Source: Gimesia benthica
GTDB lineage: Bacteria; Planctomycetota; Planctomycetia; Planctomycetales; Planctomycetaceae
Assembly (NCBI RefSeq): GCF_009720525.1
Contig: NZ_CP043930.1
Coordinates: 5,778,001-5,842,000 of the forward strand
Reading direction: 5' to 3'
Length of the DNA stretch: 64,000 bases
The position numbers were made by a program, and so were the translations under genes. Under the pieces are notes generated by a model. It worked only from the letters and a program-made list of their open reading frames with translations. It was not told the DNA's origin and searched no databases. This document shows positions 1-64,000 of this stretch, piece after piece; the first letter of the stretch is position 1; each line of letters opens with the position of its first letter.

Positions 1-210
1 ACAGGCCCAGGCAAAGAAGTCGCGATCCTGATCAAACTCGTCGAATTTATTCCACAGTGTCAGGCATACATGCTGGTATACGTCCTCGGCATCAGAATTG
101 TGGGGTACAAGCGTACGAATATAACCGAATATTCGTAATCGCTCCTGCTCCAGCAATGATGTAAACTTCTCTCCGGAGTTTTGATCCGAAGATGAGGTCG
201 TAATGGACAT
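1..210 (-). CDS. ECF-type RNA polymerase sigma factor, N-terminal part (runs off left edge)
   Basis: This is a partial gene of 70 visible codons whose C-terminal part lies beyond the left edge of the window. It reads MSITTSSSDQNSGEKFTSLL, then a region-2-like segment with LRIFGYIRTLVPHNSDAEDV, the stretch YQHVCLTLWNKFDEFD, and DRDFFAWAC. The pattern of an 'AEDVxQ' helix followed by 'LWxKFxxFD' and 'FxAWAC' is typical of region 2 (core-RNA-polymerase and -10 binding) in planctomycete ECF sigma factors. The start ATG at 210-208 follows an in-frame stop (TGA) about 18 bases upstream, with GGAG about 13 bases before the ATG. Such sigma factors direct transcription of a small regulon, often under an anti-sigma factor, which would lie outside the window. 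The sigma domain 4 cannot be checked here. Confidence 0.8.
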   Translation of the reverse strand, partial: MSITTSSSDQNSGEKFTSLLEQERLRIFGYIRTLVPHNSDAEDVYQHVCLTLWNKFDEFDQDRDFFAWAC

Positions 211-625
211 ACCTAAGAGGCGCTCCGTTCAGTTGAGTCTGCAGTTCAGCCAGAAGATTAATATACTCGGAAAAATCTGGCATTAAAACAACTCTTGCAA
301 ACTTCAGGTAAGAACGGAAAGCCTGACCTGACTCTGATTAAACTCTGCTTCCTGGAAGTAAGTAGTTCTCCCAGCAGGAAAATACCTCAGGTTGCTTATA
401 GAGAGTTGTTCGATGAGCAGTGAGATCTAATGTCAAATTTTTGAAAAACATTTGTAATTCACCAGATTTGTGGTGAATTACAGTTTGAATCGTATTAAAT
501 GTGAGCAGAGGAAGTCTGATCGTCGAGATCCACTTGTGGGGATCAAATCAGTCTTACAGATGTAATAGTCCATTGGAAGCAAAATTAAAGCGGGTTTTTC
601 TGAAATATTGGAAAGAGCGTCATCG
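211..625. other. Intergenic region between divergent genes, with one inverted repeat
   Basis: This non-coding stretch separates the divergent ECF sigma gene and the lipoprotein gene, so it should hold both promoters. I see no convincing coding region. The only clear structure is the perfect 11-base inverted repeat at 453-482, listed separately. The region is A/T-rich compared with the genes around it. Confidence 0.6.
453..482. repeat. Perfect 11-bp inverted repeat (candidate operator)
   Basis: The arms are TGTAATTCACC (453-463) and GGTGAATTACA (472-482), exact reverse complements around an 8-base A/T-rich spacer. It sits midway between two divergent genes and has no T-run after it. An operator for a dimeric regulator therefore fits better than a terminator. 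Confidence 0.5.
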
Positions 626-1240
626 ATGAATCAAAGTGAACTGAAATCCGGGTTTTTATCGCGAGCAGGCCTGCTGTGTCTGCTTCTGTTCACCGTTGGC
701 CTGGGATGTCAGGATCCGCAGGACATTGCCCGGAAGCAGGGAATGGCCGATGGAAATGAAGCCCAGGGGCAGGCACCCGCGGGAGGAGCTGAAGAGATGC
801 CCGCCGCCGCAGAACAGGCGGCTCCCGAACCAGCAGTCCAACCGGCAGGCGGAGACCAGAAGAAGAGCATTCTGCAGAAGACGACTGCTGTCGTGGTGGA
901 TGCGAAGAAAGCATTGGAGAATCCCGAGATTATTGTCGTCGACGGGAAGATCAAAGGCGTCGATCCTTTTTCTCAAGCCGGAAGTGCTTATGTCTCAATG
1001 TCGTCCCGCGTGAGTACTCTGGGAATGCAACAGGCGATTAAGGCCCACAAGGCTTTGAATGATCGATTCCCCTCTTACGACGAATACATGCAGATGATGA
1101 AAGAGAACCGGGTCGAGTTTGCGGCACTGCCCCCCTATAAAATGTACGGCTACGATGCTGAATCCGGGAACATCCTCGTCTTAGAGGATAAAAAGAAAAA
1201 AGCAGAGCTCTACAAGGAAGCGGGAATTCCGCTCGACTGA
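626..1240 (+). CDS. Putative lipoprotein of unknown function
   Basis: The predicted product is about 204 residues, starting at the ATG at 626, which has GGAAAGAG about 10 bases upstream. A TTG 18 bases earlier is less likely. The N-terminus (MNQSELKSGFLSRAG, then LLCLLLFTVGLGC) is a lipoprotein signal ending in an L-G-C lipobox, with Cys28 as the likely lipidated residue. A low-complexity Ala/Gln/Pro/Glu-rich linker follows (about residues 40-80). The C-terminal half is more ordered, with conserved-looking segments around DPFSQAGSAYVSMSSRVS and FPSYDEYMQMMKENRV. The product is probably anchored in a membrane facing the periplasm. I do not recognise a named family. Confidence 0.75.
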   Translation: MNQSELKSGFLSRAGLLCLLLFTVGLGCQDPQDIARKQGMADGNEAQGQAPAGGAEEMPAAAEQAAPEPAVQPAGGDQKKSILQKTTAVVVDAKKALENPEIIVVDGKIKGVDPFSQAGSAYVSMSSRVSTLGMQQAIKAHKALNDRFPSYDEYMQMMKENRVEFAALPPYKMYGYDAESGNILVLEDKKKKAELYKEAGIPLD

Positions 1241-1298
1241 TCTCTGTTCGGCATGGGATCTGCGTCTTACCTCTTCTATCCCCCAATTGAAGAGTGAA

Positions 1299-1358
1299 TG
1301 TTGATTTAGAGCAACATTCGTTTCAAAACAGAATCAGCGTGTTGATGTTTCGCAACAT
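1299..1358. promoter_or_regulatory. Two tandem copies of a 19-bp dyad (candidate operator pair or 5' hairpins)
   Basis: TGTTGATTTAGAGCAACAT (1299-1317) and TGTTGATGTTTCGCAACAT (1340-1358) share the pattern TGTTGATNTNNNGCAACAT, a GTTG-N8-CAAC dyad. Their starts are 41 bases apart, close to four helical turns. The second copy lies in a longer dyad of 14-base arms (1331-1344 and 1353-1366) with one G-T pair, ending about 23 bases before the ATG of the next gene. Either paired protein-binding sites or RNA hairpins in the leader would fit. Confidence 0.5.
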
Positions 1359-1388
1359 GCTGATTCAGTGGAGAAAGAGGTAAGTCTC

Positions 1389-1733
1389 ATGAAACACACA
1401 GAATCAGTCAGCATCAGAAGACTGGCCGCGAAGTCAATCCTGTTGATTGTTGTCGCCAGTGGCGCTGCCGGATTCAGTCTGAATCCTCAACAGGTTCGTG
1501 CTGAAAGCTGGATGTATAATCGATCCTATTACAGCCACCAGCTGCCACCGGAAGTCGCTGCCCGTTATCCACGACCTCAGAGCCGCTCTGCCTATCGAGT
1601 GCCTGAACTGGCAACTACACCTGGGTTTGCACTACGGGGCGCACGTCGCTGGAACTATGTGCGACTTTACAGCGGGAACAGCTACGATACGACAATCTTT
1701 CGTAGTGATACCTTTAATGTTGTCCCCCCCTAA
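1389..1733 (+). CDS. Small secreted protein, unknown function
   Basis: The product is 114 residues from the ATG at 1389, which follows GAGAAAGAGG at a good ribosome-binding distance. An in-frame GTG at 1368 is less likely. Residues 1-38 form a signal peptide: a basic start (MKHTESVSIRRLAAKS), a hydrophobic core, and a likely cleavage near QQVRAES. The mature part is about 75 residues, rich in Tyr, Arg, Ser and Pro (SWMYNRSYYSHQLPPEVAAR), and ends in FNVVPP. It contains no Cys. The upstream tandem dyads may control it. A strong terminator follows directly, so it is probably a single-gene transcript. No family recognised. Confidence 0.65.
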   Translation: MKHTESVSIRRLAAKSILLIVVASGAAGFSLNPQQVRAESWMYNRSYYSHQLPPEVAARYPRPQSRSAYRVPELATTPGFALRGARRWNYVRLYSGNSYDTTIFRSDTFNVVPP

Positions 1734-1750
1734 GATTGGTTAATTCAACG

Positions 1751-1795
1751 AAAAATAAGCGGCCTTCGATCGACGATCTGAGGCCGCTTTTTTTA
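1751..1795. terminator. Bidirectional rho-independent terminator between convergent genes
   Basis: AAGCGGCCT (1757-1765) and AGGCCGCTT (1781-1789) form a perfect 9-bp stem, flanked by A-rich sequence on the left and a T-run on the right. It can serve both the small secreted protein gene (+) and the minus-strand gene ending at 1825. Confidence 0.85.
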
Positions 1796-1824
1796 TGGGG
1801 AGGAGCATCAATAGACGAACAGAC

Positions 1825-2559
1825 TCAGCGCTGTTGCCTGTTCTTCTCGGCCAACGCTTCATAATAGCGCTTGACCTGATCCTCGTAGCGGGGAAGAAAT
1901 TTTTCCGTGTAGATATTTAAGAGCTGCTGCCGCATCGCGGGAGGCAAGTGTCCCCAGGCATCTTTGATATACGCGTTCCGGTCCGCGAGTTGACCTGAGG
2001 TCGCTTTTCCCTGATTCTGTCGGTCAGTCGATTTCTTTGCCGGCCCCTGAGAGAGCTGTTCCCCGTTCTGCTGGTTCTTGCCCTGCTGGTCTTTCTGTGC
2101 CTGTTTCTGCTCGGATTGTTGAGAGGATTCCGATTCTTTCCGCGAACTCATGCGTTGGATGGTTTTGCCGGGGCTCGACTCGATCAGTTGAATCAGCTCT
2201 TCCAGGTTCCGCACCACCTCGCGCTGAATCTGCTGGGTTTCTTTTCCGGTCTTCTGTTCGGAAATCAATTTGCTGGCCCGTTGCATTTCCTTGATGATTG
2301 GTTCAACAGGCAACTGGTTTCCGGGTTTGGCTTTGGGGAGCTTATCCGGGTCGGGGAGTTCCAGCTTCGTCTCCGGAAGTTTGAGCTTATTCTCTTTTGG
2401 TTTATCCGGAGTTTCTGTCTCAGCCGGTTGAGGTTTGGTTTTCTTTTTTAGTAGTTCATCTGCTGCGTGCAGTTTCGGAGAGTATAGAAAAACGGCGAAT
2501 CCGGCCAAAGAGAGCAGGCACAGCGTGCGAATTGTCTGTGAAAAGGCAACGCGTTTCAT
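1825..2559 (-). CDS. Secreted Gln/Lys/Pro-rich protein downstream of DUF4175-like gene
   Basis: The product is 244 residues with a signal peptide (MKRVAFSQTIRTLCLLSLAG, then FAVFLYSPKLHAADE) and probable cleavage after HAA. A Lys/Pro/Glu-rich linker follows (about residues 35-85), then a helical segment (PIIKEMQRASKLISEQ and VVRNLEELIQLIESSPG). Next comes a very Gln/Ser/Lys-rich low-complexity stretch (about 140-190), and the protein closes with a more conserved-looking tail (YIKDAWGHLPPAMRQQLLNI). Its ATG overlaps the stop of the upstream gene by four bases (ATGA), so the two are probably translationally coupled and function together in the cell envelope. No catalytic motif is visible and no function can be assigned. 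Confidence 0.75.
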   Translation of the reverse strand: MKRVAFSQTIRTLCLLSLAGFAVFLYSPKLHAADELLKKKTKPQPAETETPDKPKENKLKLPETKLELPDPDKLPKAKPGNQLPVEPIIKEMQRASKLISEQKTGKETQQIQREVVRNLEELIQLIESSPGKTIQRMSSRKESESSQQSEQKQAQKDQQGKNQQNGEQLSQGPAKKSTDRQNQGKATSGQLADRNAYIKDAWGHLPPAMRQQLLNIYTEKFLPRYEDQVKRYYEALAEKNRQQR

Positions 2560-5201
2560 GGGATGGTCTCGGGTAATGGTTCTGTTTCGTCAGACTGGGA
2601 GCCTGTGAAAAGTGACATCAGTTCCTGCGACAGCTCTGCCAGGTCGGCCTGATCCTGGGAGAGACGTTTACGCAGTTCCTGTTGCTCGGGTGTCAGCTCT
2701 TTCTGCTGATCGACGGATTCATTAAAGCGAGTCGTCTGCTGCAGCAGCTCTTCCTGAAGCAGTTTGAGCAGCCGCAGCTGGGCCACCAGTGGAATCTGAT
2801 CGGTGGGCATTTGTTGTTGTGACGGTGAGCCGTCGCCTGATTCCTGGTTCGGTGTACTTTTGCGATATTTGAGGATCGCCAGAATTTCCTTCAGCCTGTC
2901 CTGGGCACCGGTTTCTGCAGCCAGGGTTTCCTCGTCCGTGAGTCGCTCTTCCAGTCGGATCACTGCGATTTCCAGTTGATCCCGAACTTTGCGAATCGCC
3001 AGTCCAAAAACCGGAGCCGCTGCCATTTTATCGACGAAAGTTTGTGTCTGGTTCTGTAAATCGCGCTCAGCTTCCGCGAGCTGTCTGAGTGACTTGAGTT
3101 GCCCCCGTGACCAGCGGCCACGCTCTTTACGCACTGTTTCGAGGCGGTTGGTTTCTGTAATCACCGCCTGTTGACGTTCGATCAGAGACTCGATTTCCGA
3201 CTCGAGTTTCGTGAACTCCTCGAATGCGAGGGTTTCTTCCAGTTCCTGTCTGCGTGAAGCCAGTTCGCGCTGAGCCTGTTCGAGGTCATCCAGTGATTCG
3301 CGCATTTCCTGTTCGGCCTGACCTGTCTGTCCCTGGCTCAGGGAGTCATTGACTTTAGACAGTCGCTGGCTGGCACGGCGGACAGAATCGGAGGCCCGGT
3401 GCAGGCTCAGTTTCTGCAACTCGTTTTCCAACTGGTCCAGTTGCTGCTTGAGTGCCTGCTCCTGTTTGGCGAGTTGCTCCAGCTCTTTTTTCAGCTCCGA
3501 CTTGTTCGTGTCCTGTGAAGCCGTCTTTAGTTTCTGCAGCAGATCCTGTTGTTTCTGCTTCAACTGGCTGAGTTCCTGCTCAGACTGTTTCAGCTTCTTG
3601 ATCAGCTGATCGGGAGATTCCTCTGCCTGGTTCTCAAAGATGTCTTTGAGTTTCTGCATCGACTCCTGAATCTGCTGCTGCTCCTGGATCGCCTGTCCGA
3701 CCTGGTTCTGCTTGAGTCGGTCTGCCGTTTGTCGCATTTTTTCGGGTAACGACTGTTTCCGCAGGAAATCAAGGGCCGCCTGCTTCTCAAACTGGTCGGT
3801 CTGGGAATTCGCCTTTGATTCCGCCTGGATGTTATCCAGCAGGTCACGGAAGGATTTGAACTGATCTGACTGACGTTCCTGGCGGCTGGCCAGTTTTTCG
3901 AGGTCGGCCTGATCCTGCAGATTCAGGTTGGAAAACGAACGGGTGATCGTGCGTTTGGCCAGTTCCGTGGTCTGTTCCTGGATTTCGGATTGTTGTGCGA
4001 TCTGTTCGTCCAGTTCGGAGACCAGGTCCCGGGTCTTCTGCCACTGTGAGAGTGACTGCAGCATCGTACCCAGCCGGTCGATCACCTGTCGCTGTCCCTG
4101 TTCGGCTCTGGTCAGGGCTTCCAGCGGTTCTGTATCACGGTCTGGTTTCTTCGCGGGAGCCTGGTCCGTTGATTTCTGTTTTCCGGCAGCCGGTTTCTGG
4201 TCATCCTTTGATTCGGGGGCCTGATCGACAGAGGACTGCAGTTTCTTACGGGCCTGCGTCATCTGTTCCTGGATCTGCGGAAAGAGTTCCTGGTTCAGCC
4301 GGGAGAGTTCGGTGCTCAATTCTGACAGACGCTGCTGCATGCCTGGGTCCTGGATGCGGTTCCATTCCAGTTCCTGCAGCAGTTCTTTTGCGCGCGGTTC
4401 CAGGCCGGTACGCGGGCTGGCCAGCTGGGAAGCGACTCGCTTCTGGTCCATCTCGACCTGCTTGATGGTGTCGAGCTCCTGGGTTCGTGCCTGACCGACG
4501 CGTTCCAGTTGATGCTGCACATCCTTGATTTCCGTATTGAGCAGTCGCTGGTCTTTGAGCACACGCGTCAGTTCTTCCAGCAACTGTGCATGACGGTTGA
4601 CGAGCTCGTTTGATTTATAGTCGGGGCTGACAATCGTCAGTACACGCGAAATACTGCTGCCGGTATGCGGGTCTGTTTTGACACCACTTTCGGTTTCCCC
4701 GGATATAATTGGTTGAAAGAAGTCGGTGGCTTCCGCGCGGAAAATGATACGGTCGCCTTCTTTCAGAGAGAGCTCAGCCAGATTCCAGTTCTCATTGATG
4801 ATCACATCCGTAGCCGGCTGCTGCGACTGGAATCCGAGGGGAAACGTTTCCGTGGGACGATCTGTGCGGAGTGCCCGTGAGAGTGATTCTTCGCGTGACG
4901 ATTTCTGATAGCGAATCAAAGCACTGGCGATGCCCAGATCATCGCGGATGGCGATCACTAATGGGATCTGTGCGTCAGGCGTGACCTGCAGATCGGTATC
5001 GGGTTTTTCCAGAAAGACCTCGGGCAGCGCGTCGAGGACTGCCGTGATTTCATATCGATCGGGCGAGGGAGGCCGGAATCCCTGGTCGTTCTCGATGTCG
5101 AACCAGTAGGAATAGGTGCCTGGCTCCGTCACGGTAAATTCTGTCGCGAAATGCCTGCGGTCCTGGTCCAGTTGCACAGGTTTCGGCGGCTGATCTTTCA
5201 C
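2556..5201 (-). CDS. DUF4175-like coiled-coil envelope protein, C-terminal fragment of a frameshifted gene
   Basis: This is the larger part (881 residues from a GTG) of a gene whose N-terminal part is the reading frame at 5261-6280. The frame stays open upstream to 5366, encoding TIKLEKVTLTPPEYSQQQET and onwards, which joins the upstream product (WLTIESVP) if one base is added in the G5 run at 5365-5369. The repaired protein is about 1,240 residues. The fragment contains an extracytoplasmic beta-type region (YSYWFDIENDQGFRPPSP) followed by several hundred residues of Gln/Glu/Leu/Lys-rich coiled coil. DUF4175 similarity is my judgement from architecture: paired N-terminal membrane helices, then a large coiled-coil periplasmic region. 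Neighbouring VWA and secreted genes suggest an envelope complex. The annotated start is probably not a real initiation site. Confidence 0.7.
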   Translation of the reverse strand: MKDQPPKPVQLDQDRRHFATEFTVTEPGTYSYWFDIENDQGFRPPSPDRYEITAVLDALPEVFLEKPDTDLQVTPDAQIPLVIAIRDDLGIASALIRYQKSSREESLSRALRTDRPTETFPLGFQSQQPATDVIINENWNLAELSLKEGDRIIFRAEATDFFQPIISGETESGVKTDPHTGSSISRVLTIVSPDYKSNELVNRHAQLLEELTRVLKDQRLLNTEIKDVQHQLERVGQARTQELDTIKQVEMDQKRVASQLASPRTGLEPRAKELLQELEWNRIQDPGMQQRLSELSTELSRLNQELFPQIQEQMTQARKKLQSSVDQAPESKDDQKPAAGKQKSTDQAPAKKPDRDTEPLEALTRAEQGQRQVIDRLGTMLQSLSQWQKTRDLVSELDEQIAQQSEIQEQTTELAKRTITRSFSNLNLQDQADLEKLASRQERQSDQFKSFRDLLDNIQAESKANSQTDQFEKQAALDFLRKQSLPEKMRQTADRLKQNQVGQAIQEQQQIQESMQKLKDIFENQAEESPDQLIKKLKQSEQELSQLKQKQQDLLQKLKTASQDTNKSELKKELEQLAKQEQALKQQLDQLENELQKLSLHRASDSVRRASQRLSKVNDSLSQGQTGQAEQEMRESLDDLEQAQRELASRRQELEETLAFEEFTKLESEIESLIERQQAVITETNRLETVRKERGRWSRGQLKSLRQLAEAERDLQNQTQTFVDKMAAAPVFGLAIRKVRDQLEIAVIRLEERLTDEETLAAETGAQDRLKEILAILKYRKSTPNQESGDGSPSQQQMPTDQIPLVAQLRLLKLLQEELLQQTTRFNESVDQQKELTPEQQELRKRLSQDQADLAELSQELMSLFTGSQSDETEPLPETIP

Positions 5202-5260
5202 ACGTAGCGCGACCGATTTAAGCAGCTTATTCGAACTGGCTGCGATCTGGACCCTGGTTC

Positions 5261-6280
5261 CTACGAGCGCTTTGAAATGACCAATGCCCGTGGGCAGGCT
5301 GGTTTCCTGCTGTTGCGAATATTCCGGGGGAGTGAGTGTGACCTTCTCGAGCTTGATGGTGGTCGGGGGACCGATTCAATCGTCAGCCAGGGCATGCTGG
5401 TATCATCGCCGCCGACTGCCCTCAGTTTGAGAGTTTTGCTGGAGACCACGAGTGAACCGGTTCCCAGGTCGCGCTCCACGCCGGTGGCGGTGTCGGGGAC
5501 CGAAACAATTCGCAGCGGTTCGGAATAGATCTGTGGGCGGAGTTGGGACTGCTGGCTGTTCTGATACTCAAGCATCAGGTCTTCGGGCGGCGCGCCTTTG
5601 CGGTTTTCGACAAAGAACTGAAATGTCTGTCCTTCCACAACCTGATACGGATTGCCGGGACTGGTTTCAATGGGCACCAGATTCTCATCCAGAATCAGCA
5701 GTTCCACACTCTGGGGCCACTCCGGAGCGGAGAAGGGGAGTATCAGACGCTGAAAGCCCAGCATGACCTGCCGGGGATGCAGGATCGCGAGGCCCGACAC
5801 CAGCAGGCAGAGCAGGGCTGCCGAGATCATGACTTTACGAATCGGGTGGGTATCAATCAGTTCCAGAAAATTGATCTGGGATGCCCGCTGGTAGGATTCT
5901 TGAATGACGGCCTGTCGCATCTGGGCAGAGCCCGCGTAATGCGCAGCCGGTTGGTCTTCGAACTCGATACTGCTCGAAAAACTGTCTTTCAGAACCGGAT
6001 AGCGTTTTTCAATCTTAAGTGCCAGATCCAGATCGGTGATGGGGGTCTTTAAGGGGATCAGCAGTCGTTTCCAGACCGTCGAAACCAGGGCCGCCCCGAT
6101 GCCTAGACCCAGGATGAGCCGAATCGCGGGGTCGGTAATATCCAGACTCCAGTCCAGTGCGACGGCGAGCAATCCCAGGGCGAGCAGGATCGTCAGCCCC
6201 CAGCAGACCCCGTTCAGCCAGATCAGCTGTCGGATCTTCTGGTGCAGATGCTCGAGTTGTGCTCGAATAGAATGAGTCAT
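5261..6280 (-). CDS. DUF4175-like envelope protein, N-terminal fragment (frameshift after codon about 304)
   Basis: The ATG at 6280 gives MTHSIRAQLEHLHQKIRQLI; an in-frame TTG at 6298 is less likely. Two adjacent membrane segments (about residues 20-40 and 50-70: GLTILLALGLLAVALDW and LILGLGIGAALVSTVW) and a third near residue 150 (VMISAALLCLLVSGLAIL) precede an extracytoplasmic domain (VELLILDENLVPIETSPGNP, GQTFQFFVENRKGAPPEDLM). After WLTIESVP the frame changes to a Ser/Arg-rich nonsense tail (RPPSSSRRSHSLPR) and stops at 5261, whereas the frame of the downstream fragment continues sensibly. The break coincides with the G5 run at 5365-5369. It should be treated as one gene with 2556-5201, from 6280 to 2556. 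Confidence 0.7.
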   Translation of the reverse strand: MTHSIRAQLEHLHQKIRQLIWLNGVCWGLTILLALGLLAVALDWSLDITDPAIRLILGLGIGAALVSTVWKRLLIPLKTPITDLDLALKIEKRYPVLKDSFSSSIEFEDQPAAHYAGSAQMRQAVIQESYQRASQINFLELIDTHPIRKVMISAALLCLLVSGLAILHPRQVMLGFQRLILPFSAPEWPQSVELLILDENLVPIETSPGNPYQVVEGQTFQFFVENRKGAPPEDLMLEYQNSQQSQLRPQIYSEPLRIVSVPDTATGVERDLGTGSLVVSSKTLKLRAVGGDDTSMPWLTIESVPRPPSSSRRSHSLPRNIRNSRKPACPRALVISKRS

Positions 6281-6324
6281 GTTTATGGATTCAGGCAATC
6301 AGGACACAGAACGCTAAAGGATTA

Positions 6325-8733
6325 TTATACCAGTCGAAAACGTTTTCTTAAGAGCCATTCTACTGAGATCAGCAAAGTGAAGAGAATCAGGAATTCCCAG
6401 CGATTCCAAAGCGGGATCGGTTCTTCATTTTCCAGTGGAATCGGATGGCCGGCGGGAACCGCTTTCGGCAGTTGTTCCGCATCCAGGATATGAAAATACG
6501 TTCCGCGGGTTTCGCGGGCTGTTTTCTGCAGATCGCTGCGGTCCATATCCCGGTTCAACAGTTCCTGCTGGGAAATTTCGACGCGAAAATCGTCTGAGGG
6601 GGGCGTCCCTTCCAGGATGGGATGTGCGACCCAAGTATGATAGGCTCCTTCCGGGATATTCGAATAACTGCCCTCGAATATATTAGGGGCGGTTTCCCGG
6701 GGTGTCAGCTGTACGGGCCGCGACGCCTCCCCTTTGCGCTCGAGCATGACCGTGACCGGTTCAGAGTCGCCCGGGATCAGTCGTTCGTCGAGAAACTTGA
6801 CGCGAAACTGGACCGTATCTCCCTGCTGGTATGTTTTGCGATCCAGTGTGAGTTCGATGGCCTGTTCCTGGTTGAGCAGCTTCGAACGACTCAGGTAGCG
6901 AATAGCCTGAACCCAGTAGCGGGAATAGTATAAGTCTCCTACCAGGTCCCGCCACCGCCAGAGATCGTCGGTGGCGTTGAAAATCACCTTACCGGCTCCC
7001 ACTCGCTGCGTTGAGATAATGGGGATCGGCTTTCCGTCCTTGCCCTTCTGGGTGGGATGGATAGCGAAGACCGTTGCACCAGGTTTGACGTCGTCAGCGG
7101 TGAAGAACCAGTAGAGTTCCGGAAGCCTGTTCCAGATTTGCTGGCTCTCTTCAGCACTGTCGGCAAAGCGGAAGATGGATGTGCTGAACTGCCCTTCGGT
7201 GGTCAGCTCTGGTTGAAAACCTTCGATCACAGGGGCATATTCCGCGTTGGGAGCGGCCTTGGATATCTCGACCGGCAGCAGACCCTGCAAGGGTGTGTTG
7301 AAGTACGCTTGCGGGGAAAACCGGGGGCCGGCTACGACGATCAGTCCGCCCCCTTTTTCTCTAACGAACTGATCGAGGTTTTCGAAGACGGCCTGGCTGA
7401 AGTAAGCCGGATCGGCGTCTCCCAGAATCACGACATCATACTGGTAGAGGTCTTCTTTTTTGACCGGGAAGTAATCGAGTGCCGTGGTGTCTTCCGACGA
7501 GTATTCCAGATCCGATTCCTGCAGGATGCTGCGGAGTTCAATGGTTTTATCCCGTTCGAGCAGATGTTTCAGGTAACGATATTCATAACGTGGAACCGAA
7601 TCGACGAGCAGCACCCGGATCTTCTGATCCAGGACCGAGACCTGTCCGCTCTGCTGATTGTTTTTCTGATTGACTTCCCCATCGACCGGCTCGACTTCGA
7701 ATTCGTATTCAAACAGTCCTGGTGTCGTGGGAGTAAAGGTGAGCTCAATCTTTTGAAACTCTTTGCGGGAATTGACCGGAATCTGGCGCGTGGCCAATGG
7801 ACTGCCGGTCTTGGCATCCTTCAATACCAGGGAGAGCGTACCGGAATTGATGCCGAACGTTTTGACTTTGGCAGACAGATTGACCGGGTCGTTCACAAAG
7901 GCCACATCGTCCACGAGCAGATCGTATAGCTGCAGATCACGTACGGGTTGCTCGCTGCCAATGCCAACCGGAAAGATGGGAACCAGCTTTGACTTGGCCA
8001 GAGGAGCGGCGCGGGACAGGCGATCCAACTCTCCCGCACTGGAGATGCCGTCACTCAGGACAATGATCGCCGTTGGTGGGGTGCCACGAAAATCGTTGAG
8101 AACTTTCTGCACCGCATGGTAAGGCCGCGTCTCTTTACCGGTAGGAACCAGTTGTTTGAGTGTTTCCTGTGTGGACTGCTGGTTGGTCTGATCGAGAAAA
8201 TCCGGATCCCCCAGGGGGAGGCAGTCTTCGGAAAAGTGATAGAGTCGCAGTTTATGTTTCCGCTGCAGTTCAGTGAGGAAGCGGGCGTCGTCTTTCAACA
8301 GCAGGTCTCGAGCGAGCGAGAGCCGCGGTTTGCCTTCAAACTCTTTCAGGTTGGCGGGGCTCATCTCCGGCGTGCCTGTGTAATTGTCTTCGAGTCCCAT
8401 GCTGGCGGAATCATCAATCAACAGGGCCACGAAAGGCAGACCCGTGCGATGAATCGTGAGCGTAAAGCGGGTGAGGAACAATACGACTATCAGAAAGACG
8501 ATCAGTCGAATGCCGATCAGCAGGCTTTTCTTTTTCAGATCGAGGTGGGCTGTATCTTTGAGGTAGGCGTAGATCAGCAGGAATACAATGCCTGAGGCCA
8601 GCAGCAGTACGATCCAGTCGGGCATCCAGCCTGGCCAGGGAGTATTCCAGTGGAAATTCCAGGCAGAACCCTGACCCGGCCCGGCAGCGGGGATATCAAA
8701 ATAGGCTTCCAGGGCTCGTTTCAGCGTTTGCAT
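6325..8733 (-). CDS. Membrane protein with von Willebrand factor A and glutamine-amidotransferase-like domains
   Basis: The product is 802 residues. Two membrane helices lie near the N-terminus (about 40-58, IVLLLASGIVFLLIYAYL, and 70-90). They are followed by a VWA domain whose MIDAS motif is D107-D-S109-A-S111 within FVALLIDDSASMG, and by the later VWA segment TAIIVLSDGISSAGELD. A beta-sandwich linker leads to a ThuA/class I amidotransferase-like fold (VRVLLVDSVPRYEYRYLKHL, DVVILGDADPAYFS, EKGGGLIVVAGPRFSPQ). The protein ends with a membrane helix (EFLILFTLLISVEWLL) and a short basic tail. This architecture recurs in planctomycete clusters with MoxR/Bat-like proteins. The metal-dependent VWA domain probably binds a protein partner; catalysis by the amidotransferase-like domain is doubtful. 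It lies 44 bases upstream of the DUF4175-like gene in the same transcription direction. Confidence 0.8.
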   Translation of the reverse strand: MQTLKRALEAYFDIPAAGPGQGSAWNFHWNTPWPGWMPDWIVLLLASGIVFLLIYAYLKDTAHLDLKKKSLLIGIRLIVFLIVVLFLTRFTLTIHRTGLPFVALLIDDSASMGLEDNYTGTPEMSPANLKEFEGKPRLSLARDLLLKDDARFLTELQRKHKLRLYHFSEDCLPLGDPDFLDQTNQQSTQETLKQLVPTGKETRPYHAVQKVLNDFRGTPPTAIIVLSDGISSAGELDRLSRAAPLAKSKLVPIFPVGIGSEQPVRDLQLYDLLVDDVAFVNDPVNLSAKVKTFGINSGTLSLVLKDAKTGSPLATRQIPVNSRKEFQKIELTFTPTTPGLFEYEFEVEPVDGEVNQKNNQQSGQVSVLDQKIRVLLVDSVPRYEYRYLKHLLERDKTIELRSILQESDLEYSSEDTTALDYFPVKKEDLYQYDVVILGDADPAYFSQAVFENLDQFVREKGGGLIVVAGPRFSPQAYFNTPLQGLLPVEISKAAPNAEYAPVIEGFQPELTTEGQFSTSIFRFADSAEESQQIWNRLPELYWFFTADDVKPGATVFAIHPTQKGKDGKPIPIISTQRVGAGKVIFNATDDLWRWRDLVGDLYYSRYWVQAIRYLSRSKLLNQEQAIELTLDRKTYQQGDTVQFRVKFLDERLIPGDSEPVTVMLERKGEASRPVQLTPRETAPNIFEGSYSNIPEGAYHTWVAHPILEGTPPSDDFRVEISQQELLNRDMDRSDLQKTARETRGTYFHILDAEQLPKAVPAGHPIPLENEEPIPLWNRWEFLILFTLLISVEWLLRKRFRLV

Positions 8734-8805
8734 AAGTGCTGTCTAAGAATGGAAAAACAATAGGACGTGTCTGCTGAAATCCTCACGAGAGAGAGGGCTT
8801 ATCTC

Positions 8806-9267
8806 TTATATTGTATTCAGATCATCCAGCAATTGCTGTTTTTCATCTCCTTCGAGGTCCGATTCCGCAATATTTTTTGCCTGCTGTTTGTATGTTTCCA
8901 CTTCTTCGGGCTTATTAGCGACGGAAGCGGCCCGGGCGAGGGCTTCATAGGCGTAGGCCAGGCAAAACGGCTTAAGATGTTTGTCCTGCGTGACTTTCAG
9001 GCAGAGCATGGCGTAGCTGAACGCATTGCTGGGTTGATTGGTGACCGCATAGACCCGGGCCAGCTGCCAGTAAGCGATCGAAATGTTCTCCGGCGTATGT
9101 TCCTCGTATTGCGCCCAGTGCCAGTGCGAAGCGTGGCAGGCAGAAATCATGGTCAGATTTTCAGCAGCGGTGCGATCTGCCTTGTCCAGATAATCCCAGG
9201 TTTTATTGAAACAGCTTGCTGCAAAGTGGCGATGGGCCTGTTGCGGATCAAAAGCGGGGCTCTGCAT
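8806..9267 (-). CDS. TPR-like hypothetical protein
   Basis: The product is 153 residues with no signal peptide. The ATG at 9267 follows a strong ribosome-binding site (AAAGGAG, about 7 bases away). The sequence is all-helical in appearance, with TPR-like helix pairs such as ISIAYWQLARVYAVTNQPSN, AFSYAMLCLKVTQ and AYAYEALARAASVANKPEEV. It is rich in Ala, His and Tyr and is probably a cytoplasmic scaffold. It is the first gene of the minus-strand run, about 70 bases before the VWA gene. I cannot assign a partner or function. Confidence 0.75.
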   Translation of the reverse strand: MQSPAFDPQQAHRHFAASCFNKTWDYLDKADRTAAENLTMISACHASHWHWAQYEEHTPENISIAYWQLARVYAVTNQPSNAFSYAMLCLKVTQDKHLKPFCLAYAYEALARAASVANKPEEVETYKQQAKNIAESDLEGDEKQQLLDDLNTI

Positions 9268-9691
9268 TGGTAACTCCTTTCAGGGATATTCTGTTGAACA
9301 GCAGACCGTCGAGACTGCGGACCTGGAAATTGCTCTTCAGACAGAATCCATTTCGAGGCATAATGCATTGTATCGCAGCCGGTAAAGAATTATAAGATCC
9401 TGGAAAAATTGTGCAGAAATCAGGGAAATGGAACGGATTTCAGTAAAACCCAGCCATAGCTGTCTATCCTCTCAATTTTCTCCAGATGACCGGCTTGATG
9501 CAACAGGATCCTGTTATTCGATAATGTTTATCCAGTCGAAACAAATGTCATAACCAATGGATTCCGCACGCAGTGATTCCCGATAGAGAGAGTCGTGGGA
9601 TTTCGGAGTGATTCTACCGAGATCAAAACCCGCCGGTACTGATGCCAGCGGGAATAACCTGTCGGGGCCTCAGATAGACATTAAGGCGACT
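9268..9691. other. Divergent intergenic region before murC, with a perfect palindrome
   Basis: The region separates the minus-strand TPR-like gene from murC. A perfect 14-bp palindrome, AACAGGATCCTGTT, lies at 9502-9515, about 180 bases before murC. An in-frame GTG at 9608 could extend murC by 28 codons but has poor support. No other structure seen. Confidence 0.5.
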
Positions 9692-11143
9692 ATGATCCTG
9701 TCAAAAACGAATACGCAACAACAGGGAATCTTGAATCAGGATTTTCGGCTCGACTCTGCCGGATTACCTGCCTCTGCGCACCTGGTCGGCATTTGTGGAT
9801 CCGGGATGAAAGCACTCGCGGAATACCTGGCCAGCGCCGGTTGCCGCGTGACCGGCTCTGACCTGAGTCCTGCGCTGCCGACGGATCAGGCCTTACAGGC
9901 AGGCGGCTACCGGGTTCATCAGGGGCATGACAAACGTTTCGTTCCGGAAGGGACCAACGTGCTGATCTACAGCCCTGCGATTGGACTGGCAAACCCTGAA
10001 CGGCGTTTCGCGCAGCGCATGGGAATTCCTCAGCTCTCCTACACTCAGATGCTGGGCAACCTGATGCGGCAGAAGCAGGGGGTCTGTATCGCAGGAACCC
10101 ACGGAAAAAGCACCACTACCGCACTGACTGCGTTTGTACTGGAGAATGCCGGCGTTTCTCCTTCGGCCGTAATTGGAGCCGAACTCTGTAACCAGAACCT
10201 GAATGGCTGGGCAGGAGAAGGTCCTTTATTTGTAGCGGAAAGCTGTGAATACCAGCGGAGTTTTCTGAATCTCTACCCCTATTATGCTGCCATTACCAAC
10301 ATTGAGCCCGATCATTTCGATTACTTTAAGAATCAGGATGATATGACCTCCGCGTACGCCGAATTCGTAGCCCGGATTCCGGCTGACGGAACATTGATCA
10401 TGCCGGCAGCCTGTCGCGGAGCCGTGGAAATTCGCACAGCCTGTCTGGCAAAAATCGCAACGTTTTCACTGGAAGAGGAAGCAGACTGGTGGGCCACAGA
10501 CATCAAGCAGACCACCTACGGTCAGCGCTTCCGACTGTTCTACAAGGGTGAGTACTTTTCCGAGATTTCCCTGCAGAAACGGGGCCGTCACAATGTGAGT
10601 AACGCGATGGTCGCCGCAATTCTCTGTCACTCGGCGGGCGTCCCTGCTGAAGATATTCGCGAAGGAATCTACCAGTTTCCGGGAATTCGTCGTCGCTACG
10701 AGCAGCGAGGCTCTTATAAGGGCATCACTCTGATCGACGATTATGCACACCATCCAACGGCGATTCAGGCCACCCTCAACCTGTTGAGACAGGAATACCC
10801 GGATCGCAAGGTCTGGTGTGTTTATGAACCGCATCAGGTCTCGCGGACGCAGGCCATGATGGATTCTTACTCCCGCAGTTTTCGACTGGCGGACGAAGTA
10901 CTGATTGCTCCGGTGTATGCAGCCCGGGAAAAGCTGGGAACGGAGCCCGTTGATACGTCAAAAGAGCTTGTTCAGCGAATTCTTCTGCATAATGCTGCGG
11001 TCAGATTCGGCAGTTCCCTTGACCAGATCGTCTCAACTTTAGAGACTGAGGCTCAATCTGGTGATATCATCATAACTATGGGTGCTGGCGAAATAAATCG
11101 GATCCATCATGAGTTCAATCGAAGACTTCAAAGACATTCTTAA
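9692..11143 (+). CDS. murC: UDP-N-acetylmuramate--L-alanine ligase (MurC)
   Basis: This cytoplasmic enzyme joins L-alanine to UDP-MurNAc using ATP, the first peptide step of peptidoglycan precursor synthesis. From the ATG at 9692 (AAGGCG about 8 bases upstream) it is 483 residues, the usual MurC size. The N-terminal Rossmann part reads AHLVGICGSGMKALAEYLAS. The Mur-ligase ATP loop GTHGKSTTTALTAF is near residue 137. It is followed by the central-domain segments FVAESCEYQRSFL and NIEPDHFDYF, then the C-terminal domain with IDDYAHHPTAIQATL and CVYEPHQVSRT. The GICGSGM version of the N-terminal loop also resembles Mpl ligases, but the adjacent murB supports MurC. murC overlaps murB by 35 bases, indicating a coupled pair. 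Its presence supports peptidoglycan synthesis in this planctomycete. Confidence 0.88.
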   Translation: MILSKTNTQQQGILNQDFRLDSAGLPASAHLVGICGSGMKALAEYLASAGCRVTGSDLSPALPTDQALQAGGYRVHQGHDKRFVPEGTNVLIYSPAIGLANPERRFAQRMGIPQLSYTQMLGNLMRQKQGVCIAGTHGKSTTTALTAFVLENAGVSPSAVIGAELCNQNLNGWAGEGPLFVAESCEYQRSFLNLYPYYAAITNIEPDHFDYFKNQDDMTSAYAEFVARIPADGTLIMPAACRGAVEIRTACLAKIATFSLEEEADWWATDIKQTTYGQRFRLFYKGEYFSEISLQKRGRHNVSNAMVAAILCHSAGVPAEDIREGIYQFPGIRRRYEQRGSYKGITLIDDYAHHPTAIQATLNLLRQEYPDRKVWCVYEPHQVSRTQAMMDSYSRSFRLADEVLIAPVYAAREKLGTEPVDTSKELVQRILLHNAAVRFGSSLDQIVSTLETEAQSGDIIITMGAGEINRIHHEFNRRLQRHS

Positions 11144-11987
11144 ACATTCCGAACCCCTGGCGAAATACTCGTGGTTCAAAATCGGCGGTCCGGCCCAGTT
11201 CTTTCTGGAGCCACGGAACGCAGATGAACTGCAGGCGGTCGTCAAATGCTGTGCAGAAAATGAAATTCCTGTACGCGTCTTTGGGGGCGGATCCAATATT
11301 CTGATCAAGGATTCCGGCGTACAAGGTGCCGTGATCCGTATTCATGATCAGGAATTCGCCCAGATCAGCATCGAGGGGACAACCGTCACCGCGGGCGCGG
11401 GGGCACTGCTCTCGAACCTGGTCTCACAGACCGTCAAAGAGGGACTGGCCGGTCTGGAAGGGCTGGTGGGGATTCCCGGTACGGTTGGTGGTGCACTGCA
11501 CGGCAATGCCGGCGGTCACAACGGTGACATCGGCCAGTTCGCCAAATCCGTTTCAGTGCTGACCGCCCGGGGTGAAAAGTTCGTGCGGACAGCGGATGAA
11601 CTCAGCTTCAGCTACCGGGAAAGCAGCATCAATGAACTGGCGATTCTGGAGGCGACCTTCGAGTTGCAGCAGGCTGACACAGATGAGCTGACTGAACGCA
11701 TGAAAAAGAACTGGATCATGAAGAAGGCGAACCAGCCTCTCACACACCAGTCTGCCGGCTGTATCTTCAAAAATCCGCGTGGGATGCACGCCGGGGCTCT
11801 GATTGAACAGGCGGGCCTCAAAGGGACCCGCATCGGGGGAGCCGAAATCAGCGACCGTCACGCGAACTTTATCATCAATGATGAGAGTGCGACGACGGAG
11901 AATGTGCTCGATCTGATCAACCTCGCACAGAATACCGTGTCTGAAAAGTTCGGCGTCGATCTCGAACTGGAAATCGAGCTCTGGTAA
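11109..11987 (+). CDS. murB: UDP-N-acetylenolpyruvoylglucosamine reductase (MurB)
   Basis: This FAD- and NADPH-dependent enzyme reduces UDP-GlcNAc-enolpyruvate to UDP-MurNAc, just upstream of the MurC step. The 292-residue length fits the family. The FAD-binding signature includes WFKIGGPAQFFLEP, RVFGGGSNILIKDSG and GLVGIPGTVGGALHGNAGGH. The active-site segment LSFSYRESS is present. The C-terminal domain contains QSAGCIFKNPRG and LKGTRIGGAEISDRHANFI. At the position where Escherichia coli has the catalytic Ser229 (GSxFKNP), this protein has Cys218. The start lies inside the end of murC (35-base overlap), so translation is probably coupled. Its 3' end is only 19 bases from the convergent beta-propeller gene and no terminator is visible. 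Confidence 0.92.
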   Translation: MSSIEDFKDILKHSEPLAKYSWFKIGGPAQFFLEPRNADELQAVVKCCAENEIPVRVFGGGSNILIKDSGVQGAVIRIHDQEFAQISIEGTTVTAGAGALLSNLVSQTVKEGLAGLEGLVGIPGTVGGALHGNAGGHNGDIGQFAKSVSVLTARGEKFVRTADELSFSYRESSINELAILEATFELQQADTDELTERMKKNWIMKKANQPLTHQSAGCIFKNPRGMHAGALIEQAGLKGTRIGGAEISDRHANFIINDESATTENVLDLINLAQNTVSEKFGVDLELEIELW

Positions 11988-12006
11988 TCAGCCGCTCGCT
12001 GCTGCT

Positions 12007-13278
12007 TCAGTTGCCGATACAATACAGATGCTGGAACGTACGGATGAAGATCTGCCCGTCTGAGAACGCGGGTGTGGAATTACTGCGTTCGCCCAGTTTG
12101 TTCTGAGCGACCGTTTCAAAGCGTTCCGTGTTCGGCTTGAAGACATGCGTTGTTCCCTGTTGGTCGGTGATGAACAGGTGACCGTCAGCCAGGATCAGAG
12201 ATCCCCAGCAGGCGGCACCACCGGAACGTTCCTGCCAGACGATCTCGCCGGTTTGCGGATTGATGCATTGCACAATATTCGGTCCGGCGTTGGCCATGAA
12301 GATGTGGCCTGCAGTAAACACGCCTGTGGAGATGCGTTGCGGATTCGGTTCCTTACGCCAGAGTCGAGCGGACTCAGTAATGTCACCCGTCCCCTGCATG
12401 CGGAAGCCGATCGCGGGGCCGTTGAAGCCACCCATGGCGACGCAGATCTGATCTGCCAGCACGGGAGAGGTATAGCATAAGTCCCCTTTCTGTCCCCGGA
12501 GTCCGTAACAGCTCCAGACGATGTCACCCGTTTCAGGATCATAGGCGTTCACGCGGAGTGACATGCTGCAGATGACCAGGCTGCGATCGTTAATGCGGGC
12601 AATCACAGGAGTGCTCCAGGAACCCATGTATTTGCGATCGTTATTTCGCTCGCCGTTATTTTCGACCGGTTCATCGGTTTCCCAGATCGTTTTGCCACTC
12701 TCCAGATCGACGGCGGTCATGAAGACCCGCTTCCCGGGACCACAGTGCAGAATGATTTTTCCTTCATGCAGGACCGGAGAGACACCGTAGCCCCACATGT
12801 GATCGAACTCACCCAGATCGCGGTGCCAGACCTCGTTGCCGTCAAAGTCGTAACAGTACAGACCGGCTGAGCTGTGCCAGACCACGACACGTTTGCCATT
12901 CGCGACGGGAGTCGAACCGCAGTAATTATTGGTTTTGTGGGTGGGCTTCACCTTGTCAAAGTTGACGGTCCGCATCCAGAGCTGCTTGCCGTTCTTGCGG
13001 TCAAAACAGTAAAGGCTCCGCTGGCGACCCTCATTCTCGGCACAGGTAATGAATACGCGTCCGTTGGAGACGATGGGGCTGCTGTTACCCGCTGCAGGCA
13101 GGGGCACTTTCCAGAGGATGCTCTCGGTCTGACTCCATTTGAGGGGGACACCCGTTTCCTGTGAAATACCATTTCCCTGGGGACCACGAAAGGCGGGCCA
13201 GTCCTCGGCAGATGCCACTGAGAGAGCCACACAGAGTAGAACCAGGATTGAACAGAACGGGCGCAGGAACTGTTTCAT
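12007..13278 (-). CDS. Secreted PQQ-type beta-propeller (BamB-like) protein
   Basis: The product is 423 residues with a signal peptide (MKQFLRPFCSILVLLCVALS, cleavage near VASAED). The mature start DWPAFRGPQGNGISQETGVP is the typical opening of planctomycete PQQ-like propellers. Repeated blades carry W-docking motifs such as ILWKVPLPAAGNSSPIVSNG, YCYDFDGNEVWHRDLG and GKTIWETDEPVE, with GEIVWQERSGG near the C-terminus. It is probably a periplasmic binding or scaffold protein; no dehydrogenase active site is evident. It is the last gene of a run with DUF1501 and the PSCyt1/DUF1549/DUF1553 gene, 46 bases behind the DUF1501 gene. Confidence 0.82.
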   Translation of the reverse strand: MKQFLRPFCSILVLLCVALSVASAEDWPAFRGPQGNGISQETGVPLKWSQTESILWKVPLPAAGNSSPIVSNGRVFITCAENEGRQRSLYCFDRKNGKQLWMRTVNFDKVKPTHKTNNYCGSTPVANGKRVVVWHSSAGLYCYDFDGNEVWHRDLGEFDHMWGYGVSPVLHEGKIILHCGPGKRVFMTAVDLESGKTIWETDEPVENNGERNNDRKYMGSWSTPVIARINDRSLVICSMSLRVNAYDPETGDIVWSCYGLRGQKGDLCYTSPVLADQICVAMGGFNGPAIGFRMQGTGDITESARLWRKEPNPQRISTGVFTAGHIFMANAGPNIVQCINPQTGEIVWQERSGGAACWGSLILADGHLFITDQQGTTHVFKPNTERFETVAQNKLGERSNSTPAFSDGQIFIRTFQHLYCIGN

Positions 13279-13324
13279 CGGAGTGCCTTTCGAAACGGAT
13301 ACAGATTAGATTGTTGCAACACTC

Positions 13325-14734
13325 TCAGGCAATGACATCGTGCACGACGTGTCCATGGACGTCAGTCAGACGCATGTCCCGTCCACCGAAGCGGAACGTG
13401 GATCTGGTATGATCCAGTCCGAGCAGGTGCAGCATCGTGGCATGAATGTCATGGATCTCAACGCGATTTTCGACAACTTTATAACCCCATTCATCGGTCG
13501 TTCCGTATGTGGTGCCCCCTTTGACGCCTCCGCCGGCCATCCACATGGTAAAACCGAATGGATTGTGATCGCGACCGTTGGTTCCCTGGGCAAAGGGGGT
13601 GCGACCGAACTCACCTCCCCAGATGACCAGCGTGGAATCGAGCAGCCCGCGCTGTTTGAGATCTTTGAGCAGCCCCGCGATGGGCTGGTCGACCGCCCGG
13701 GCATTGTTGGCGTGATGGAGTTTCAGATTGCTGTGCTGATCCCAGCGGTCGCCCTTGACGTTGGGGCAGGTCAGTTCGACGAACCGCACGCCTCGCTCGA
13801 CCAGCCGGCGTGCGAGCAGACACTCGGCTGCGAAAGTGCGCGTGGGCTCGTATTCCTCGTTGAATCCGTAGAGTTCAAGTGTCGGCTTGCTTTCACTTTC
13901 GAACGACATCAGATCGGGAATCGCCATCTGCATTTTGTAGGCGAGTTCATAATTGGAGATCGCGGAGTCAATTTCGTCGTGCCTGCCGGTCACCTGTTGT
14001 TTGAACCGGTCCAGCTGCTGCATCAGTTTGAGTTTTTCCACCTGGGTGCGGCTGGTCTTTTCCTGGCGTTCCACGTTGGCAATACCGCTGCCTCCCGGCT
14101 TGAAGACTGAGCCCTGGAAGCTGGCGGGGAGAAAACCGCTGTTGAAGCAGTCGAGACCGCCGGGAGGAATCAGTCCGCCGTTGATGACCACAAAGCCGGG
14201 CAGGTTCTGGCATTCACTGCCCAGACCGTAGTTGACCCAGGCACCCATACTGGGACGCCCCTGCAGACCACTGCCCGTGTGCAGGAAGTAATTGGCGAAG
14301 GTATGCTCGGGAAAGTTAGAGACGACTGAGCGAATGACGGCGATGTCATCGATACAGGAACCGACCTGCGGGAAGAGATCGCTGACGGGAATCCCGCTTT
14401 CGCCGTAGGGTTTGAATTTCCAGGGACTCTCCAGCACTTTACCGACGTTGTCGAACTGGGTGTCTTCGACTTTGAAAAAATCGCCCGGGCTTTTCCCATT
14501 GTATTTGGAAAGCATTGGTTTGGGGTCGAAGGTGTCGACCTGCGAAGGTCCGCCGTCCATATAGAGGAAGATGACGTTTTTCGCTTTGGCTGGAAAGTGG
14601 GTTCTCTCCGCTGTCACTCCGGAGAACGCGCGGTCCTGCAGCAGGGCCGTCAGGGCGGCGGCGCCGAAGCCGTTCGCGCACTGCTGGAGCATTTGACGGC
14701 GAGTGAACTGGTATCGAAATTGGCCACAATGCAT
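13325..14734 (-). CDS. DUF1501 family protein (sulfatase-like fold, Tat-type leader)
   Basis: The product is 469 residues from the ATG at 14734 (GAAAGTC upstream). An upstream in-frame start would overlap the preceding gene and is rejected. The leader FTRRQMLQQCANGFGAAALT has a twin-arginine look (TRRQML). The DUF1501 hallmarks are NVIFLYMDGGPSQVDTFDPK, VRFVELTCPNVKGDRWDQH, LVIWGGEFGRTPFAQGTNGR and DHNPFGFTMWMAGGG. The family belongs to the alkaline-phosphatase/sulfatase-like superfamily. Its substrate is not established. It sits 19 bases downstream of the PSCyt1/DUF1549/DUF1553 gene, the very common planctomycete pairing, so the two products probably act together outside the cytoplasm. Confidence 0.88.
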   Translation of the reverse strand: MHCGQFRYQFTRRQMLQQCANGFGAAALTALLQDRAFSGVTAERTHFPAKAKNVIFLYMDGGPSQVDTFDPKPMLSKYNGKSPGDFFKVEDTQFDNVGKVLESPWKFKPYGESGIPVSDLFPQVGSCIDDIAVIRSVVSNFPEHTFANYFLHTGSGLQGRPSMGAWVNYGLGSECQNLPGFVVINGGLIPPGGLDCFNSGFLPASFQGSVFKPGGSGIANVERQEKTSRTQVEKLKLMQQLDRFKQQVTGRHDEIDSAISNYELAYKMQMAIPDLMSFESESKPTLELYGFNEEYEPTRTFAAECLLARRLVERGVRFVELTCPNVKGDRWDQHSNLKLHHANNARAVDQPIAGLLKDLKQRGLLDSTLVIWGGEFGRTPFAQGTNGRDHNPFGFTMWMAGGGVKGGTTYGTTDEWGYKVVENRVEIHDIHATMLHLLGLDHTRSTFRFGGRDMRLTDVHGHVVHDVIA

Positions 14735-14753
14735 GCTGCCGACTTTCCTGATA

Positions 14754-17700
14754 TTAGAAGACGTAGATAAATTCTTTGAGATTAAAGATGACATGTCCCA
14801 GCTCCCCCCAGGTTTCTGCGGGTTGTGCTGCCGGGTTTGTCGTTCTCTGAGCCTGCAGGAACTGCTCCGCGGCCTGTAACTCGGCCTGCGCCGGTGGGCG
14901 CCCCAGGGCCGATTCATACATCCAGCGGATACGTTCCTGATCTGATGTCAATTTGGGATTCTTGGTGATATGTTCTCCCCAGAGGCGAGCCTGCTGAATC
15001 ACGAACGGATCGTTCATCATGATCAGAGCCTGAGCGGGAACGTTGGAGACGTTGCGGCGGCCCATCGTGCTGAAGGGGCTGGGAGTATCATAAGCGAGCA
15101 TCATCGGCGAGAGAAAATTACGACGGACCTGGATATAGATGGAACGTCTGCCGTCTCCATCCAGGGGGCCGTTAACCGGTGGCTTGCCGCGTCCATCCAT
15201 GAACTTCGTGAGATGGATGGGAACCGAGGGGCCGAACAGTTCAGGTTGCAGTCTTCCCGAGATACTGAGCAGGGCGTCGCGGATCGCTTCACCTTCGAGT
15301 CGCTTCAGCGGCATTTTGTAAAGCAGAACATTGTCCGGATCGATCTCGGCGACATCCAGGGATGTCTGACTGGCCTGCTGGTAAGTTTTCGAGAGGACCA
15401 GGTACTTGATCATCTGTTTGATCGAACGGTCCTGCTCCAGGAATTTCAGTGCCAGGAAGTCGAGCAGTTCCGGATGCGAAGGACGCTCGCCCAAAACGCC
15501 GAAGTTATCGACACTGGGGACGATTCCCCGTCCAAACAGATGTGCCCAGATGCGGTTGACAATCACGCGGTGTGTCAGCGGATTGGCGGGATCGTTGATT
15601 TCCCGGGCCAGTTCCAGACGTCCGCTGCCGGTAACCTGGGGACTGGTTCCTTCGAGGGCTTCCAGGAAGCGACGTTCCACAACAGGGCCCTGATTCTGGT
15701 GGCTGCCCCGAATCAGGACGTGGTCGTTCTCAGCACTGCCATCCATGATGGCCATCGCGGTGCGGGATTTGTTTTGAATCCGTTTCTGCAGTTGATCGCG
15801 CTCGGACTGATAATCGCGGATCGACTGCTGCAGGGCTTTCCTGTCGGAATCTTCCGGATCGGAGAACAGATCGGGATGGGCGAGAATCCAGTTGATCAAT
15901 GCAGTCGTCTGAGAAGAAGGTTTGTCCGTCGTGTCACAGAATTCCTGAAACGCGTCTGTGAAGGCCTGTTGCACCTGGGGCGTCTGGAGACTGATCGAGG
16001 TCAGATCGGGCTCAGGGAACTTGGCTGCATATTTGACCTGATAGACTTCGAGTGGCTCTTTGCCGATGGGCGTGAACTCGAGGTGCACGCGATGTCCGTT
16101 ATAGCGGGAGAGATCATGGAAGACCCACAAAGGCTTACCGGCCTTGTCAGCGTCAACTTTTTTCAGAGTGGACCCGTGCAGGGGACCAAAGAGCAGGCGG
16201 TGTGAATCAACACAGGCATAGACCCAACAGGAACCCTTGACGCGGTACGCGACGGAACCTTTGACTTCGAACGTGGGAGTCCGGAGTGTCCGGCCGGCAC
16301 GGGGATAAGAACGCAGTCTGTTTTTCTGGATCATCTGTGGCGTTTTTACGTCTTCCAGATTGTTCCAGAGGGGATCGCGGATCGCGGCACCTTCAGTCTG
16401 AACTTTGAGCGACAGTGCTTTGCTGTCGGGATCGAGCAGCAGCGTTCCCCGGGGACGCGGTGCCAGTCCAAAGGTGAAGCCGTCAACGATGAAGTCTTCC
16501 GGCGAACAGGTGTCATAATTGACGATAGTCCGCTCGGGTGATTCCGGTTTGCCCGGTCCAAAGGGACTGGCGGGAGCCAATGAAGCGGGGACGCCCGCCT
16601 CCAGCATGATGGCGGCCTTCAGTTCCTCTTCCGCGGTTTTGTTGTTCTGCAGGAAAGCGACCCAGCGTTTGAGGATCGCCGGGTTGAGCTCCTGTTTTTC
16701 AGCTTTTGACTGCAGCAGTTGTTCGCTTTCGGGAGACTTTGTCTGCCGGACCAGTTCGGATGCACTCTCGTAATAACGGGAGAAGTTCTGGACTTCGTCC
16801 TGAAATGCGGCTTTGAGTTTCACTTTGAGCAGCGCCTGTTGACGTTGATGTAACTGTTCTGCCTTCGCGGCGATGGAACGATTGTGCTCCATCGACTCAA
16901 AGCGGACCTGGTGATAATTGCTGCTCTGCAGATAGCCGTAGAGAGCGTAATAGTCACGGGTGGAGATTGCATCGAATTTATGATCGTGACAGCGGGCACA
17001 GGCCACGGTCATGCCCAGGAAAGATTTGGTCATGACATCAATGGCATTGTCGAAGCGATCGGTTTCGTCTTTGCGGATATCGACCGGAGAGTGCACCCAT
17101 TCGCCCAGGAACCAGAAGGCGGTCGCAAGGACCGATTCGTTGAAACCACTCTCCGGGTTCAGACGTGGTTCGGGTAACAGGTCGCCGGCGATATGTTCCG
17201 TGACAAATTGATCGTAGGGCAGATCGGAATTCAGAGCCCGGATCACATAGTCGCGGTACTGCCAGGCGTTGGGGGCGTCGTTATCGAACTCGTGGCCCCG
17301 GGATTCAGCATAACGCATCAGGTCGAGCCAGTGACGGGCCCAGCGTTCCCCAAAGTGCGGGGACGCGAGCAGCTGATCGACTACTTTCGCGGTTGCATTG
17401 GGAGATTTGTCATTCAGGTATTCATCAATCTGCGCGGGAGTCGGGGGCAGGCCGATCAGGTCGAAGTAGAGTCTCCGGAGCAGAGTCCGTTTATCGGCAG
17501 CCGCGGCGGGGGCGAGTTCCTTTGCTTCCAGGCCGGCTAGGATGAAATGATCGACGGGATGAGCGGACCAGCCCTGATTTCGAACGGCAGGAAGAGGGAC
17601 TGGCTTCAGGTCTTTCCAGGCCCAGTGTGTCTGGCGGCGCTGCTGAAGATCGAAGGCTTCAGTCTGTGTGTTATCTTCAGGGGCTTTCTCTTCGGGCCAG

Positions 17701-18101
17701 GGGAGGCCCATTTCAACCCAGCGGGTCAGCGCGTCGATCTGTGCCTGTTTCAATCGAGTGTTGGGGGGCATTTCAAAGGATTCATAACGCACCGCTTCCA
17801 GCAGCAGGCTGTCGTGGGGCGTTTTGAGTTGAATCGAAGAACCTGAGTCGCCTCCCTTCATCACCAGAGCACGCGAATCGAGGCGCAGTCCCCCTTCAAG
17901 GCGTTTGGCCTGCCCACTGTGGCATTCATAACAATGTTCGGCGAGCAGGGGGCGAATTGATTTTTCGAAGAACTCCAGCTGTTCGGGAGAGAACTGTGGT
18001 TTCTTCGTGGCGTTGGTGGTTGGTTCTTCTGCGGAAGTCGAGAAACAGGCGAGGCAGACCAGCAGCAGGCAGGCAAAGGTAATTCGAAAAAGTTGCTTCA
18101 T
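14754..18101 (-). CDS. PSCyt1/DUF1549/DUF1553 planctomycete cytochrome-type protein
   Basis: The product is 1,115 residues with a signal peptide (MKQLFRITFACLLLVCLACF, cleavage near STSAEE). A c-type haem motif C57-Y-E-C60-H61 lies in the N-terminal Planctomycete-cytochrome (PSCyt1) domain (FFEKSIRPLLAEHCYECHSG). The DUF1549 domain follows at about residues 175-390 (HPVDHFILAGLEAKEL, LLRRLYFDLIGLPPTPAQID, RWARHWLDLMRYAESRGHE, FLGMTVACARCHDHKFD, which has a second CxxCH). A middle beta-sandwich region precedes DUF1553 at about 820-1080 (NPLTHRVIVNRIWAHLFGRG, NFGVLGERPSHPELLDFLA). Its role is unproven. The haem sites suggest periplasmic electron transfer, perhaps in polysaccharide breakdown. 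It leads the minus-strand run followed by DUF1501 and the PQQ propeller. Confidence 0.9.
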   Translation of the reverse strand: MKQLFRITFACLLLVCLACFSTSAEEPTTNATKKPQFSPEQLEFFEKSIRPLLAEHCYECHSGQAKRLEGGLRLDSRALVMKGGDSGSSIQLKTPHDSLLLEAVRYESFEMPPNTRLKQAQIDALTRWVEMGLPWPEEKAPEDNTQTEAFDLQQRRQTHWAWKDLKPVPLPAVRNQGWSAHPVDHFILAGLEAKELAPAAAADKRTLLRRLYFDLIGLPPTPAQIDEYLNDKSPNATAKVVDQLLASPHFGERWARHWLDLMRYAESRGHEFDNDAPNAWQYRDYVIRALNSDLPYDQFVTEHIAGDLLPEPRLNPESGFNESVLATAFWFLGEWVHSPVDIRKDETDRFDNAIDVMTKSFLGMTVACARCHDHKFDAISTRDYYALYGYLQSSNYHQVRFESMEHNRSIAAKAEQLHQRQQALLKVKLKAAFQDEVQNFSRYYESASELVRQTKSPESEQLLQSKAEKQELNPAILKRWVAFLQNNKTAEEELKAAIMLEAGVPASLAPASPFGPGKPESPERTIVNYDTCSPEDFIVDGFTFGLAPRPRGTLLLDPDSKALSLKVQTEGAAIRDPLWNNLEDVKTPQMIQKNRLRSYPRAGRTLRTPTFEVKGSVAYRVKGSCWVYACVDSHRLLFGPLHGSTLKKVDADKAGKPLWVFHDLSRYNGHRVHLEFTPIGKEPLEVYQVKYAAKFPEPDLTSISLQTPQVQQAFTDAFQEFCDTTDKPSSQTTALINWILAHPDLFSDPEDSDRKALQQSIRDYQSERDQLQKRIQNKSRTAMAIMDGSAENDHVLIRGSHQNQGPVVERRFLEALEGTSPQVTGSGRLELAREINDPANPLTHRVIVNRIWAHLFGRGIVPSVDNFGVLGERPSHPELLDFLALKFLEQDRSIKQMIKYLVLSKTYQQASQTSLDVAEIDPDNVLLYKMPLKRLEGEAIRDALLSISGRLQPELFGPSVPIHLTKFMDGRGKPPVNGPLDGDGRRSIYIQVRRNFLSPMMLAYDTPSPFSTMGRRNVSNVPAQALIMMNDPFVIQQARLWGEHITKNPKLTSDQERIRWMYESALGRPPAQAELQAAEQFLQAQRTTNPAAQPAETWGELGHVIFNLKEFIYVF

Positions 18102-18298
18102 GCTCGCGGAGTTCCTGGTCGGAGTTCTGGTGTTGATTCAGCTGAGGCCAGCGGGCGCCACGAAATTCATACGCAGCACCGAATTCAGGAGGGAGCGACA
18201 GAAGTCGCCGCTACGTCTTATATTAACGCGTTTTGATGCGGCGATTCAAGTTTTAATCGGGCTCGTGAGCAAAGAGAGCCGGTTTCCCGGGCCAGTCC

Positions 18299-19663
18299 TC
18301 AGATGAGTTCAGGCAGTGGTCGGGCGTGATCTTCGACCAGGTACTGCGGTCGGCCGCTGAAATCGAGGAGCGTGGTATGCTCTGTGTCGATACCCAGATT
18401 GTGATACAGAGTGGCAAACAGCTCGGGGAACGTGACCGGGCGGTCGACGGCTTCGCCTCCCAGGCGATCGGTGGCGCCAATCACCTGACCGGTTTGCATC
18501 CCGCCGCCGAACAGGATGGCGGAATTGACGCGTGGCCAGTGATCACGGCCGACCTGCGTACTGATTTTGGGAGTCCGTCCGAATTCGCCCCAGATGGCAA
18601 CGGTGCAGTCATCAGACAACCCGCGCTGGTGCAGGTCTTCGAGCAGGGCACTCACGCATTGATCGAAGATGGGGAAGTCTTCTGCTTCGCGTTTGAAGAT
18701 GGAGTTATTCTTGCCGCCGTGCCAGTCCCATTTACTGTAATTGAGTGTCACAACGCGGGCGCCAGCTTCGATCAGGCGGCGGGCTACCAGCATACTTTGT
18801 GGCACACGCGGTGCACCGTTGCTGTCGATAAAGACGGTGGGATCTCCCGTGCCGTATCGTTTGACGGTTTCCGGATCTTCCTGTGACAGGTCCAGCGCTT
18901 CCGCCAACTGGGAAGAGGTGAGAACGCCCATTGCCTGTTCGGTAAAGGTGTCGAGGCCGGTCATCATGCCTGAGGCATCAGCTTCGCGTTTGAAGTTATC
19001 GATGCTCTGCAGCAGTTGTTTGCGATCAGCGAGACGTTCCAGAGAGATGCCGTTGAGCACCATGTCGTGTCGCGTCGGGCCCATGGGACGGAAAGGAGAC
19101 TCCGAAAGTCCCAGGAAGCCGGGACCGGGTTCGTTGTAAGGTCCGTGGGTGCAGGGATAGCAGAGACTGATGAAGGGGGGCGCAGATTCAACATAAGGTC
19201 CCTGGATCTTGGCGACAGTCGAACCGAACTGAGGCCAGCCTCCCTGGGGAGTCAGCTTGCGGGGGTTGTGTCCGTTGAAGCACTGGATGGCGTCATGTCC
19301 GCTCTGGGAGCCGACGATGGAACGGACGAGGACCATTTTATCCATCATCCGGGCCATGCGGGGAAACGCTTCACAGATTTCAATGCCGGGAACATTGGTG
19401 GCGATGGGACGCCAGGGGCCGGCGATTTCTTTGGGGGCCTCTGGTTTGAGGTCGATCATATCCTGGTGGGGCGGTCCGCCGACCAGGTAAATCATGATGA
19501 CCGACTTCTGACGTTTCGGTTTCTCAGACTGGGATTCGGCCTGCAGCAGGCGAGGAAGTGTCAGGCCGGACAGCCCGAGACTGCCGATCTGCAGAAAGTT
19601 GCGCCTGGATAAACGATCGCAAAAGGAACCGCGTGCCTGGTCTTTTCCCAGCAGTGTCAGCAT
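18299..19663 (-). CDS. DUF1501 family protein with twin-arginine leader (second copy)
   Basis: The product is 454 residues from the ATG at 19663, which follows GGGAGAG; an in-frame start 57 bases upstream is less likely. The leader contains LSRRNFLQIGSLGLSGLTLP, a clear Tat motif (S-R-R-N-F-L). The family segments are KSVIMIYLVGGPPHQDMIDL, GARVVTLNYSKWDWHGGKNN, TVAIWGEFGRTPKISTQVGR and DHWPRVNSAILFGGG. It resembles the neighbouring DUF1501 at 13325 but is clearly divergent, so it is a paralogue and not a recent duplicate. It is 197 bases before the PSCyt1 gene and 107 bases after the aldolase gene. Activity unknown. Confidence 0.87.
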   Translation of the reverse strand: MLTLLGKDQARGSFCDRLSRRNFLQIGSLGLSGLTLPRLLQAESQSEKPKRQKSVIMIYLVGGPPHQDMIDLKPEAPKEIAGPWRPIATNVPGIEICEAFPRMARMMDKMVLVRSIVGSQSGHDAIQCFNGHNPRKLTPQGGWPQFGSTVAKIQGPYVESAPPFISLCYPCTHGPYNEPGPGFLGLSESPFRPMGPTRHDMVLNGISLERLADRKQLLQSIDNFKREADASGMMTGLDTFTEQAMGVLTSSQLAEALDLSQEDPETVKRYGTGDPTVFIDSNGAPRVPQSMLVARRLIEAGARVVTLNYSKWDWHGGKNNSIFKREAEDFPIFDQCVSALLEDLHQRGLSDDCTVAIWGEFGRTPKISTQVGRDHWPRVNSAILFGGGMQTGQVIGATDRLGGEAVDRPVTFPELFATLYHNLGIDTEHTTLLDFSGRPQYLVEDHARPLPELI

Positions 19664-19770
19664 CTTGATGTCTCTCCCGGTGTGGTGAAGGCAGGAGTGC
19701 CATAGTCGGAAACGGGGCAAGGACCAGATTGTATCAAATGCTGTTTATGTGTTCCAGAGGAGTCCGAAGA

Positions 19771-20541
19771 TTATTTTCGAACCCGCTCGCGAAGTTCGGG
19801 CAGGACGGCGCGGATGCCGATTCCACCCAGGCTGGCGATTGAGCCGATATTGACGAATCGATAACCCTGGTCGATCGCTTCGCGGCAGCGGTCGAGGTCG
19901 GCGAAGGTGATGCCGGCGGGTTTATTTGCCTTGGCTGCCCGCGCGGGGATCTCGGCAAGCAGTTTGAGCAGGTCGGGATGTTGAATCTGACCGATGACAC
20001 CCAGTGAAGCAGAGAGGTCCATCGGGCCGGCGAAAATCACATCAATGCCGTCGACGGCCGCGATTTCTTCAATGTTTTCGATCCCCTCGGGAGATTCGAT
20101 CTGCGCAACGATGGCGGTTTCTTCATTCGCATGTGGCAGGTAGTCATCGAAGGAGAAGTCCATGAACATGGTCCAGTCGGGAGAGACGCCCCGGGTTCCT
20201 TCGGGTGGATACTTGGCGTATTGGACAGCCAGGCGGGCTTCTTCCGCATTATTGATCTGCGGGACCATGATCGTGTTTGCGCCGATATCGAGCGCTTTCT
20301 TGAAGTAGATCGGATCGAGACCGGGGACACGGATCATCGGCATACAGCCGGCGCGGCGGGCGATGATCGGGAGGTGTTTGACTTCGTTGACGCTGTAGGG
20401 ACGGTGCTCCAGATCGATCCAGAGGAAATCGACTCCTGTGTCGACGGAGAGCTTTGCGAGAATTTCCGAAGCATCGGGCATGCCGACTCCCAGTGCGACT
20501 TCACCCTGGGAAAGCAGTGTTTTGATCTTGTTTTCAAACAT
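19771..20541 (-). CDS. HpcH/HpaI aldolase/citrate lyase family protein
   Basis: The product is a 256-residue cytoplasmic TIM-barrel enzyme. Family members are divalent-metal pyruvate aldolases that cleave 2-keto-4-hydroxy acids such as 4-hydroxy-2-oxoheptanedioate. Visible signatures are DFLWIDLEHRPYS (catalytic His of the DLEH motif), MPMIRVPGLDP (Arg that binds the pyruvate carboxylate), AKYPPEGTRGVSPD, AQIESPEGIENIEEI (metal-ligand Glu) and VIFAGPMDLSASLG (metal-ligand Asp). The length is standard. The substrate cannot be inferred from context, since the neighbours are DUF1501 and a secreted protein. Confidence 0.87.
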   Translation of the reverse strand: MFENKIKTLLSQGEVALGVGMPDASEILAKLSVDTGVDFLWIDLEHRPYSVNEVKHLPIIARRAGCMPMIRVPGLDPIYFKKALDIGANTIMVPQINNAEEARLAVQYAKYPPEGTRGVSPDWTMFMDFSFDDYLPHANEETAIVAQIESPEGIENIEEIAAVDGIDVIFAGPMDLSASLGVIGQIQHPDLLKLLAEIPARAAKANKPAGITFADLDRCREAIDQGYRFVNIGSIASLGGIGIRAVLPELRERVRK

Positions 20542-20627
20542 CTCAGAGGGTCCTGCAATAGATGGTCAACGGTCGAAACCGCGACTGACAGAAGTCAGCG
20601 CCAGCACCCATGATACGTATAAAACAG

Positions 20628-20661
20628 ACGACGGCATACCCTCACGAGAGTATGCCGTCGT
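20628..20661 (-). terminator. Rho-independent terminator of the 20700 gene
   Basis: ACGACGGCATAC (20628-20639) and GTATGCCGTCGT (20650-20661) are a perfect 12-bp inverted repeat with a 10-base loop. Read on the minus strand it is followed by CTGTTTT, so it ends transcription from the gene at 20700-21662. Confidence 0.85.
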
Positions 20662-20699
20662 TGAAATCAGTTATTATTTCGTCTTACCGGACTAAGTTC

Positions 20700-21662
20700 T
20701 CAGCGAGCCAGATAGTACATGGCGGGGTCGTCGATGATCCACTCGGTCGACCAGGTACGACCGTTGTCCTGGTTACAGACGTTGAAGAACGCCGTGTGGA
20801 AGGACTGGATCCGAGTGCCGTAGGGAGCATGTGAAGCAAAGCGGTCAGCCGGTGTCAGTGGATCGACGCCCGGGCTGGCGTAGTAGTGAACCCGTCCGTC
20901 TGGAGTGAAGGACATACCCAGTGTCCACCAGCCGGTCTGTTTGATTTCGGGACCAATGAAGTCCTGGCCGCTGGTATCAGCACGAACTACGAATACAGCG
21001 GAATCTTCACCGCTGGCTGAGTCGGTCTTGCTGTTGAACTGAATGAACATCCCGAGGTAAATGGTTTCAATTTTGGTTGAAGAACCGATTGTGCGGAAGA
21101 AGCGACGACGGCTGGGAGTGCTGGACTTCATGGGGGCTTTTACAGCAGCACGGAAGCCAAATGAAGTACCGGTTTTGTCTTCCCATTCTTCGAAGGGGGG
21201 CAGATAAACGCGAGTGATCACACTGGGGGATAAACCGACAGAAACCATAGTTCCGTTCATGATCAGGTCATCCTGGTTGCTGCTCCGGCTGCCATGACCG
21301 GGAACGCCGGTATGCAGAGTTTTCAGCAGCAGTGCCCCTTTGCTACCGGGCAGACCGCCAGCGGGAGTTGGGACGCGTTGAATGACATCCATCTGGCCGC
21401 GCTTGGCACTTTCCGTCCAGACGCCGTTGGTCGACTGGCCCAGCGGGTAGCGGGTCTGTTTGTCGACGTTGGTACTGCTTTTCGGCAGATTGGGCACGTA
21501 TTCCCAGGATTCATCTTCGAAGTCGTCCCAGGAACCATCGATACGAGTCCCTGTGCCGGGGATGACCTGTGCCTGTAATTCGGCTCCTGCCATGAGCATT
21601 GAGGTCCCTGCGACCAGAGCCAGACAGTGTCTGGTGAAAAAACGATTCCATTGGAGAAGCAT
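20700..21662 (-). CDS. Secreted protein, unknown function (lectin-like sandwich suspected)
   Basis: The product is 320 residues with a signal peptide (MLLQWNRFFTRHCLALVAGT, cleavage near ELQAQ) and an AGGAA ribosome-binding site upstream. The mature region starts VIPGTGTRIDGSWDDFEDES and continues with alternating beta-type segments (ITRVYLPPFEEWEDKTGTSF, TIYLGMFIQFNSKTD, QTGWWTLGMSFTPDGRVHYY) and ends IDDPAMYYLAR. The pattern of Trp/Gly-rich beta strands resembles a concanavalin-type sandwich, but this is only an impression. It is a single-gene unit closed by a strong terminator. Confidence 0.72.
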   Translation of the reverse strand: MLLQWNRFFTRHCLALVAGTSMLMAGAELQAQVIPGTGTRIDGSWDDFEDESWEYVPNLPKSSTNVDKQTRYPLGQSTNGVWTESAKRGQMDVIQRVPTPAGGLPGSKGALLLKTLHTGVPGHGSRSSNQDDLIMNGTMVSVGLSPSVITRVYLPPFEEWEDKTGTSFGFRAAVKAPMKSSTPSRRRFFRTIGSSTKIETIYLGMFIQFNSKTDSASGEDSAVFVVRADTSGQDFIGPEIKQTGWWTLGMSFTPDGRVHYYASPGVDPLTPADRFASHAPYGTRIQSFHTAFFNVCNQDNGRTWSTEWIIDDPAMYYLAR

Positions 21663-22186
21663 GATTATCTATTCCTGGCAATATTTGTTTGAAGGAGTGG
21701 AAACGGTTCCGATTCCCTGAGGCTTGGAAGAAATCGATCAGGACCCCTGTGCACTGGCTCATTCCGTCAAACGGGATTTTCCCTCAGGAGTCGGATTACT
21801 GGAATTATCGGACAGATCGATAGAAATGATTCAAAGGGTTCCGATCTGTTAGTTTTGCTGTAAGTTCCCTTGAGCATGATCTTTGCGGGAATTATGTACT
21901 CGATCTGGGGGTCGGGAAATCGCTGAAAACCGGGGCTGGTAAACCTACATCTTTTGTATCTTTCTTATTTTGACTGGTCTGCAAAGATTCCTGCTTTCCT
22001 GACTGGAAAGGCCTGTGCAGAATTGGATTTCGCGGGGTGAATCGCTAAGATGGCGGCTTGCTTTTCAGCCCTCCTCTCTTTCGAGACGTGGGGACTGAAT
22101 CTGAGAACAGTGGAACGCAGCAGAGGCCTTGAGCGCCCCGGCCGCTGATGCCCTTTCTATCACCGATTGCCCTATCAGAGAACGTA
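21663..22186. other. Divergent intergenic region upstream of guaA
   Basis: No coding region is convincing here. A hairpin ACAGATCG/CGATCTGT (21812-21819 and 21842-21849) is followed by TAGTTTT. It could be a weak terminator or leader structure. I looked for a purine-riboswitch-like fold before guaA and did not see one. The guaA start could also be an in-frame ATG at 22148, but AGAG before the ATG at 22187 favours the latter. Confidence 0.45.
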
Positions 22187-23785
22187 ATGACTGAATCCCA
22201 TGTCTCCGAGCTGGATGCTCCCTCTCAGAGTTTACTGAATACCCGTCAGGAAGAGTTGATTCTGGTTCTGGATTTCGGATCCCAGACCGCTCAGCTGATT
22301 ACGCGGCGTGTACGTGAACAGAATGTTTTCAGTCTGCTGACACGAGCTGATCTGTCTGCAGAACGGATTAAAGAACTGAATCCAAAGGGGATTATTCTTT
22401 CGGGCGGTCCTGCCAGCGTGTATGGCGAAGGGGCTCCGCAGCCCGATCCGGCGATCTTTGACCTGGGTATTCCGATTCTGGGAATTTGCTACGGTATGCA
22501 GCTGGTCTGTGCCTCGCAGGGGTGTGAAGTACGGGGCGGAGAGTCCCGCGAATTTGGTCGGACGCCTTGTACGGTCAGCGATCATAAGAATCTCTTTTCC
22601 GGCGTACCCACCGAATTCATCGCCTGGATGAGCCACGGCGACCAGGTACAGAATCTGAGTGAGCACTTCGATTCGCTGGCCTCGACCGAAACCTGTCAGT
22701 TTGCTGCGGTCAAGCATCACGACAAACCTTTATACGGTTTGCAGTTCCACCCGGAAGTGACACATACCGAATTCGGGGGGATGCTGCTTTCGAATTTCGT
22801 ACAGAAAGTGTGTGGCTGTCAGGGGACCTGGAAGATCTCGAACCTGATCGAGCAGGAAATCGAAAACATCCGGGCCCGCGTCGGAGACAAACAGGTGATC
22901 TGCGGTCTGTCGGGGGGCGTTGATTCCTCCGTCGTTGCCGCATTGTTGTACCGGGCCATCGGATCGCAGCTTTCCTGTATTTTCGTCGATAACGGTCTGC
23001 TCCGAAAAGGGGAAGCAGATGAAGTCGAACATCGCTTTGGTGAGCACTTCAAAACCGACCTGCACGTGGTGGATGCGAAAGATCTGTTCCTCTCGGAACT
23101 CAAAGGTGTGGTCGATCCCCAGGAAAAACGTAAGATCATCGGCCGCCTGTTTATCGAAGTCTTCCAGGAGGAAGCCAAGTCGATCAAAAACGCCCACTTC
23201 CTGGCTCAGGGAACATTGTATCCCGACGTGATTGAGTCAGGGGCCAATAAGGACGGCCAGGCAGCAACTATCAAATTGCACCATAACGTCGGCGGACTGC
23301 CTGAAAAACTGGGCTTTGAGCTGATCGAGCCGCTGCGGGAACTGTTCAAGGACGAAGTCCGTCAGATGGGGCACGAACTGGGCCTGCCTGACGAACTGAT
23401 CTACCGCCATCCCTTCCCCGGTCCCGGACTGGCGGTTCGCTGCCTGGGTGAAGTGACCGAAGAACGTCTCAAGGTTCTGCGTGAAGCTGATGTGATTGTG
23501 ATCGAAGAACTGCACAAGGCGAATCTCTATCGCAAGACCAAGCAGGCTTTCGCAGTGCTTCTGCCGATTCGTTCTGTGGGCGTGATGGGAGATGGCCGGA
23601 CCTACGAAGATGTCGCTGCGATTCGTGCCGTCGAGACGGACGATTTCATGACAGCGAACTGGTCTCCGCTGCCTCACGAAGTGCTGGAACGGATGTCGAC
23701 CCGGATCACCAACAACGTACGGGGGATCAACCGGGTCGTGTATGACATCAGCTCCAAGCCACCCAGCACAATTGAATGGGAATAA
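22187..23785 (+). CDS. guaA: GMP synthase (glutamine-hydrolysing)
   Basis: This enzyme makes GMP from XMP, ATP and glutamine, the last step of guanine nucleotide synthesis. The N-terminal class I amidotransferase domain holds the nucleophile Cys101 in [12 protein letters not shown] and the His-Glu pair in [14 protein letters not shown]. The ATP-pyrophosphatase domain has the P-loop-like [15 protein letters not shown] near residue 240. The C-terminal dimerisation domain contains [17 protein letters not shown] and the terminal IEWE motif in [11 protein letters not shown]. The 532-residue length from the ATG at 22187 is normal. It is transcribed alone and is cytoplasmic. Confidence 0.95.
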
Positions 23786-23796
23786 TTTCCCGATTC

Positions 23797-23824
23797 CCTG
23801 CCATTTCTCTCTGTCGGCAGGTTT
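23797..23824 (+). terminator. Weak hairpin after guaA (possible terminator)
   Basis: CCTGCC (23797-23802) and GGCAGG (23816-23821) form a 6-bp stem with a 13-base loop and only a short T-run. Position after guaA supports a terminator, but the structure is modest. Confidence 0.35.
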
Positions 23825-23936
23825 AAGTCAGGCGTAATAATCGAAGCTGCAAGCGCTCGCCTTCTACTTTTCGCGCGAACTGGACTTGATTTCCCAGTCA
23901 ATCCGGGTAAGGTAGAATACATTCGTTAATGTTCTT

Positions 23937-23942
23937 TATAAT
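23937..23942 (+). promoter_or_regulatory. Candidate -10 element (TATAAT) before the haem-binding dehydrogenase gene
   Basis: A perfect TATAAT lies about 134 bases before the start at 24076. No good -35 hexamer is present at the usual spacing, so this is only a suggestion. Confidence 0.3.
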
Positions 23943-24075
23943 TTATCGCGCCTGGCAGTCTGACTGGTGTTGAACCTGTTGAAGCTCGGGGAACCCCTGC
24001 CTGTTTCCCGGTCTGTTTACGCCTCGGAATGCCTGAGTCCCACTTAACGCATTTCTGACAGAGAAAGTCGAATTT

Positions 24076-27000
24076 ATGGTTTCCAAGAGAAACATGTTCT
24101 ATCTGGCAGCGGTCTGTTGTTCCGGTCTGGTACTGGCGGCGGGCGGCTTTTATTCCGCGGCGACGGCACAGAAGCCCCTGGCCGACGAAGGAGATCTCTC
24201 CAAACGCCTGAAGCGGATTCCCGCCACCACTCCTAAAGACAGTTTGAACGGGTTCAAGCTGGAGCACGATTTCAAACTGGACCTCGTGGCTGCGGAACCG
24301 GATGTCATGGACCCGGTCGATGCCTGCTTTGATGAAAACGGACAGATGTTCGTTGCAGAAATGCGGGGCTATCCTTATCTGCCGGATCAGGTTCCCGATT
24401 ATTTCGATCGCCCCGTCAGAAAGGAAGCGGGTGTAATTCGACTGCTGAAAGATACCACTGGTGACGGCAAAATGGACAAAAGCTTTGTCTTCGCCGACAA
24501 GATCACCTGGCCGACTTCCGTCTGCTGTTATGACGGAGGCGTGTATGTGATCGCGCCGCCGAATATCTACTATTTCAAAGATACCGACGGAGACAACAAA
24601 GCGGATATCCGCAAGACCATCTTCACCGGCCTGCGGACCAACAACGTTCAGGGACTGGCCAACAACATGAAATGGAGCCTGGACAACCACATCTATTTCG
24701 CCGGGGGAACCAATGGCGGTTCGATCCTGAAAGATGGGAAAGAAGTCATTCCCGCCGGTCGTCGTGACCTGAAACTCAATCCGAAAACTCAGGAACTGGA
24801 GCCGGTGTCTGGTGGATCTCAGTTCGGCCACTCCATGGACGACTGGGGCAACCGGTTTGTCTGCAGTAACAGCAACCACATTCAGCACGTCGTCTATCCG
24901 AGTCATTACCTGAAGCGGAATGCCTATCTGGCTGTCCCGGGCGTGCTGCGTACCGCTGCCCGCAAAGGGGCGGCTGCTCCCGTTTATCGCCAGAGCCCTC
25001 CGGAACCTTATCGTGTTGTGCGGACCGCCCGTCGGGCCGCCGATCCGAATTTCCGCAAACGTCTGTCTCCGACCGAACTGGTGGCAACCGGTTTCTTCAC
25101 CTCGGCGACAGGGGTAACTATTTACCGGGGTGGCGCGTATCCGGAAAAATATCAGGGGAATGCTTTTATCGGTGATGTGGGCGGCAACCTGATTCACCGC
25201 AAGACGATGGGCTCTCAAGGCGCCACTTATGTCGCTTCCCGTGCGGATGAAAATACTGAATTTGTGACCTCTCCGGATAACTGGTTCCGTCCTGTGAACT
25301 TTGTCAACGCTCCGGATGGAACGCTGTGGGTACTGGACATGTACCGCGAAACCATCGAGCATCCGTTCTCGATTCCTGAAGATATCAAACGGCATCTCGA
25401 CCTGGAAAGCGGACACGATCGCGGCCGCATTTATCGTCTGCTGGGACCCAATGGTAAGGTCTTCCCCGTTCAGAAACTGGGTAAGCTGCCCGTCGATCAG
25501 CTGGTGCTGCAGATGGAATCTCCCAACAGCTGGAACCGGGAAACCGCGCAGCGGCTGATCTGGGAGCGTCAGGATAAAGCAGCCGTTCCGCACCTGGTGA
25601 AACTGTTCAAGACCTCTGACAAGCCACTGGCACGTCTGCATGCATTGTGGACGCTGGACGGGCTGAACGCTCTGGACGCTGAGCTGTTGTTGACGGCCCT
25701 GAAAGATCCGGAGCCAGGCATCCGTGAGCATGCAATTCGTCTGTCTGAAAAACAGGCTCAGGAAAACCCGCAACTGGCGGAAGCCGTACTGGCGCTGGTG
25801 GACGATCCGGAATACCGGGTGCAGTTACAACTGGCATTCTCACTGGGAGAATTCGACAAACAGACCGCGATTACCGGTCTGACAAAACTGGTCAATTCAC
25901 CGGTCTACGATGGTGATATGCAGGTGGCAGTTCTGACCTCTTCCGCGGACATTGCTGGTCCTCTGGCGGTCAACTTCCTCAAAGCGGCCAAGAACAATCC
26001 CTCTGGCAGTAAGCAGTCTCTGGTAACAGAGTTGCTGCGAATTGCAGGGGCGAAAAAAGAGACTGCAGATGCAGTAGCAGTGCTGGAATATGTCTCCGAT
26101 GATTCCGTACCCCTGGCTCAGAAACAGCTGGTGCTGGGAGCTCTGGGTGAAGGTCTGGGACGTCGTGGTGCTTCGCTGGCAACCCTGATCAAAGACAAGC
26201 AGCTCGACCCGGCTGTGAAAGCACGCTTCGACAAGATGGTCGAAGATGCTGTTGCGATCGCAGAAGACGAAGAGAAGCCTGTTGCCGATCGGGTCGCTGC
26301 CGTGCGACTGCTGGGATTCTTTGATTTCAGTGCCGGCGGTGAAGTGCTTTCCGAAGTCCTGAATCCACGGTCTTCTCCCAAAATTCAGCTGGCAGCAGTT
26401 GAGGCTTTGTCACGGATGGAGCACGAAGACGTGAGTGATGCTCTACTGGCCAACTGGTCTGGTTTCAGCCCGGCTGTACGGATCGAAGTCATTGATGCCC
26501 TGCTGGGTTCTACGGGGCGGATCGACAGTCTGCTGAAGGCGATTCAGAACAAGCAGGTCAGGCTGAACGAGATTGCCCGCGACAAGAAGGACCTGCTGAT
26601 GAATCACCCCAATAAGACGATTCGCAAGCAGGCTCAGAAGGTACTGGGCAGCGATGTAAACAGCGACCGTGCTAAAATCGTGAAGAGTTACGAACCTGCC
26701 CTGGAAATGGACGGGGATGCCGAGCGTGGTCTGGCGATCTATAAGAAGAACTGTGCCGGCTGCCACAAGGTAGGGGACATGGGGCATAACGTTGGACCAA
26801 ACATGGCAACGACCAAGAACAAGTCCGATCACGACCTGTTGATCGCCATTCTGGATCCGAGTCGGGAAGCCCAGTCGAACTATAACACCTACACGGTTGT
26901 GACCGAGCAGGGGAAACTGTTCACGGGGATTATCGCCGCGGAAACAGCCACCAGCTACACGATTCGTCGTGCGGAAGGCAAGGAAGATATTATTCTGCGG

Positions 27001-27135
27001 AACAATATCGATACCCTGCTGTCCAATGGTGTATCACTAATGCCGAATGGTCTGGAAAAAGAGATCACTCCGCAACAGATGGCTGATCTGCTGAAATTTA
27101 TCAAGACTCTGGAAGCACCTGCTGAGAAGAAGTAG
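24076..27135 (+). CDS. PVC-type haem-binding membrane-bound dehydrogenase with HEAT-like repeats
   Basis: The product is 1,019 residues with an N-terminal signal or anchor ([20 protein letters not shown], cleavage near ATAQKP). Residues about 55-430 form a glucose/sorbosone-dehydrogenase-like beta-propeller ([25 protein letters not shown]-type loop as [40 protein letters not shown]). Residues about 470-860 are alpha-helical HEAT-like repeats ([32 protein letters not shown]). A C-terminal cytochrome c domain carries [17 protein letters not shown] near residue 893, with later [20 protein letters not shown]. The layout is the standard planctomycete family, probably a periplasmic or membrane-associated sugar dehydrogenase; the substrate is unknown. 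A strong terminator follows. A long antisense frame over this gene is a shadow. Confidence 0.9.
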
Positions 27136-27166
27136 CAGAGCCTTGCAGAACAGATAATGTTAACGA

Positions 27167-27203
27167 AAACAGCCCCGTCAGATTGATCTGGCGGGGCTGT
27201 TTG
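27167..27203. terminator. Bidirectional rho-independent terminator between convergent genes
   Basis: AAACAGCCCCG (from 27167) pairs with CGGGGCTGTTT (to 27202) around a partly paired inner stem. A-rich sequence lies on the left and a T-run on the right. It serves both the haem-binding dehydrogenase gene (+) and the beta-barrel gene (-). Confidence 0.88.
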
Positions 27204-27231
27204 ACTGTTGTCTTACGAAAGTGGGAGTGGT

Positions 27232-28494
27232 TTACCAGTCCATCCCGAGGCTGATTGAACCACCGAGCAGGCTCAGGTCGCCTGATTCAGAAGCAGCTGA
27301 ACCGGCACCGTTCCACCAGATACCATCCCAGGCGGCACGCACCCAGACCAGAGCACCGGTCTGCAGAACGAAGTCAGCCTGCATACCAACCTGGATTTCA
27401 GCGATGCTCAGAGATTTGTTTTCACTGGTCTGAGCAATGGCATTAACCGGACCGGGGTTGGTGTCCACGGCGGAGTATTTCGATTTACCCCACAGAGCCG
27501 AGTATTTGGCACTGGAGATCAGCGAGAGGCTGGAAGTTCCTTTGGTACGACGATCCCATAATCCGAGGGGACGACGTGCTTCACCGAAGACGACGATACC
27601 GTTACCGTCGAAGCGATGTCCTACATCTGAAGCGACTGCGGCACCACTGGCGGTACCGTAGGCCTGGTAAGCCTGGCTGACCGATGCATGACGGTAACCA
27701 CCACCGAATGTGGTTTGCCAGCGTTCGAAGTTCAGTTCCTGGCTCAGATCGACATCGATTGTGTACAGTTTCATCTGGCTGGCAGCGACGACGAAGTCAC
27801 CAGCCTGACCACCGGCTCGCAGACCACCGATGGCAGTCTTGGTCGGCAGACCGTTGAAGAAGGTAAAGTTGTTGCCGGCAATGGCACTGGCACCAGAGTT
27901 ATCTTCCAGCTGGAACCAGCGAACCTGGGCACTGAGGCCTTCGTTGTCGATCAGTCCCAGGTTGATACGGGGAGCTGTCTGGTAGCTGTATCCGAAGTCA
28001 TTGGATGTTGTAATGGTGGCAGGTCCGGTCTGATCTTCCGTGGTGAAAGCTGTATCTGTGTCGAAGCCTGGCTTCAGGAAGACAGCAGCAGCACCGAAGA
28101 CGAGCCCCAGACGTTCGTAGGAACCTTCTTCCAGGTAAGGATCTTCGATCCAGTCGCCCTGGCTGTATTGTTCTACGGGACCGTAATATTCACCTTCAGC
28201 GGGGGTATAGTATTCGCCACCCCCGTAGTAGTCACTCGAAACCATGGCACCGCCTTCGGGCATGGCGATCGGTGACAGATCGGAGGTCCGTGGAGAGGAA
28301 GGGGCAAACGAGACGGCATCGACGGCGGCCGGCTCATATTCTTCATACTGGTAGTCTGAAGTATTGGATATTCTGAAGACCCCTTCAGATTCATTAGATG
28401 GTTCGACCGGGTAATCTGCCTGCGCAAACAGGGATGGTGAAGATATGCAGCAGATTCCCGCAATTATCAAGCCAACGAATCCGTTCGTTCTCAT
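27232..28494 (-). CDS. Outer-membrane beta-barrel candidate (Lpg1974-like)
   Basis: The product is 420 residues with a signal peptide (MRTNGFVGLIIAGICCISSP, cleavage near LFAQAD). A GGAGAG ribosome-binding site precedes the ATG. Residues about 25-130 are an acidic, Tyr/Pro/Gly-rich linker (SDYYGGGEYYTPAEGEYYGP). From about 140 onwards alternating amphipathic strands follow (RLGLVFGAAAVFLKPGFDTD, GGGYRHASVSQAYQAYG, FGEARRPLGLWDRRTKGTSS). The C-terminus ends LGMDW, an aromatic last residue as expected for outer-membrane barrels. I compare it to the Legionella major-outer-membrane-protein-like family (Lpg1974) from pattern alone. It would be a pore or surface protein. Confidence 0.7.
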   Translation of the reverse strand: MRTNGFVGLIIAGICCISSPSLFAQADYPVEPSNESEGVFRISNTSDYQYEEYEPAAVDAVSFAPSSPRTSDLSPIAMPEGGAMVSSDYYGGGEYYTPAEGEYYGPVEQYSQGDWIEDPYLEEGSYERLGLVFGAAAVFLKPGFDTDTAFTTEDQTGPATITTSNDFGYSYQTAPRINLGLIDNEGLSAQVRWFQLEDNSGASAIAGNNFTFFNGLPTKTAIGGLRAGGQAGDFVVAASQMKLYTIDVDLSQELNFERWQTTFGGGYRHASVSQAYQAYGTASGAAVASDVGHRFDGNGIVVFGEARRPLGLWDRRTKGTSSLSLISSAKYSALWGKSKYSAVDTNPGPVNAIAQTSENKSLSIAEIQVGMQADFVLQTGALVWVRAAWDGIWWNGAGSAASESGDLSLLGGSISLGMDW

Positions 28495-29321
28495 AGCTTA
28501 ATCTCTCCATTTCAGTTCAGTCCTGATGGTTCTGGTTCAGGCTGACTGAAAGATGCTAATTAAAAACTAACCGCTCCGACAAAACACGAAATTGTGATCT
28601 CAGAGTATTTTTTGTGCGTAAGTACAGCAGCAACCGGGGCTATGTAGACAACCCGTTGTCATAATTGATCGGCTCAGCATTGCCACGAAGACCATTAAAA
28701 ACGGTATATCTTGAAAAAACAGTACGATTTTTCGCGAAGAAAGTTTCAAATGTATACTTTTGCCTGTCATTACAAACTTCCCAAATTGCCAGGCTGTCAA
28801 AAATCTCGTGGGGCTAAAACCTTTATATCAATCGGTTTGTGATAATGGAAAAAATTAAGAAATGGTGGCGAGACAAAGTGAATACTGGTTAGTTTTATTC
28901 AGGACACTCGTCTGTATGGTGTAGATTCCAGCTCCTGGCAGCAGGCCGGTTGTGCCGTTTGTTTCAAATAAGCGGTCTGCAATCCTGCCTCAAACCCCGA
29001 TTTTGGACGCTGTCATGATTGTTATAAGTGGAATCCACCAATTATATTTTACCTATTTTGTGCAAATTTCTTTGACATCGGTTCAGACTAGTTTTTAGCA
29101 TCAAAGTCTGGATTTCTGTAATTACGTAAAAATAGTGAAAATTGTTGGCCTGGGAAGAAAAACAGGCGGTTTTTGCAGAAGTCTGAGTCAAAGAAGAAGC
29201 TACCAAACATTACAAAACAGACTGGCATAAAGGTCGTACTGAAATCGAGTGAATAGAGAAGCATTCTTACACCATTCACAGTACAATGCCTTGGTAAATT
29301 AGAGTTTATGGGAGACAGCAG
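28495..29321. other. Long A/T-rich intergenic region before the giant surface-protein gene
   Basis: About 830 bases without a convincing gene lie between the divergent beta-barrel gene and the giant gene. It should contain both promoters. A 15-codon frame (28845-28892, MEKIKKWWRDKVNTG) is visible but has no ribosome-binding site or other support. Two short minus-strand frames (28600-28800, 29088-29279) look spurious. A possible -35/-10 pair is listed separately. Confidence 0.5.
29072..29101 (+). promoter_or_regulatory. Candidate sigma-70 promoter for the giant surface-protein gene
   Basis: TTGACA (29072-29077) is an exact -35 hexamer; 18 bases later comes TAGCAT (29096-29101), matching four of six -10 positions. 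It points towards the giant gene and lies about 220 bases before its ATG, implying a long leader. Not tested. Confidence 0.3.
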
Positions 29322-32300
29322 ATGTTACTGACATCTTGGGTTGAGTCGATGCGAGTTGCTTTCGAAAAAAGCCGTAAGGCGACCTTAAATCCTCGTCGTC
29401 GACTTCAACTGAGAAGTGGTCCTTCAATGGCGCGTCAGCGGATTCAGCGTCGAGTTGCCATTGAGCAGTTGGAAGACCGGACCCTTCTGACCTCGTTGAT
29501 CATCAATCAGATCACTCCGGGGTTGGGCGTGACTCTCAATAACTCGGTACTGGACCCTGATGCTGATGGTATCTCCAACTACGACACGATCCTGTTCGAG
29601 GGGCTGAACATTGATGCCTCTACAGGCTCCGCGGTCTCCATCGATCTGGACAACCTGACGTTCGCTGAACCGTTCCAGGTTCTGTTCGACAACGTATCAA
29701 TCAACGCGGATGCGGGTGTCGGAATCGACATCGAACTGTCCAATCTGCTGGCTGATACCATCGCCATCGACAGCTCTACAATCACAGGTGGTCTCGGAAA
29801 CGCATTCAACCTTGATCTGACCAACGTCATCCTGAACGAGTTCAACATTATCGATTCAGGTCTTACCAGCCAGGCCGGTGCTGGTGTGACGGTTGCCATG
29901 AGTGCTTCGACCCTCGAAGAGACTTCACTGCGTCGTTCTACCATCGATGGTGTCTCAATCGATGTGGCTGATGGATCTGTTCTGCGTCACACCACCATGG
30001 CCGACAATACGATCGCCGGTACCTCCGGTAATGATGGCGTGAATGTCAACATCGTGGATTCGATTGCTGAAGAACTGCGGTTAACAAACAACAACAACAT
30101 TCAGGGTGTGCACATCAATGTTGATGATACCGCAGCCGGTGGTGCAGCACTCCTGACCGAACTGTTCATCAAGACCAACCAGATCAGCGGTAACACCGCT
30201 GGCGACGGGATTCGTCTGGATCTGAATAACGTCGATCAGTTTGTTTCGATCACCGGCAACACCATCTCTTCCAACTCAGGACACGGGATTGTCTTCGATC
30301 AGACAGACGGCGACCTGAGCGGTGATATTTCCGGAAACAGTATTTCTGCCAACACCGGACACGGGATCTACTTCACACCTTCTACCACCAATCCGGTACC
30401 AACCGGAGATGGAGCACCCGGCGTGCCAGCCTATGCGGGAATTCCGGGAGCGACTGACAAAATTGACTTCTCATCCGCACGGAACGAAGTTCAGCTGATT
30501 ACTTTTAGTGGTGTTCCCACCGGCGGTACCTTTACTCTCTCCTACACCGGCGGGGATGGTATCACAGAAACCACGGCGGGAATTCTCCCCACTGCGACGG
30601 CGTCCCAGGTCAAACTCGCGATGGTTAACGCCTTCAGTGGAATTCACTTCGATGACGTTCTGGTTAACGGTAACTTCCAGGATGGCTACGAAGTGGAGTT
30701 TGTCAACGCTACCGGTGGTCAGAACCAGAATCTGCTGACTGTGGATGCCAGCGGTTTCAACAGCACGCCGGCCAGTGTTTCTGTCACTCAGGATACCTCC
30801 GGCAACGTGAGTGAAGTACAGAATCTGGAAATCACAGGTACACCGGCTTTTGGTACCTTCCAACTGAACTTCCTGGGTAGCTCGGTAGTATTGCCCTATA
30901 CTTCGCTGAATGCAGCCGACCTGCAGACGCAACTGAACCTGATCGCACTGACGTTTGATGATGGCAATGGAAATATGCCATTCCAGGACAATCCGATTCA
31001 GGTTGATCCGACTGCCACCGGGTTCGACATCATCTTCCTGGACGGAAGGAGTATGCACGATCTGAATGTTCCGCAGATTACAGTCGATACATCAGGTTTG
31101 AACCTTTTCGTGAATGTGGCGCAGGGACCAGCTGAACTCAACCCCAATAAGCCAGTCGACCAGATCATTACCTTCCAGGATGTTGACGGTAACATTATCA
31201 CTCCATCTGGCGGATCCTTCACTCTGACTTTCCAGGGCGAGACTACAAACGCAATCGCGATCGACGCCAACCCGGCAACGATGATTGCAAATATCGATGC
31301 CGCTCTGGAAGCATTATTCTCTTCCACAAATATTACCGGGACCGTGGGGGACTTCATCGTTTCCGGTGATTTTGCAACCGGCTTTACCGTCGAATTCAAT
31401 GAATATCAGCACCTGGGTATGCTGGGCTTCAATGATCCGACATTTGGATCTTTTCAGCTGACTTTTCTGGGACAGAACGTCACCCTGCCTTATACCGATT
31501 CCATTCCCAGTGCGGCTGGTGCACTTAACATTCAAAATGCACTGAATGGTATCGCGAACGCTCAGTCTTATGGCGGAAGCCCCGTCAGCGTTGTCGTCAG
31601 CGGTAATGGTTACGATATCATCTTCCTGGATTCAGGCACTCTGGCAAACGTAGACATTGGTCAAATTGCCACCAACGCGGACCGGATGCGGTTTGACATT
31701 ATTATGTCCAACCTGATTCAGGGGAATGCCTCTACGAATGAGCAGCAGACTCTGGAGTTCCAGAACTCTCAGGGAGTATTTCCGTTTAACTTCGCAGGGA
31801 ACGGGGTCGACATTACGAATCCGCCGACTGGTGCTGCTTTCACCCTGACATTCCAGGGGGAGGAGACAGGTGGAATCGTCATTGACACGGACCCGGCTGT
31901 GACCGCAGCGAATATCGATGCCGCTCTGGAAGCACTGAGTATTGCAACCAGCGGAGATGATTTCGATGTGACCGGAGACTATGTCAATGGATTCACAATT
32001 GAATTCCAGGGTGACTTCGAGAATGCCAACGTTCCGCTGATCGTGGCTAACGTCTATCCCCTGGATGTGGTCCCCAGTACTTCCGTTGGTAATTTTAACC
32101 TGACGACAATCAATCCCATGACTGGTGATCCGGCTGCTCTGCTGCCGAACGTTTCCATCGCCGCTACGACCACCACCCAGGGGATCGGTCTGAATGAGAT
32201 CCAGACGATTTCGATTCCTAATCCACCTGGAGGGGGAACATTCACATTAGATACCGTTAACAGCACAAACGGTCCTGTCGTGCTCGACTTTGACGCAACG

Positions 32301-35300
32301 GCCGCTGACGTACAGGCTGCCCTGGAAAGTCTGGATGCCGTTGGTGCCGGTAACGTTCTGGTAACCGGATCTGCTTTAACCGGCGGGTTTACCGTCGAAT
32401 TCATTGGCGACTTTCGTGCGGAATCTCCCGGCGACACGATCCTGATTGATGACAGTGGTATTCTGATCGTCGTGCCTGAAGTGACGACCATTGCCGAAGG
32501 GACGACAATTAACGAAGTCCAGGAAATCAGCGTCGATGCAACGCCGACAGCGGGTGACTTTACCCTGACATTCGATGGCGCGACTACAGGTCCGATCGCC
32601 TATAACGCTGATGCCGCTGCTATTATTGCTGCCCTGGTGGCACTCCCGACTTTGAATCCCGGCGACGTACTGGTGCGGGGAACCGCCGACACCGGTTTCG
32701 AAATCGAGTTTGTGGGAAGTCTGGCTACGATTAACACCCCGCAGGTGATTGTTGATGCGACCAACCTGACCGGGGCCGAAATGACCGTGAAAACCACGAG
32801 TGTGGGCGGATACCTGCGTGGTATTCGTGGCAACCTGATTACAGGAAACACTGGTGCCGGTATTGAAATCGATCTGGAGATGTATACCTCATTCTATGGG
32901 GAAATCGTCGGCAACACGATCAACTCCAATGAGACCCAGGGGATTAACCTGGTGGCCGCTGATCCGACCATTCTCAAGAGTGTTGATTTCAGTCTGACTG
33001 TCGACGGCAACAGCATGGACAATAACCGAGGTGCCGGTGTCGCCGTGAGCATGCAGGACACAGCAACTGGTGATGTCAGTATTACGGGCAACACAATTAC
33101 CAGCACCCGCAATGATGCAAACTCAAGCACTCCCTTTGCCGGAGATGCGATTTATATTGATTTGATTGGTACCGATGTCAGCTTTGAGGCATTTAACCAG
33201 TTACGCGATCTGACGATTGATGGCAACTTCCTGGGTACCGACGCAAACAACACCGGCGGGCTGGGGAATATTGGTCACGGGATCGGGATCCATATCGAAG
33301 AATCGACGATCATCGACCGCACCGAAATCTCTAACAACGTGATTACGAACAACTCCGGCGACGGTGTCAACTTCCACCGGGAAGACGATGCCCGCGTGGG
33401 ACGTGCGGTAATCGATCCGATTGTGGGTGAAGAACGAGCCGTGATGATTCACGATAACACCATCACCGGCAATAGCGATGGTGTGGACATCCTGGCTCAA
33501 AACGGAAACCTGACAACAACCGACTTCGAGATTAAAGACAATACAATTTCGTCCAACTCACGGGATGGTGTCAGCCTGCATGCCGAAGCAGATGCGACAC
33601 TTTATGTCGATATCATCAACAACGAAATCAACTCAAACAATCTGAACGGTATCGAGTCCACGACCCGGACCACCAGTTATTTCGGAACGGACCGGCGTGA
33701 TGTATCCGGTACCTGGATTCAGAATACGCTCAGTAATAACGGCAACCATGGTGTTCGGATTTCCGGTCGCATCGGTAACCGCAACATGCTCTTCATCGGT
33801 CTGGATGGCGTCGACCCGGTAACGGGAGAAGACCGTGGGAACGTGATTGAAGGAAATAGCCGTGACGGGATCCAGATTGCCGCGCACCTGGACCGCATTC
33901 AGGGTAACGTGAAAATTGCCAATAACTCGATTCTTTCGAACGCGACCGGTGGAATTGAGCTGTTGGGTGAAGGTTTGAATTCAGCGATTGATGAAAACCT
34001 GATCGCGTTCAACACCGGTAAAGGGGTGGATATCAACTCCAATGGTCAGACCGTCTTCATGCGTAATAACATCATTACGGAAAATACGGCAGATGGTCTT
34101 GAGATTCTGGCTGCCAACAGTATCTCGCATAGTGAAAATAACGTTTTCTGGAATATCGCACTTGGTGGCAGTGTTCGTACCAGCGTGACGGCGATTGGGA
34201 ACTTTATCGACAACAATGGCGGTCGCGGGGTGGACCTGCAGACCGAAGGGCAGGCCGACTCGGACGTCATCTTTGGTGATGGCACGGAGACGGGAGCCAA
34301 CCGGATCGTGTCAAACGCGCTGGAAGGCTTCTATGTTGTGACTACTGCTTCACAGGGCCAGGACCAGGATGCCAACAGCACCGCAGCCCTGGATGCCACC
34401 GGATCGGTTGAAAATTCTCATGCAGACATGGTATTGAATATCAATACCAACTACATCCAGGATAACGGTGTCAGCAGTGGTTTCTCTTCCAACGGTCTGA
34501 TCCTGCGGATCGGTACCATGGCTGGAGAGCACTCTGATTTCAGAGGTCATGATCCCGGTACTGATGAAGGTACAGGAGCAGAGGGGAGTGATGAGTTCTT
34601 TGATTTCGGAGACGGACGCTCCAATGTCTCTGTGACCAACAACGAATTCGAGGGTAACTTCGGTGAAGATGTCTATATTGAATCATTCACATCAACCGTT
34701 GATCCCAATACCACGACGGACAACTGGGATATCAACGCAACCCCACCTTTCCGTGTTACCAGTTCCTATCAAGGTGATCCACTTGCTCGACTGAATCTGG
34801 TGTTCGAAGGAAATACTGGTAACGGCCTGGATGTGACCAATGTCGGTGGTTTCTATAACAACTCCGAACCGGTCTTTAAATCAAGGCTCAATAATGGTGC
34901 ACCCGCCCCCAACCCCGATGGTCCCTTCAATTCGGCCACCCGTCGGCGTAATGCACAGCGAGTCGGCTCGCGTACCAATCTGGCGCCGTTCAGTGGTCCC
35001 AACGAAGCTCCTACGGCTGTCGGTACAGTTGCAACGGCATTTTTGACCTCTGCGGGGGGGCCAATCCAGGTTACTACGACTACAGCACACGGTTTGACTT
35101 CAGGCAGCGTGGTTGAAATCACCGGGGTTTTTTCCAACGAAGTTGATGGATTCTATCGAGATATGAGTCCGGTCAACGGTGTGTTCTTCATTGATGTGGT
35201 GGATGCTTTCAATTTTACGCTGCGTAGCACAGAAGGGGCGATCCTGGGGGATGTAATCTCCAACTTCGGAACCTGGTCTTTCAATGATACGGGCGCCTTC

Positions 35301-38300
35301 CTGTATCCCGGTATGGGGGTCAGTACCTTCCGTATCGCCCAGGGATTTGATGGTGTCGGCAGCGGTTTCCAGTCCGGGGATTCCTTCCTGAACCAGATCA
35401 GCCTCCCGGGAACCATTTTCGGTGAGCTGTCCTACGGTTGGGATGCCTGGATTCCTGATGATGACAGCTTCCTCGTACCGAATACGAGAACATTCCTGAC
35501 GGCAGATATTTCTGTTGCCGTTCCCGACCCGACGACAGGTGCGATTACCGATCCGTTGATCATCTCCTTCACAGAAGATGTGAATGGCGTAGATATCAGC
35601 GATTTTGTCCTGTTGCGGGACAATTTGGCTGTAGCCCTGAATGCTTCCATGCTGACTCAGCTTACTTCCCGGACCTTTGCCCTGGATCTCAGTTCGGTAA
35701 CCGGAGTGCAAGGTGAATATCAACTGCAACTGGTCAACAACGGGACGATCACGGATGCTAAGTACATCAGTCCTGCTTCACCCATCACCGGCAATTCGCC
35801 CGCTAACTTCCTGATGTTCGGGGATGTTGAACGTTTCACCGTCGACACGACTGCTCCCACAGCAGACATCGTCGATGTTTCACCCGATCCGCGAAGCGAA
35901 GCGGCTGGCGAAGTCGTGATCAACTTTTCTGAGGATGTACAGGGAGTTGACCTGAGCGATTTCACCATCACTGTTGATGGGGGAACACCAATCAACCTGG
36001 CATCCACACCTGCTACATTGACGCAGGTTACCGGTAGCCAGTTCATTCTGGATATCAGCAAAGTGACCAGTCTGTCTGGAGACTATGTTTTAACCCTGAA
36101 TGCGGCAGGCTCATCCATTACCGACCTGGCTGGCAACGATCTGGCTGCCAACGCAAGTGACACCTGGCTGAACGATACGCTGTCTCCGATCGCTCAGTTT
36201 GTGAACGTCACAGATCCGGTGCCATCAGGGACCGATCCTGCTTTTGCTGTCACTCTGAATTTCTCAGAAGATGTAACCGGACTGGCCTTGTCCGATTTTA
36301 CACTGACTGATCCCGCTGGCAATGTAATCGATCTCTCGACCACTTCAGCGACTTTGGTTCCCGTGACCGCTTCGCAGTACAATATCGTGCTGGGAACGCT
36401 GGCTGATGACAACGGTATCTACACCCTGACGTATCACTCCGAAGGTTCTGCCGTTCAGGATATCGCCGGTAACGAAGCTTCCGGACCTGCTTCCGAGACC
36501 TGGCAGAAAGGTGTTGAAGTCATTGCTCCGACGGCTGGTATCCAGGACATTACTCCGGATCCACGTCCTTCCGGCTCTGCGGTAGGCGTCGTGACAATTA
36601 ACTTCTCAGAAGATGTGACCGGCGTCGATATCACCGACTTTGAACTGTTGCTCGACGATGGCAGCGGTCAGGTACCGATTTCATTAGCATCTCTGTCTGT
36701 GTCACAGATTAACGGTTCGACTTACCAGATCGATTTAAGTACCGTGACGACACAAGATGGGGATTACGTTCTGAATCTGCTGGCCGATGGTACAATTGAG
36801 GACCTGGCTGGTAATAAATTTACCGCTGTTGCTTCCGACAGCTGGCGTACCGGCGGTATTGGACCGGTTGCAACCATCGAAGATCTCCCGCCGATTCTGG
36901 TTACTAATGCCGGGGTGGTGACAGTCACCTTCGATGAAGCGGTTACCGGTGTTGATATCTCCGATTTCAGCCTGAAACTGGATGGACAGGAAGTCTCGCT
37001 GGCCGGTCTGACCGTCACTCCAGTGAGCGGCAGCCAGTACCAGATTGACCTCAGCTCGGTGACTGGAATTTACGGTAATTACACACTGACCCTGGTTGCT
37101 GAAGGTTCCAATATTCGCAGCTTCACCACACTCGATCCGATGCTGGATAACGCATCGGAATCGTGGATTGCCAGCGATACTATTGATCTGACAGGTGGAA
37201 CTCCCGTCTTTACTGACGGAGTTGATTCCGTCGCTGGTGACGGGATCGTGGGTGATGGTACCACAGGTACCCAGACACTGCGTGCAGCCATTCAGGAAGC
37301 GAATGCCCTGGCTGGTTCAAACGTCATCGAACTGGCAGCTGGTACTTATGTACTGAGCATCGCTGGTTTTGACGAAGATCTGTCAGCGACCGGCGACCTC
37401 GACATCCGGGACAACCTGACTATTCGCGGTCAGGGAGTTGGAGTCACTGTGATCGATGCAGGAGCCCTGGATCGTATCTTCCAGGTATTCGCCGGCGTCA
37501 CGCTGAACCTCGAAAATCTGACAATCACGAACGGTGCATTGACCGGTAGTGCCGACGGTGCTGGTATCCGCAACAGTGGTACAACAACGCTGTCTCATGT
37601 TGAAGTAACCGGAAACGTCTCTGAAGACAGTGCCGGCGGTATCAACAATACCGGGGTGATGATCATCGTCGACAGTACGATTTCAAATAACAGTGCCGGC
37701 GGTAGCGGTGGTGGTATCCGCAATACCGGTTCACTGCAGATTTCTCGCAGTACCCTGTATGGAAACACCACAGAACGTGATGGTGGTGCCCTCTTCAATG
37801 CGGCAGCCGGTGATGTAGAGCTCTCTAACAGCACATTCTCAGGCAACCAGGCTGACCGCAGCGGTGGTGCAATTCGTAACACCGCAACATTGAGTGCCGT
37901 GAATAACACGATGACTCAAAACGATGCAGGAACCACTGGTGGTGCAATCTCGAATACCGGAACTGCAATTATGCAGAACGATCTGATTCTGGACAACACC
38001 GCTGCCAGTGATGCCGACCTGCAGGGTGCTTATAACAGCCTGGGTGGAAACCTGGTCGGTGTGGTCGGAACTGCGACCGGACTGGGAGCCTTGGACATCC
38101 AGGGTGTCATTGATCTGACGGTCGTGCTGGATTCCAATCTGGCCGATAACGGCGGACCGACTCTGACCCATGCCCTGTTGCTGGGAAGTGTCGCCATCAA
38201 TGCAGGTATCAACACAGACGTCGATGCCCTGGAACAGCGTGGTTCACAGCGGGTGCTGGGATCAGCCGTAGACATCGGTGCTGTTGAATTCGGAACCTTC

Positions 38301-39188
38301 TTCGTTAACAGCGATCTGGATACCGTCGATGCCAACCTTGGTGATGGTATCGCCGCGGATGCAGACGGGAATATCACCCTGCGTGCAGCGATCATGGAAG
38401 CCAACGCTCTGGCAGGTGACTCACTGATCATTCTGGGGTCCGGAACCTACGCTCTGACGCTGACAGGTGCTGGTGAAAACAATGCCTTTACAGGTGACCT
38501 GGACGTAACCGATACCAGTGGTTCATTGACCATCCTGGGATCTGGCAGCGGACAGACTATTATTGACGCTACCGGGCTGGACGATCGAGTCTTCGATGTC
38601 TTCAGCGGTGCCGATCTGACATTGCAGGGATTGACTGTGACCGGCGGTAATGCTGTCGGAACCAGCGGTGGTGGTATTCGCAACATTGGTACCCTCTCGC
38701 TCGTGAATACTTCTGTCGAAGGTAACACCGCTGAACTCAACGGTGGTGGTATCCTCAACGGAGAACTGGGACAGCAGGGGACTTTGAATCTCTCCAACAG
38801 TCAGGTCTCGGGTAACAGCGCCGTTGACGGTGGTGGTATCTACAACAACGACCAGTCACAGGTCACGATTGTCGATTCTGCAATAACCGGCAACACAGCC
38901 AGTGGCGATGGTGCCGGTCTTTACAATGACCTGCAGGCCACAATTGGAATTACCCGTAGTGATATCTCCGGTAACACAGCAACGCTGGACGGTGGTGGTA
39001 TCTACAACAACGATCTGGCCAGCCTGACCATTAATGATAGTAAGGTCAATAACAATACGGCTAACCAGGGTGGTGGTATCTTCAATGAAGAGGCAGCATC
39101 GCTGACCATCTCCCGGACAACTGTTTCCGGAAACACGACCACTCTGGGGGGGGCGGTATCTACAACGATGGTGGTATCGCAACTCTGA
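29322..39188 (+). CDS. Giant multidomain surface protein, N-terminal fragment (frameshift at G8 tract)
   Basis: The product is 3,288 residues; the ATG follows GGGAGA. It is continuous with the frame at 39260-46777 if one G is added to the G8 run at 39146-39153, giving about 5,800 residues. The N-terminus carries RRVAIEQLEDRTLLTS near residue 50, a planctomycete surface-protein motif of the LEPR-XLL type. About 60-370 is parallel beta-helix (GNTISSNSGHGIVF). About 388-1150 holds seven tandem GGTFTLTFQG-type modules. About 1160-1750 is more beta-helix (RDGIQIAAHLDRIQGNVKIA). About 2060-2620 contains four or five Ig-like modules (VTINFSEDVTGVDITDFEL). From about 2630 there are repeats starting TLRAAIQEANALAGSN (CSLREA/choice-of-anchor Q type) with GGGIYN turns. 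The last 11 residues after the G run (VSTTMVVSQL) are out-of-frame. It is secreted or surface-bound, likely an adhesin or matrix protein. Confidence 0.85.
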   Translation: MLLTSWVESMRVAFEKSRKATLNPRRRLQLRSGPSMARQRIQRRVAIEQLEDRTLLTSLIINQITPGLGVTLNNSVLDPDADGISNYDTILFEGLNIDASTGSAVSIDLDNLTFAEPFQVLFDNVSINADAGVGIDIELSNLLADTIAIDSSTITGGLGNAFNLDLTNVILNEFNIIDSGLTSQAGAGVTVAMSASTLEETSLRRSTIDGVSIDVADGSVLRHTTMADNTIAGTSGNDGVNVNIVDSIAEELRLTNNNNIQGVHINVDDTAAGGAALLTELFIKTNQISGNTAGDGIRLDLNNVDQFVSITGNTISSNSGHGIVFDQTDGDLSGDISGNSISANTGHGIYFTPSTTNPVPTGDGAPGVPAYAGIPGATDKIDFSSARNEVQLITFSGVPTGGTFTLSYTGGDGITETTAGILPTATASQVKLAMVNAFSGIHFDDVLVNGNFQDGYEVEFVNATGGQNQNLLTVDASGFNSTPASVSVTQDTSGNVSEVQNLEITGTPAFGTFQLNFLGSSVVLPYTSLNAADLQTQLNLIALTFDDGNGNMPFQDNPIQVDPTATGFDIIFLDGRSMHDLNVPQITVDTSGLNLFVNVAQGPAELNPNKPVDQIITFQDVDGNIITPSGGSFTLTFQGETTNAIAIDANPATMIANIDAALEALFSSTNITGTVGDFIVSGDFATGFTVEFNEYQHLGMLGFNDPTFGSFQLTFLGQNVTLPYTDSIPSAAGALNIQNALNGIANAQSYGGSPVSVVVSGNGYDIIFLDSGTLANVDIGQIATNADRMRFDIIMSNLIQGNASTNEQQTLEFQNSQGVFPFNFAGNGVDITNPPTGAAFTLTFQGEETGGIVIDTDPAVTAANIDAALEALSIATSGDDFDVTGDYVNGFTIEFQGDFENANVPLIVANVYPLDVVPSTSVGNFNLTTINPMTGDPAALLPNVSIAATTTTQGIGLNEIQTISIPNPPGGGTFTLDTVNSTNGPVVLDFDATAADVQAALESLDAVGAGNVLVTGSALTGGFTVEFIGDFRAESPGDTILIDDSGILIVVPEVTTIAEGTTINEVQEISVDATPTAGDFTLTFDGATTGPIAYNADAAAIIAALVALPTLNPGDVLVRGTADTGFEIEFVGSLATINTPQVIVDATNLTGAEMTVKTTSVGGYLRGIRGNLITGNTGAGIEIDLEMYTSFYGEIVGNTINSNETQGINLVAADPTILKSVDFSLTVDGNSMDNNRGAGVAVSMQDTATGDVSITGNTITSTRNDANSSTPFAGDAIYIDLIGTDVSFEAFNQLRDLTIDGNFLGTDANNTGGLGNIGHGIGIHIEESTIIDRTEISNNVITNNSGDGVNFHREDDARVGRAVIDPIVGEERAVMIHDNTITGNSDGVDILAQNGNLTTTDFEIKDNTISSNSRDGVSLHAEADATLYVDIINNEINSNNLNGIESTTRTTSYFGTDRRDVSGTWIQNTLSNNGNHGVRISGRIGNRNMLFIGLDGVDPVTGEDRGNVIEGNSRDGIQIAAHLDRIQGNVKIANNSILSNATGGIELLGEGLNSAIDENLIAFNTGKGVDINSNGQTVFMRNNIITENTADGLEILAANSISHSENNVFWNIALGGSVRTSVTAIGNFIDNNGGRGVDLQTEGQADSDVIFGDGTETGANRIVSNALEGFYVVTTASQGQDQDANSTAALDATGSVENSHADMVLNINTNYIQDNGVSSGFSSNGLILRIGTMAGEHSDFRGHDPGTDEGTGAEGSDEFFDFGDGRSNVSVTNNEFEGNFGEDVYIESFTSTVDPNTTTDNWDINATPPFRVTSSYQGDPLARLNLVFEGNTGNGLDVTNVGGFYNNSEPVFKSRLNNGAPAPNPDGPFNSATRRRNAQRVGSRTNLAPFSGPNEAPTAVGTVATAFLTSAGGPIQVTTTTAHGLTSGSVVEITGVFSNEVDGFYRDMSPVNGVFFIDVVDAFNFTLRSTEGAILGDVISNFGTWSFNDTGAFLYPGMGVSTFRIAQGFDGVGSGFQSGDSFLNQISLPGTIFGELSYGWDAWIPDDDSFLVPNTRTFLTADISVAVPDPTTGAITDPLIISFTEDVNGVDISDFVLLRDNLAVALNASMLTQLTSRTFALDLSSVTGVQGEYQLQLVNNGTITDAKYISPASPITGNSPANFLMFGDVERFTVDTTAPTADIVDVSPDPRSEAAGEVVINFSEDVQGVDLSDFTITVDGGTPINLASTPATLTQVTGSQFILDISKVTSLSGDYVLTLNAAGSSITDLAGNDLAANASDTWLNDTLSPIAQFVNVTDPVPSGTDPAFAVTLNFSEDVTGLALSDFTLTDPAGNVIDLSTTSATLVPVTASQYNIVLGTLADDNGIYTLTYHSEGSAVQDIAGNEASGPASETWQKGVEVIAPTAGIQDITPDPRPSGSAVGVVTINFSEDVTGVDITDFELLLDDGSGQVPISLASLSVSQINGSTYQIDLSTVTTQDGDYVLNLLADGTIEDLAGNKFTAVASDSWRTGGIGPVATIEDLPPILVTNAGVVTVTFDEAVTGVDISDFSLKLDGQEVSLAGLTVTPVSGSQYQIDLSSVTGIYGNYTLTLVAEGSNIRSFTTLDPMLDNASESWIASDTIDLTGGTPVFTDGVDSVAGDGIVGDGTTGTQTLRAAIQEANALAGSNVIELAAGTYVLSIAGFDEDLSATGDLDIRDNLTIRGQGVGVTVIDAGALDRIFQVFAGVTLNLENLTITNGALTGSADGAGIRNSGTTTLSHVEVTGNVSEDSAGGINNTGVMIIVDSTISNNSAGGSGGGIRNTGSLQISRSTLYGNTTERDGGALFNAAAGDVELSNSTFSGNQADRSGGAIRNTATLSAVNNTMTQNDAGTTGGAISNTGTAIMQNDLILDNTAASDADLQGAYNSLGGNLVGVVGTATGLGALDIQGVIDLTVVLDSNLADNGGPTLTHALLLGSVAINAGINTDVDALEQRGSQRVLGSAVDIGAVEFGTFFVNSDLDTVDANLGDGIAADADGNITLRAAIMEANALAGDSLIILGSGTYALTLTGAGENNAFTGDLDVTDTSGSLTILGSGSGQTIIDATGLDDRVFDVFSGADLTLQGLTVTGGNAVGTSGGGIRNIGTLSLVNTSVEGNTAELNGGGILNGELGQQGTLNLSNSQVSGNSAVDGGGIYNNDQSQVTIVDSAITGNTASGDGAGLYNDLQATIGITRSDISGNTATLDGGGIYNNDLASLTINDSKVNNNTANQGGGIFNEEAASLTISRTTVSGNTTTLGGAVSTTMVVSQL
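30484..32780 (+). repeat. Seven tandem ~90-residue protein modules (GGTFTLTFQG type)
   Basis: Within the giant gene, seven copies begin near 30484, 30810, 31160, 31430, 31740, 32190 and 32512. Five follow the scheme N-E-x-Q...TGGTFTLTFxG...xAAxIxAALEAL...GFxVEF (for example PTGAAFTLTFQGEETGG). Copies two and four form a variant with FGTFQLNFLGSSVVLPY and FGSFQLTFLGQNVTLPY. The copies are diverged at DNA level, so the array is old. Confidence 0.75.
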
Positions 39189-39259
39189 CAGATGTCTCAA
39201 TCCTGACGAATACCGCTCACCTTGACGGGGGTGGTCTGTATAATGCGACCGCTGGCGAA

Positions 39260-42200
39260 GTGACGATTACAGATGGTTTCTTCGATGATAACTCGGCCGA
39301 TCGTGATGGTGGTGCGATTGCCAACTTTGGTGTCTCCCTGATCCTGAGCGGTACGACCGTTCGCGACAGTGAAGCCCAGCAGTTTGGTGGCGGTCTCTAT
39401 AACGATCAGGAAGAAGGAACCGTTTCGATCAGCCAGAGCTCCTTCATTAACAACGTCGCCGTTTCCGGTGCTGGGATCTACAACCAGGAACTGGGGGTCA
39501 TCAATCTGGATCTCTCAGATGTCCTGCAGAACACTGCCAGCAGCGACGGTGGTGGTATCTATAATACCTCCAGTGCCATTATTAACGTTCAACGGACAAC
39601 CGTTGACGGAAACCGTGCTCTGAATGGGGCCGGTATCTTTAACGATGATGTTGCCCAGCTGAATCTGTTCGACAGCACCATTTCCAACAACATTGCTGTC
39701 GGTGATGGCGGTGGTCTGTATAACAACTCTTTTGAAGCGTCCAGCGTTGTGAATGCCACGATTTCAGGCAACGAAGCTGGTAACAATGGTGGCGGTATCT
39801 TCAACAGTGATGAAGGTAGTATCGAAGTCACCAACGCGACGATCTTCAATAACTCCTCTATCGCCGGTGGTGGTATCTTCAATGCCCTTGATGGTTATGT
39901 GACTGTGGCTAATACCATCGTTGCCGGTAATTCGACAACTTCACCCGGTCCAGATGTGACCGGCGATTTTGATTCACGGGGTAACAACCTGATTGGTGTC
40001 GGCGGTATTTCAACCGGCTTCACCGACGGAGTTAACGGTGATATTGTGGGTACCTTCGCGACTCCGGTCAGCCCGGGACTGGGAGCACTGCAGGATAACG
40101 GTGGTGCCACCTTTACTCACGAGCTGCTCGGCGGAAGTCTGGCCCGCGATGCAGGTAATAACTTCTACGCTCCCACCGACGATCAGCGGGGCTTCGCCCG
40201 CCTGTTTGACGGGGACGGCAATGGTTCACTCATCGTGGACATCGGAGCTTTCGAGTCTGGTTACATTGTAACCGGCTTCGGAGACTCGGTAGATGCGAAC
40301 CCCGGCGATGGCGTGAGCGTCGATGTCAACGGACAGAGTACTCTGCGGGCAGCTATTATTGAATCCAACACGCGTGCTGGTGCTGACACGATTCTGTTGG
40401 GAACCGGAGTCTATACCCTCTCGCTGTTCGGTCTGGGTGAAGACAGCGCCTACTGGGGTGACCTGGATATTACCGATGACCTGACCATCATTGGTGCCGG
40501 TTCCGGTAAAACTGTGATTGATGCAGATTACCTGGATCGAATCTTCGAGATCTTCGCAGGTGTCAGCGTTTCGATTCGCGGGGTCACGCTCGTAAATGGA
40601 GATGTCACCCGGGTCGAAGACGGAGGTGCCATCCTGAACTTCGGTAATCTGACTCTAGAAGATGTCGAAATTAAGGACAGCCTGGCGAACCGTGGTGGAG
40701 CACTGTTCAACAATGGTAGCGTGATCATGACAGACAGCTACTTCCACAACAACACTGCGATCGCCGATGGTGGTGCCATCTTTAACAACGATCCCGGTAC
40801 CATCAGTATCGACTTGAGTGAGATTTCTTTCAACGATGCTGAAAACGGTGGTGGTATCTACAACTCCACAGGGGGTACCCTGCAGGTAAATGACACGACG
40901 ATCGACAGCAATACTGCAACGGTCGCCGGTGGTGGTGTCTTCGTTTCGGATCAGGCTTCTGTGGGGAATGGCGAAGGTGGTGACGGAGTAAATGTGCCAG
41001 CCGTCAACAATGGAATCGTAGGATCTGATCCAGATCAGGAACCTGACGGAGATTATCCGGTCTATAATGATGGATATGTGGAAACTGTTCTTCCTAACTA
41101 CGATTATGGTGATGCAGAAACTGCTGTCTTGAGCGAAGTTCCTCCGTTCCCCGTTGCGGATACATTTAATCTGAGTTCGCTGCCCGGGGCCAGTCATACG
41201 ATTTATCTCGATTTCAATGGCCACACAACAACGGGAACCCAGTGGAATTCCGCATTTGGTACCATTGTCACACCTGCTTATGACACTGATGGCGACACCA
41301 GTACATTCAGCCTGGCTGAAATCGAAGTGATTCAGCGTACCTGGCTGCGGGTTGTCGAGGACTTCGCGCCGTTCAATGTCAATGTGACGACTGCGGAACC
41401 ACCCGTCAGCGACCTGATCAGAACCGATGCTTCCGATACCCGCTGGGGTATCCGTGTTGTGATTGGTGCGAACACCTGGTACAGCAATGCCGGGGGCGTG
41501 GCTTATGTTGGTTCCTTCAACGACAACGTCGATACTCCAACTTATGTGTTTAACACAGGTCTGATTGGTGTTTCCGAGGCTGTCAGCCACGAAGTCGGAC
41601 ACACCCTCGGGTTGGTTCACGATGGTACATCAACCCTGGAGTACTACGATGGTCATGGCAGCGGTGCAAACGGCTGGGCTCCGATCATGGGCGTTGGTTA
41701 TTACCAGAACCTGGTTCAGTGGAGTCAGGGTGAGTACAACGATGCCAACAACAACGAAGACGACCTGAGTATCATTACAACTCAGAATGGATTTGGTTAC
41801 CGGGCCGATGATCACGCCAGCACGATTGGTTTTGCGTCTGTGATCGTCAATGGTTCCGCTTCCGGTATCGTCGAGCGAAACACCGATGTGGACTATTTCC
41901 AGTTCTCAACCACGGGTGGCGATGTCACCATCGATCCATTCTTCGAGAGCCCCAACCTGGATATTCTTGCCACCCTGTATGATTCCAGTGGAACTCAAAT
42001 TGCAACGAGTAACCCCATTGGTGCTCTGAATGCCTCATTCACCGGACTGGCTGCAGGCACCTACTACGTCTCTATCGAAGGGACAGGTGAAGGTGACGTA
42101 CTGGGAACAGGTTACTCAGATTACGGTAGCCTGGGACAGTACACAATTTCTGTGACTGGCCAGCCTCAAATTGTGGAAGCCGGCGATGTGTCGATTTCCA

Positions 42201-45200
42201 ACAGCACGATTTCCAACAACTTTGCCGGAACTCGTGGTGGTGGCGTGCTGAATGAAGATACCATCGAACTGTCCAACGTGACGATTTCCGGAAACGAAGC
42301 CGGTAAAGAAGGGGGTGGTATCCACAATACTGGTGAACTCACCATCAACAATACCACCATCTACAACAACACGACTGAAGGTTCAGGTGGTGGTATTTAC
42401 TCTGTTGCTACTACCGCTTCCGTGGAAGTGAAAAACACAATCATCGCCGGAAACGATTCGCTGGTGAGCGGAGACGACGTTGAGGGTACCTTCACCTCTC
42501 AGGGACACAACCTGATTGGTACCCGCGGTACTTCAGTCGGCTTTATCAACGGATTCAACGATGATATTGTCGGTTCGAACGCACAACACATCGATCCGTT
42601 CCTGAGTCCGCTGCAGGACAATGGCGGCCCCACATTCACCCACGCTCTACTGCCAGGCAGTCTGGCCATTGATGCGGGTGATAACACTGACGGTGTGACT
42701 ATCGATCAGCGTGGTGCTCTGCGTCCGACAGACACAACCAGCGATATCGGTGCTTTCGAAATCGTCACCCCGACGATCAGCATCACTGATGTCAGTCAGG
42801 TTGAAACGAACGCTGGCACCACTGAGTTTGAATTTGTGGTCTCGCTGTCGAATGCAAACGTGGACGAAGTGACTGTTGACTTCGAAACATCCAACGGCAC
42901 CGCAGTCGCCGGTATTGACTATGCCTTTACGACCGGAAGAGTCACATTCTCTGCTGGAGAAACGACCCAGGTTGTCCGGGTGCTTGTGAATGGTGATACA
43001 CTTGTCGAAGATCACGAAACCTTCTTCGTCAATCTCTTCAATGCCCAGGGGGCAGCGATTGCAGATGACCAGGGACTGGGGACGATCCTGAACGATGAGG
43101 CATCTATCTCGATCGACGACGTCTCCCTGGAAGAAGGTCCGGTTGGAACGACAACCAACTTCAACTTCACCGTTTCGCTGTTGACACCTGTTGCCGGTGT
43201 AGTAACGGTCGATCTGGAAACGGCTGACATCTCCGCAACCCTGGCAGATTCGGACTATGTCCAGCTTCTGCCACAGACGATCACATTCGATCCGGGAGAA
43301 ACCGAAAAGACAATTACGGTTGTCGTAAATGGTGACACCGCGATTGAAGCAGATGAAACCTTCGGTGTGAATCTGTCGAATGCCAGCAGTAATGCTACCA
43401 TCGCTGATGCGACCGGTATCGGGACCATCGAAAATGATGACTTTGCCCTGCTGTCAATCAGTGACGTCACCTTGACGGAAGACTACGACGGAGGAGCAAC
43501 GACCATATTCACATTTACTGTGACGGTGTCGCAGGCGACCAGTGCCGATGTTACTTTTGACATCACAACTGTCGACGGAACAGCTCTGGCTGGTAGTGAC
43601 TATGTGGCCAATGCCATTAACGGTCTGGTGATTCCGGCTGGTATGACTGAAGTGACATTCGATGTCGTTGTGAATAACGATGCTCTGACCGAGCCTAATG
43701 AATACTTCACGGTTGAAATCGATGATACCTTTAATCCTCCGTTGAACGCGAATGTTCTGGATGGGGTTGGTGTTGGTACTATCGTAGACAACGGGATCGT
43801 AGTCGACACGACAGACGATATCGTCGATCCTGGTGATGGTCTGACCTCGCTGCGTGAAGCCATCAATACTGCCAATGCGTCACCAGGTGTTGATAACATT
43901 ATCCTCCTGCCGGGAATTTACGATATCTCAATCGCAGGGGCTGGTGAAAACAATAATGCCACCGGTGACTTCGATATTTCTGAATCAGTGAATATCTTCG
44001 GTCAGGGATCGGGTACCACAATCATTGATGCCCATCAGCTGGATCGCATCTTCGAAACTTCGGGTGGAGTCACTCTGAACCTGTCCAATATGGAACTGCG
44101 AAACGGTGATGCCGATGATGGTGGTGCACTCCTGGCTCAGGGGCCAACCACACTGAATCAGATCATCTTCCGTGACAACAACTCGGACTTCCTGGGTGGT
44201 GCAATCGTGAGTGCCTCCAGCCTGGATATCTCCGATGCCTTGTTTATCAACAACCATGCTGGATTCCAGGGTGGTGCGATCTATCAGTATACGAATACGG
44301 CAACTGTGTCTCGCACAACCTTCGAAGCTAATACATCCGATGCTCGTGCGGGGGCTGTCTATGTTGCCTCCGGTGCCACATTCGATGTATCACAGTCTCT
44401 GTTCTACATGAACGAGTCCGGCAGTCGTGGTGGTGCGATCTTTAATGAAGGGACTGTTATTTCAACCAACACGACCTTCTCGGCCAACCATTCCGGTTCA
44501 CGTGGTGGTGCGATCCTGAACGAGGGAACTCTGACAGTCGTAAACAACACGCTGACCGATAATACGGCTGACCAGACCGGTGGTGGTATATCCAACAGTG
44601 CCGGCGGTTTTGTGACCCTGGTTAACACAATCGTCGCTGGTAACAGTGGAGCACAGGGGAATCCCGATCTGGGCGGTGTCTACGACTCTGCCACCAGCTT
44701 CAATAACCTGGTCGGCGACATTGGAGGAGCCACTGGACTGACCGATGCTGTGAATGGAAACATTATCGGTTCACTGCTCTCACCCGTTGATCCTAAGCTG
44801 GGAATCCTGCTGGATAATGGTGGTCCTACCCGGACTCACACACTGCTGTTCGGCAGTGCGGCGATTGACGCCGGTCGAAACAATGGTGCCCCACTGGTCG
44901 ATCAGCGTGGCGAACTCCGTCCAGTCGATGGCGACAATGATTCCGTTGCGATTACCGACATCGGTGCCGTCGAACTGAAAGATCCACCAGCAGCTCCGCT
45001 GTTCGGTTCAGGTGGTGATTCAAGCGTTGTTGACGAACAGACCAACATTCAGATTTCGGTTGTCAAAGACCGGACCGTCGTCTCCAGTAACGGACATACC
45101 TTTGCCCTGCCGGGCAATGCTGACTGGCTCGATGAATGGGATTCATTCTGGGTTGAAGTCTGGGTCGATACTGCCAGTGGCTTCGGAATCTCCGATGTGC

Positions 45201-46777
45201 TGACGAATATCGCTTATAACACAGCCTACTTCTCAGCCACTTCGGTCGAATTTGGTTCGAACTTCAACTTCAACCGGACTGTGATTATTGACGATGAAGC
45301 CGGCGTTGTTCGCAACCTGGGCGGTAGCACTAACCAGGCAAACGTTGGTGGTACCGGTTACGCTCTGCTGGCTCGAATCAAGTTCGAGTCTCTGGCAGGT
45401 GACCAGGTTGAAGTAGATCCCACCGATCTGACTCTGGAACCGCTCTCTCTGGGACTGGATATCCAGAACACCGAAATCAGCATTGCTGGAGTTGGTGAAG
45501 CTGTTGTGACTGTCGGGGCTCTGCCGGAAACCGATCTGTATCCTGTGATCTACGATATCAACAACAATGATAAAATCGATTTCAAGGATCTGGTCTTCTT
45601 CACCTCTGCTTATAACCAGACTGTGATCAATGCCTCTTCCAGCTTTGCCGCGGCATTGGACTTCGATAAGAGTGGTCGGGTTGACTATCGTGACCTGACA
45701 TACCTGGCATCGAACTACAACAAGCGGAAGGGTGGAAACTCGGAAGTGATCTTCCCGACCAACTTCGGTCAGAAGTGGATCGGAACCCAACTCGAAGTCA
45801 ACAGCGGTGATGACACCATCGACGAAGTTGTGGAAGCAGCCGTAAATACCTGGGAAGCAGCACTGGGGCTGGATGAGCCTCTGGAAGTTCAGATCATCGT
45901 TCAGGACTTCGGTACTGCCCAGCTGGGTTCTGGCCAGACAACCGAATACAACGTTGACGGTGTTCCGGTTGCCGGTCGGGTGGTGATTGACAACGATGCC
46001 AACGGCTTAGGCTGGCACGTCGATGTTACCGATGCACCCACGGGTGGCAGCTACGACCTGTTTACCGTACTGCTGCACGAAATCGGACACGTTCTCGGGT
46101 TCACCCGCTACTACAGCGGATTCAATAATCTGGTCGATGACGATGGTATGGGTGGGCTGACATTCGTCGGTTCTGACTTCACCGTCGAACTGGATCCAAC
46201 AGGTCTGCACATCGAAGATCCTGCCGTTGGTGATGATCTGATGAATGACACGCTCGATCCAGGTGTCCGTAAGGCAATCTCTGATCTGGACGTCAAGATG
46301 CTGCTTGAATCGTATGCAAATGCATCCGGTGGTTCCGGCAGCGGATCTTCCAGCCCGATCTTCGGTACAAACGGTACACCGACTTCAGAGCCTGTCGAAC
46401 CGATGCTGATTCAGAGTACGGAAGCTGCTCAGACCTTCGCTGCGGAATCAACCGTCAGCCTGGCTGCACCAGTTGTGATTGCTCCGGTGAAGGAAGAAAG
46501 CACCGAAGAGAGTGGTCTTTCTCAGACCGTCTCCTACGATGCGATTCAGCCTTCACTCTACGATCAGGACCTGCTGGTAGATCGGAAGACTCTGGACGGC
46601 AGTCTGGTTGATGATCTGTATGATTCAGAATACTTTGAGAACGAATTCCAGGATATCGATGATCGGGAACTGGTCTTCGCTCATGCTGACGATGATCTGG
46701 ATCTGGTCGGTGATGCTCAACTGGACGAGGACATGATGGATGATGCCTTCACCAACTGGGAAGGTCCTCTGTTATAA
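39260..46777 (+). CDS. Giant multidomain surface protein, C-terminal fragment with metzincin, Calx-beta, cohesin-like and dockerin regions
   Basis: The product is 2,505 residues from an internal GTG that is probably not a real start; the frame is open back to the G8 run at 39146-39153. The order is: beta-helix/choice-of-anchor Q repeats (to about 570), then a metzincin-like peptidase (about 620-860) with HEVGHTLGLVHDG (His777, His781, His787) and a Met-turn candidate APIMGVGYY. A PPC-type domain follows (about 870-970, GLAAGTYYVSIEGTGEGD). More repeats follow, then three Calx-beta domains (about 1170-1510, VDFETSNGTAVAGIDYAF). A fourth CSLREA-type repeat (TSLREAINTANASPG) runs to about 1910. 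A cohesin-like sandwich (about 1920-2095) and two dockerin-type loops (YDINNNDKIDFKDL, LDFDKSGRVDYRDL) come next. A second HEIGHVLGF motif is near 2273, and the tail is acidic. A terminator follows. Confidence 0.85.
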   Translation: MTITDGFFDDNSADRDGGAIANFGVSLILSGTTVRDSEAQQFGGGLYNDQEEGTVSISQSSFINNVAVSGAGIYNQELGVINLDLSDVLQNTASSDGGGIYNTSSAIINVQRTTVDGNRALNGAGIFNDDVAQLNLFDSTISNNIAVGDGGGLYNNSFEASSVVNATISGNEAGNNGGGIFNSDEGSIEVTNATIFNNSSIAGGGIFNALDGYVTVANTIVAGNSTTSPGPDVTGDFDSRGNNLIGVGGISTGFTDGVNGDIVGTFATPVSPGLGALQDNGGATFTHELLGGSLARDAGNNFYAPTDDQRGFARLFDGDGNGSLIVDIGAFESGYIVTGFGDSVDANPGDGVSVDVNGQSTLRAAIIESNTRAGADTILLGTGVYTLSLFGLGEDSAYWGDLDITDDLTIIGAGSGKTVIDADYLDRIFEIFAGVSVSIRGVTLVNGDVTRVEDGGAILNFGNLTLEDVEIKDSLANRGGALFNNGSVIMTDSYFHNNTAIADGGAIFNNDPGTISIDLSEISFNDAENGGGIYNSTGGTLQVNDTTIDSNTATVAGGGVFVSDQASVGNGEGGDGVNVPAVNNGIVGSDPDQEPDGDYPVYNDGYVETVLPNYDYGDAETAVLSEVPPFPVADTFNLSSLPGASHTIYLDFNGHTTTGTQWNSAFGTIVTPAYDTDGDTSTFSLAEIEVIQRTWLRVVEDFAPFNVNVTTAEPPVSDLIRTDASDTRWGIRVVIGANTWYSNAGGVAYVGSFNDNVDTPTYVFNTGLIGVSEAVSHEVGHTLGLVHDGTSTLEYYDGHGSGANGWAPIMGVGYYQNLVQWSQGEYNDANNNEDDLSIITTQNGFGYRADDHASTIGFASVIVNGSASGIVERNTDVDYFQFSTTGGDVTIDPFFESPNLDILATLYDSSGTQIATSNPIGALNASFTGLAAGTYYVSIEGTGEGDVLGTGYSDYGSLGQYTISVTGQPQIVEAGDVSISNSTISNNFAGTRGGGVLNEDTIELSNVTISGNEAGKEGGGIHNTGELTINNTTIYNNTTEGSGGGIYSVATTASVEVKNTIIAGNDSLVSGDDVEGTFTSQGHNLIGTRGTSVGFINGFNDDIVGSNAQHIDPFLSPLQDNGGPTFTHALLPGSLAIDAGDNTDGVTIDQRGALRPTDTTSDIGAFEIVTPTISITDVSQVETNAGTTEFEFVVSLSNANVDEVTVDFETSNGTAVAGIDYAFTTGRVTFSAGETTQVVRVLVNGDTLVEDHETFFVNLFNAQGAAIADDQGLGTILNDEASISIDDVSLEEGPVGTTTNFNFTVSLLTPVAGVVTVDLETADISATLADSDYVQLLPQTITFDPGETEKTITVVVNGDTAIEADETFGVNLSNASSNATIADATGIGTIENDDFALLSISDVTLTEDYDGGATTIFTFTVTVSQATSADVTFDITTVDGTALAGSDYVANAINGLVIPAGMTEVTFDVVVNNDALTEPNEYFTVEIDDTFNPPLNANVLDGVGVGTIVDNGIVVDTTDDIVDPGDGLTSLREAINTANASPGVDNIILLPGIYDISIAGAGENNNATGDFDISESVNIFGQGSGTTIIDAHQLDRIFETSGGVTLNLSNMELRNGDADDGGALLAQGPTTLNQIIFRDNNSDFLGGAIVSASSLDISDALFINNHAGFQGGAIYQYTNTATVSRTTFEANTSDARAGAVYVASGATFDVSQSLFYMNESGSRGGAIFNEGTVISTNTTFSANHSGSRGGAILNEGTLTVVNNTLTDNTADQTGGGISNSAGGFVTLVNTIVAGNSGAQGNPDLGGVYDSATSFNNLVGDIGGATGLTDAVNGNIIGSLLSPVDPKLGILLDNGGPTRTHTLLFGSAAIDAGRNNGAPLVDQRGELRPVDGDNDSVAITDIGAVELKDPPAAPLFGSGGDSSVVDEQTNIQISVVKDRTVVSSNGHTFALPGNADWLDEWDSFWVEVWVDTASGFGISDVLTNIAYNTAYFSATSVEFGSNFNFNRTVIIDDEAGVVRNLGGSTNQANVGGTGYALLARIKFESLAGDQVEVDPTDLTLEPLSLGLDIQNTEISIAGVGEAVVTVGALPETDLYPVIYDINNNDKIDFKDLVFFTSAYNQTVINASSSFAAALDFDKSGRVDYRDLTYLASNYNKRKGGNSEVIFPTNFGQKWIGTQLEVNSGDDTIDEVVEAAVNTWEAALGLDEPLEVQIIVQDFGTAQLGSGQTTEYNVDGVPVAGRVVIDNDANGLGWHVDVTDAPTGGSYDLFTVLLHEIGHVLGFTRYYSGFNNLVDDDGMGGLTFVGSDFTVELDPTGLHIEDPAVGDDLMNDTLDPGVRKAISDLDVKMLLESYANASGGSGSGSSSPIFGTNGTPTSEPVEPMLIQSTEAAQTFAAESTVSLAAPVVIAPVKEESTEESGLSQTVSYDAIQPSLYDQDLLVDRKTLDGSLVDDLYDSEYFENEFQDIDDRELVFAHADDDLDLVGDAQLDEDMMDDAFTNWEGPLL

Positions 46778-46825
46778 AAGACAGTTTTCAATCGTTCCTC
46801 AGGGAGTGAAATGAAACTTTGAGAT

Positions 46826-46868
46826 ATGCCCCTTTGCAGCAGATGACTGTTGCGGAGGGGCATTTTTT
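46826..46868 (+). terminator. Rho-independent terminator after the giant gene
   Basis: ATGCCCCTTTGCA (46826-46838) pairs with TGCGGAGGGGCAT (46851-46863), a 13-bp stem with two G-U pairs, followed by a run of T. It lies about 50 bases after the stop codon. Confidence 0.85.
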
Positions 46869-47002
46869 ATTTCTGGAGTAGTCCGCCGGCGCATCTTTCC
46901 TCCAGGGGGCAGGGCGGTAAGATATGAAGTGTGAGTTCCCTGTACGCCGGTGCCGCGTTCGGGGTACTGTCAGACCTTTCCGCTTGAGAGGAGATGTAGA
47001 TC

Positions 47003-47788
47003 TTGAATCGTACGAAACTGGTCATTGCAGGCTGCCTGCTGGGGTTGAGTCTCGCCTCAAGCGCTATGGAACAGCTGCAGGCAGCAGAATGGGGGAACTT
47101 AACCGGGCAGTTCAAGTTTACCGGCGAGCGACAGACACCTGCGAAACTCGATATTAACCGGGATCAGGAGATCTGTGGTAAATTCGACGAGCTGATTGTC
47201 GATCAGAGTCTGGTCACCGGGAAAGACGGAGGGCTGGCGAATGTATTTATCTACCTGCGGGAATCCCGTATGCAGGAAGCACAGATCCATTCATCCTATG
47301 ACAAGCTGCCTGCGTCGGTCACCATCGAAAACAAAAGTTGCATCTTTCAGCCGCATGTCGCAGGGCTGTGGGTCAAACGTCAGAAGCTGCAGGCCGTCAA
47401 TAAAGATCTGTGTGCGCACGGCTTTCAGGTGAAGGCTTATCGTAATATGAGCCTGAATCAACTCTTGCCCCCCGGAGAAAAACTCGACCATCAGTTCGAG
47501 CATGGTGAGAAGCTCCCGCTGCGGATGAGCTGCAGCATTCATCCCTGGCAGGAAGGCTGGCTGGTGGCTTTGGATCATCCTTACTTTGCGACTTCAGATG
47601 ATTCGGGACGATTCCAGATTCAGAATCTGCCTGTGGGCGAATGGGAGTTCCAGCTCTGGCATGAAAAAGCAGGATATCTGGCCGCCCGGGATGATTGGAA
47701 ACGGGGACGCTTCAAGCTTAAAATTAAACCCGGTACGACAGACCTGGGAGTGATCCCGGTTGCGCCCGCATTACTCACTGGCAAGTAA
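47003..47788 (+). CDS. Secreted cupredoxin/carboxypeptidase-regulatory-like protein, TTG start
   Basis: The product is 261 residues. The TTG at 47003 is supported by AGGAG about 10 bases upstream and by the signal peptide it starts (MNRTKLVIAGCLLGLSLASS, cleavage near LQAAEW). The next ATG would remove the signal. The mature protein begins GNLTGQFKFTGERQTPAKLD and has segments typical of planctomycete cupredoxin-like/methylamine-utilisation-type proteins (VIDQ-like region LIVDQSLVTGKDGGLANVFI, CSIHPWQEGWLVALDHPYFA, FQIQNLPVGEWEFQLWHEKA). The CSIHPW segment and nearby His residues could bind copper, which is inference. It lies 13 bases before the exonuclease-like gene, probably as an operon. 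Confidence 0.75.
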   Translation: MNRTKLVIAGCLLGLSLASSAMEQLQAAEWGNLTGQFKFTGERQTPAKLDINRDQEICGKFDELIVDQSLVTGKDGGLANVFIYLRESRMQEAQIHSSYDKLPASVTIENKSCIFQPHVAGLWVKRQKLQAVNKDLCAHGFQVKAYRNMSLNQLLPPGEKLDHQFEHGEKLPLRMSCSIHPWQEGWLVALDHPYFATSDDSGRFQIQNLPVGEWEFQLWHEKAGYLAARDDWKRGRFKLKIKPGTTDLGVIPVAPALLTGK

Positions 47789-47801
47789 AATCAAATCAAA
47801 C

Positions 47802-48551
47802 ATGCGACTGTTGAGCTATAACATTCATAAAGGGATCGGCGGGCGTGACCGTCGATATCAACTGGAACGGGTGATCGGTGTCATCGAGCAGGAAAATCCG
47901 GATATCATCTGCCTGCACGAGGTCGACCGGAATGTGAAACGTTCCCGCTTTAATAATCAGCCAAAGATCTTTGCTGATTACTTCAATATGCCGGAATCGC
48001 TGTATCAGCTGAATGTCAAGCTGAAGACAGGGGGCTACGGCAATCTGATCCTTTCCCGCTGGTCGTTCCTGTCACAGCATCAGATCTCGCTGACCAATAA
48101 GTGGCGGAAAGCGCGCGGTGCCCAGATTGTGTTGATCGACTCTCCTGAGGGGCCCTTTCAACTGGTGAACTTCCACCTCGGACTGGCTGAAAAAGAGCGG
48201 CACTGGCAGATCAATCATCTGCTGACGCATCGACTGTTTCGGGAAGGGAACGATCATCCTTCGCTGATCGTGGGAGACACCAACGACTGGCGGAATACTC
48301 TGGCGAATGGAAAGTTCTCTGAATATGAATATCAGGAAGTGACGAGCCCGCCGTCCCGCTTTCGGTCGTTTCCTGCGTATATGCCTGTGGGGACGCTGGA
48401 TAAAGCGTTTATTCGCGGTGAGATCGGTGTAAAGCAGGCCAGACTGGCGCGGTCTCAACTTTCACGACAGGCTTCCGATCATCTGCCCCTGGTGATTGAC
48501 TTTCATTTGAATGAGCATGCCAGCGAATGGATAAAAAAAGCAGGGCAATGA
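47802..48551 (+). CDS. Endonuclease/exonuclease/phosphatase family protein
   Basis: The product is 249 residues from the ATG at 47802, giving MRLLSYNIHKGIGGRDRRYQ, the usual start for this family. An in-frame TTG at 47760 would overlap the previous gene. Active-site motifs are SYNIHKG (Asn), ICLHEVDRN (metal-binding Glu), LVNFHLGL (His), IVGDTNDW (Asp-x-Asn) and the terminal SDHLPLVID (catalytic Asp-His). No signal peptide is seen, so it is likely a cytoplasmic Mg-dependent phosphodiesterase or nuclease; the substrate is unknown. No good ribosome-binding site is visible, so translation may be coupled to the preceding gene. Confidence 0.85.
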   Translation: MRLLSYNIHKGIGGRDRRYQLERVIGVIEQENPDIICLHEVDRNVKRSRFNNQPKIFADYFNMPESLYQLNVKLKTGGYGNLILSRWSFLSQHQISLTNKWRKARGAQIVLIDSPEGPFQLVNFHLGLAEKERHWQINHLLTHRLFREGNDHPSLIVGDTNDWRNTLANGKFSEYEYQEVTSPPSRFRSFPAYMPVGTLDKAFIRGEIGVKQARLARSQLSRQASDHLPLVIDFHLNEHASEWIKKAGQ

Positions 48552-48574
48552 CCATTGTCATTACCCTGCTTTTA
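48539..48574. terminator. Bidirectional terminator overlapping the end of the exonuclease-like gene
   Basis: AGCAGGGCAATGAC (48539-48552) and GTCATTACCCTGCT (48557-48570) form a 14-bp stem with one mismatch. There is an A-run on the left and T-run on the right. It overlaps the stop codon and serves the convergent cytochrome gene as well. Confidence 0.8.
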
Positions 48575-48641
48575 ATATTTGAACTTCAGTCATTCCGACT
48601 CAATGTTGGAAAAACTGCGGTCAGCAACTCCGTGGAGTGAA

Positions 48642-49016
48642 TTACTCTTTTACTTCTCCAACGGGAGGCAGTTCGTCTTTTTCGATGTAGTCACCAAAAG
48701 TTTTACCTTCGGTGGGGCTGGGCATCTTTTCAGCATCTTTGAGTGCTTTGACGATCTTGTCTTTGTCAGTTTCTTTCCGCTTTGACAGACCTTTACCAAC
48801 GGCCTGACCGTAGGCACTCTTTTCTTTCTTGGTCTTGCCAGGGTGGCAGATGCCGCATTTCTTGTCGATCAGCATTTTGGAGTCAGGGTATGTTTCTGCC
48901 CAGATTTTTTTGAAGTTAGGACGAGCTTCAACCTGCTTTTCACCACAGATCAGAGTCAGTCCGGCGATCGCCAGGCCAAACATCAATGCTACTTTTACGT
49001 TCATCATTTTCCGCAT
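48642..49016 (-). CDS. Small secreted monohaem c-type cytochrome-like protein
   Basis: The product is 124 residues from the ATG at 49016, chosen because GAGG lies 7 bases upstream. An in-frame ATG at 49028 overlaps that site. A signal peptide (MRKMMNVKVALMFGLAIAGL, cleavage near QVEARP) is followed by a single haem motif C54-G-I-C57-H58 in LIDKKCGICHPGKTKKEKSA. A possible distal Met occurs in DAEKMPSPTEGKTFGDY. The protein is Lys-rich. It is probably a periplasmic electron carrier; its partner is not identifiable from the neighbours. Confidence 0.8.
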   Translation of the reverse strand: MRKMMNVKVALMFGLAIAGLTLICGEKQVEARPNFKKIWAETYPDSKMLIDKKCGICHPGKTKKEKSAYGQAVGKGLSKRKETDKDKIVKALKDAEKMPSPTEGKTFGDYIEKDELPPVGEVKE

Positions 49017-49552
49017 AAAATTCCTCATATTCTTCTAAAAAGTAAGTGACAGTTAACTTAAGAAGCTCCCGGCTTGAGCCAGCCAGAAACCTCGGTCAGT
49101 GGTTGCCCCGTATCACAAGAAGTTCGAGTTTTTCAAATCACAACAAATTGTGTAACTACATTAGAATACTCATTTTCCACGCTGTCAACGCACTCAAGGA
49201 AATCGAATCAAGAATGTCTCATTTGAAAAATTCTGATTTATCAATCTTTTTATCTCCGGCAAAAACGTGTTTATCCTGAATGAATCAGGTCTTCAGTGGG
49301 ATACCGGGGATCAGGAGTGGTAAGGTTGTAAGTTGTTTTAGGTGTTGATCTTAGTGAAGTAGTTGGTAGGATGGATTGAACTTGGTTGGGATCTGTGTGT
49401 ATGTCTTCTGCAGTTCCATACGTCATTATAAGGTTCAGCGTTGGGGATTTTAAAGAATTTTTTTCGAATAATTGTCCCGCCTGATTCATTCCCCTGGCGG
49501 CGTTCATTCGAATTGAGGCCATTGATCGCACTCGTATCAAAAGGAGTTCATC
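49017..49552. other. Divergent intergenic region before the sulfatase gene
   Basis: No convincing gene. The segment about 49310-49420 is conspicuously G/T-rich on the plus strand (for example GTTGTAAGTTGTTTTAGGTG), unlike the neighbouring sequence. I cannot assign a function. The sulfatase start is fixed by AAGGAG at 49541-49546. Confidence 0.5.
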
Positions 49553-50875
49553 GTGAAGCTGTGTAGAAACCTGTTGCTGGTGGTACTGGTGGTCTGGGGG
49601 GCTTGCGCTGCTCCGCGGAATGTCCTGGCTGAAGCCGCGTCCCGTCCGAATATTGTGATGATCATTTCCGATGATCAGGCCTGGAACGATTACGGTTTCA
49701 TGGGGCATGAAAAGATTAAAACCCCGAATCTGGACAAGCTGGCGGCGGAGAGTGCCGTCTTCAAGCGTGGTTATGTTCCGACCAGCCTGTGTCGCCCCAG
49801 TCTGATGACGATGATTACCGGTCTGTATCCGCATCAGAATATGATTACGGGGAATGATCCTCCCAAAGGCATGGATCGCCAGAAACTGCTGAAACATGTT
49901 CGCGCTGTTGACTGCCTGCCTCAAATGCTGGGCAAACTGGGATACAAGAGTTATCAGTGTGGCAAATGGTGGGAAGGCAATCCCAGTCTGGCCGGCTTCA
50001 CTTCGGCGATGACACATGGCGACCCCAAACGGGGAGGACGTCATGGTGACCTGGGTTTGAAGATCGGTCGGGAGGGGATGAAACCCGTTTATCAGTTCAT
50101 TGATGAATGCAAAGATGATCCTTTCTTTCTGTGGTATGCCCCCTTCCTGCCCCACACTCCTCACAATCCACCTCAGCGGATTCTGAAGAAATACCTTAAT
50201 CCGGAAACTCCAGTAGAGCTGTCCTATTATTACGCGATGGTTGAGTGGTTCGACGAAACCTGCGGACAACTGCTGGACTACCTGGATCAGAAACAGCTGT
50301 CGGACAACACAATAGTTGTCTACGTGACGGACAACGGCTGGATCCAGTATGTGCCTGAATCCGAGGCGGAACGCAAGAAAATGAAACGTCGTTTCCGTTA
50401 TGCCCCCAAGTCGAAGCGGAGTCCCTATGATGGCGGTCTCAGGACACCCATCCTGCTTCGCTGGCCGGGGAAAATCAAACCGGCAGAGTATGATACGTTG
50501 GTGAGCAGCATCGATCTGGCACCAACAATTCTGGATGCCGTCGGTTTAAAACCGACCAAAGCCATGGAAGGGATCAATCTGCTGCAGGTGATTCAGAACG
50601 GTGGCAAGACTGACCGCAAAGCGATTTTCGGCGAGATCTTCGAGCACGATATGGTCGACATTGATGCTCCCGTCACGAGTCTGAAATATCGCTGGTGTAT
50701 CGAAGGGGAATGGAAAGCGATCTTCCCCGGACCCCGGCTGAGTGAAGAAAAGCCCGAGTTATATAACCTGGCGCAGGATCCGTTTGAGCAGCACAATGCC
50801 GCGGCTGCGCATCCGGAACTGGTTCAACAGCTGTTGAAGCAGACCAATGCCTGGTGGAATGTTCCCGCAAATTAA
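49553..50875 (+). CDS. Secreted sulfatase (arylsulfatase family) with CRPSL active-site motif
   Basis: The product is 440 residues, starting at a GTG with AAGGAG six bases upstream. A signal peptide (MKLCRNLLLVVLVVWGACAA, cleavage near VLAEAA) is followed by the sulfatase fold. Metal-site motif PNIVMIISDDQAWNDYG, active-site segment SLCRPSLMTMITGLYPHQN, CGKWWEGNPSLAG, LWYAPFLPHTPHNPP and VTDNGWIQYV are present. The residue converted to formylglycine in the family would be Cys80. The usual recognition pattern is C-x-P-x-R, but here it reads C80-R-P-S-L84, so the Arg is replaced by Leu. Sulfatases of planctomycetes remove sulfate from marine algal polysaccharides. A hairpin terminator follows. 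Confidence 0.88.
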   Translation: MKLCRNLLLVVLVVWGACAAPRNVLAEAASRPNIVMIISDDQAWNDYGFMGHEKIKTPNLDKLAAESAVFKRGYVPTSLCRPSLMTMITGLYPHQNMITGNDPPKGMDRQKLLKHVRAVDCLPQMLGKLGYKSYQCGKWWEGNPSLAGFTSAMTHGDPKRGGRHGDLGLKIGREGMKPVYQFIDECKDDPFFLWYAPFLPHTPHNPPQRILKKYLNPETPVELSYYYAMVEWFDETCGQLLDYLDQKQLSDNTIVVYVTDNGWIQYVPESEAERKKMKRRFRYAPKSKRSPYDGGLRTPILLRWPGKIKPAEYDTLVSSIDLAPTILDAVGLKPTKAMEGINLLQVIQNGGKTDRKAIFGEIFEHDMVDIDAPVTSLKYRWCIEGEWKAIFPGPRLSEEKPELYNLAQDPFEQHNAAAAHPELVQQLLKQTNAWWNVPAN

Positions 50876-50894
50876 GCGATGAACTAAAACGATT

Positions 50895-50931
50895 ACCCGG
50901 GCAGATCGAGGGTTCGATCTGTCCGGGTTTC
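50895..50931. terminator. Hairpin terminator after the sulfatase
   Basis: ACCCGGGCAGATCGA (50895-50909) and TCGATCTGTCCGGGT (50914-50928) give a 15-bp stem with one G-U pair and a 4-base loop, then TTTCT. The convergent small-protein gene can also use it. Confidence 0.75.
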
Positions 50932-50964
50932 TCACGCCACTTTTAAAGAACAGGAGATACGGGA

Positions 50965-51285
50965 TTAGTGATGATCCCAGTGTCCTGACTGATGATAGTC
51001 GTAGTGACCGGGCTGGTAGTGGTAATGATTTCGATGACGGTAGAATCCACCGGGATGATAGTCGTAATGACTGGTATCATGCCAGTAAGAGTGGCGTCGG
51101 CCGTGATAGTAGGGACGAACGTTATGTGAGCGATACCGGCCGCGGTATCCACCGTAATTACTGTAGCCGTATCCGTTACCCAGATTCAGGCTGAAATTAA
51201 CTCCCCCCGCTTCCGCTGTGGAGGCACTGCCGAGCATTGCAAATCCGCCAGCCAGAGCAACGCAAACGATCATGAACTTTTTCAT
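50965..51285 (-). CDS. Small secreted His/Tyr/Gly-rich protein
   Basis: The product is 106 residues with a signal peptide (MKKFMIVCVALAGGFAMLGS, cleavage near TAEAGG). The mature part starts VNFSLNLGNGYGYSNYGGYR and then becomes extremely rich in His, Tyr and Gly, with about 14 His in the last 55 residues (HYHYQPGHYDYHQSGHWDHH). Imperfect short repeats around HYDYHPGG and HYDYHQSG are visible. Such tails can bind Zn, Cu or Ni, which is inference. No Cys. It is probably an independently transcribed exported protein between two terminators or gaps. Confidence 0.72.
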   Translation of the reverse strand: MKKFMIVCVALAGGFAMLGSASTAEAGGVNFSLNLGNGYGYSNYGGYRGRYRSHNVRPYYHGRRHSYWHDTSHYDYHPGGFYRHRNHYHYQPGHYDYHQSGHWDHH

Positions 51286-51552
51286 CTTTCCATTCCTTAA
51301 AAGAGATTACGGTTGTTTTTGAATCTGCGACCGCGTCTAAGGAATGTTAAAAAGCATCGATTGTGCCAATTAAACTGATTGGGTTGTAAGTGGCTTCTAT
51401 AATTGACTTTAATGGGATGCGGACGCGTCGGAGCGATTTACGGTCTGTGATCATTATGATAAAAGCGCCCTCAGAGTGACCCCAGAAATGGGAACGTACC
51501 GGCAGATCCTGCCTGTGAACTTAAGCAGCGAATCGCAAATCTGCGCCTGAAT

Positions 51553-54500
51553 TTATCCGTTGGTGCGGATGGTCATTGCTTTGATGGGGGCGAGCAGGCG
51601 ACTGAAGTCACGGACGCAGTCCATGGTGGAAGAGATTTCTTCCTGGAGCTTCTCGGTATGCGAACCGTAGCCGAGCCGCCGGGCGAGGAATTCGAACTCT
51701 TCCTGATCCTGAGGGGGAACCGTCAGGTCCCTGGCGTTGCCGCGCACCATGCGCAGAGCATCAATGAGCCTGCGGAGAAAGATGTAGGCGTCGCGAAGTT
51801 TGTAGAAGTCGTCGGGACTGATCAGCCCCAGTTTTTTAAGGGACTCAATGCCTTCGAGAGTGTTTGTGGTTCGCAGTCCGGGATTGCGGTGCCCGTATGT
51901 GATCTGCATACCCTGGATCAGGTATTCACAATCAACGAGTCCACCGTCCCCGAGCTTGGCGTTGATGGTTCCCCCTTTGACGAGCTGCTGAATCTGCTTT
52001 TCCCGCATGGCGAGCATGGCAGCGACGTCGAACGGTTTGCCGGAGTAGATAATTTCATCCCTGACGCGGACGATCTGGTTTCCAAATTCCACATCGCCTG
52101 AGATCGGGCGGAGTTTGACCAGTGCCTGACGTTCATAAGGCCAGGCAGCTCCTTCGTGAGAGAAATAGCTTTGGAAGGCTTCAGCTGAGACAGCCAGACT
52201 GCCCGCCTGTCCGTACGGACGTAACCGCAGGTCGATCTGGAAAATACCTTCGCTGCGGGTTTTAATCATCTTGGTGAATTTTTCCACCAGCTTCAGGTAG
52301 TATTCATTATTCGTGATGACTTCGGCTCCATCCGTCTGCCCGGCACCTTCGTAAATAAACATCAGCTCAATGTCAGAGGCGAAGCCGAGTTCGCGTCCGC
52401 CACACTTTCCGAGTGCACAGATCGAAAGATGGCAGGGGCCACCCGATTCCAGTTGCGGCTCGCCATAGCGTTCCTGTAACTGTTGATGGCAGACTTCGTA
52501 TGCGCCTTCCACCACAACCTCTGCGACATCGGTTAATTCGTCTGAGAACTGGCCGAATTCAGAGATGTGACCCAGTATATGCCGCATGTCGGTACGCAGC
52601 ATGGCTCGATCTTTGAAGGCGTTTAGCCGTTCCTGCTGTTCTTCAGGAGTCGATGCCTCAGCGAGCTCTTCGGTGAGTTCGGCCTGGAGTTCCTCCAGGG
52701 GAATCCGGTTTTTCAATTCTTCCACATTGGCAACAACGGGGAACAGATTGGAATGCTGCAAGCGGAGGAAGTCTTCCCAGAGGAAGTCACTGACCCCCAG
52801 CAGACGTGCCAGGGCACTGAGCACGCTGGTACGCTCCAGTGAGGAAATTTCTTCGACCCAGTTGGGTTGCTTGAAAAGATGCTCCAGGAACTCGCGGAAG
52901 TGCAGCAGTGCCGATTCCGGATTGGGAGAGCGGGGGAGCAGGTGTGTGAAGTGTTTAATCAAGACGATCGCGGCACGCAGTCCCTGTTGCTGGGCTTCCG
53001 CACTGATTTTTTCCCCTTTATCATCGGTGACATACAGCACATCGCTGACGCGGGTTCCTTCCGAATCGATTACCATGCGGGCGATATCGATGCCGCTCAT
53101 CGAGAGGGCGTTGGTCAACTCATACAGGAAGCCGGTGGTATCTTCAGACTGGATGCGGAGAATGGTGTGCCGACTGTCAGTCTCGTTGTCGACTTCAATT
53201 TCAACCGGGTACAGCACCTGGCTGGCCTGTGCGAGATCATGCAGGCCGGCGGCGACGCGTTTGGCAAGTTCTCCCACAGCTTCCTGGGGATTCCCCGATT
53301 CGACTTTGTGCAGCAACTGGGAAAGGTCGTTACGGTAGTCGGTCCAGATATTCGGTTCCACGGCAGGGCCGGAGGCTTTAACATCCAGCACGATGACGAA
53401 CTTGCGGGTGTTTTTGGTCTTCTCACTCGGTTTGGTAGACCGCCCGGAAGCGGGAGCCGGTTTGACCTTCTGGTTGGTAAACAGGTGCCCTTTCTCAATG
53501 TCGAATCCGTAGACAAACAGCAGACCGCAAATCAGGGACAGGTCGCCGGTCTGGTCAAAGCCGACCATGGTCAGACGCAATTGATTGTTAGGGCGCTTTT
53601 CCGTTTCGAACTCAACGATGTTGGTCTCGCTCAGTTTGCGAGCCATCTGGCTGTGCTGCTCGGTCTCTTGTTCATTAAAGACTTTGGTATAAGAGGCCGC
53701 CATCATTCCGATGGGATTGCTGTCCTGCTCGGAATGCGTGGAGTGTTTTCCTGTTTTGTTTTCAGCGGGATCGTAGATGTATTTTCTGTAGATGCTGCGA
53801 ACCGCTTTGCGGTGTTGTTCATAATACTGCACCAGCTGTTTGCCGTCCTGGAAATCAAGCCGCCGGGCGAGGTAAGCCAGTTCCCGCTCATCGGTGGGCA
53901 TGTGATGCTCCTGGTTATAGTGCATCAGCTGCAGCGCGTGTTCAATTTTTCGAAAGAAGACATAGCCGCTGGTCAGGTGGCGATATTCATCCGCCTGGAT
54001 GAGGCCGTGATCGACGAGTCGCACAAGCCCGTCCAGCGTATTGATGCTGCGAATCGAGGGGTATTTCGCACCGTTGGCCATCTGCAGGTACTGAGTCGTG
54101 AACTCCACATCGCGGATAGAGCCTTTGCCAGATTTGACTTCGCCCCATTCCTTGCCTTTTTTCTTCAGGGTCTCTTCAATCCGTTGTTTCATCTCCAGCA
54201 CATTTTTGCGGACTTCTTCTGAATCGCAGTTGAAGATCTGTGGTTCGATGCGGCGGAAGAACTCCATGCCCAGTTTCTGATTGCCGGCGATCACGCGGGC
54301 TTTCAGCATCGCCTGCTTTTCCCAGAGGCGACCATGTTTGGCGAAGTAATCGACGTAAGCGTCGACCGTGGTCACCAGCGCACCAGAGCGTCCCCAGGGA
54401 CGAAGACGCATATCAACGCGGTACAGGAAGCCTTCAGCCGTCGATTCCATCAGGGACTTGATGAGTTTCTGGCCGAGCTGCCAGTATTTGGTGGAGTCCT

Positions 54501-55251
54501 GTCCGGAGATGAAGACGAGGTCGATGTCCGAACTGTAGTTCAATTCTTCCCCACCCAGTTTACCAAAGGCCAGGACGGCGAAGTCATCCAGGGGCAGATC
54601 CATGTCTTCTGAGAGAACGGTCAAACAGGATTGCACCAGTCCGTCAGCCAGTAGCGAAAGCTGGACAGTGATGTTTTTGAGGTCCATCAGGCCGAAGGTG
54701 TCACAAGCACCGATGCGGAGCAGTTCCCAGCGCTGGAAACGACGAACGGCATCGAATTTTTCGGCGACACTGCCGGTCTCCTGCCGCATGATGGCCATTG
54801 CTTCTGAGAAGAACTGCTGCTGACTTTTGAATTCGGCAATCCGGTTGTAGCGGGTCAATCGTTCGAGGTAGTCGGGGTTCTTGAGGAGAATTTCCGTGAG
54901 GAACTGACTGCCGACGAAGAGCCGGACCAGAATTTCGACGGCTCGTGGATTCTGTGTAAGGAACTCGAGCATCGTTTCGGGTTCCGAAACGCTGTTCATG
55001 AACCGTTCGAAGTTGATCAGGGAGCCATCTGGAGTTGCGGCATCGGTCAGTGCCTGGAGCAGGGTTGGCAGAATCTGGGTTAATTCTTTACGAATCTGGG
55101 GCGTTGTGCACAGCTCCCGCAGTCGAATCAGCGCACGTTCCTGATCGCTAAATCCGATGCTGGCCAGGATGTCTCTGACTTCGGGATCGCTGACGGTATA
55201 TTTCTGATCCAGAAGAATTTCCGGGTTGTCATAGATGACGGGGCTATTCAT
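51553..55251 (-). CDS. glnE: Glutamine-synthetase adenylyltransferase/adenylyl-removing enzyme (GlnE) with inserted ACT-like region
   Basis: GlnE adds AMP to, and removes AMP from, glutamine synthetase. This version is 1,232 residues, about 270 longer than typical GlnE. The N-terminal half carries FGKLGGEELNYSSDIDLVFI (Asp242-x-Asp244) and SGKGSIRDVEFTTQYLQM. The C-terminal half carries LGKCGGRELGFASDIELMFI (Asp960-x-Glu962) and DGGLVDCEYLIQGMQITYGH. Between them (about residues 500-770) lie two beta-alpha-beta segments: LRLTMVGFDQTGDLSLICGL (about 558-592) and TILRIQSEDTTGFLYELTNA through MSGIDIARMVIDSEG to DVLYVTD (about 695-743). The second is a clear ACT domain of the GlnD kind. No PII or GlnA gene is nearby. 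The ATG at 55251 lacks a ribosome-binding site. A DxE pair replaces DxD in the second site. Confidence 0.88.
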   Translation of the reverse strand: MNSPVIYDNPEILLDQKYTVSDPEVRDILASIGFSDQERALIRLRELCTTPQIRKELTQILPTLLQALTDAATPDGSLINFERFMNSVSEPETMLEFLTQNPRAVEILVRLFVGSQFLTEILLKNPDYLERLTRYNRIAEFKSQQQFFSEAMAIMRQETGSVAEKFDAVRRFQRWELLRIGACDTFGLMDLKNITVQLSLLADGLVQSCLTVLSEDMDLPLDDFAVLAFGKLGGEELNYSSDIDLVFISGQDSTKYWQLGQKLIKSLMESTAEGFLYRVDMRLRPWGRSGALVTTVDAYVDYFAKHGRLWEKQAMLKARVIAGNQKLGMEFFRRIEPQIFNCDSEEVRKNVLEMKQRIEETLKKKGKEWGEVKSGKGSIRDVEFTTQYLQMANGAKYPSIRSINTLDGLVRLVDHGLIQADEYRHLTSGYVFFRKIEHALQLMHYNQEHHMPTDERELAYLARRLDFQDGKQLVQYYEQHRKAVRSIYRKYIYDPAENKTGKHSTHSEQDSNPIGMMAASYTKVFNEQETEQHSQMARKLSETNIVEFETEKRPNNQLRLTMVGFDQTGDLSLICGLLFVYGFDIEKGHLFTNQKVKPAPASGRSTKPSEKTKNTRKFVIVLDVKASGPAVEPNIWTDYRNDLSQLLHKVESGNPQEAVGELAKRVAAGLHDLAQASQVLYPVEIEVDNETDSRHTILRIQSEDTTGFLYELTNALSMSGIDIARMVIDSEGTRVSDVLYVTDDKGEKISAEAQQQGLRAAIVLIKHFTHLLPRSPNPESALLHFREFLEHLFKQPNWVEEISSLERTSVLSALARLLGVSDFLWEDFLRLQHSNLFPVVANVEELKNRIPLEELQAELTEELAEASTPEEQQERLNAFKDRAMLRTDMRHILGHISEFGQFSDELTDVAEVVVEGAYEVCHQQLQERYGEPQLESGGPCHLSICALGKCGGRELGFASDIELMFIYEGAGQTDGAEVITNNEYYLKLVEKFTKMIKTRSEGIFQIDLRLRPYGQAGSLAVSAEAFQSYFSHEGAAWPYERQALVKLRPISGDVEFGNQIVRVRDEIIYSGKPFDVAAMLAMREKQIQQLVKGGTINAKLGDGGLVDCEYLIQGMQITYGHRNPGLRTTNTLEGIESLKKLGLISPDDFYKLRDAYIFLRRLIDALRMVRGNARDLTVPPQDQEEFEFLARRLGYGSHTEKLQEEISSTMDCVRDFSRLLAPIKAMTIRTNG

Positions 55252-55591
55252 ATAATTAACAGAACCTGTAGGTCGTGAATTCTGAGATTCAGGATATCGA
55301 AAATCCGGTCGCGTTGGTCGAGGAACACTCTACTGATGTGGTTCTCCTGTCCTCGTGGAGCGATGGGAGCCTGTCTGGTTCAAGTGCTGTGAAGTGTCAC
55401 CACATTATAGGGTGATATCGAGTGTAAAAGAAGTTACTCTCCGTTTGAAGTGCAACTAATTCGAAGCTGTTTTCAGGGAAGCCTTTGCAGTTGCTTTTCT
55501 CCGATCAGTCATCTAGTCTGGAATGATTAAATAAAGGTCATTTACTGCGTCGTTTTCCCAAACCGCGGTACTCAAAACAGAGAGAAAACTG
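55252..55591. other. Divergent intergenic region between glnE and the Tat beta-propeller gene
   Basis: About 340 bases, A/T-rich, expected to hold both promoters. No NtrC- or sigma-54-like site or other regulatory motif was recognisable by eye, and no coding region is supported. Confidence 0.4.
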
Positions 55592-56878
<1,287 letters not shown>

Positions 56879-56894
56879 GACGCAGCATGACGGA

Positions 56895-58742
56895 TTATTC
56901 GGTCCCTGCGCCGACCCTGTCTGAGGTTTTCTCTGCGGGAGATTCGGGGAGCACTTCCCGGGTAATCATGACCTGATAGAATTTATTCCGTTTGAGTGCA
57001 CGGTCCAGCGCTCCCTGGTCGACAGCACTGCGATTTTCGAATGTGATCTCTTTCTTATCGGGATTGAAGTGCACCGTTTCCTGATCGACCCAGACAAACC
57101 CTTTCAGTAAGCGGCGTGCTGAGTCGGTAACGTTGTCACCGCCGTAAACGCCATAGTGGATGATATATTTCTGCTTTTCCGTGGCAGCGGGGGGCATGTT
57201 ACCTGGTGAAGACGGCGTGGCATCCGGGGACGAATTCCCCAAATTCTGTGCTAGGTTCAGATCCTCTTCCTTGAGTTTGATCCATTCCGAATCAACTCGG
57301 ATCCCTGCGCTGGATAACGCACTCTCAGCCCTAATCTCAATTCCGAATTTACCGTCATTGGCTTTGACTTTGATGGCCGCCCACTTCTGGTCATAATTCA
57401 TCACCAGGGAGTCGGGGATGTATTCTTTAATACCTCTAAGTGATCTTTCAGCCATGCGCTGGGCCGCGATGGGATTAAATGTGTCACCAGGAAAGCGTAG
57501 GCGGTTTATACTTTCAATTCGGAATGTCATGAGATCAATATTCTGATCGTCCTCAGCTGACTCGTTATCGATTGGTAAGATTTTGAGGGGCGCGTCAGAC
57601 AGCAGCATGACTTTAGTCGATTTCTGGTTGGCAATTTTATCCCTGAGGTTCTGCGGAAGTTCGCCGGCATAATCGAAGGTAATTGTCATCTCGTAAAAAT
57701 TGATGATGACGTTGTCGCCTTTCGTCCCGAGGATGGCGACGTCGAATGAGGACTCAAGCGAATTCAGAAAAAAGGGCGCTTGTTTTTTCAGCTTTTGTTC
57801 AAACTCGGGAGTGAAACCAGCGATTTGAAACCGGTATCTCCGAGTTTCTCCGTCCCGGGCGATTCTCACTTTCTCCAGCGACGCGCGCATCTTTTCAAGA
57901 TGAGCGGACGCCGAACTGCCTGAGTCAATATTTCGTTTTGTCTGGCGGGTCTTATCGATACGCGACTGGGCCGCCTGTTTCATCGCAGCCAGTTGTGGAT
58001 CAAGTCCGGGAGAACCATCTTCCTGAGGTTGTGAAGGTTGTGCCTTTAGTTGATCCTGAATCCACTTGATTCCCTGGGGAACTCCTTCATCGACCATGGT
58101 CTGATAATGGTCGCTGCCGTTACTCGCCACGAACTTCACATCGACTCCCTGTGCTTTCAACTGTTCTGCGAACTGTCGCGATGCCACGAAGGAGGTCACC
58201 TGATCTCCGCGTGCATGGAACAGGAAAACGGGGCACTGGATTGTCTGAGCATGTTCTTTGGGAGAACTGAGGCGGATGAATTCTTCGACATCGGGAATCA
58301 ACGGTTTGATTTCACCGAGATGGTTTGCAAAGAACTTCTGGGGATCGACAGAGGGGGCATAGGCGAGGCAGCCTTTGATCGTGTCAGGATCCCAGAAATG
58401 CTGATAACTGTGTTCCGCAAACAGTAGCGAGAGGGTGGCGGCTGAACTGTGGCCGGCCAGGAAGATGTTGCTGGTGTCAATTTCCGGTATAGTTGACTTA
58501 GCCAGCGAGAGGGCCTGGGCATAGTTCAACATGCCGGCTTTACTTCTACGAAAGGCCTCATGTGCCTTGATGAACTCGGCATTGCTGGTCTGATCGCCAG
58601 CACCGAGGTCACCGTCGATGGAAAAGGTGATCACAGCGAAGCCGGCTTTGACGTAAGGTTCGTGTTCCGGGTTCTGCGTGTTAACGGTATCGTCGATTTC
58701 CATGCCTGTCAGCAGTGTAGAGCCGGCCGGGGGAACAATCAC
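56895..58742 (-). CDS. Alpha/beta hydrolase (dienelactone-hydrolase/prolyl-oligopeptidase-like), C-terminal fragment of a frameshifted gene
   Basis: The fragment is 615 residues from an internal GTG. The same frame is open upstream and encodes FLPPKGQGEKFPCVIVPPAG if one base is added to the G5 run at 58771-58775. This joins it to the frame at 58739-59326. The hydrolase core shows the nucleophile elbow LAGHSSAATLSLL, the acid segment VFLFHARGDQVTSF and the His segment SNGSDHYQTMVDEGVP, completing a Ser-Asp-His triad. The region after about residue 240 is an additional domain of unknown type with a Pro/Gln/Ser linker (PSQPQEDGSPGLDPQLAAM, then SSPDATPSSPGNMPPAATEK). In the repaired gene (59754 to 56895, about 953 residues) the hydrolase lies outside the membrane after four helices. 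The short GTGA overlap with 58739-59326 is an alternative to the frameshift. Confidence 0.72.
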   Translation of the reverse strand: MIVPPAGSTLLTGMEIDDTVNTQNPEHEPYVKAGFAVITFSIDGDLGAGDQTSNAEFIKAHEAFRRSKAGMLNYAQALSLAKSTIPEIDTSNIFLAGHSSAATLSLLFAEHSYQHFWDPDTIKGCLAYAPSVDPQKFFANHLGEIKPLIPDVEEFIRLSSPKEHAQTIQCPVFLFHARGDQVTSFVASRQFAEQLKAQGVDVKFVASNGSDHYQTMVDEGVPQGIKWIQDQLKAQPSQPQEDGSPGLDPQLAAMKQAAQSRIDKTRQTKRNIDSGSSASAHLEKMRASLEKVRIARDGETRRYRFQIAGFTPEFEQKLKKQAPFFLNSLESSFDVAILGTKGDNVIINFYEMTITFDYAGELPQNLRDKIANQKSTKVMLLSDAPLKILPIDNESAEDDQNIDLMTFRIESINRLRFPGDTFNPIAAQRMAERSLRGIKEYIPDSLVMNYDQKWAAIKVKANDGKFGIEIRAESALSSAGIRVDSEWIKLKEEDLNLAQNLGNSSPDATPSSPGNMPPAATEKQKYIIHYGVYGGDNVTDSARRLLKGFVWVDQETVHFNPDKKEITFENRSAVDQGALDRALKRNKFYQVMITREVLPESPAEKTSDRVGAGTE

Positions 58743-59326
58743 GCAGGGGAATTTCTCTCCTTGTCCTTTCGGGGGAGGAAAACACGAAACTTCATCCGGC
58801 TGGCAGGCGCATCTGGCTGATCGGGATCAGGGGAACTGGTCACTTCAAACATCCTGCCGATGGAGGCAGAAGGTCGTTCCTGAAAAACGTTGGCCGAGGT
58901 ATTTCCGGGTTCCGCCCATTCCAGAGGCAGGGGAGTATGTATCTGGATGTGAAATTCCTTCAGGTCCTCGAGGTCAACATCCGCATCCGGATCGACCTGA
59001 GCGACGTTGTTCTGTGCGCGTCCGCCCGGACCAACTTTCGCGAAGGGACCGGATTGCGTTTCTTTCGCGATGATCAGGGACAGGCCCACAACCAGGTAGA
59101 CTACTACTCCGCTGAAGATCGCGGCAAAGGGCCCTTTGGTTCGCTCAAAACGGGTGATGGCATAAAAGAGCGAATACAGGGGCACGAAGAAACAGAGCAG
59201 AAATTCACCAAAGCTCTCCTCCGCTGCCAGAATCAGCAGTCCGATGCCGCCGACGGCCGTACACCCCATGGCGAAGAAAACGACGATGAACATCACAATC
59301 GTTGTACTGACAGTATTACCTGTCAC
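58739..59326 (-). CDS. Membrane segment between zinc ribbon and hydrolase (middle fragment of a frameshifted gene)
   Basis: The 195-residue frame starts at a GTG that is probably internal. It contains three membrane helices (TTIVMFIVVFFAMGCTAVGG, FLLCFFVPLYSLFYAI, FSGVVVYLVVGLSLIIA), and in the same frame upstream LPFVVFPLAILLCLYSFFFV supplies a fourth. The helices are followed by an extracytoplasmic linker with acidic residues (VDPDADVDLEDLKEFHIQIH). It ends FRVFLPRKDKERNSPA after the run at 58771-58775; the adjacent frame reads FRVFLPPKGQGEKFPC instead, which continues into the hydrolase. On either side the frame breaks at a G/C run. Confidence 0.65.
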   Translation of the reverse strand: MTGNTVSTTIVMFIVVFFAMGCTAVGGIGLLILAAEESFGEFLLCFFVPLYSLFYAITRFERTKGPFAAIFSGVVVYLVVGLSLIIAKETQSGPFAKVGPGGRAQNNVAQVDPDADVDLEDLKEFHIQIHTPLPLEWAEPGNTSANVFQERPSASIGRMFEVTSSPDPDQPDAPASRMKFRVFLPRKDKERNSPA

Positions 59327-59754
59327 AAAAAAGAAGCTGTACAGGCAGAGCAGTATGGCCAGGGGAAAGACGACAAACGGGAGAAGCCATATTTGCGCAG
59401 CGCGCCCAGAAAGCTCTGCTGCGATTTCGACTTTTTACGGGTCGGTTTTGGTTTCTGCCGGGGCTGTTTCGCAGGTCTGACGGCGGGACCATCACTCAGG
59501 TCGTCTTCCCAGTCAGTTTCATCCTCTTCCAGGAACAGGGGTTCGTCTGACTCGTCTTCAAAACCAAACTCATCATCCTGCGGGGAGCGACGACTCGGCT
59601 GCTTGCGTGGACCGGACGATTTCCGGGCCGGTTTTTCAATGACAAATGGCGTCTCACATTTCGGGCATTTGACTTTCTTCCCGAAAGCAGCCTGGGACTT
59701 GATATTGAAACTCGCTGCGCAATGGGGGCAGGAAATCGATGCAGGGGAGGCCAT
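59323..59754 (-). CDS. MJ0042-type zinc-ribbon N-terminus (first fragment of a frameshifted gene)
   Basis: The ATG at 59754 gives MASPASISCPHCAASFNIKS; an in-frame TTG 21 bases upstream is less likely. Two CxxC pairs (C9-P-H-C12 and C30-P-K-C33) form an MJ0042-type zinc ribbon. An acidic disordered linker (DDEFGFEDESDEPLFLEEDE) and a basic stretch (RQKPKPTRKKSKSQQSFLGA) follow. After LRKYGFS the frame ends in a nonsense tail (RLSSFPWPYCSACTASFL), whereas the alternative frame continues into the membrane segment. One base added at 59379-59381 repairs it. The predicted single protein from 59754 to 56895 has a cytoplasmic ribbon, four helices and an alpha/beta hydrolase. Confidence 0.65.
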   Translation of the reverse strand: MASPASISCPHCAASFNIKSQAAFGKKVKCPKCETPFVIEKPARKSSGPRKQPSRRSPQDDEFGFEDESDEPLFLEEDETDWEDDLSDGPAVRPAKQPRQKPKPTRKKSKSQQSFLGALRKYGFSRLSSFPWPYCSACTASFL

Positions 59755-59893
59755 CTTAATGATCCGGACTTTCAATCAGTAGAATGTAGACAGAACGCAT
59801 GAGTACAGGTCTGCATTATTCTACTGACTGGCAGTACACGAATCAATTCGTGTTTCTCAGGTGTTCTCAACCGGAAATCAGCCGTTTGAGGTA

Positions 59894-60466
59894 TTATTTG
59901 GCCTGACTGGCGACCGTTTCTCGGAGCTCACGGACTTCGCGTTTGAGTTCGTGGACTTCATTGCGAAGCTGCTTGAGCAGTTCATGCACCTCAGGGCCGG
60001 CATGGGGTGGCCGATGTTCGGCATGCTGATGTCGTTCGAGGCGTTCGCGGAGGTGCTGTTCGTTTTCTTTGGCTTCCTGATGGATTCGATGAGCCAGATC
60101 GTGCATACCCGCCTGTTCGAGGTGCTCGGCTGCCACGTGCATGTTTTGAATCCGGTGACGATGTTCGTCCATCTCCCGTTCAATGTTTCGATGTTCTGCT
60201 TCAGCATGGGCCCGATGCCGCTCGTGTTCCGGATGATGTTCTCGCGGATGACGGTCCCGCGGATGAGGCGGATGTTCGGGACGTCGATCCCGTTCTCTCT
60301 CATCGGACTGAGCAAGGAAGAAATCTCGCTCCGCAGGATCTGCTGCTTCGTTTTCGATGCCGGGACGCATTGCTCTGACCGGTTTCTCTGATGACAGGGT
60401 GATGCCGGCACCTAAGAGGACGACAGCCAGCAGGACGAGCAGTGCGGTGACGATCATTGATCTCAT
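59894..60466 (-). CDS. Membrane-anchored, charged coiled-coil protein
   Basis: The product is 190 residues from the ATG at 60466. An N-terminal hydrophobic segment (MRSMIVTALLVLLAVVLLGA) is followed by a low-complexity His/Arg/Glu/Pro-rich stretch (RRPEHPPHPRDRHPREHHPE). The rest is a long coiled coil with heptad-like spacing (LRNEVHELKREVRELRETVA). The basic and acidic residues alternate densely. Overlapping frames on both strands are shadows of this repetitive composition. It might be a periplasmic stress or scaffold protein; no family is recognised. It lies 160 bases after the ABC exporter gene in the same direction. Confidence 0.68.
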   Translation of the reverse strand: MRSMIVTALLVLLAVVLLGAGITLSSEKPVRAMRPGIENEAADPAERDFFLAQSDERERDRRPEHPPHPRDRHPREHHPEHERHRAHAEAEHRNIEREMDEHRHRIQNMHVAAEHLEQAGMHDLAHRIHQEAKENEQHLRERLERHQHAEHRPPHAGPEVHELLKQLRNEVHELKREVRELRETVASQAK

Positions 60467-60625
60467 GATATTAATTCCCGGATTGAGCAGATAAGAAAAA
60501 ATAGACGGGCAGGAACGACTCACTCAAGTAGATATGATATCGATTCCCACCTGATGCGTCGAGTTTTTTAATCTGACTTCGAGGGGAATACCACACGGAA
60601 CCAGTGTTCCGTATTCTGGGACCTG

Positions 60626-62755
60626 TCAGGCTGTGCGCTGTCTGACCTGGGCGCTGAGCAGGTTCTGGTACTGCGGACAGGTGTCGACCAGGGTATTGTG
60701 GGGGCCGGTGGCAACGACTTTCCCCGAATCCATAACGACGACGCGGGTCGCAAATTCGAGCAGGCTCTGCCCGACCGAGTGCGTAATAATGAATACGGTC
60801 CGTCCGGGAGCGAATTCCTTGAGCGCCTTGTGGATCAGGATTTCACTCTGCGAGTCGATGGCCGAGGTGGCTTCGTCCAGGATCAGAATGTTCGGATCAC
60901 GCAGGAAGGCCCGTGCCAGGGCAATGCGCTGGCGCTGTCCGCCGGAAAGCTCGTGCCCTTTCTCGCCGACGCCATAGTGCAGTCCATCAGGCAGCTGTTC
61001 TGCAAACTGGGAGACGTGTGCTTTTTTGGCGACGACTTCAATTTCGTGGCGGCTGGCGGACGGGCGTCCGTAGCGGATGTTTTCCAGAATCGTATCGTCG
61101 AAGAGCATGGTTTCCTGCGAGACGACGCCGATATGGTTGCGCAGGTCTCTCAAGCGGATGTCGCGGATATCGACTTCATTGATAAAGATATTACCTTTAT
61201 CCGGATCGTAGAACCGGGGGAGCAGATTCACGAGTGTGGATTTACCGGAACCGTTTTCACCCACCACCAGTACAACCTCTCCTGCGGCCACTTCCAGATT
61301 GACGCCGTCCAGGATCGGTTCGTTATTGCGAGTGGACTCTTTCCGCTGAGCATAAGTGAAATCGATTTTATTGAAGCGAACCGATTCCACTTTCTGCGGG
61401 AATGGTTCTGGATCAGTCGTTTCTTTAACGAGCGATTCGCGATCCATGACCGTAAAGATGCGTTCGGCGGCAGCAGCGGTTCGTTTCAGTTTTGAGTAGA
61501 CCGAGGACATTTTTCGTGCCGGGTCGGTGATGCCTGCCAGCAGGGCGTACATCATCGACAGGGTGGCGATGTCCATCGGGGCAGACGCGAGTTGAATGCC
61601 CCAGATTTCCGTTTTGCCCCGCAGGACGAGATAGGAACCGGGAATCAGGGCAATAAAGATCGCCATCAGCCCCAGCATTTCGGTGGTGGGGCTGGTGAGA
61701 GAGTCGATCCGGACGATGCGGAGTGCTTTCTTGAAGTACTCCTTATTTTCGTGATGGAAGCGACTGCGGTGTTTGCGTGCACCGTTGAAGGCGATAATGA
61801 CCTTCGAGCTTTCGAAGGATTCTTCCAGTGTTTTATAGATGCGGGACATGCTTTCCATCATCCGCTGGCTGGCATGCTTCAGTGTTTTACCAATTTTATA
61901 GAAGACGATCGCGATCAGTGGAGCGAAGACGAATGAAAGCAGAGTCAAACGCCAGTTGACCATGAAAGCGAATACGACGCAGGCCAGCGCTTTGAGGGGT
62001 TCACGGATAATTTTCCCCCCCATGAGTGTCAGGCCCTGGGAGAGTTGCTGCATATCAAACGTGAAGCGGGACATCAGGGAGGCGGTCCCTTCATCCGAGA
62101 GACTCTGGTAGTCCAGGTCCAGTGCTTTGCGGAAACACTCCTTGCGAATCGACATCGTGGCCAGTTCGACCACGCCTCCCACGATGACATCCTGCGTAAA
62201 GATACAGACGCCTTTGATCATTGTCGTGACCAGGAGCAGTCCCAGGATCATCGCAAACGTATCGAACTGGTCGTCGGGGACCCAGGGGAGGATGTTGGAT
62301 TCAATCCACTTCAGGGCAAACAGCTTGCGGGAGGCGATGCTCATATCCTCCTGCTGTCTTGAATGTTCGCTGAGCAGTTTCACCGGGGCATCGGCAAACT
62401 TGGTGGCATCGGCCTCGGCTGTGGAGAGATCTTCAACGGAATGATCGATCTGATACGCCTGGAGTTTACCAGAGATTTCTTTGAGGACCCGTTCCTTGTC
62501 TTTGATCGTATCCTCGGTCTCGACGATCTGTGTCTGCACGTACTGATCGATGCGTTCACCCTGCAGGAGTACCTTGACCACCAGGAAGGTGACGGACAGA
62601 TTCGCCCCCCAGAGAATGGCGACCAGGACGGCAAAAAAGAATGCGGTAATCAGTCGACGGCGGAAAGGCCAGACGTAATGCAGAATTCTGGTAAAGCTGT
62701 TCACGGTAGACACTCTGGAATTCGAGATCAGTATGTTGTTTGTAAGTCTATTCAT
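60626..62755 (-). CDS. MsbA-like ABC exporter (fused permease and ATPase)
   Basis: The product is 709 residues. A membrane domain with six helices is implied by hydrophobic segments at about 33-55 (LITAFFFAVLVAILWGANLS), 165-190, 250-280 and 350-380. An unusual insertion of about 90 residues lies between the first two helices (about 65-155; YVQTQIVETEDTIKDKERVL, coiled-coil-like). The ATPase domain has Walker A VVGENGSGKSTLVNLL, a Q-loop GVVSQETMLFDD, signature HELSGGQRQRIALARAF, Walker B ILILDEATSAIDSQSE and H-loop VFIITHS. It acts as a homodimer that exports lipids or hydrophobic compounds; MsbA-like function is the best guess. A divergent MATE transporter gene lies upstream, suggesting an export locus. 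Confidence 0.88.
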   Translation of the reverse strand: MNRLTNNILISNSRVSTVNSFTRILHYVWPFRRRLITAFFFAVLVAILWGANLSVTFLVVKVLLQGERIDQYVQTQIVETEDTIKDKERVLKEISGKLQAYQIDHSVEDLSTAEADATKFADAPVKLLSEHSRQQEDMSIASRKLFALKWIESNILPWVPDDQFDTFAMILGLLLVTTMIKGVCIFTQDVIVGGVVELATMSIRKECFRKALDLDYQSLSDEGTASLMSRFTFDMQQLSQGLTLMGGKIIREPLKALACVVFAFMVNWRLTLLSFVFAPLIAIVFYKIGKTLKHASQRMMESMSRIYKTLEESFESSKVIIAFNGARKHRSRFHHENKEYFKKALRIVRIDSLTSPTTEMLGLMAIFIALIPGSYLVLRGKTEIWGIQLASAPMDIATLSMMYALLAGITDPARKMSSVYSKLKRTAAAAERIFTVMDRESLVKETTDPEPFPQKVESVRFNKIDFTYAQRKESTRNNEPILDGVNLEVAAGEVVLVVGENGSGKSTLVNLLPRFYDPDKGNIFINEVDIRDIRLRDLRNHIGVVSQETMLFDDTILENIRYGRPSASRHEIEVVAKKAHVSQFAEQLPDGLHYGVGEKGHELSGGQRQRIALARAFLRDPNILILDEATSAIDSQSEILIHKALKEFAPGRTVFIITHSVGQSLLEFATRVVVMDSGKVVATGPHNTLVDTCPQYQNLLSAQVRQRTA

Positions 62756-63103
62756 ATCTATGGGTTATGCTCGGTGGTGACTGTCGAAATGATATAAATC
62801 ACTCGGCTGAAGTCCGGAACTGGCCCGTATAGATCGCGAATTAAACTAGGAATCGCCAATCAGGTCCAGATGAAATTGGAAATGCTGCGAAAATGAACAC
62901 ATAATCGGCCTGGTTTTTCCAGGGAGGCGACGCTGTGTTTCCTTTGAATTGCGAACTTCTGCTGCAACGAGCGTGTCGTGGAGAGGTCAGTTTATGAAAT
63001 TTGTGATATGCTGATGGACCGGCTTCGCCGATTCTGTTTCTCTTCACTACAATCCTCTCGATTGTAAGTCAGCGCTCTCTTTATCGTGATCGGATTGTTC
63101 CGG
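62756..63103. other. Divergent intergenic region between the ABC exporter and MATE genes
   Basis: About 350 bases with no supported gene. It should contain promoters for both transporters. I saw no clear inverted repeat or operator. Confidence 0.45.
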
Positions 63104-64000
63104 ATGGAAGATTCTGCCCTCAACCAGCACAACTCCACTGTGACGCCGGGGAGCCTGCGCGAACTGACTAATGTGGCAGTGCCCCTGGTGCTGAGCTGCG
63201 GGTCGCTGTCGATCATGCATGTGGTGGACCGGATCTTTCTGACCTGGTGGTCGACGGATGCGGTAGCTGCGGCGTTGCCTGCGGGCATGATCCAATGGAC
63301 GATCATGTCGATCGCGATGGGAAAAGCCATGTATGTGAATACATTCGTGGCACAGTACGAGGGAGCGAATCAGAGGCAGCGGGTTTCCGAATCGGTCTGG
63401 CAGGGCGTTTACCTGGCGCTGATTTGGGGCGGTCTGCTGCTGTTAGGCGTCCCTTTCGCGGGAACCTTCTTTCACTGGATCGGCCATACGCCCGAAGTCC
63501 AGGCGCTGGAAGCAGAGTACTTTTCGATTCTATGTCTGGGATCGGGGCCCGCGCTGTTGTCGACGGTGCTCTCCTGTTTTTATACGGGGCGCAGTCAGAC
63601 CATGGTGGTGATGTGGGTTAACCTGGTGAGCGTGCTCGTGAATATGTTGCTGGATTACTGGCTGATTTTCGGAGTCGGACCGATACCGGCACTGGGAATC
63701 CGCGGCGCCGCGATTGCTACGGTAGCTGCGAATGTGGTGACACTGTTGCTGTATCTGTTTATCATTCTGGCCAAGCATGAGGCCCGTCTGTATGGACTGT
63801 TCAATCACTGGCAGTTTAATCGGGAACTGTTTGTGCGTCTGATCCGTTACGGATTTCCCAACGGGCTGCTGTATTTCATCGACATCATCGGCTTCACGCT
63901 GTTTATCGTACTGGTGGGCCGGATTGGTAAGATCGAGCTGGCAGCGACGACAATTGCCTTTAACCTGAACTCGCTGGCCTTCGTGCCTATGATGGGGGTC
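63104..64000 (+). CDS. MATE-family multidrug/Na+ antiporter, N-terminal part (runs off right edge)
   Basis: The frame is open from the ATG at 63104 to the window edge, 299 codons without a stop. An in-frame GTG at 63086 is also possible. The product starts MEDSALNQHNSTVTPGSLRE, then shows membrane helices typical of MATE proteins: LTNVAVPLVLSCGSLSIMHV with the VDRIFLTWW motif after it, QGVYLALIWGGLLLLGVPFA, the segment GPALLSTVLSCFYTGRSQTM (close to the conserved helix 4/5 region), VNLVSVLVNMLLDYWLIFG and RGAAIATVAANVVTLLLYLF. These match the first seven or eight of the usual twelve helices. It is a cation-coupled inner-membrane efflux pump; substrate unknown. The C-terminal half lies outside the window. 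Confidence 0.88.
   Translation, partial: MEDSALNQHNSTVTPGSLRELTNVAVPLVLSCGSLSIMHVVDRIFLTWWSTDAVAAALPAGMIQWTIMSIAMGKAMYVNTFVAQYEGANQRQRVSESVWQGVYLALIWGGLLLLGVPFAGTFFHWIGHTPEVQALEAEYFSILCLGSGPALLSTVLSCFYTGRSQTMVVMWVNLVSVLVNMLLDYWLIFGVGPIPALGIRGAAIATVAANVVTLLLYLFIILAKHEARLYGLFNHWQFNRELFVRLIRYGFPNGLLYFIDIIGFTLFIVLVGRIGKIELAATTIAFNLNSLAFVPMMGV

Follow-up and report, generated by a model that had tools for sequence, protein, structure and literature searches.

A GlnE-type enzyme from Gimesia benthica carries a GlnD-type ACT pair joined to a distinct catalytic half

Introduction

The GlnD-PII-GlnE chain is the textbook example of nitrogen control, and in the GlnE of E. coli adenylylation is carried out by the C-terminal half. 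GlnD is described, in the excerpts of PMC3173338 available to us, as a glutamine sensor that possibly works through its ACT domains, and ACR11 is described there as most similar to these domains. Our search of the open literature found no paper pairing GlnE, or 'glutamine synthetase adenylyltransferase', with 'ACT domain'; wider literature searching did not find an ACT-bearing GlnE architecture, and the excerpts of PMC3710099 at hand hold nothing on ACT. Direct control by glutamine would not in itself be new; a route through ACT domains would be.

Results

Architecture of the Gimesia benthica enzyme

The window, namely, the whole stretch of 64,000 nucleotides of Gimesia benthica DNA that was analysed, includes a glnE-type gene with the following features:

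51553..55251, minus strand: glnE-type gene, intact open reading frame of 1232 amino acids, in the order N-half, ACT1, ACT2, C-half
53782..55074, minus strand: N-half, residues about 60-490, nucleotidyltransferase plus UR_UTase helical domain of the ordinary N-type
53587..53721, minus strand: pre-ACT1 segment, residues 511-555, homologue of the GlnD stretch directly ahead of ACT1
53257..53586, minus strand: ACT1, residues about 556-665, located by hhalign to GlnD ACT1
52927..53199, minus strand: ACT2, residues about 685-775, located by Pfam and hhalign, with the turn D704-T-T-G707-FLYELTNAL
51592..52854, minus strand: C-half, residues about 800-1220, divergent ACT-linked nucleotidyltransferase half

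The two nucleotidyltransferase halves noted in a preliminary description of this DNA are recovered by Pfam, which matches both GlnE (PF03710; 190.9 and 176 bits, cut-off 24) and GlnD_UR_UTase twice. The catalytic motif GK-GG-EL-SD-x-[DE] is present in both halves, as GKLGGEELNYSSDIDL, with D242 and D244, in the N-half and as GKCGGRELGFASDIEL (D960, E962) in the C-half, where D-x-E replaces D-x-D. The solved GlnE structures 1v4a and 3k7d each match over a single stretch, within the N-half. ACT1 has an internal variable loop at about 599-618 and the turn D566-x-x-G569.

GlnD-type profile of the ACT pair

The same description had placed a clear ACT domain and a second ACT-like segment (LRLTMVGFDQTGDLSLICGL) in this GlnE, and both were upheld. 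First, ACT2 is matched at residues 685-760 by ACT_ACR9_3rd (PF24931; E 1e-6, 29.1-31.5 bits), above the 27-bit cut-off, and aligns with GlnD ACT2 in hhalign (99.2%, E 2e-19). The match to ACT families that had been sought in residues 500-770 is obtained with PF24931 but not with Pfam ACT PF01842, which at 696-748 (E 7e-5, 23.0-25.7 bits) stays below its 27-bit cut-off. Second, the ACT-like segment has no separate Pfam match and corresponds to GlnD ACT1 by profile-profile hhalign (98.0%, E 2e-13). Third, the pre-ACT1 segment aligns with its GlnD counterpart (98.0%, E 3e-13; reversed control, E 0.25). Taken together, the pair and its preceding segment can be aligned over their full length with the GlnD C-terminal sensory module (hhalign probability 99.9, E 8e-35; four reversed control alignments, E 0.07-0.3), and positions 626-845 of NCBIfam TIGR01693 (GlnD) match residues 516-762, that is, both GlnD ACT domains in order. 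On these profile comparisons, the ACT-ACT pair of the window GlnE is confirmed as GlnD-type.

The additional length recurs across the family, the span corresponding to 496-776 measuring 257-317 residues in 21 of 21 members, against 75-80 in nine of nine aligned ordinary GlnEs from Planctomycetota. A sequence search for ACT relatives of solved structure found none, the best of its seven matches having an E of 0.2.

The ACT-ACT-half unit across genomes

ACT-bearing GlnE was found in Gimesia benthica and in other bacteria of several phyla, and in a phylum sample the ACT part was present in all 36 top matches to the ACT-plus-half model. A genome scan was analysed through 80 loci, which are the best scorers of 560 and no fair sample. 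These best 80 comprise 27 N-ACT-C, 16 ACT-C-N, 29 split (the N-type half gene lies divergent alongside), six lone (no first half in the examined flank) and two undecided loci, whose arrangement falls at a contig end. In 80 of 80, the end of the ACT pair is separated from the ACT-linked half by 26-39 residues. A GlnE-type N-half is fused or adjoining in 72 of the 80, and 25 have a glutamine synthetase gene in the flank examined. Among Nitrospirota, the ACT-ACT-half unit is a gene of its own, adjoining a divergently transcribed first-half gene; the partner genes of split loci have summed scores higher for N than for C in 29 of 29, with C as the best single label for several from Nitrospirota. 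These arrangements show, at the level of gene order, that the ACT pair and a distinct catalytic half stay together, the place of the pair before this half being fixed while the other half moves.

Lineage of the second half and of the ACT pair

In a tree of 67 ACT-linked and nine canonical halves (its 'split' label includes L109, undecided at a contig end), and likewise in a tree of halves from a quick search, the ACT-linked halves form a clade of their own apart from canonical C-halves, with SH-aLRT 100 and a stem of 1.4-1.7 substitutions per site. A further tree covers N-halves, 55 taken from ACT systems and 10 canonical. The trees omit near-identical Nitrospirota and some other loci; all carry SH-aLRT support without bootstrap. 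At eight positions diagnostic for canonical N- versus C-halves, the second half of the window protein is C-like at four, N-like at three and neither at one, so that its sequence gives no firm assignment to the canonical C type. The N-versus-C bipartition of the quick-search tree does not establish the ACT-linked half as a C-half, because the tree is unrooted and has three groups.

The preliminary description had read the ACT region as an insertion between the halves of a canonical GlnE, and between the halves is where the pair sits in the window protein and the N-ACT-C group. Nevertheless, a lineage-specific insertion of the pair into the inter-domain linker of a canonical GlnE is disfavoured and highly improbable, given a non-canonical second half in its own clade and an ACT-half unit that in other phyla is permuted, split or lacks a first half nearby. 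A late insertion was rejected on the same evidence: the pair belongs to a distinct half, which is also found lone, split and N-terminal to the other half.

For the ACT pairs themselves, 65 ACT-GlnE proteins and 42 GlnD rows (among which two pairs of rows are identical) fall on opposite sides of a single branch with SH-aLRT 100, in a tree of 239 columns with an occupancy of 75% or more, where D_L205 (broken frame) and E. coli have very long branches. Including flank columns found in just one of the groups leaves the split unchanged. Recent capture of the pair from a local GlnD was rejected on this basis, and a single old origin is the simplest reading of this phylogeny.

Conservation of the ACT pair

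Measured against the window protein, five members of the genus show 84-98% identity in the ACT1 core plus ACT2, close to the 87-97% of the catalytic halves; identities are 67-94% for the rest of ACT1 with the following stretch (619-684) and 40-88% for linker and loop. Across all segments, dN/dS is 0.013-0.046 for the one usable pair (with L041), most other values being saturated.

In an alignment of 56 sequences from many phyla (A2; 55 of the 80 loci plus the window protein), D704 is the same in every row and D566 is retained in 90% or more. G569 and G707 are not among its conserved columns, and are invariant in the 27 rows of the N-ACT-C alignment (A3; 26 of 27 such loci plus the window protein). 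DTPAFLY was seen by eye at the turn in permuted, split and lone copies, and the turn aspartate is missing from the ACT1 of loci L055 and L047. The ACT1-turn consensus reads YDYxGELSLICGLL in A2, versus xxPGxFxKIxGVL in GlnD (alignment A4).

These unlike surroundings of the ACT1 turn, together with the lack of a solved ACT relative by sequence, would fit a pair that senses some other amino acid or nitrogen metabolite, or in which each ACT domain senses a different one, with the attached half controlled alike. ACT domains do bind amino acids in feedback-regulated enzymes, such as serine in PGDH of E. coli, according to the excerpts of PMC3173338. However, the relatives found by profile are GlnD ACT pairs, GlnD being called the glutamine sensor in the same excerpts, and the enzyme is part of glutamine synthesis; we regard another ligand as unlikely.

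PII, GlnD and glutamine synthetase in carrier genomes

The genome of Gimesia benthica has an amtB-PII-PII-glnD cluster and encodes two glutamine synthetases bearing a Tyr motif that resembles the adenylylation site, and GlnD was found in 11 of 11 other tested members of its family. In the Anaerolinea class, none of 121 genomes had GlnD above the cut-off, and 19 of 31 carriers of the ACT enzyme had no PII above the cut-off, absences that are soft, as others reported here, because many of the genomes are metagenome bins. At the adenylylation-type site, KDLY occurs in 21 of 27 genomes of this class with glutamine synthetase, 14 having exactly KDLYDLPPEE. No PII above the cut-off was found in 15 of 44 carriers chosen for spread (37 of the 80 loci plus seven phylum genomes; G304 equals G396, so these are 43 genomes). 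As a control, 41 of 73 Planctomycetota genomes with ordinary GlnE were taken, and GlnD was missing in 18, which weakens GlnD absence as a mark of genomes with the ACT enzyme. The suggestion that the enzyme bypasses PII is not supported for Gimesia benthica, which has both PII and GlnD, and does fit the Anaerolinea-class genomes without GlnD and often without PII, where from gene content such a bypass is plausible.

These distributions bear on two further readings. First, the ACT pair may have lost ligand binding and serve a structural or docking role, in dimerisation or towards PII or glutamine synthetase. The PII/GlnD chain kept in Gimesia benthica, the worn ACT1 copies of L055 and L047 and the variable turn glycines beyond the N-ACT-C group are consistent with this, but the conservation of D704 and D566 across the 56 sequences and the many carriers without PII above the cut-off make it somewhat less probable still than a different ligand. 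Second, the GlnD sensor and the unusual D-x-E motif could mean that glutamine synthetase is not the target of the ACT-linked half, which would instead modify another protein, such as PII, the target of GlnD. This we consider quite improbable, given the carriers in both sets without PII above the cut-off, the frequent GlnE-type N-half and glutamine synthetase gene nearby, and a GlnD model score far under its cut-off.

Discussion

A relative of the GlnD sensor is carried on a GlnE, and therefore the enzyme may read the nitrogen state of the cell unaided; direct amino-acid sensing by ACT-bearing GlnE is the natural reading of this architecture. Most likely, to judge from its relatives, glutamine is the ligand of the ACT pair, which in turn drives the attached adenylylating half. 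The account that we favour, with moderate confidence, makes the enzyme a bifunctional glutamine-synthetase adenylyltransferase from an old and distinct lineage, with a GlnD module joined directly ahead of the second half; the glutamine-bound ACT pair would drive adenylylation. The C-half would adenylylate glutamine synthetase, as in E. coli GlnE, and the N-half would take AMP off it. When nitrogen is plentiful, glutamine on the ACT pair would raise adenylylation and lower glutamine synthetase activity; when glutamine is low, the N-half would prevail. In Gimesia benthica the ACT sensor would act alongside PII and GlnD; for members of the Anaerolinea class, where GlnD is missing and most carriers lack PII, this sensor may provide the main nitrogen signal.

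More tentatively, it is plausible, though somewhat less likely than not, that an ancient lineage bears the GlnD sensor on its adenylylating half as a portable unit, through which glutamine could switch glutamine synthetase without PII or GlnD, and that this unit replaces the chain in the Anaerolinea class and others. Since the unit occurs permuted, split and alone, the identity of the regulated half and of its regulator is directly testable. For nitrifiers (Nitrospira), the enzyme points to a way in which glutamine synthetase may be adenylylated, as it does for relatives of Anaerolinea without GlnD and often without PII.

Comparison with known systems

The window protein resembles canonical GlnE (NF008292/PRK11072; 530.7 bits, cut-off 487) in its two halves of nucleotidyltransferase plus helical domain, and the glutamine synthetases of Gimesia benthica have the adenylylation-type tyrosine; the protein scores below the cut-offs of NF010707 (513.7 versus 625) and NF010706 (401.4 versus 724). 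Unlike canonical GlnE, it has an ACT pair, a divergent D-x-E second half and permuted or split relatives. The NCBI model labels it plain GlnE, and the annotation therefore masks this difference. With GlnD (TIGR01693) it shares the C-terminal pre-ACT segment, ACT1 and ACT2, in the same order, but it has GlnE-type nucleotidyltransferases and no match to the HD part; the GlnD model gives 33.8 bits (positions 21-290) and 52.4 bits (626-845) with nothing between, and 89.6 as a whole against a cut-off of 519.4. Its ACT2 exceeds the cut-off of PF24931, an ACR9-like ACT, which recalls the plant ACR proteins; to our knowledge, these have no GlnE-type catalytic half. Set beside the GlnD-PII-GlnE chain, the proposed enzyme would place the chain's first sensor on its last enzyme.

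A GlnE-type protein with the GlnD sensory module

The protein under study is encoded by an intact reading frame, and two other genes of the window were recorded by eye:
51553-55251, minus strand: glnE-type open reading frame, intact, 1232 residues
49553-50875: gene resembling a sulfatase, close to glnE and with a CRPS motif
48642-49028, minus strand: small protein of 128 residues whose start is signal-like and which has a haem-like CGICH motif

Pfam searches found GlnE nucleotidyltransferase and UR_UTase helical domains, two of each, in keeping with the two complete halves read in the preliminary description. Between the halves, ACT_ACR9_3rd matched residues 685-760 above its cut-off and ACT (PF01842) residues 696-748 below its cut-off, where a clear ACT domain had been described; moreover, residues 516-762 aligned with positions 626-845 of the GlnD model TIGR01693, the part of GlnD with both ACT domains. 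The second ACT-like segment proposed there proved to be equivalent to ACT1 of GlnD: in profile-profile comparisons of the separate parts, the segment before ACT1, ACT1 and ACT2 matched their own GlnD counterparts with E values of 3e-13, 2e-13 and 2e-19, respectively, while four reversed controls gave 0.07-0.3. Compared as a whole, 56 ACT regions (55 loci and the window protein) and 24 GlnD C-termini matched over 231 columns (probability 99.9, E 8e-35). Judged by these alignments, in which each of the three parts finds its counterpart, the GlnD sensory module is present in full in the window protein, the part ahead of ACT1 included.

The ACT pair accompanies one catalytic half

A scan of named genomes yielded at least 560 relatives, of which the best 80 loci were kept and sorted with HMMs of the parts, and counts among them are therefore biased towards the window query. 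The order of the window protein, N-half, ACT1, ACT2, C-half (N-ACT-C), occurs in 27 of these 80 loci, from Chloroflexota and Planctomycetota. The order ACT-ACT-C-N (16 loci) is carried by Desulfobacterales, other bins named as Deltaproteobacteria, Verrucomicrobiota, Lentisphaerota, Spirochaetota, Margulisbacteria, one planctomycete and further bins. Nearly all genomes with the split arrangement (29 loci: L105:4117-8172 and 28 more among L099-L151) bear the name Nitrospira or Nitrospirae; in this form the ACT-ACT-C gene (open frame mostly 761-802 codons) adjoins a divergently transcribed N-type half (mostly 552-605). Six loci have no first half in the flank examined, and two, at contig ends, were left unassigned. 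A Phycisphaeraceae genome encodes a 765-residue protein with the ACT pair and a single half (L065:9212-11509; same protein as L093); this genome gave one PF03710 match only, and neither the other GlnE half nor GlnD was found when looked for. This protein is possibly a one-way adenylylating enzyme.

The pair had been described as an insertion into GlnE, a reading that the permuted, split and single-half forms make very unlikely. In all 80 loci the pair ends 26-39 residues ahead of the same kind of half; that it stays fixed to this half while the other moves or leaves argues that it may control the half to which it is coupled.

In a tree with nine canonical C-halves, these ACT-linked halves group in a single clade of their own (SH-aLRT 100, stem 1.69). 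The arrangements follow this tree, with 5 changes versus 35.2 in shuffles, and the N-ACT-C group forms one side of a branch with an SH-aLRT of only 71. The N-halves are ordinary, with no clear separation from canonical ones. A D-x-E motif is present in 19 of 20 ACT-linked halves, at a place where canonical N-halves have an ELNYSSDID-like D-x-D; D-x-D is retained in the two f66 proteins (L050, L051). At eight positions that separate canonical N from C, the ACT-linked half resembles C at four, N at three and neither at one. That it takes the part of a C-half is read from the N-type half with which it is paired; sequence alone does not establish this. The deadenylase and adenylyltransferase activities are assigned to the respective halves of GlnE, and E. 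coli glnE is annotated as a fused deadenylase/adenylyltransferase, in that order.

As for the ACT pairs themselves, a single branch (SH-aLRT 100) separates those of ACT enzymes (65 rows) from those of GlnD (42 rows), which argues against recent capture of the module from the local GlnD.

Conservation and occurrence in Planctomycetota

Across five genus members, identity to the window protein is 86-98% in the ACT1 core, 84-97% in ACT2 and 87-97% in the catalytic halves; it is 67-94% for residues 619-684 (where ACT1 ends, with the residues that follow it), 55-88% in the linker and 40-80% in the loop. The 27 full-length N-ACT-C rows, window included, show no variation at D566, G569, D704, G707 or the residues of the catalytic motifs. 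When the 56 ACT regions are taken together, whatever their arrangement, D704 never varies and D566 is present in at least 90%, a level that the two turn glycines (G569, G707) do not reach. By eye, GlnD of Gimesia benthica (L077:2596-5364, genome positions 890095-892863) has a worn ACT1, with no D..PG at the turn, and an intact ACT2; the ACT enzyme, unlike this ACT1, retains D and G at the turns of its two ACT domains.

GlnE was present in 100 of 244 phylum genomes drawn; among these 100, the 21 from the window's own family (own included) all have long frames, of 1202-1336 residues. In alignments, the stretch between halves is 257-317 residues in these 21 proteins versus 75-80 in nine of nine ordinary GlnEs; two proteins from another family have 265 and 218. 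A larger draw of 392 genomes, searched with an ACT-plus-half alignment and at most two candidates scored per genome, gave matches in 156, with ACT and half together in 28 of 28 matching own-family genomes and in eight genomes of other families. Other matches, among those listed, start at about position 245 or later of the 719-position model, that is, without the ACT part.

Glutamine synthetase, PII and GlnD in carriers

Of the best 80 loci, 25 have a gene for glutamine synthetase in the flank, many flanks ending at contig ends (11/27 N-ACT-C, 8/16 ACT-ACT-C-N, 4/29 split, 2/8 others). One Desulfobacterales locus (L089) unites amtB, PII, glutamine synthetase, ACT enzyme and glnD, and in three Nitrospira loci (L105, L107, L110) the split pair adjoins glutamine synthetase, glnD, PII and amtB. 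The two glutamine synthetases of Gimesia benthica carry IYDLKPDE or IYDMTPEE at the position of the adenylylated tyrosine.

The PII family is represented by four genes in the same genome. Two, with T-loop tyrosines, lie between amtB and glnD; two further, weak ones (G000:C1:6197012-6197269 and 6438816-6439079; 44.1 and 37.5 bits) were seen outside this amtB-PII-PII-glnD cluster. GlnD was present in all 11 further own-family members tested. Among 44 ACT-enzyme genomes (43 distinct), GlnD is full or near-full in 12 (over cut-off in 10), PII exceeds its cut-off in 29, and 15 (14 distinct) have neither. A control of 41 Planctomycetota with ordinary GlnE, which covered GlnD alone, gave a full or near-full GlnD in 22 (17 over cut-off), a fragment in one and none in 18; therefore, GlnD loss alone is no mark of ACT enzymes.

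The class to which the Anaerolinea genome belongs was sampled with 121 genomes (requested completeness 90 or more): GlnD over cut-off occurred in none, and at least 31 had the ACT enzyme, five as short, probably contig-cut frames. PII over cut-off was not found in 19 of these 31; in seven the PII-like matches were all weak (25-40 bits), and five had strong PII. Glutamine synthetase was present in 27 of 28 such genomes checked, with KDLY at the adenylylation-tyrosine place in 21 of the 27 (exactly KDLYDLPPEE in 14); searches for tyrosine patterns gave no match in the other six.

A proposed mechanism and comparison with known systems

In the simplest model, glutamine would bind ACT1-ACT2, and the bound pair would favour adenylylation, leaving glutamine synthetase less active. 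Such a sensor would work beside PII in Gimesia benthica and perhaps replace it in the Anaerolinea class.

No paper in the open literature was found to join GlnE, or the full name of the enzyme, with 'ACT domain', which is weak evidence of absence, as subscription journals lay mostly outside the search. The parts of the ACT enzyme are known, and it is their combination for which we found no description there. GlnD is described as sensing glutamine, possibly by binding of the amino acid to its ACT domains (PMC3173338).
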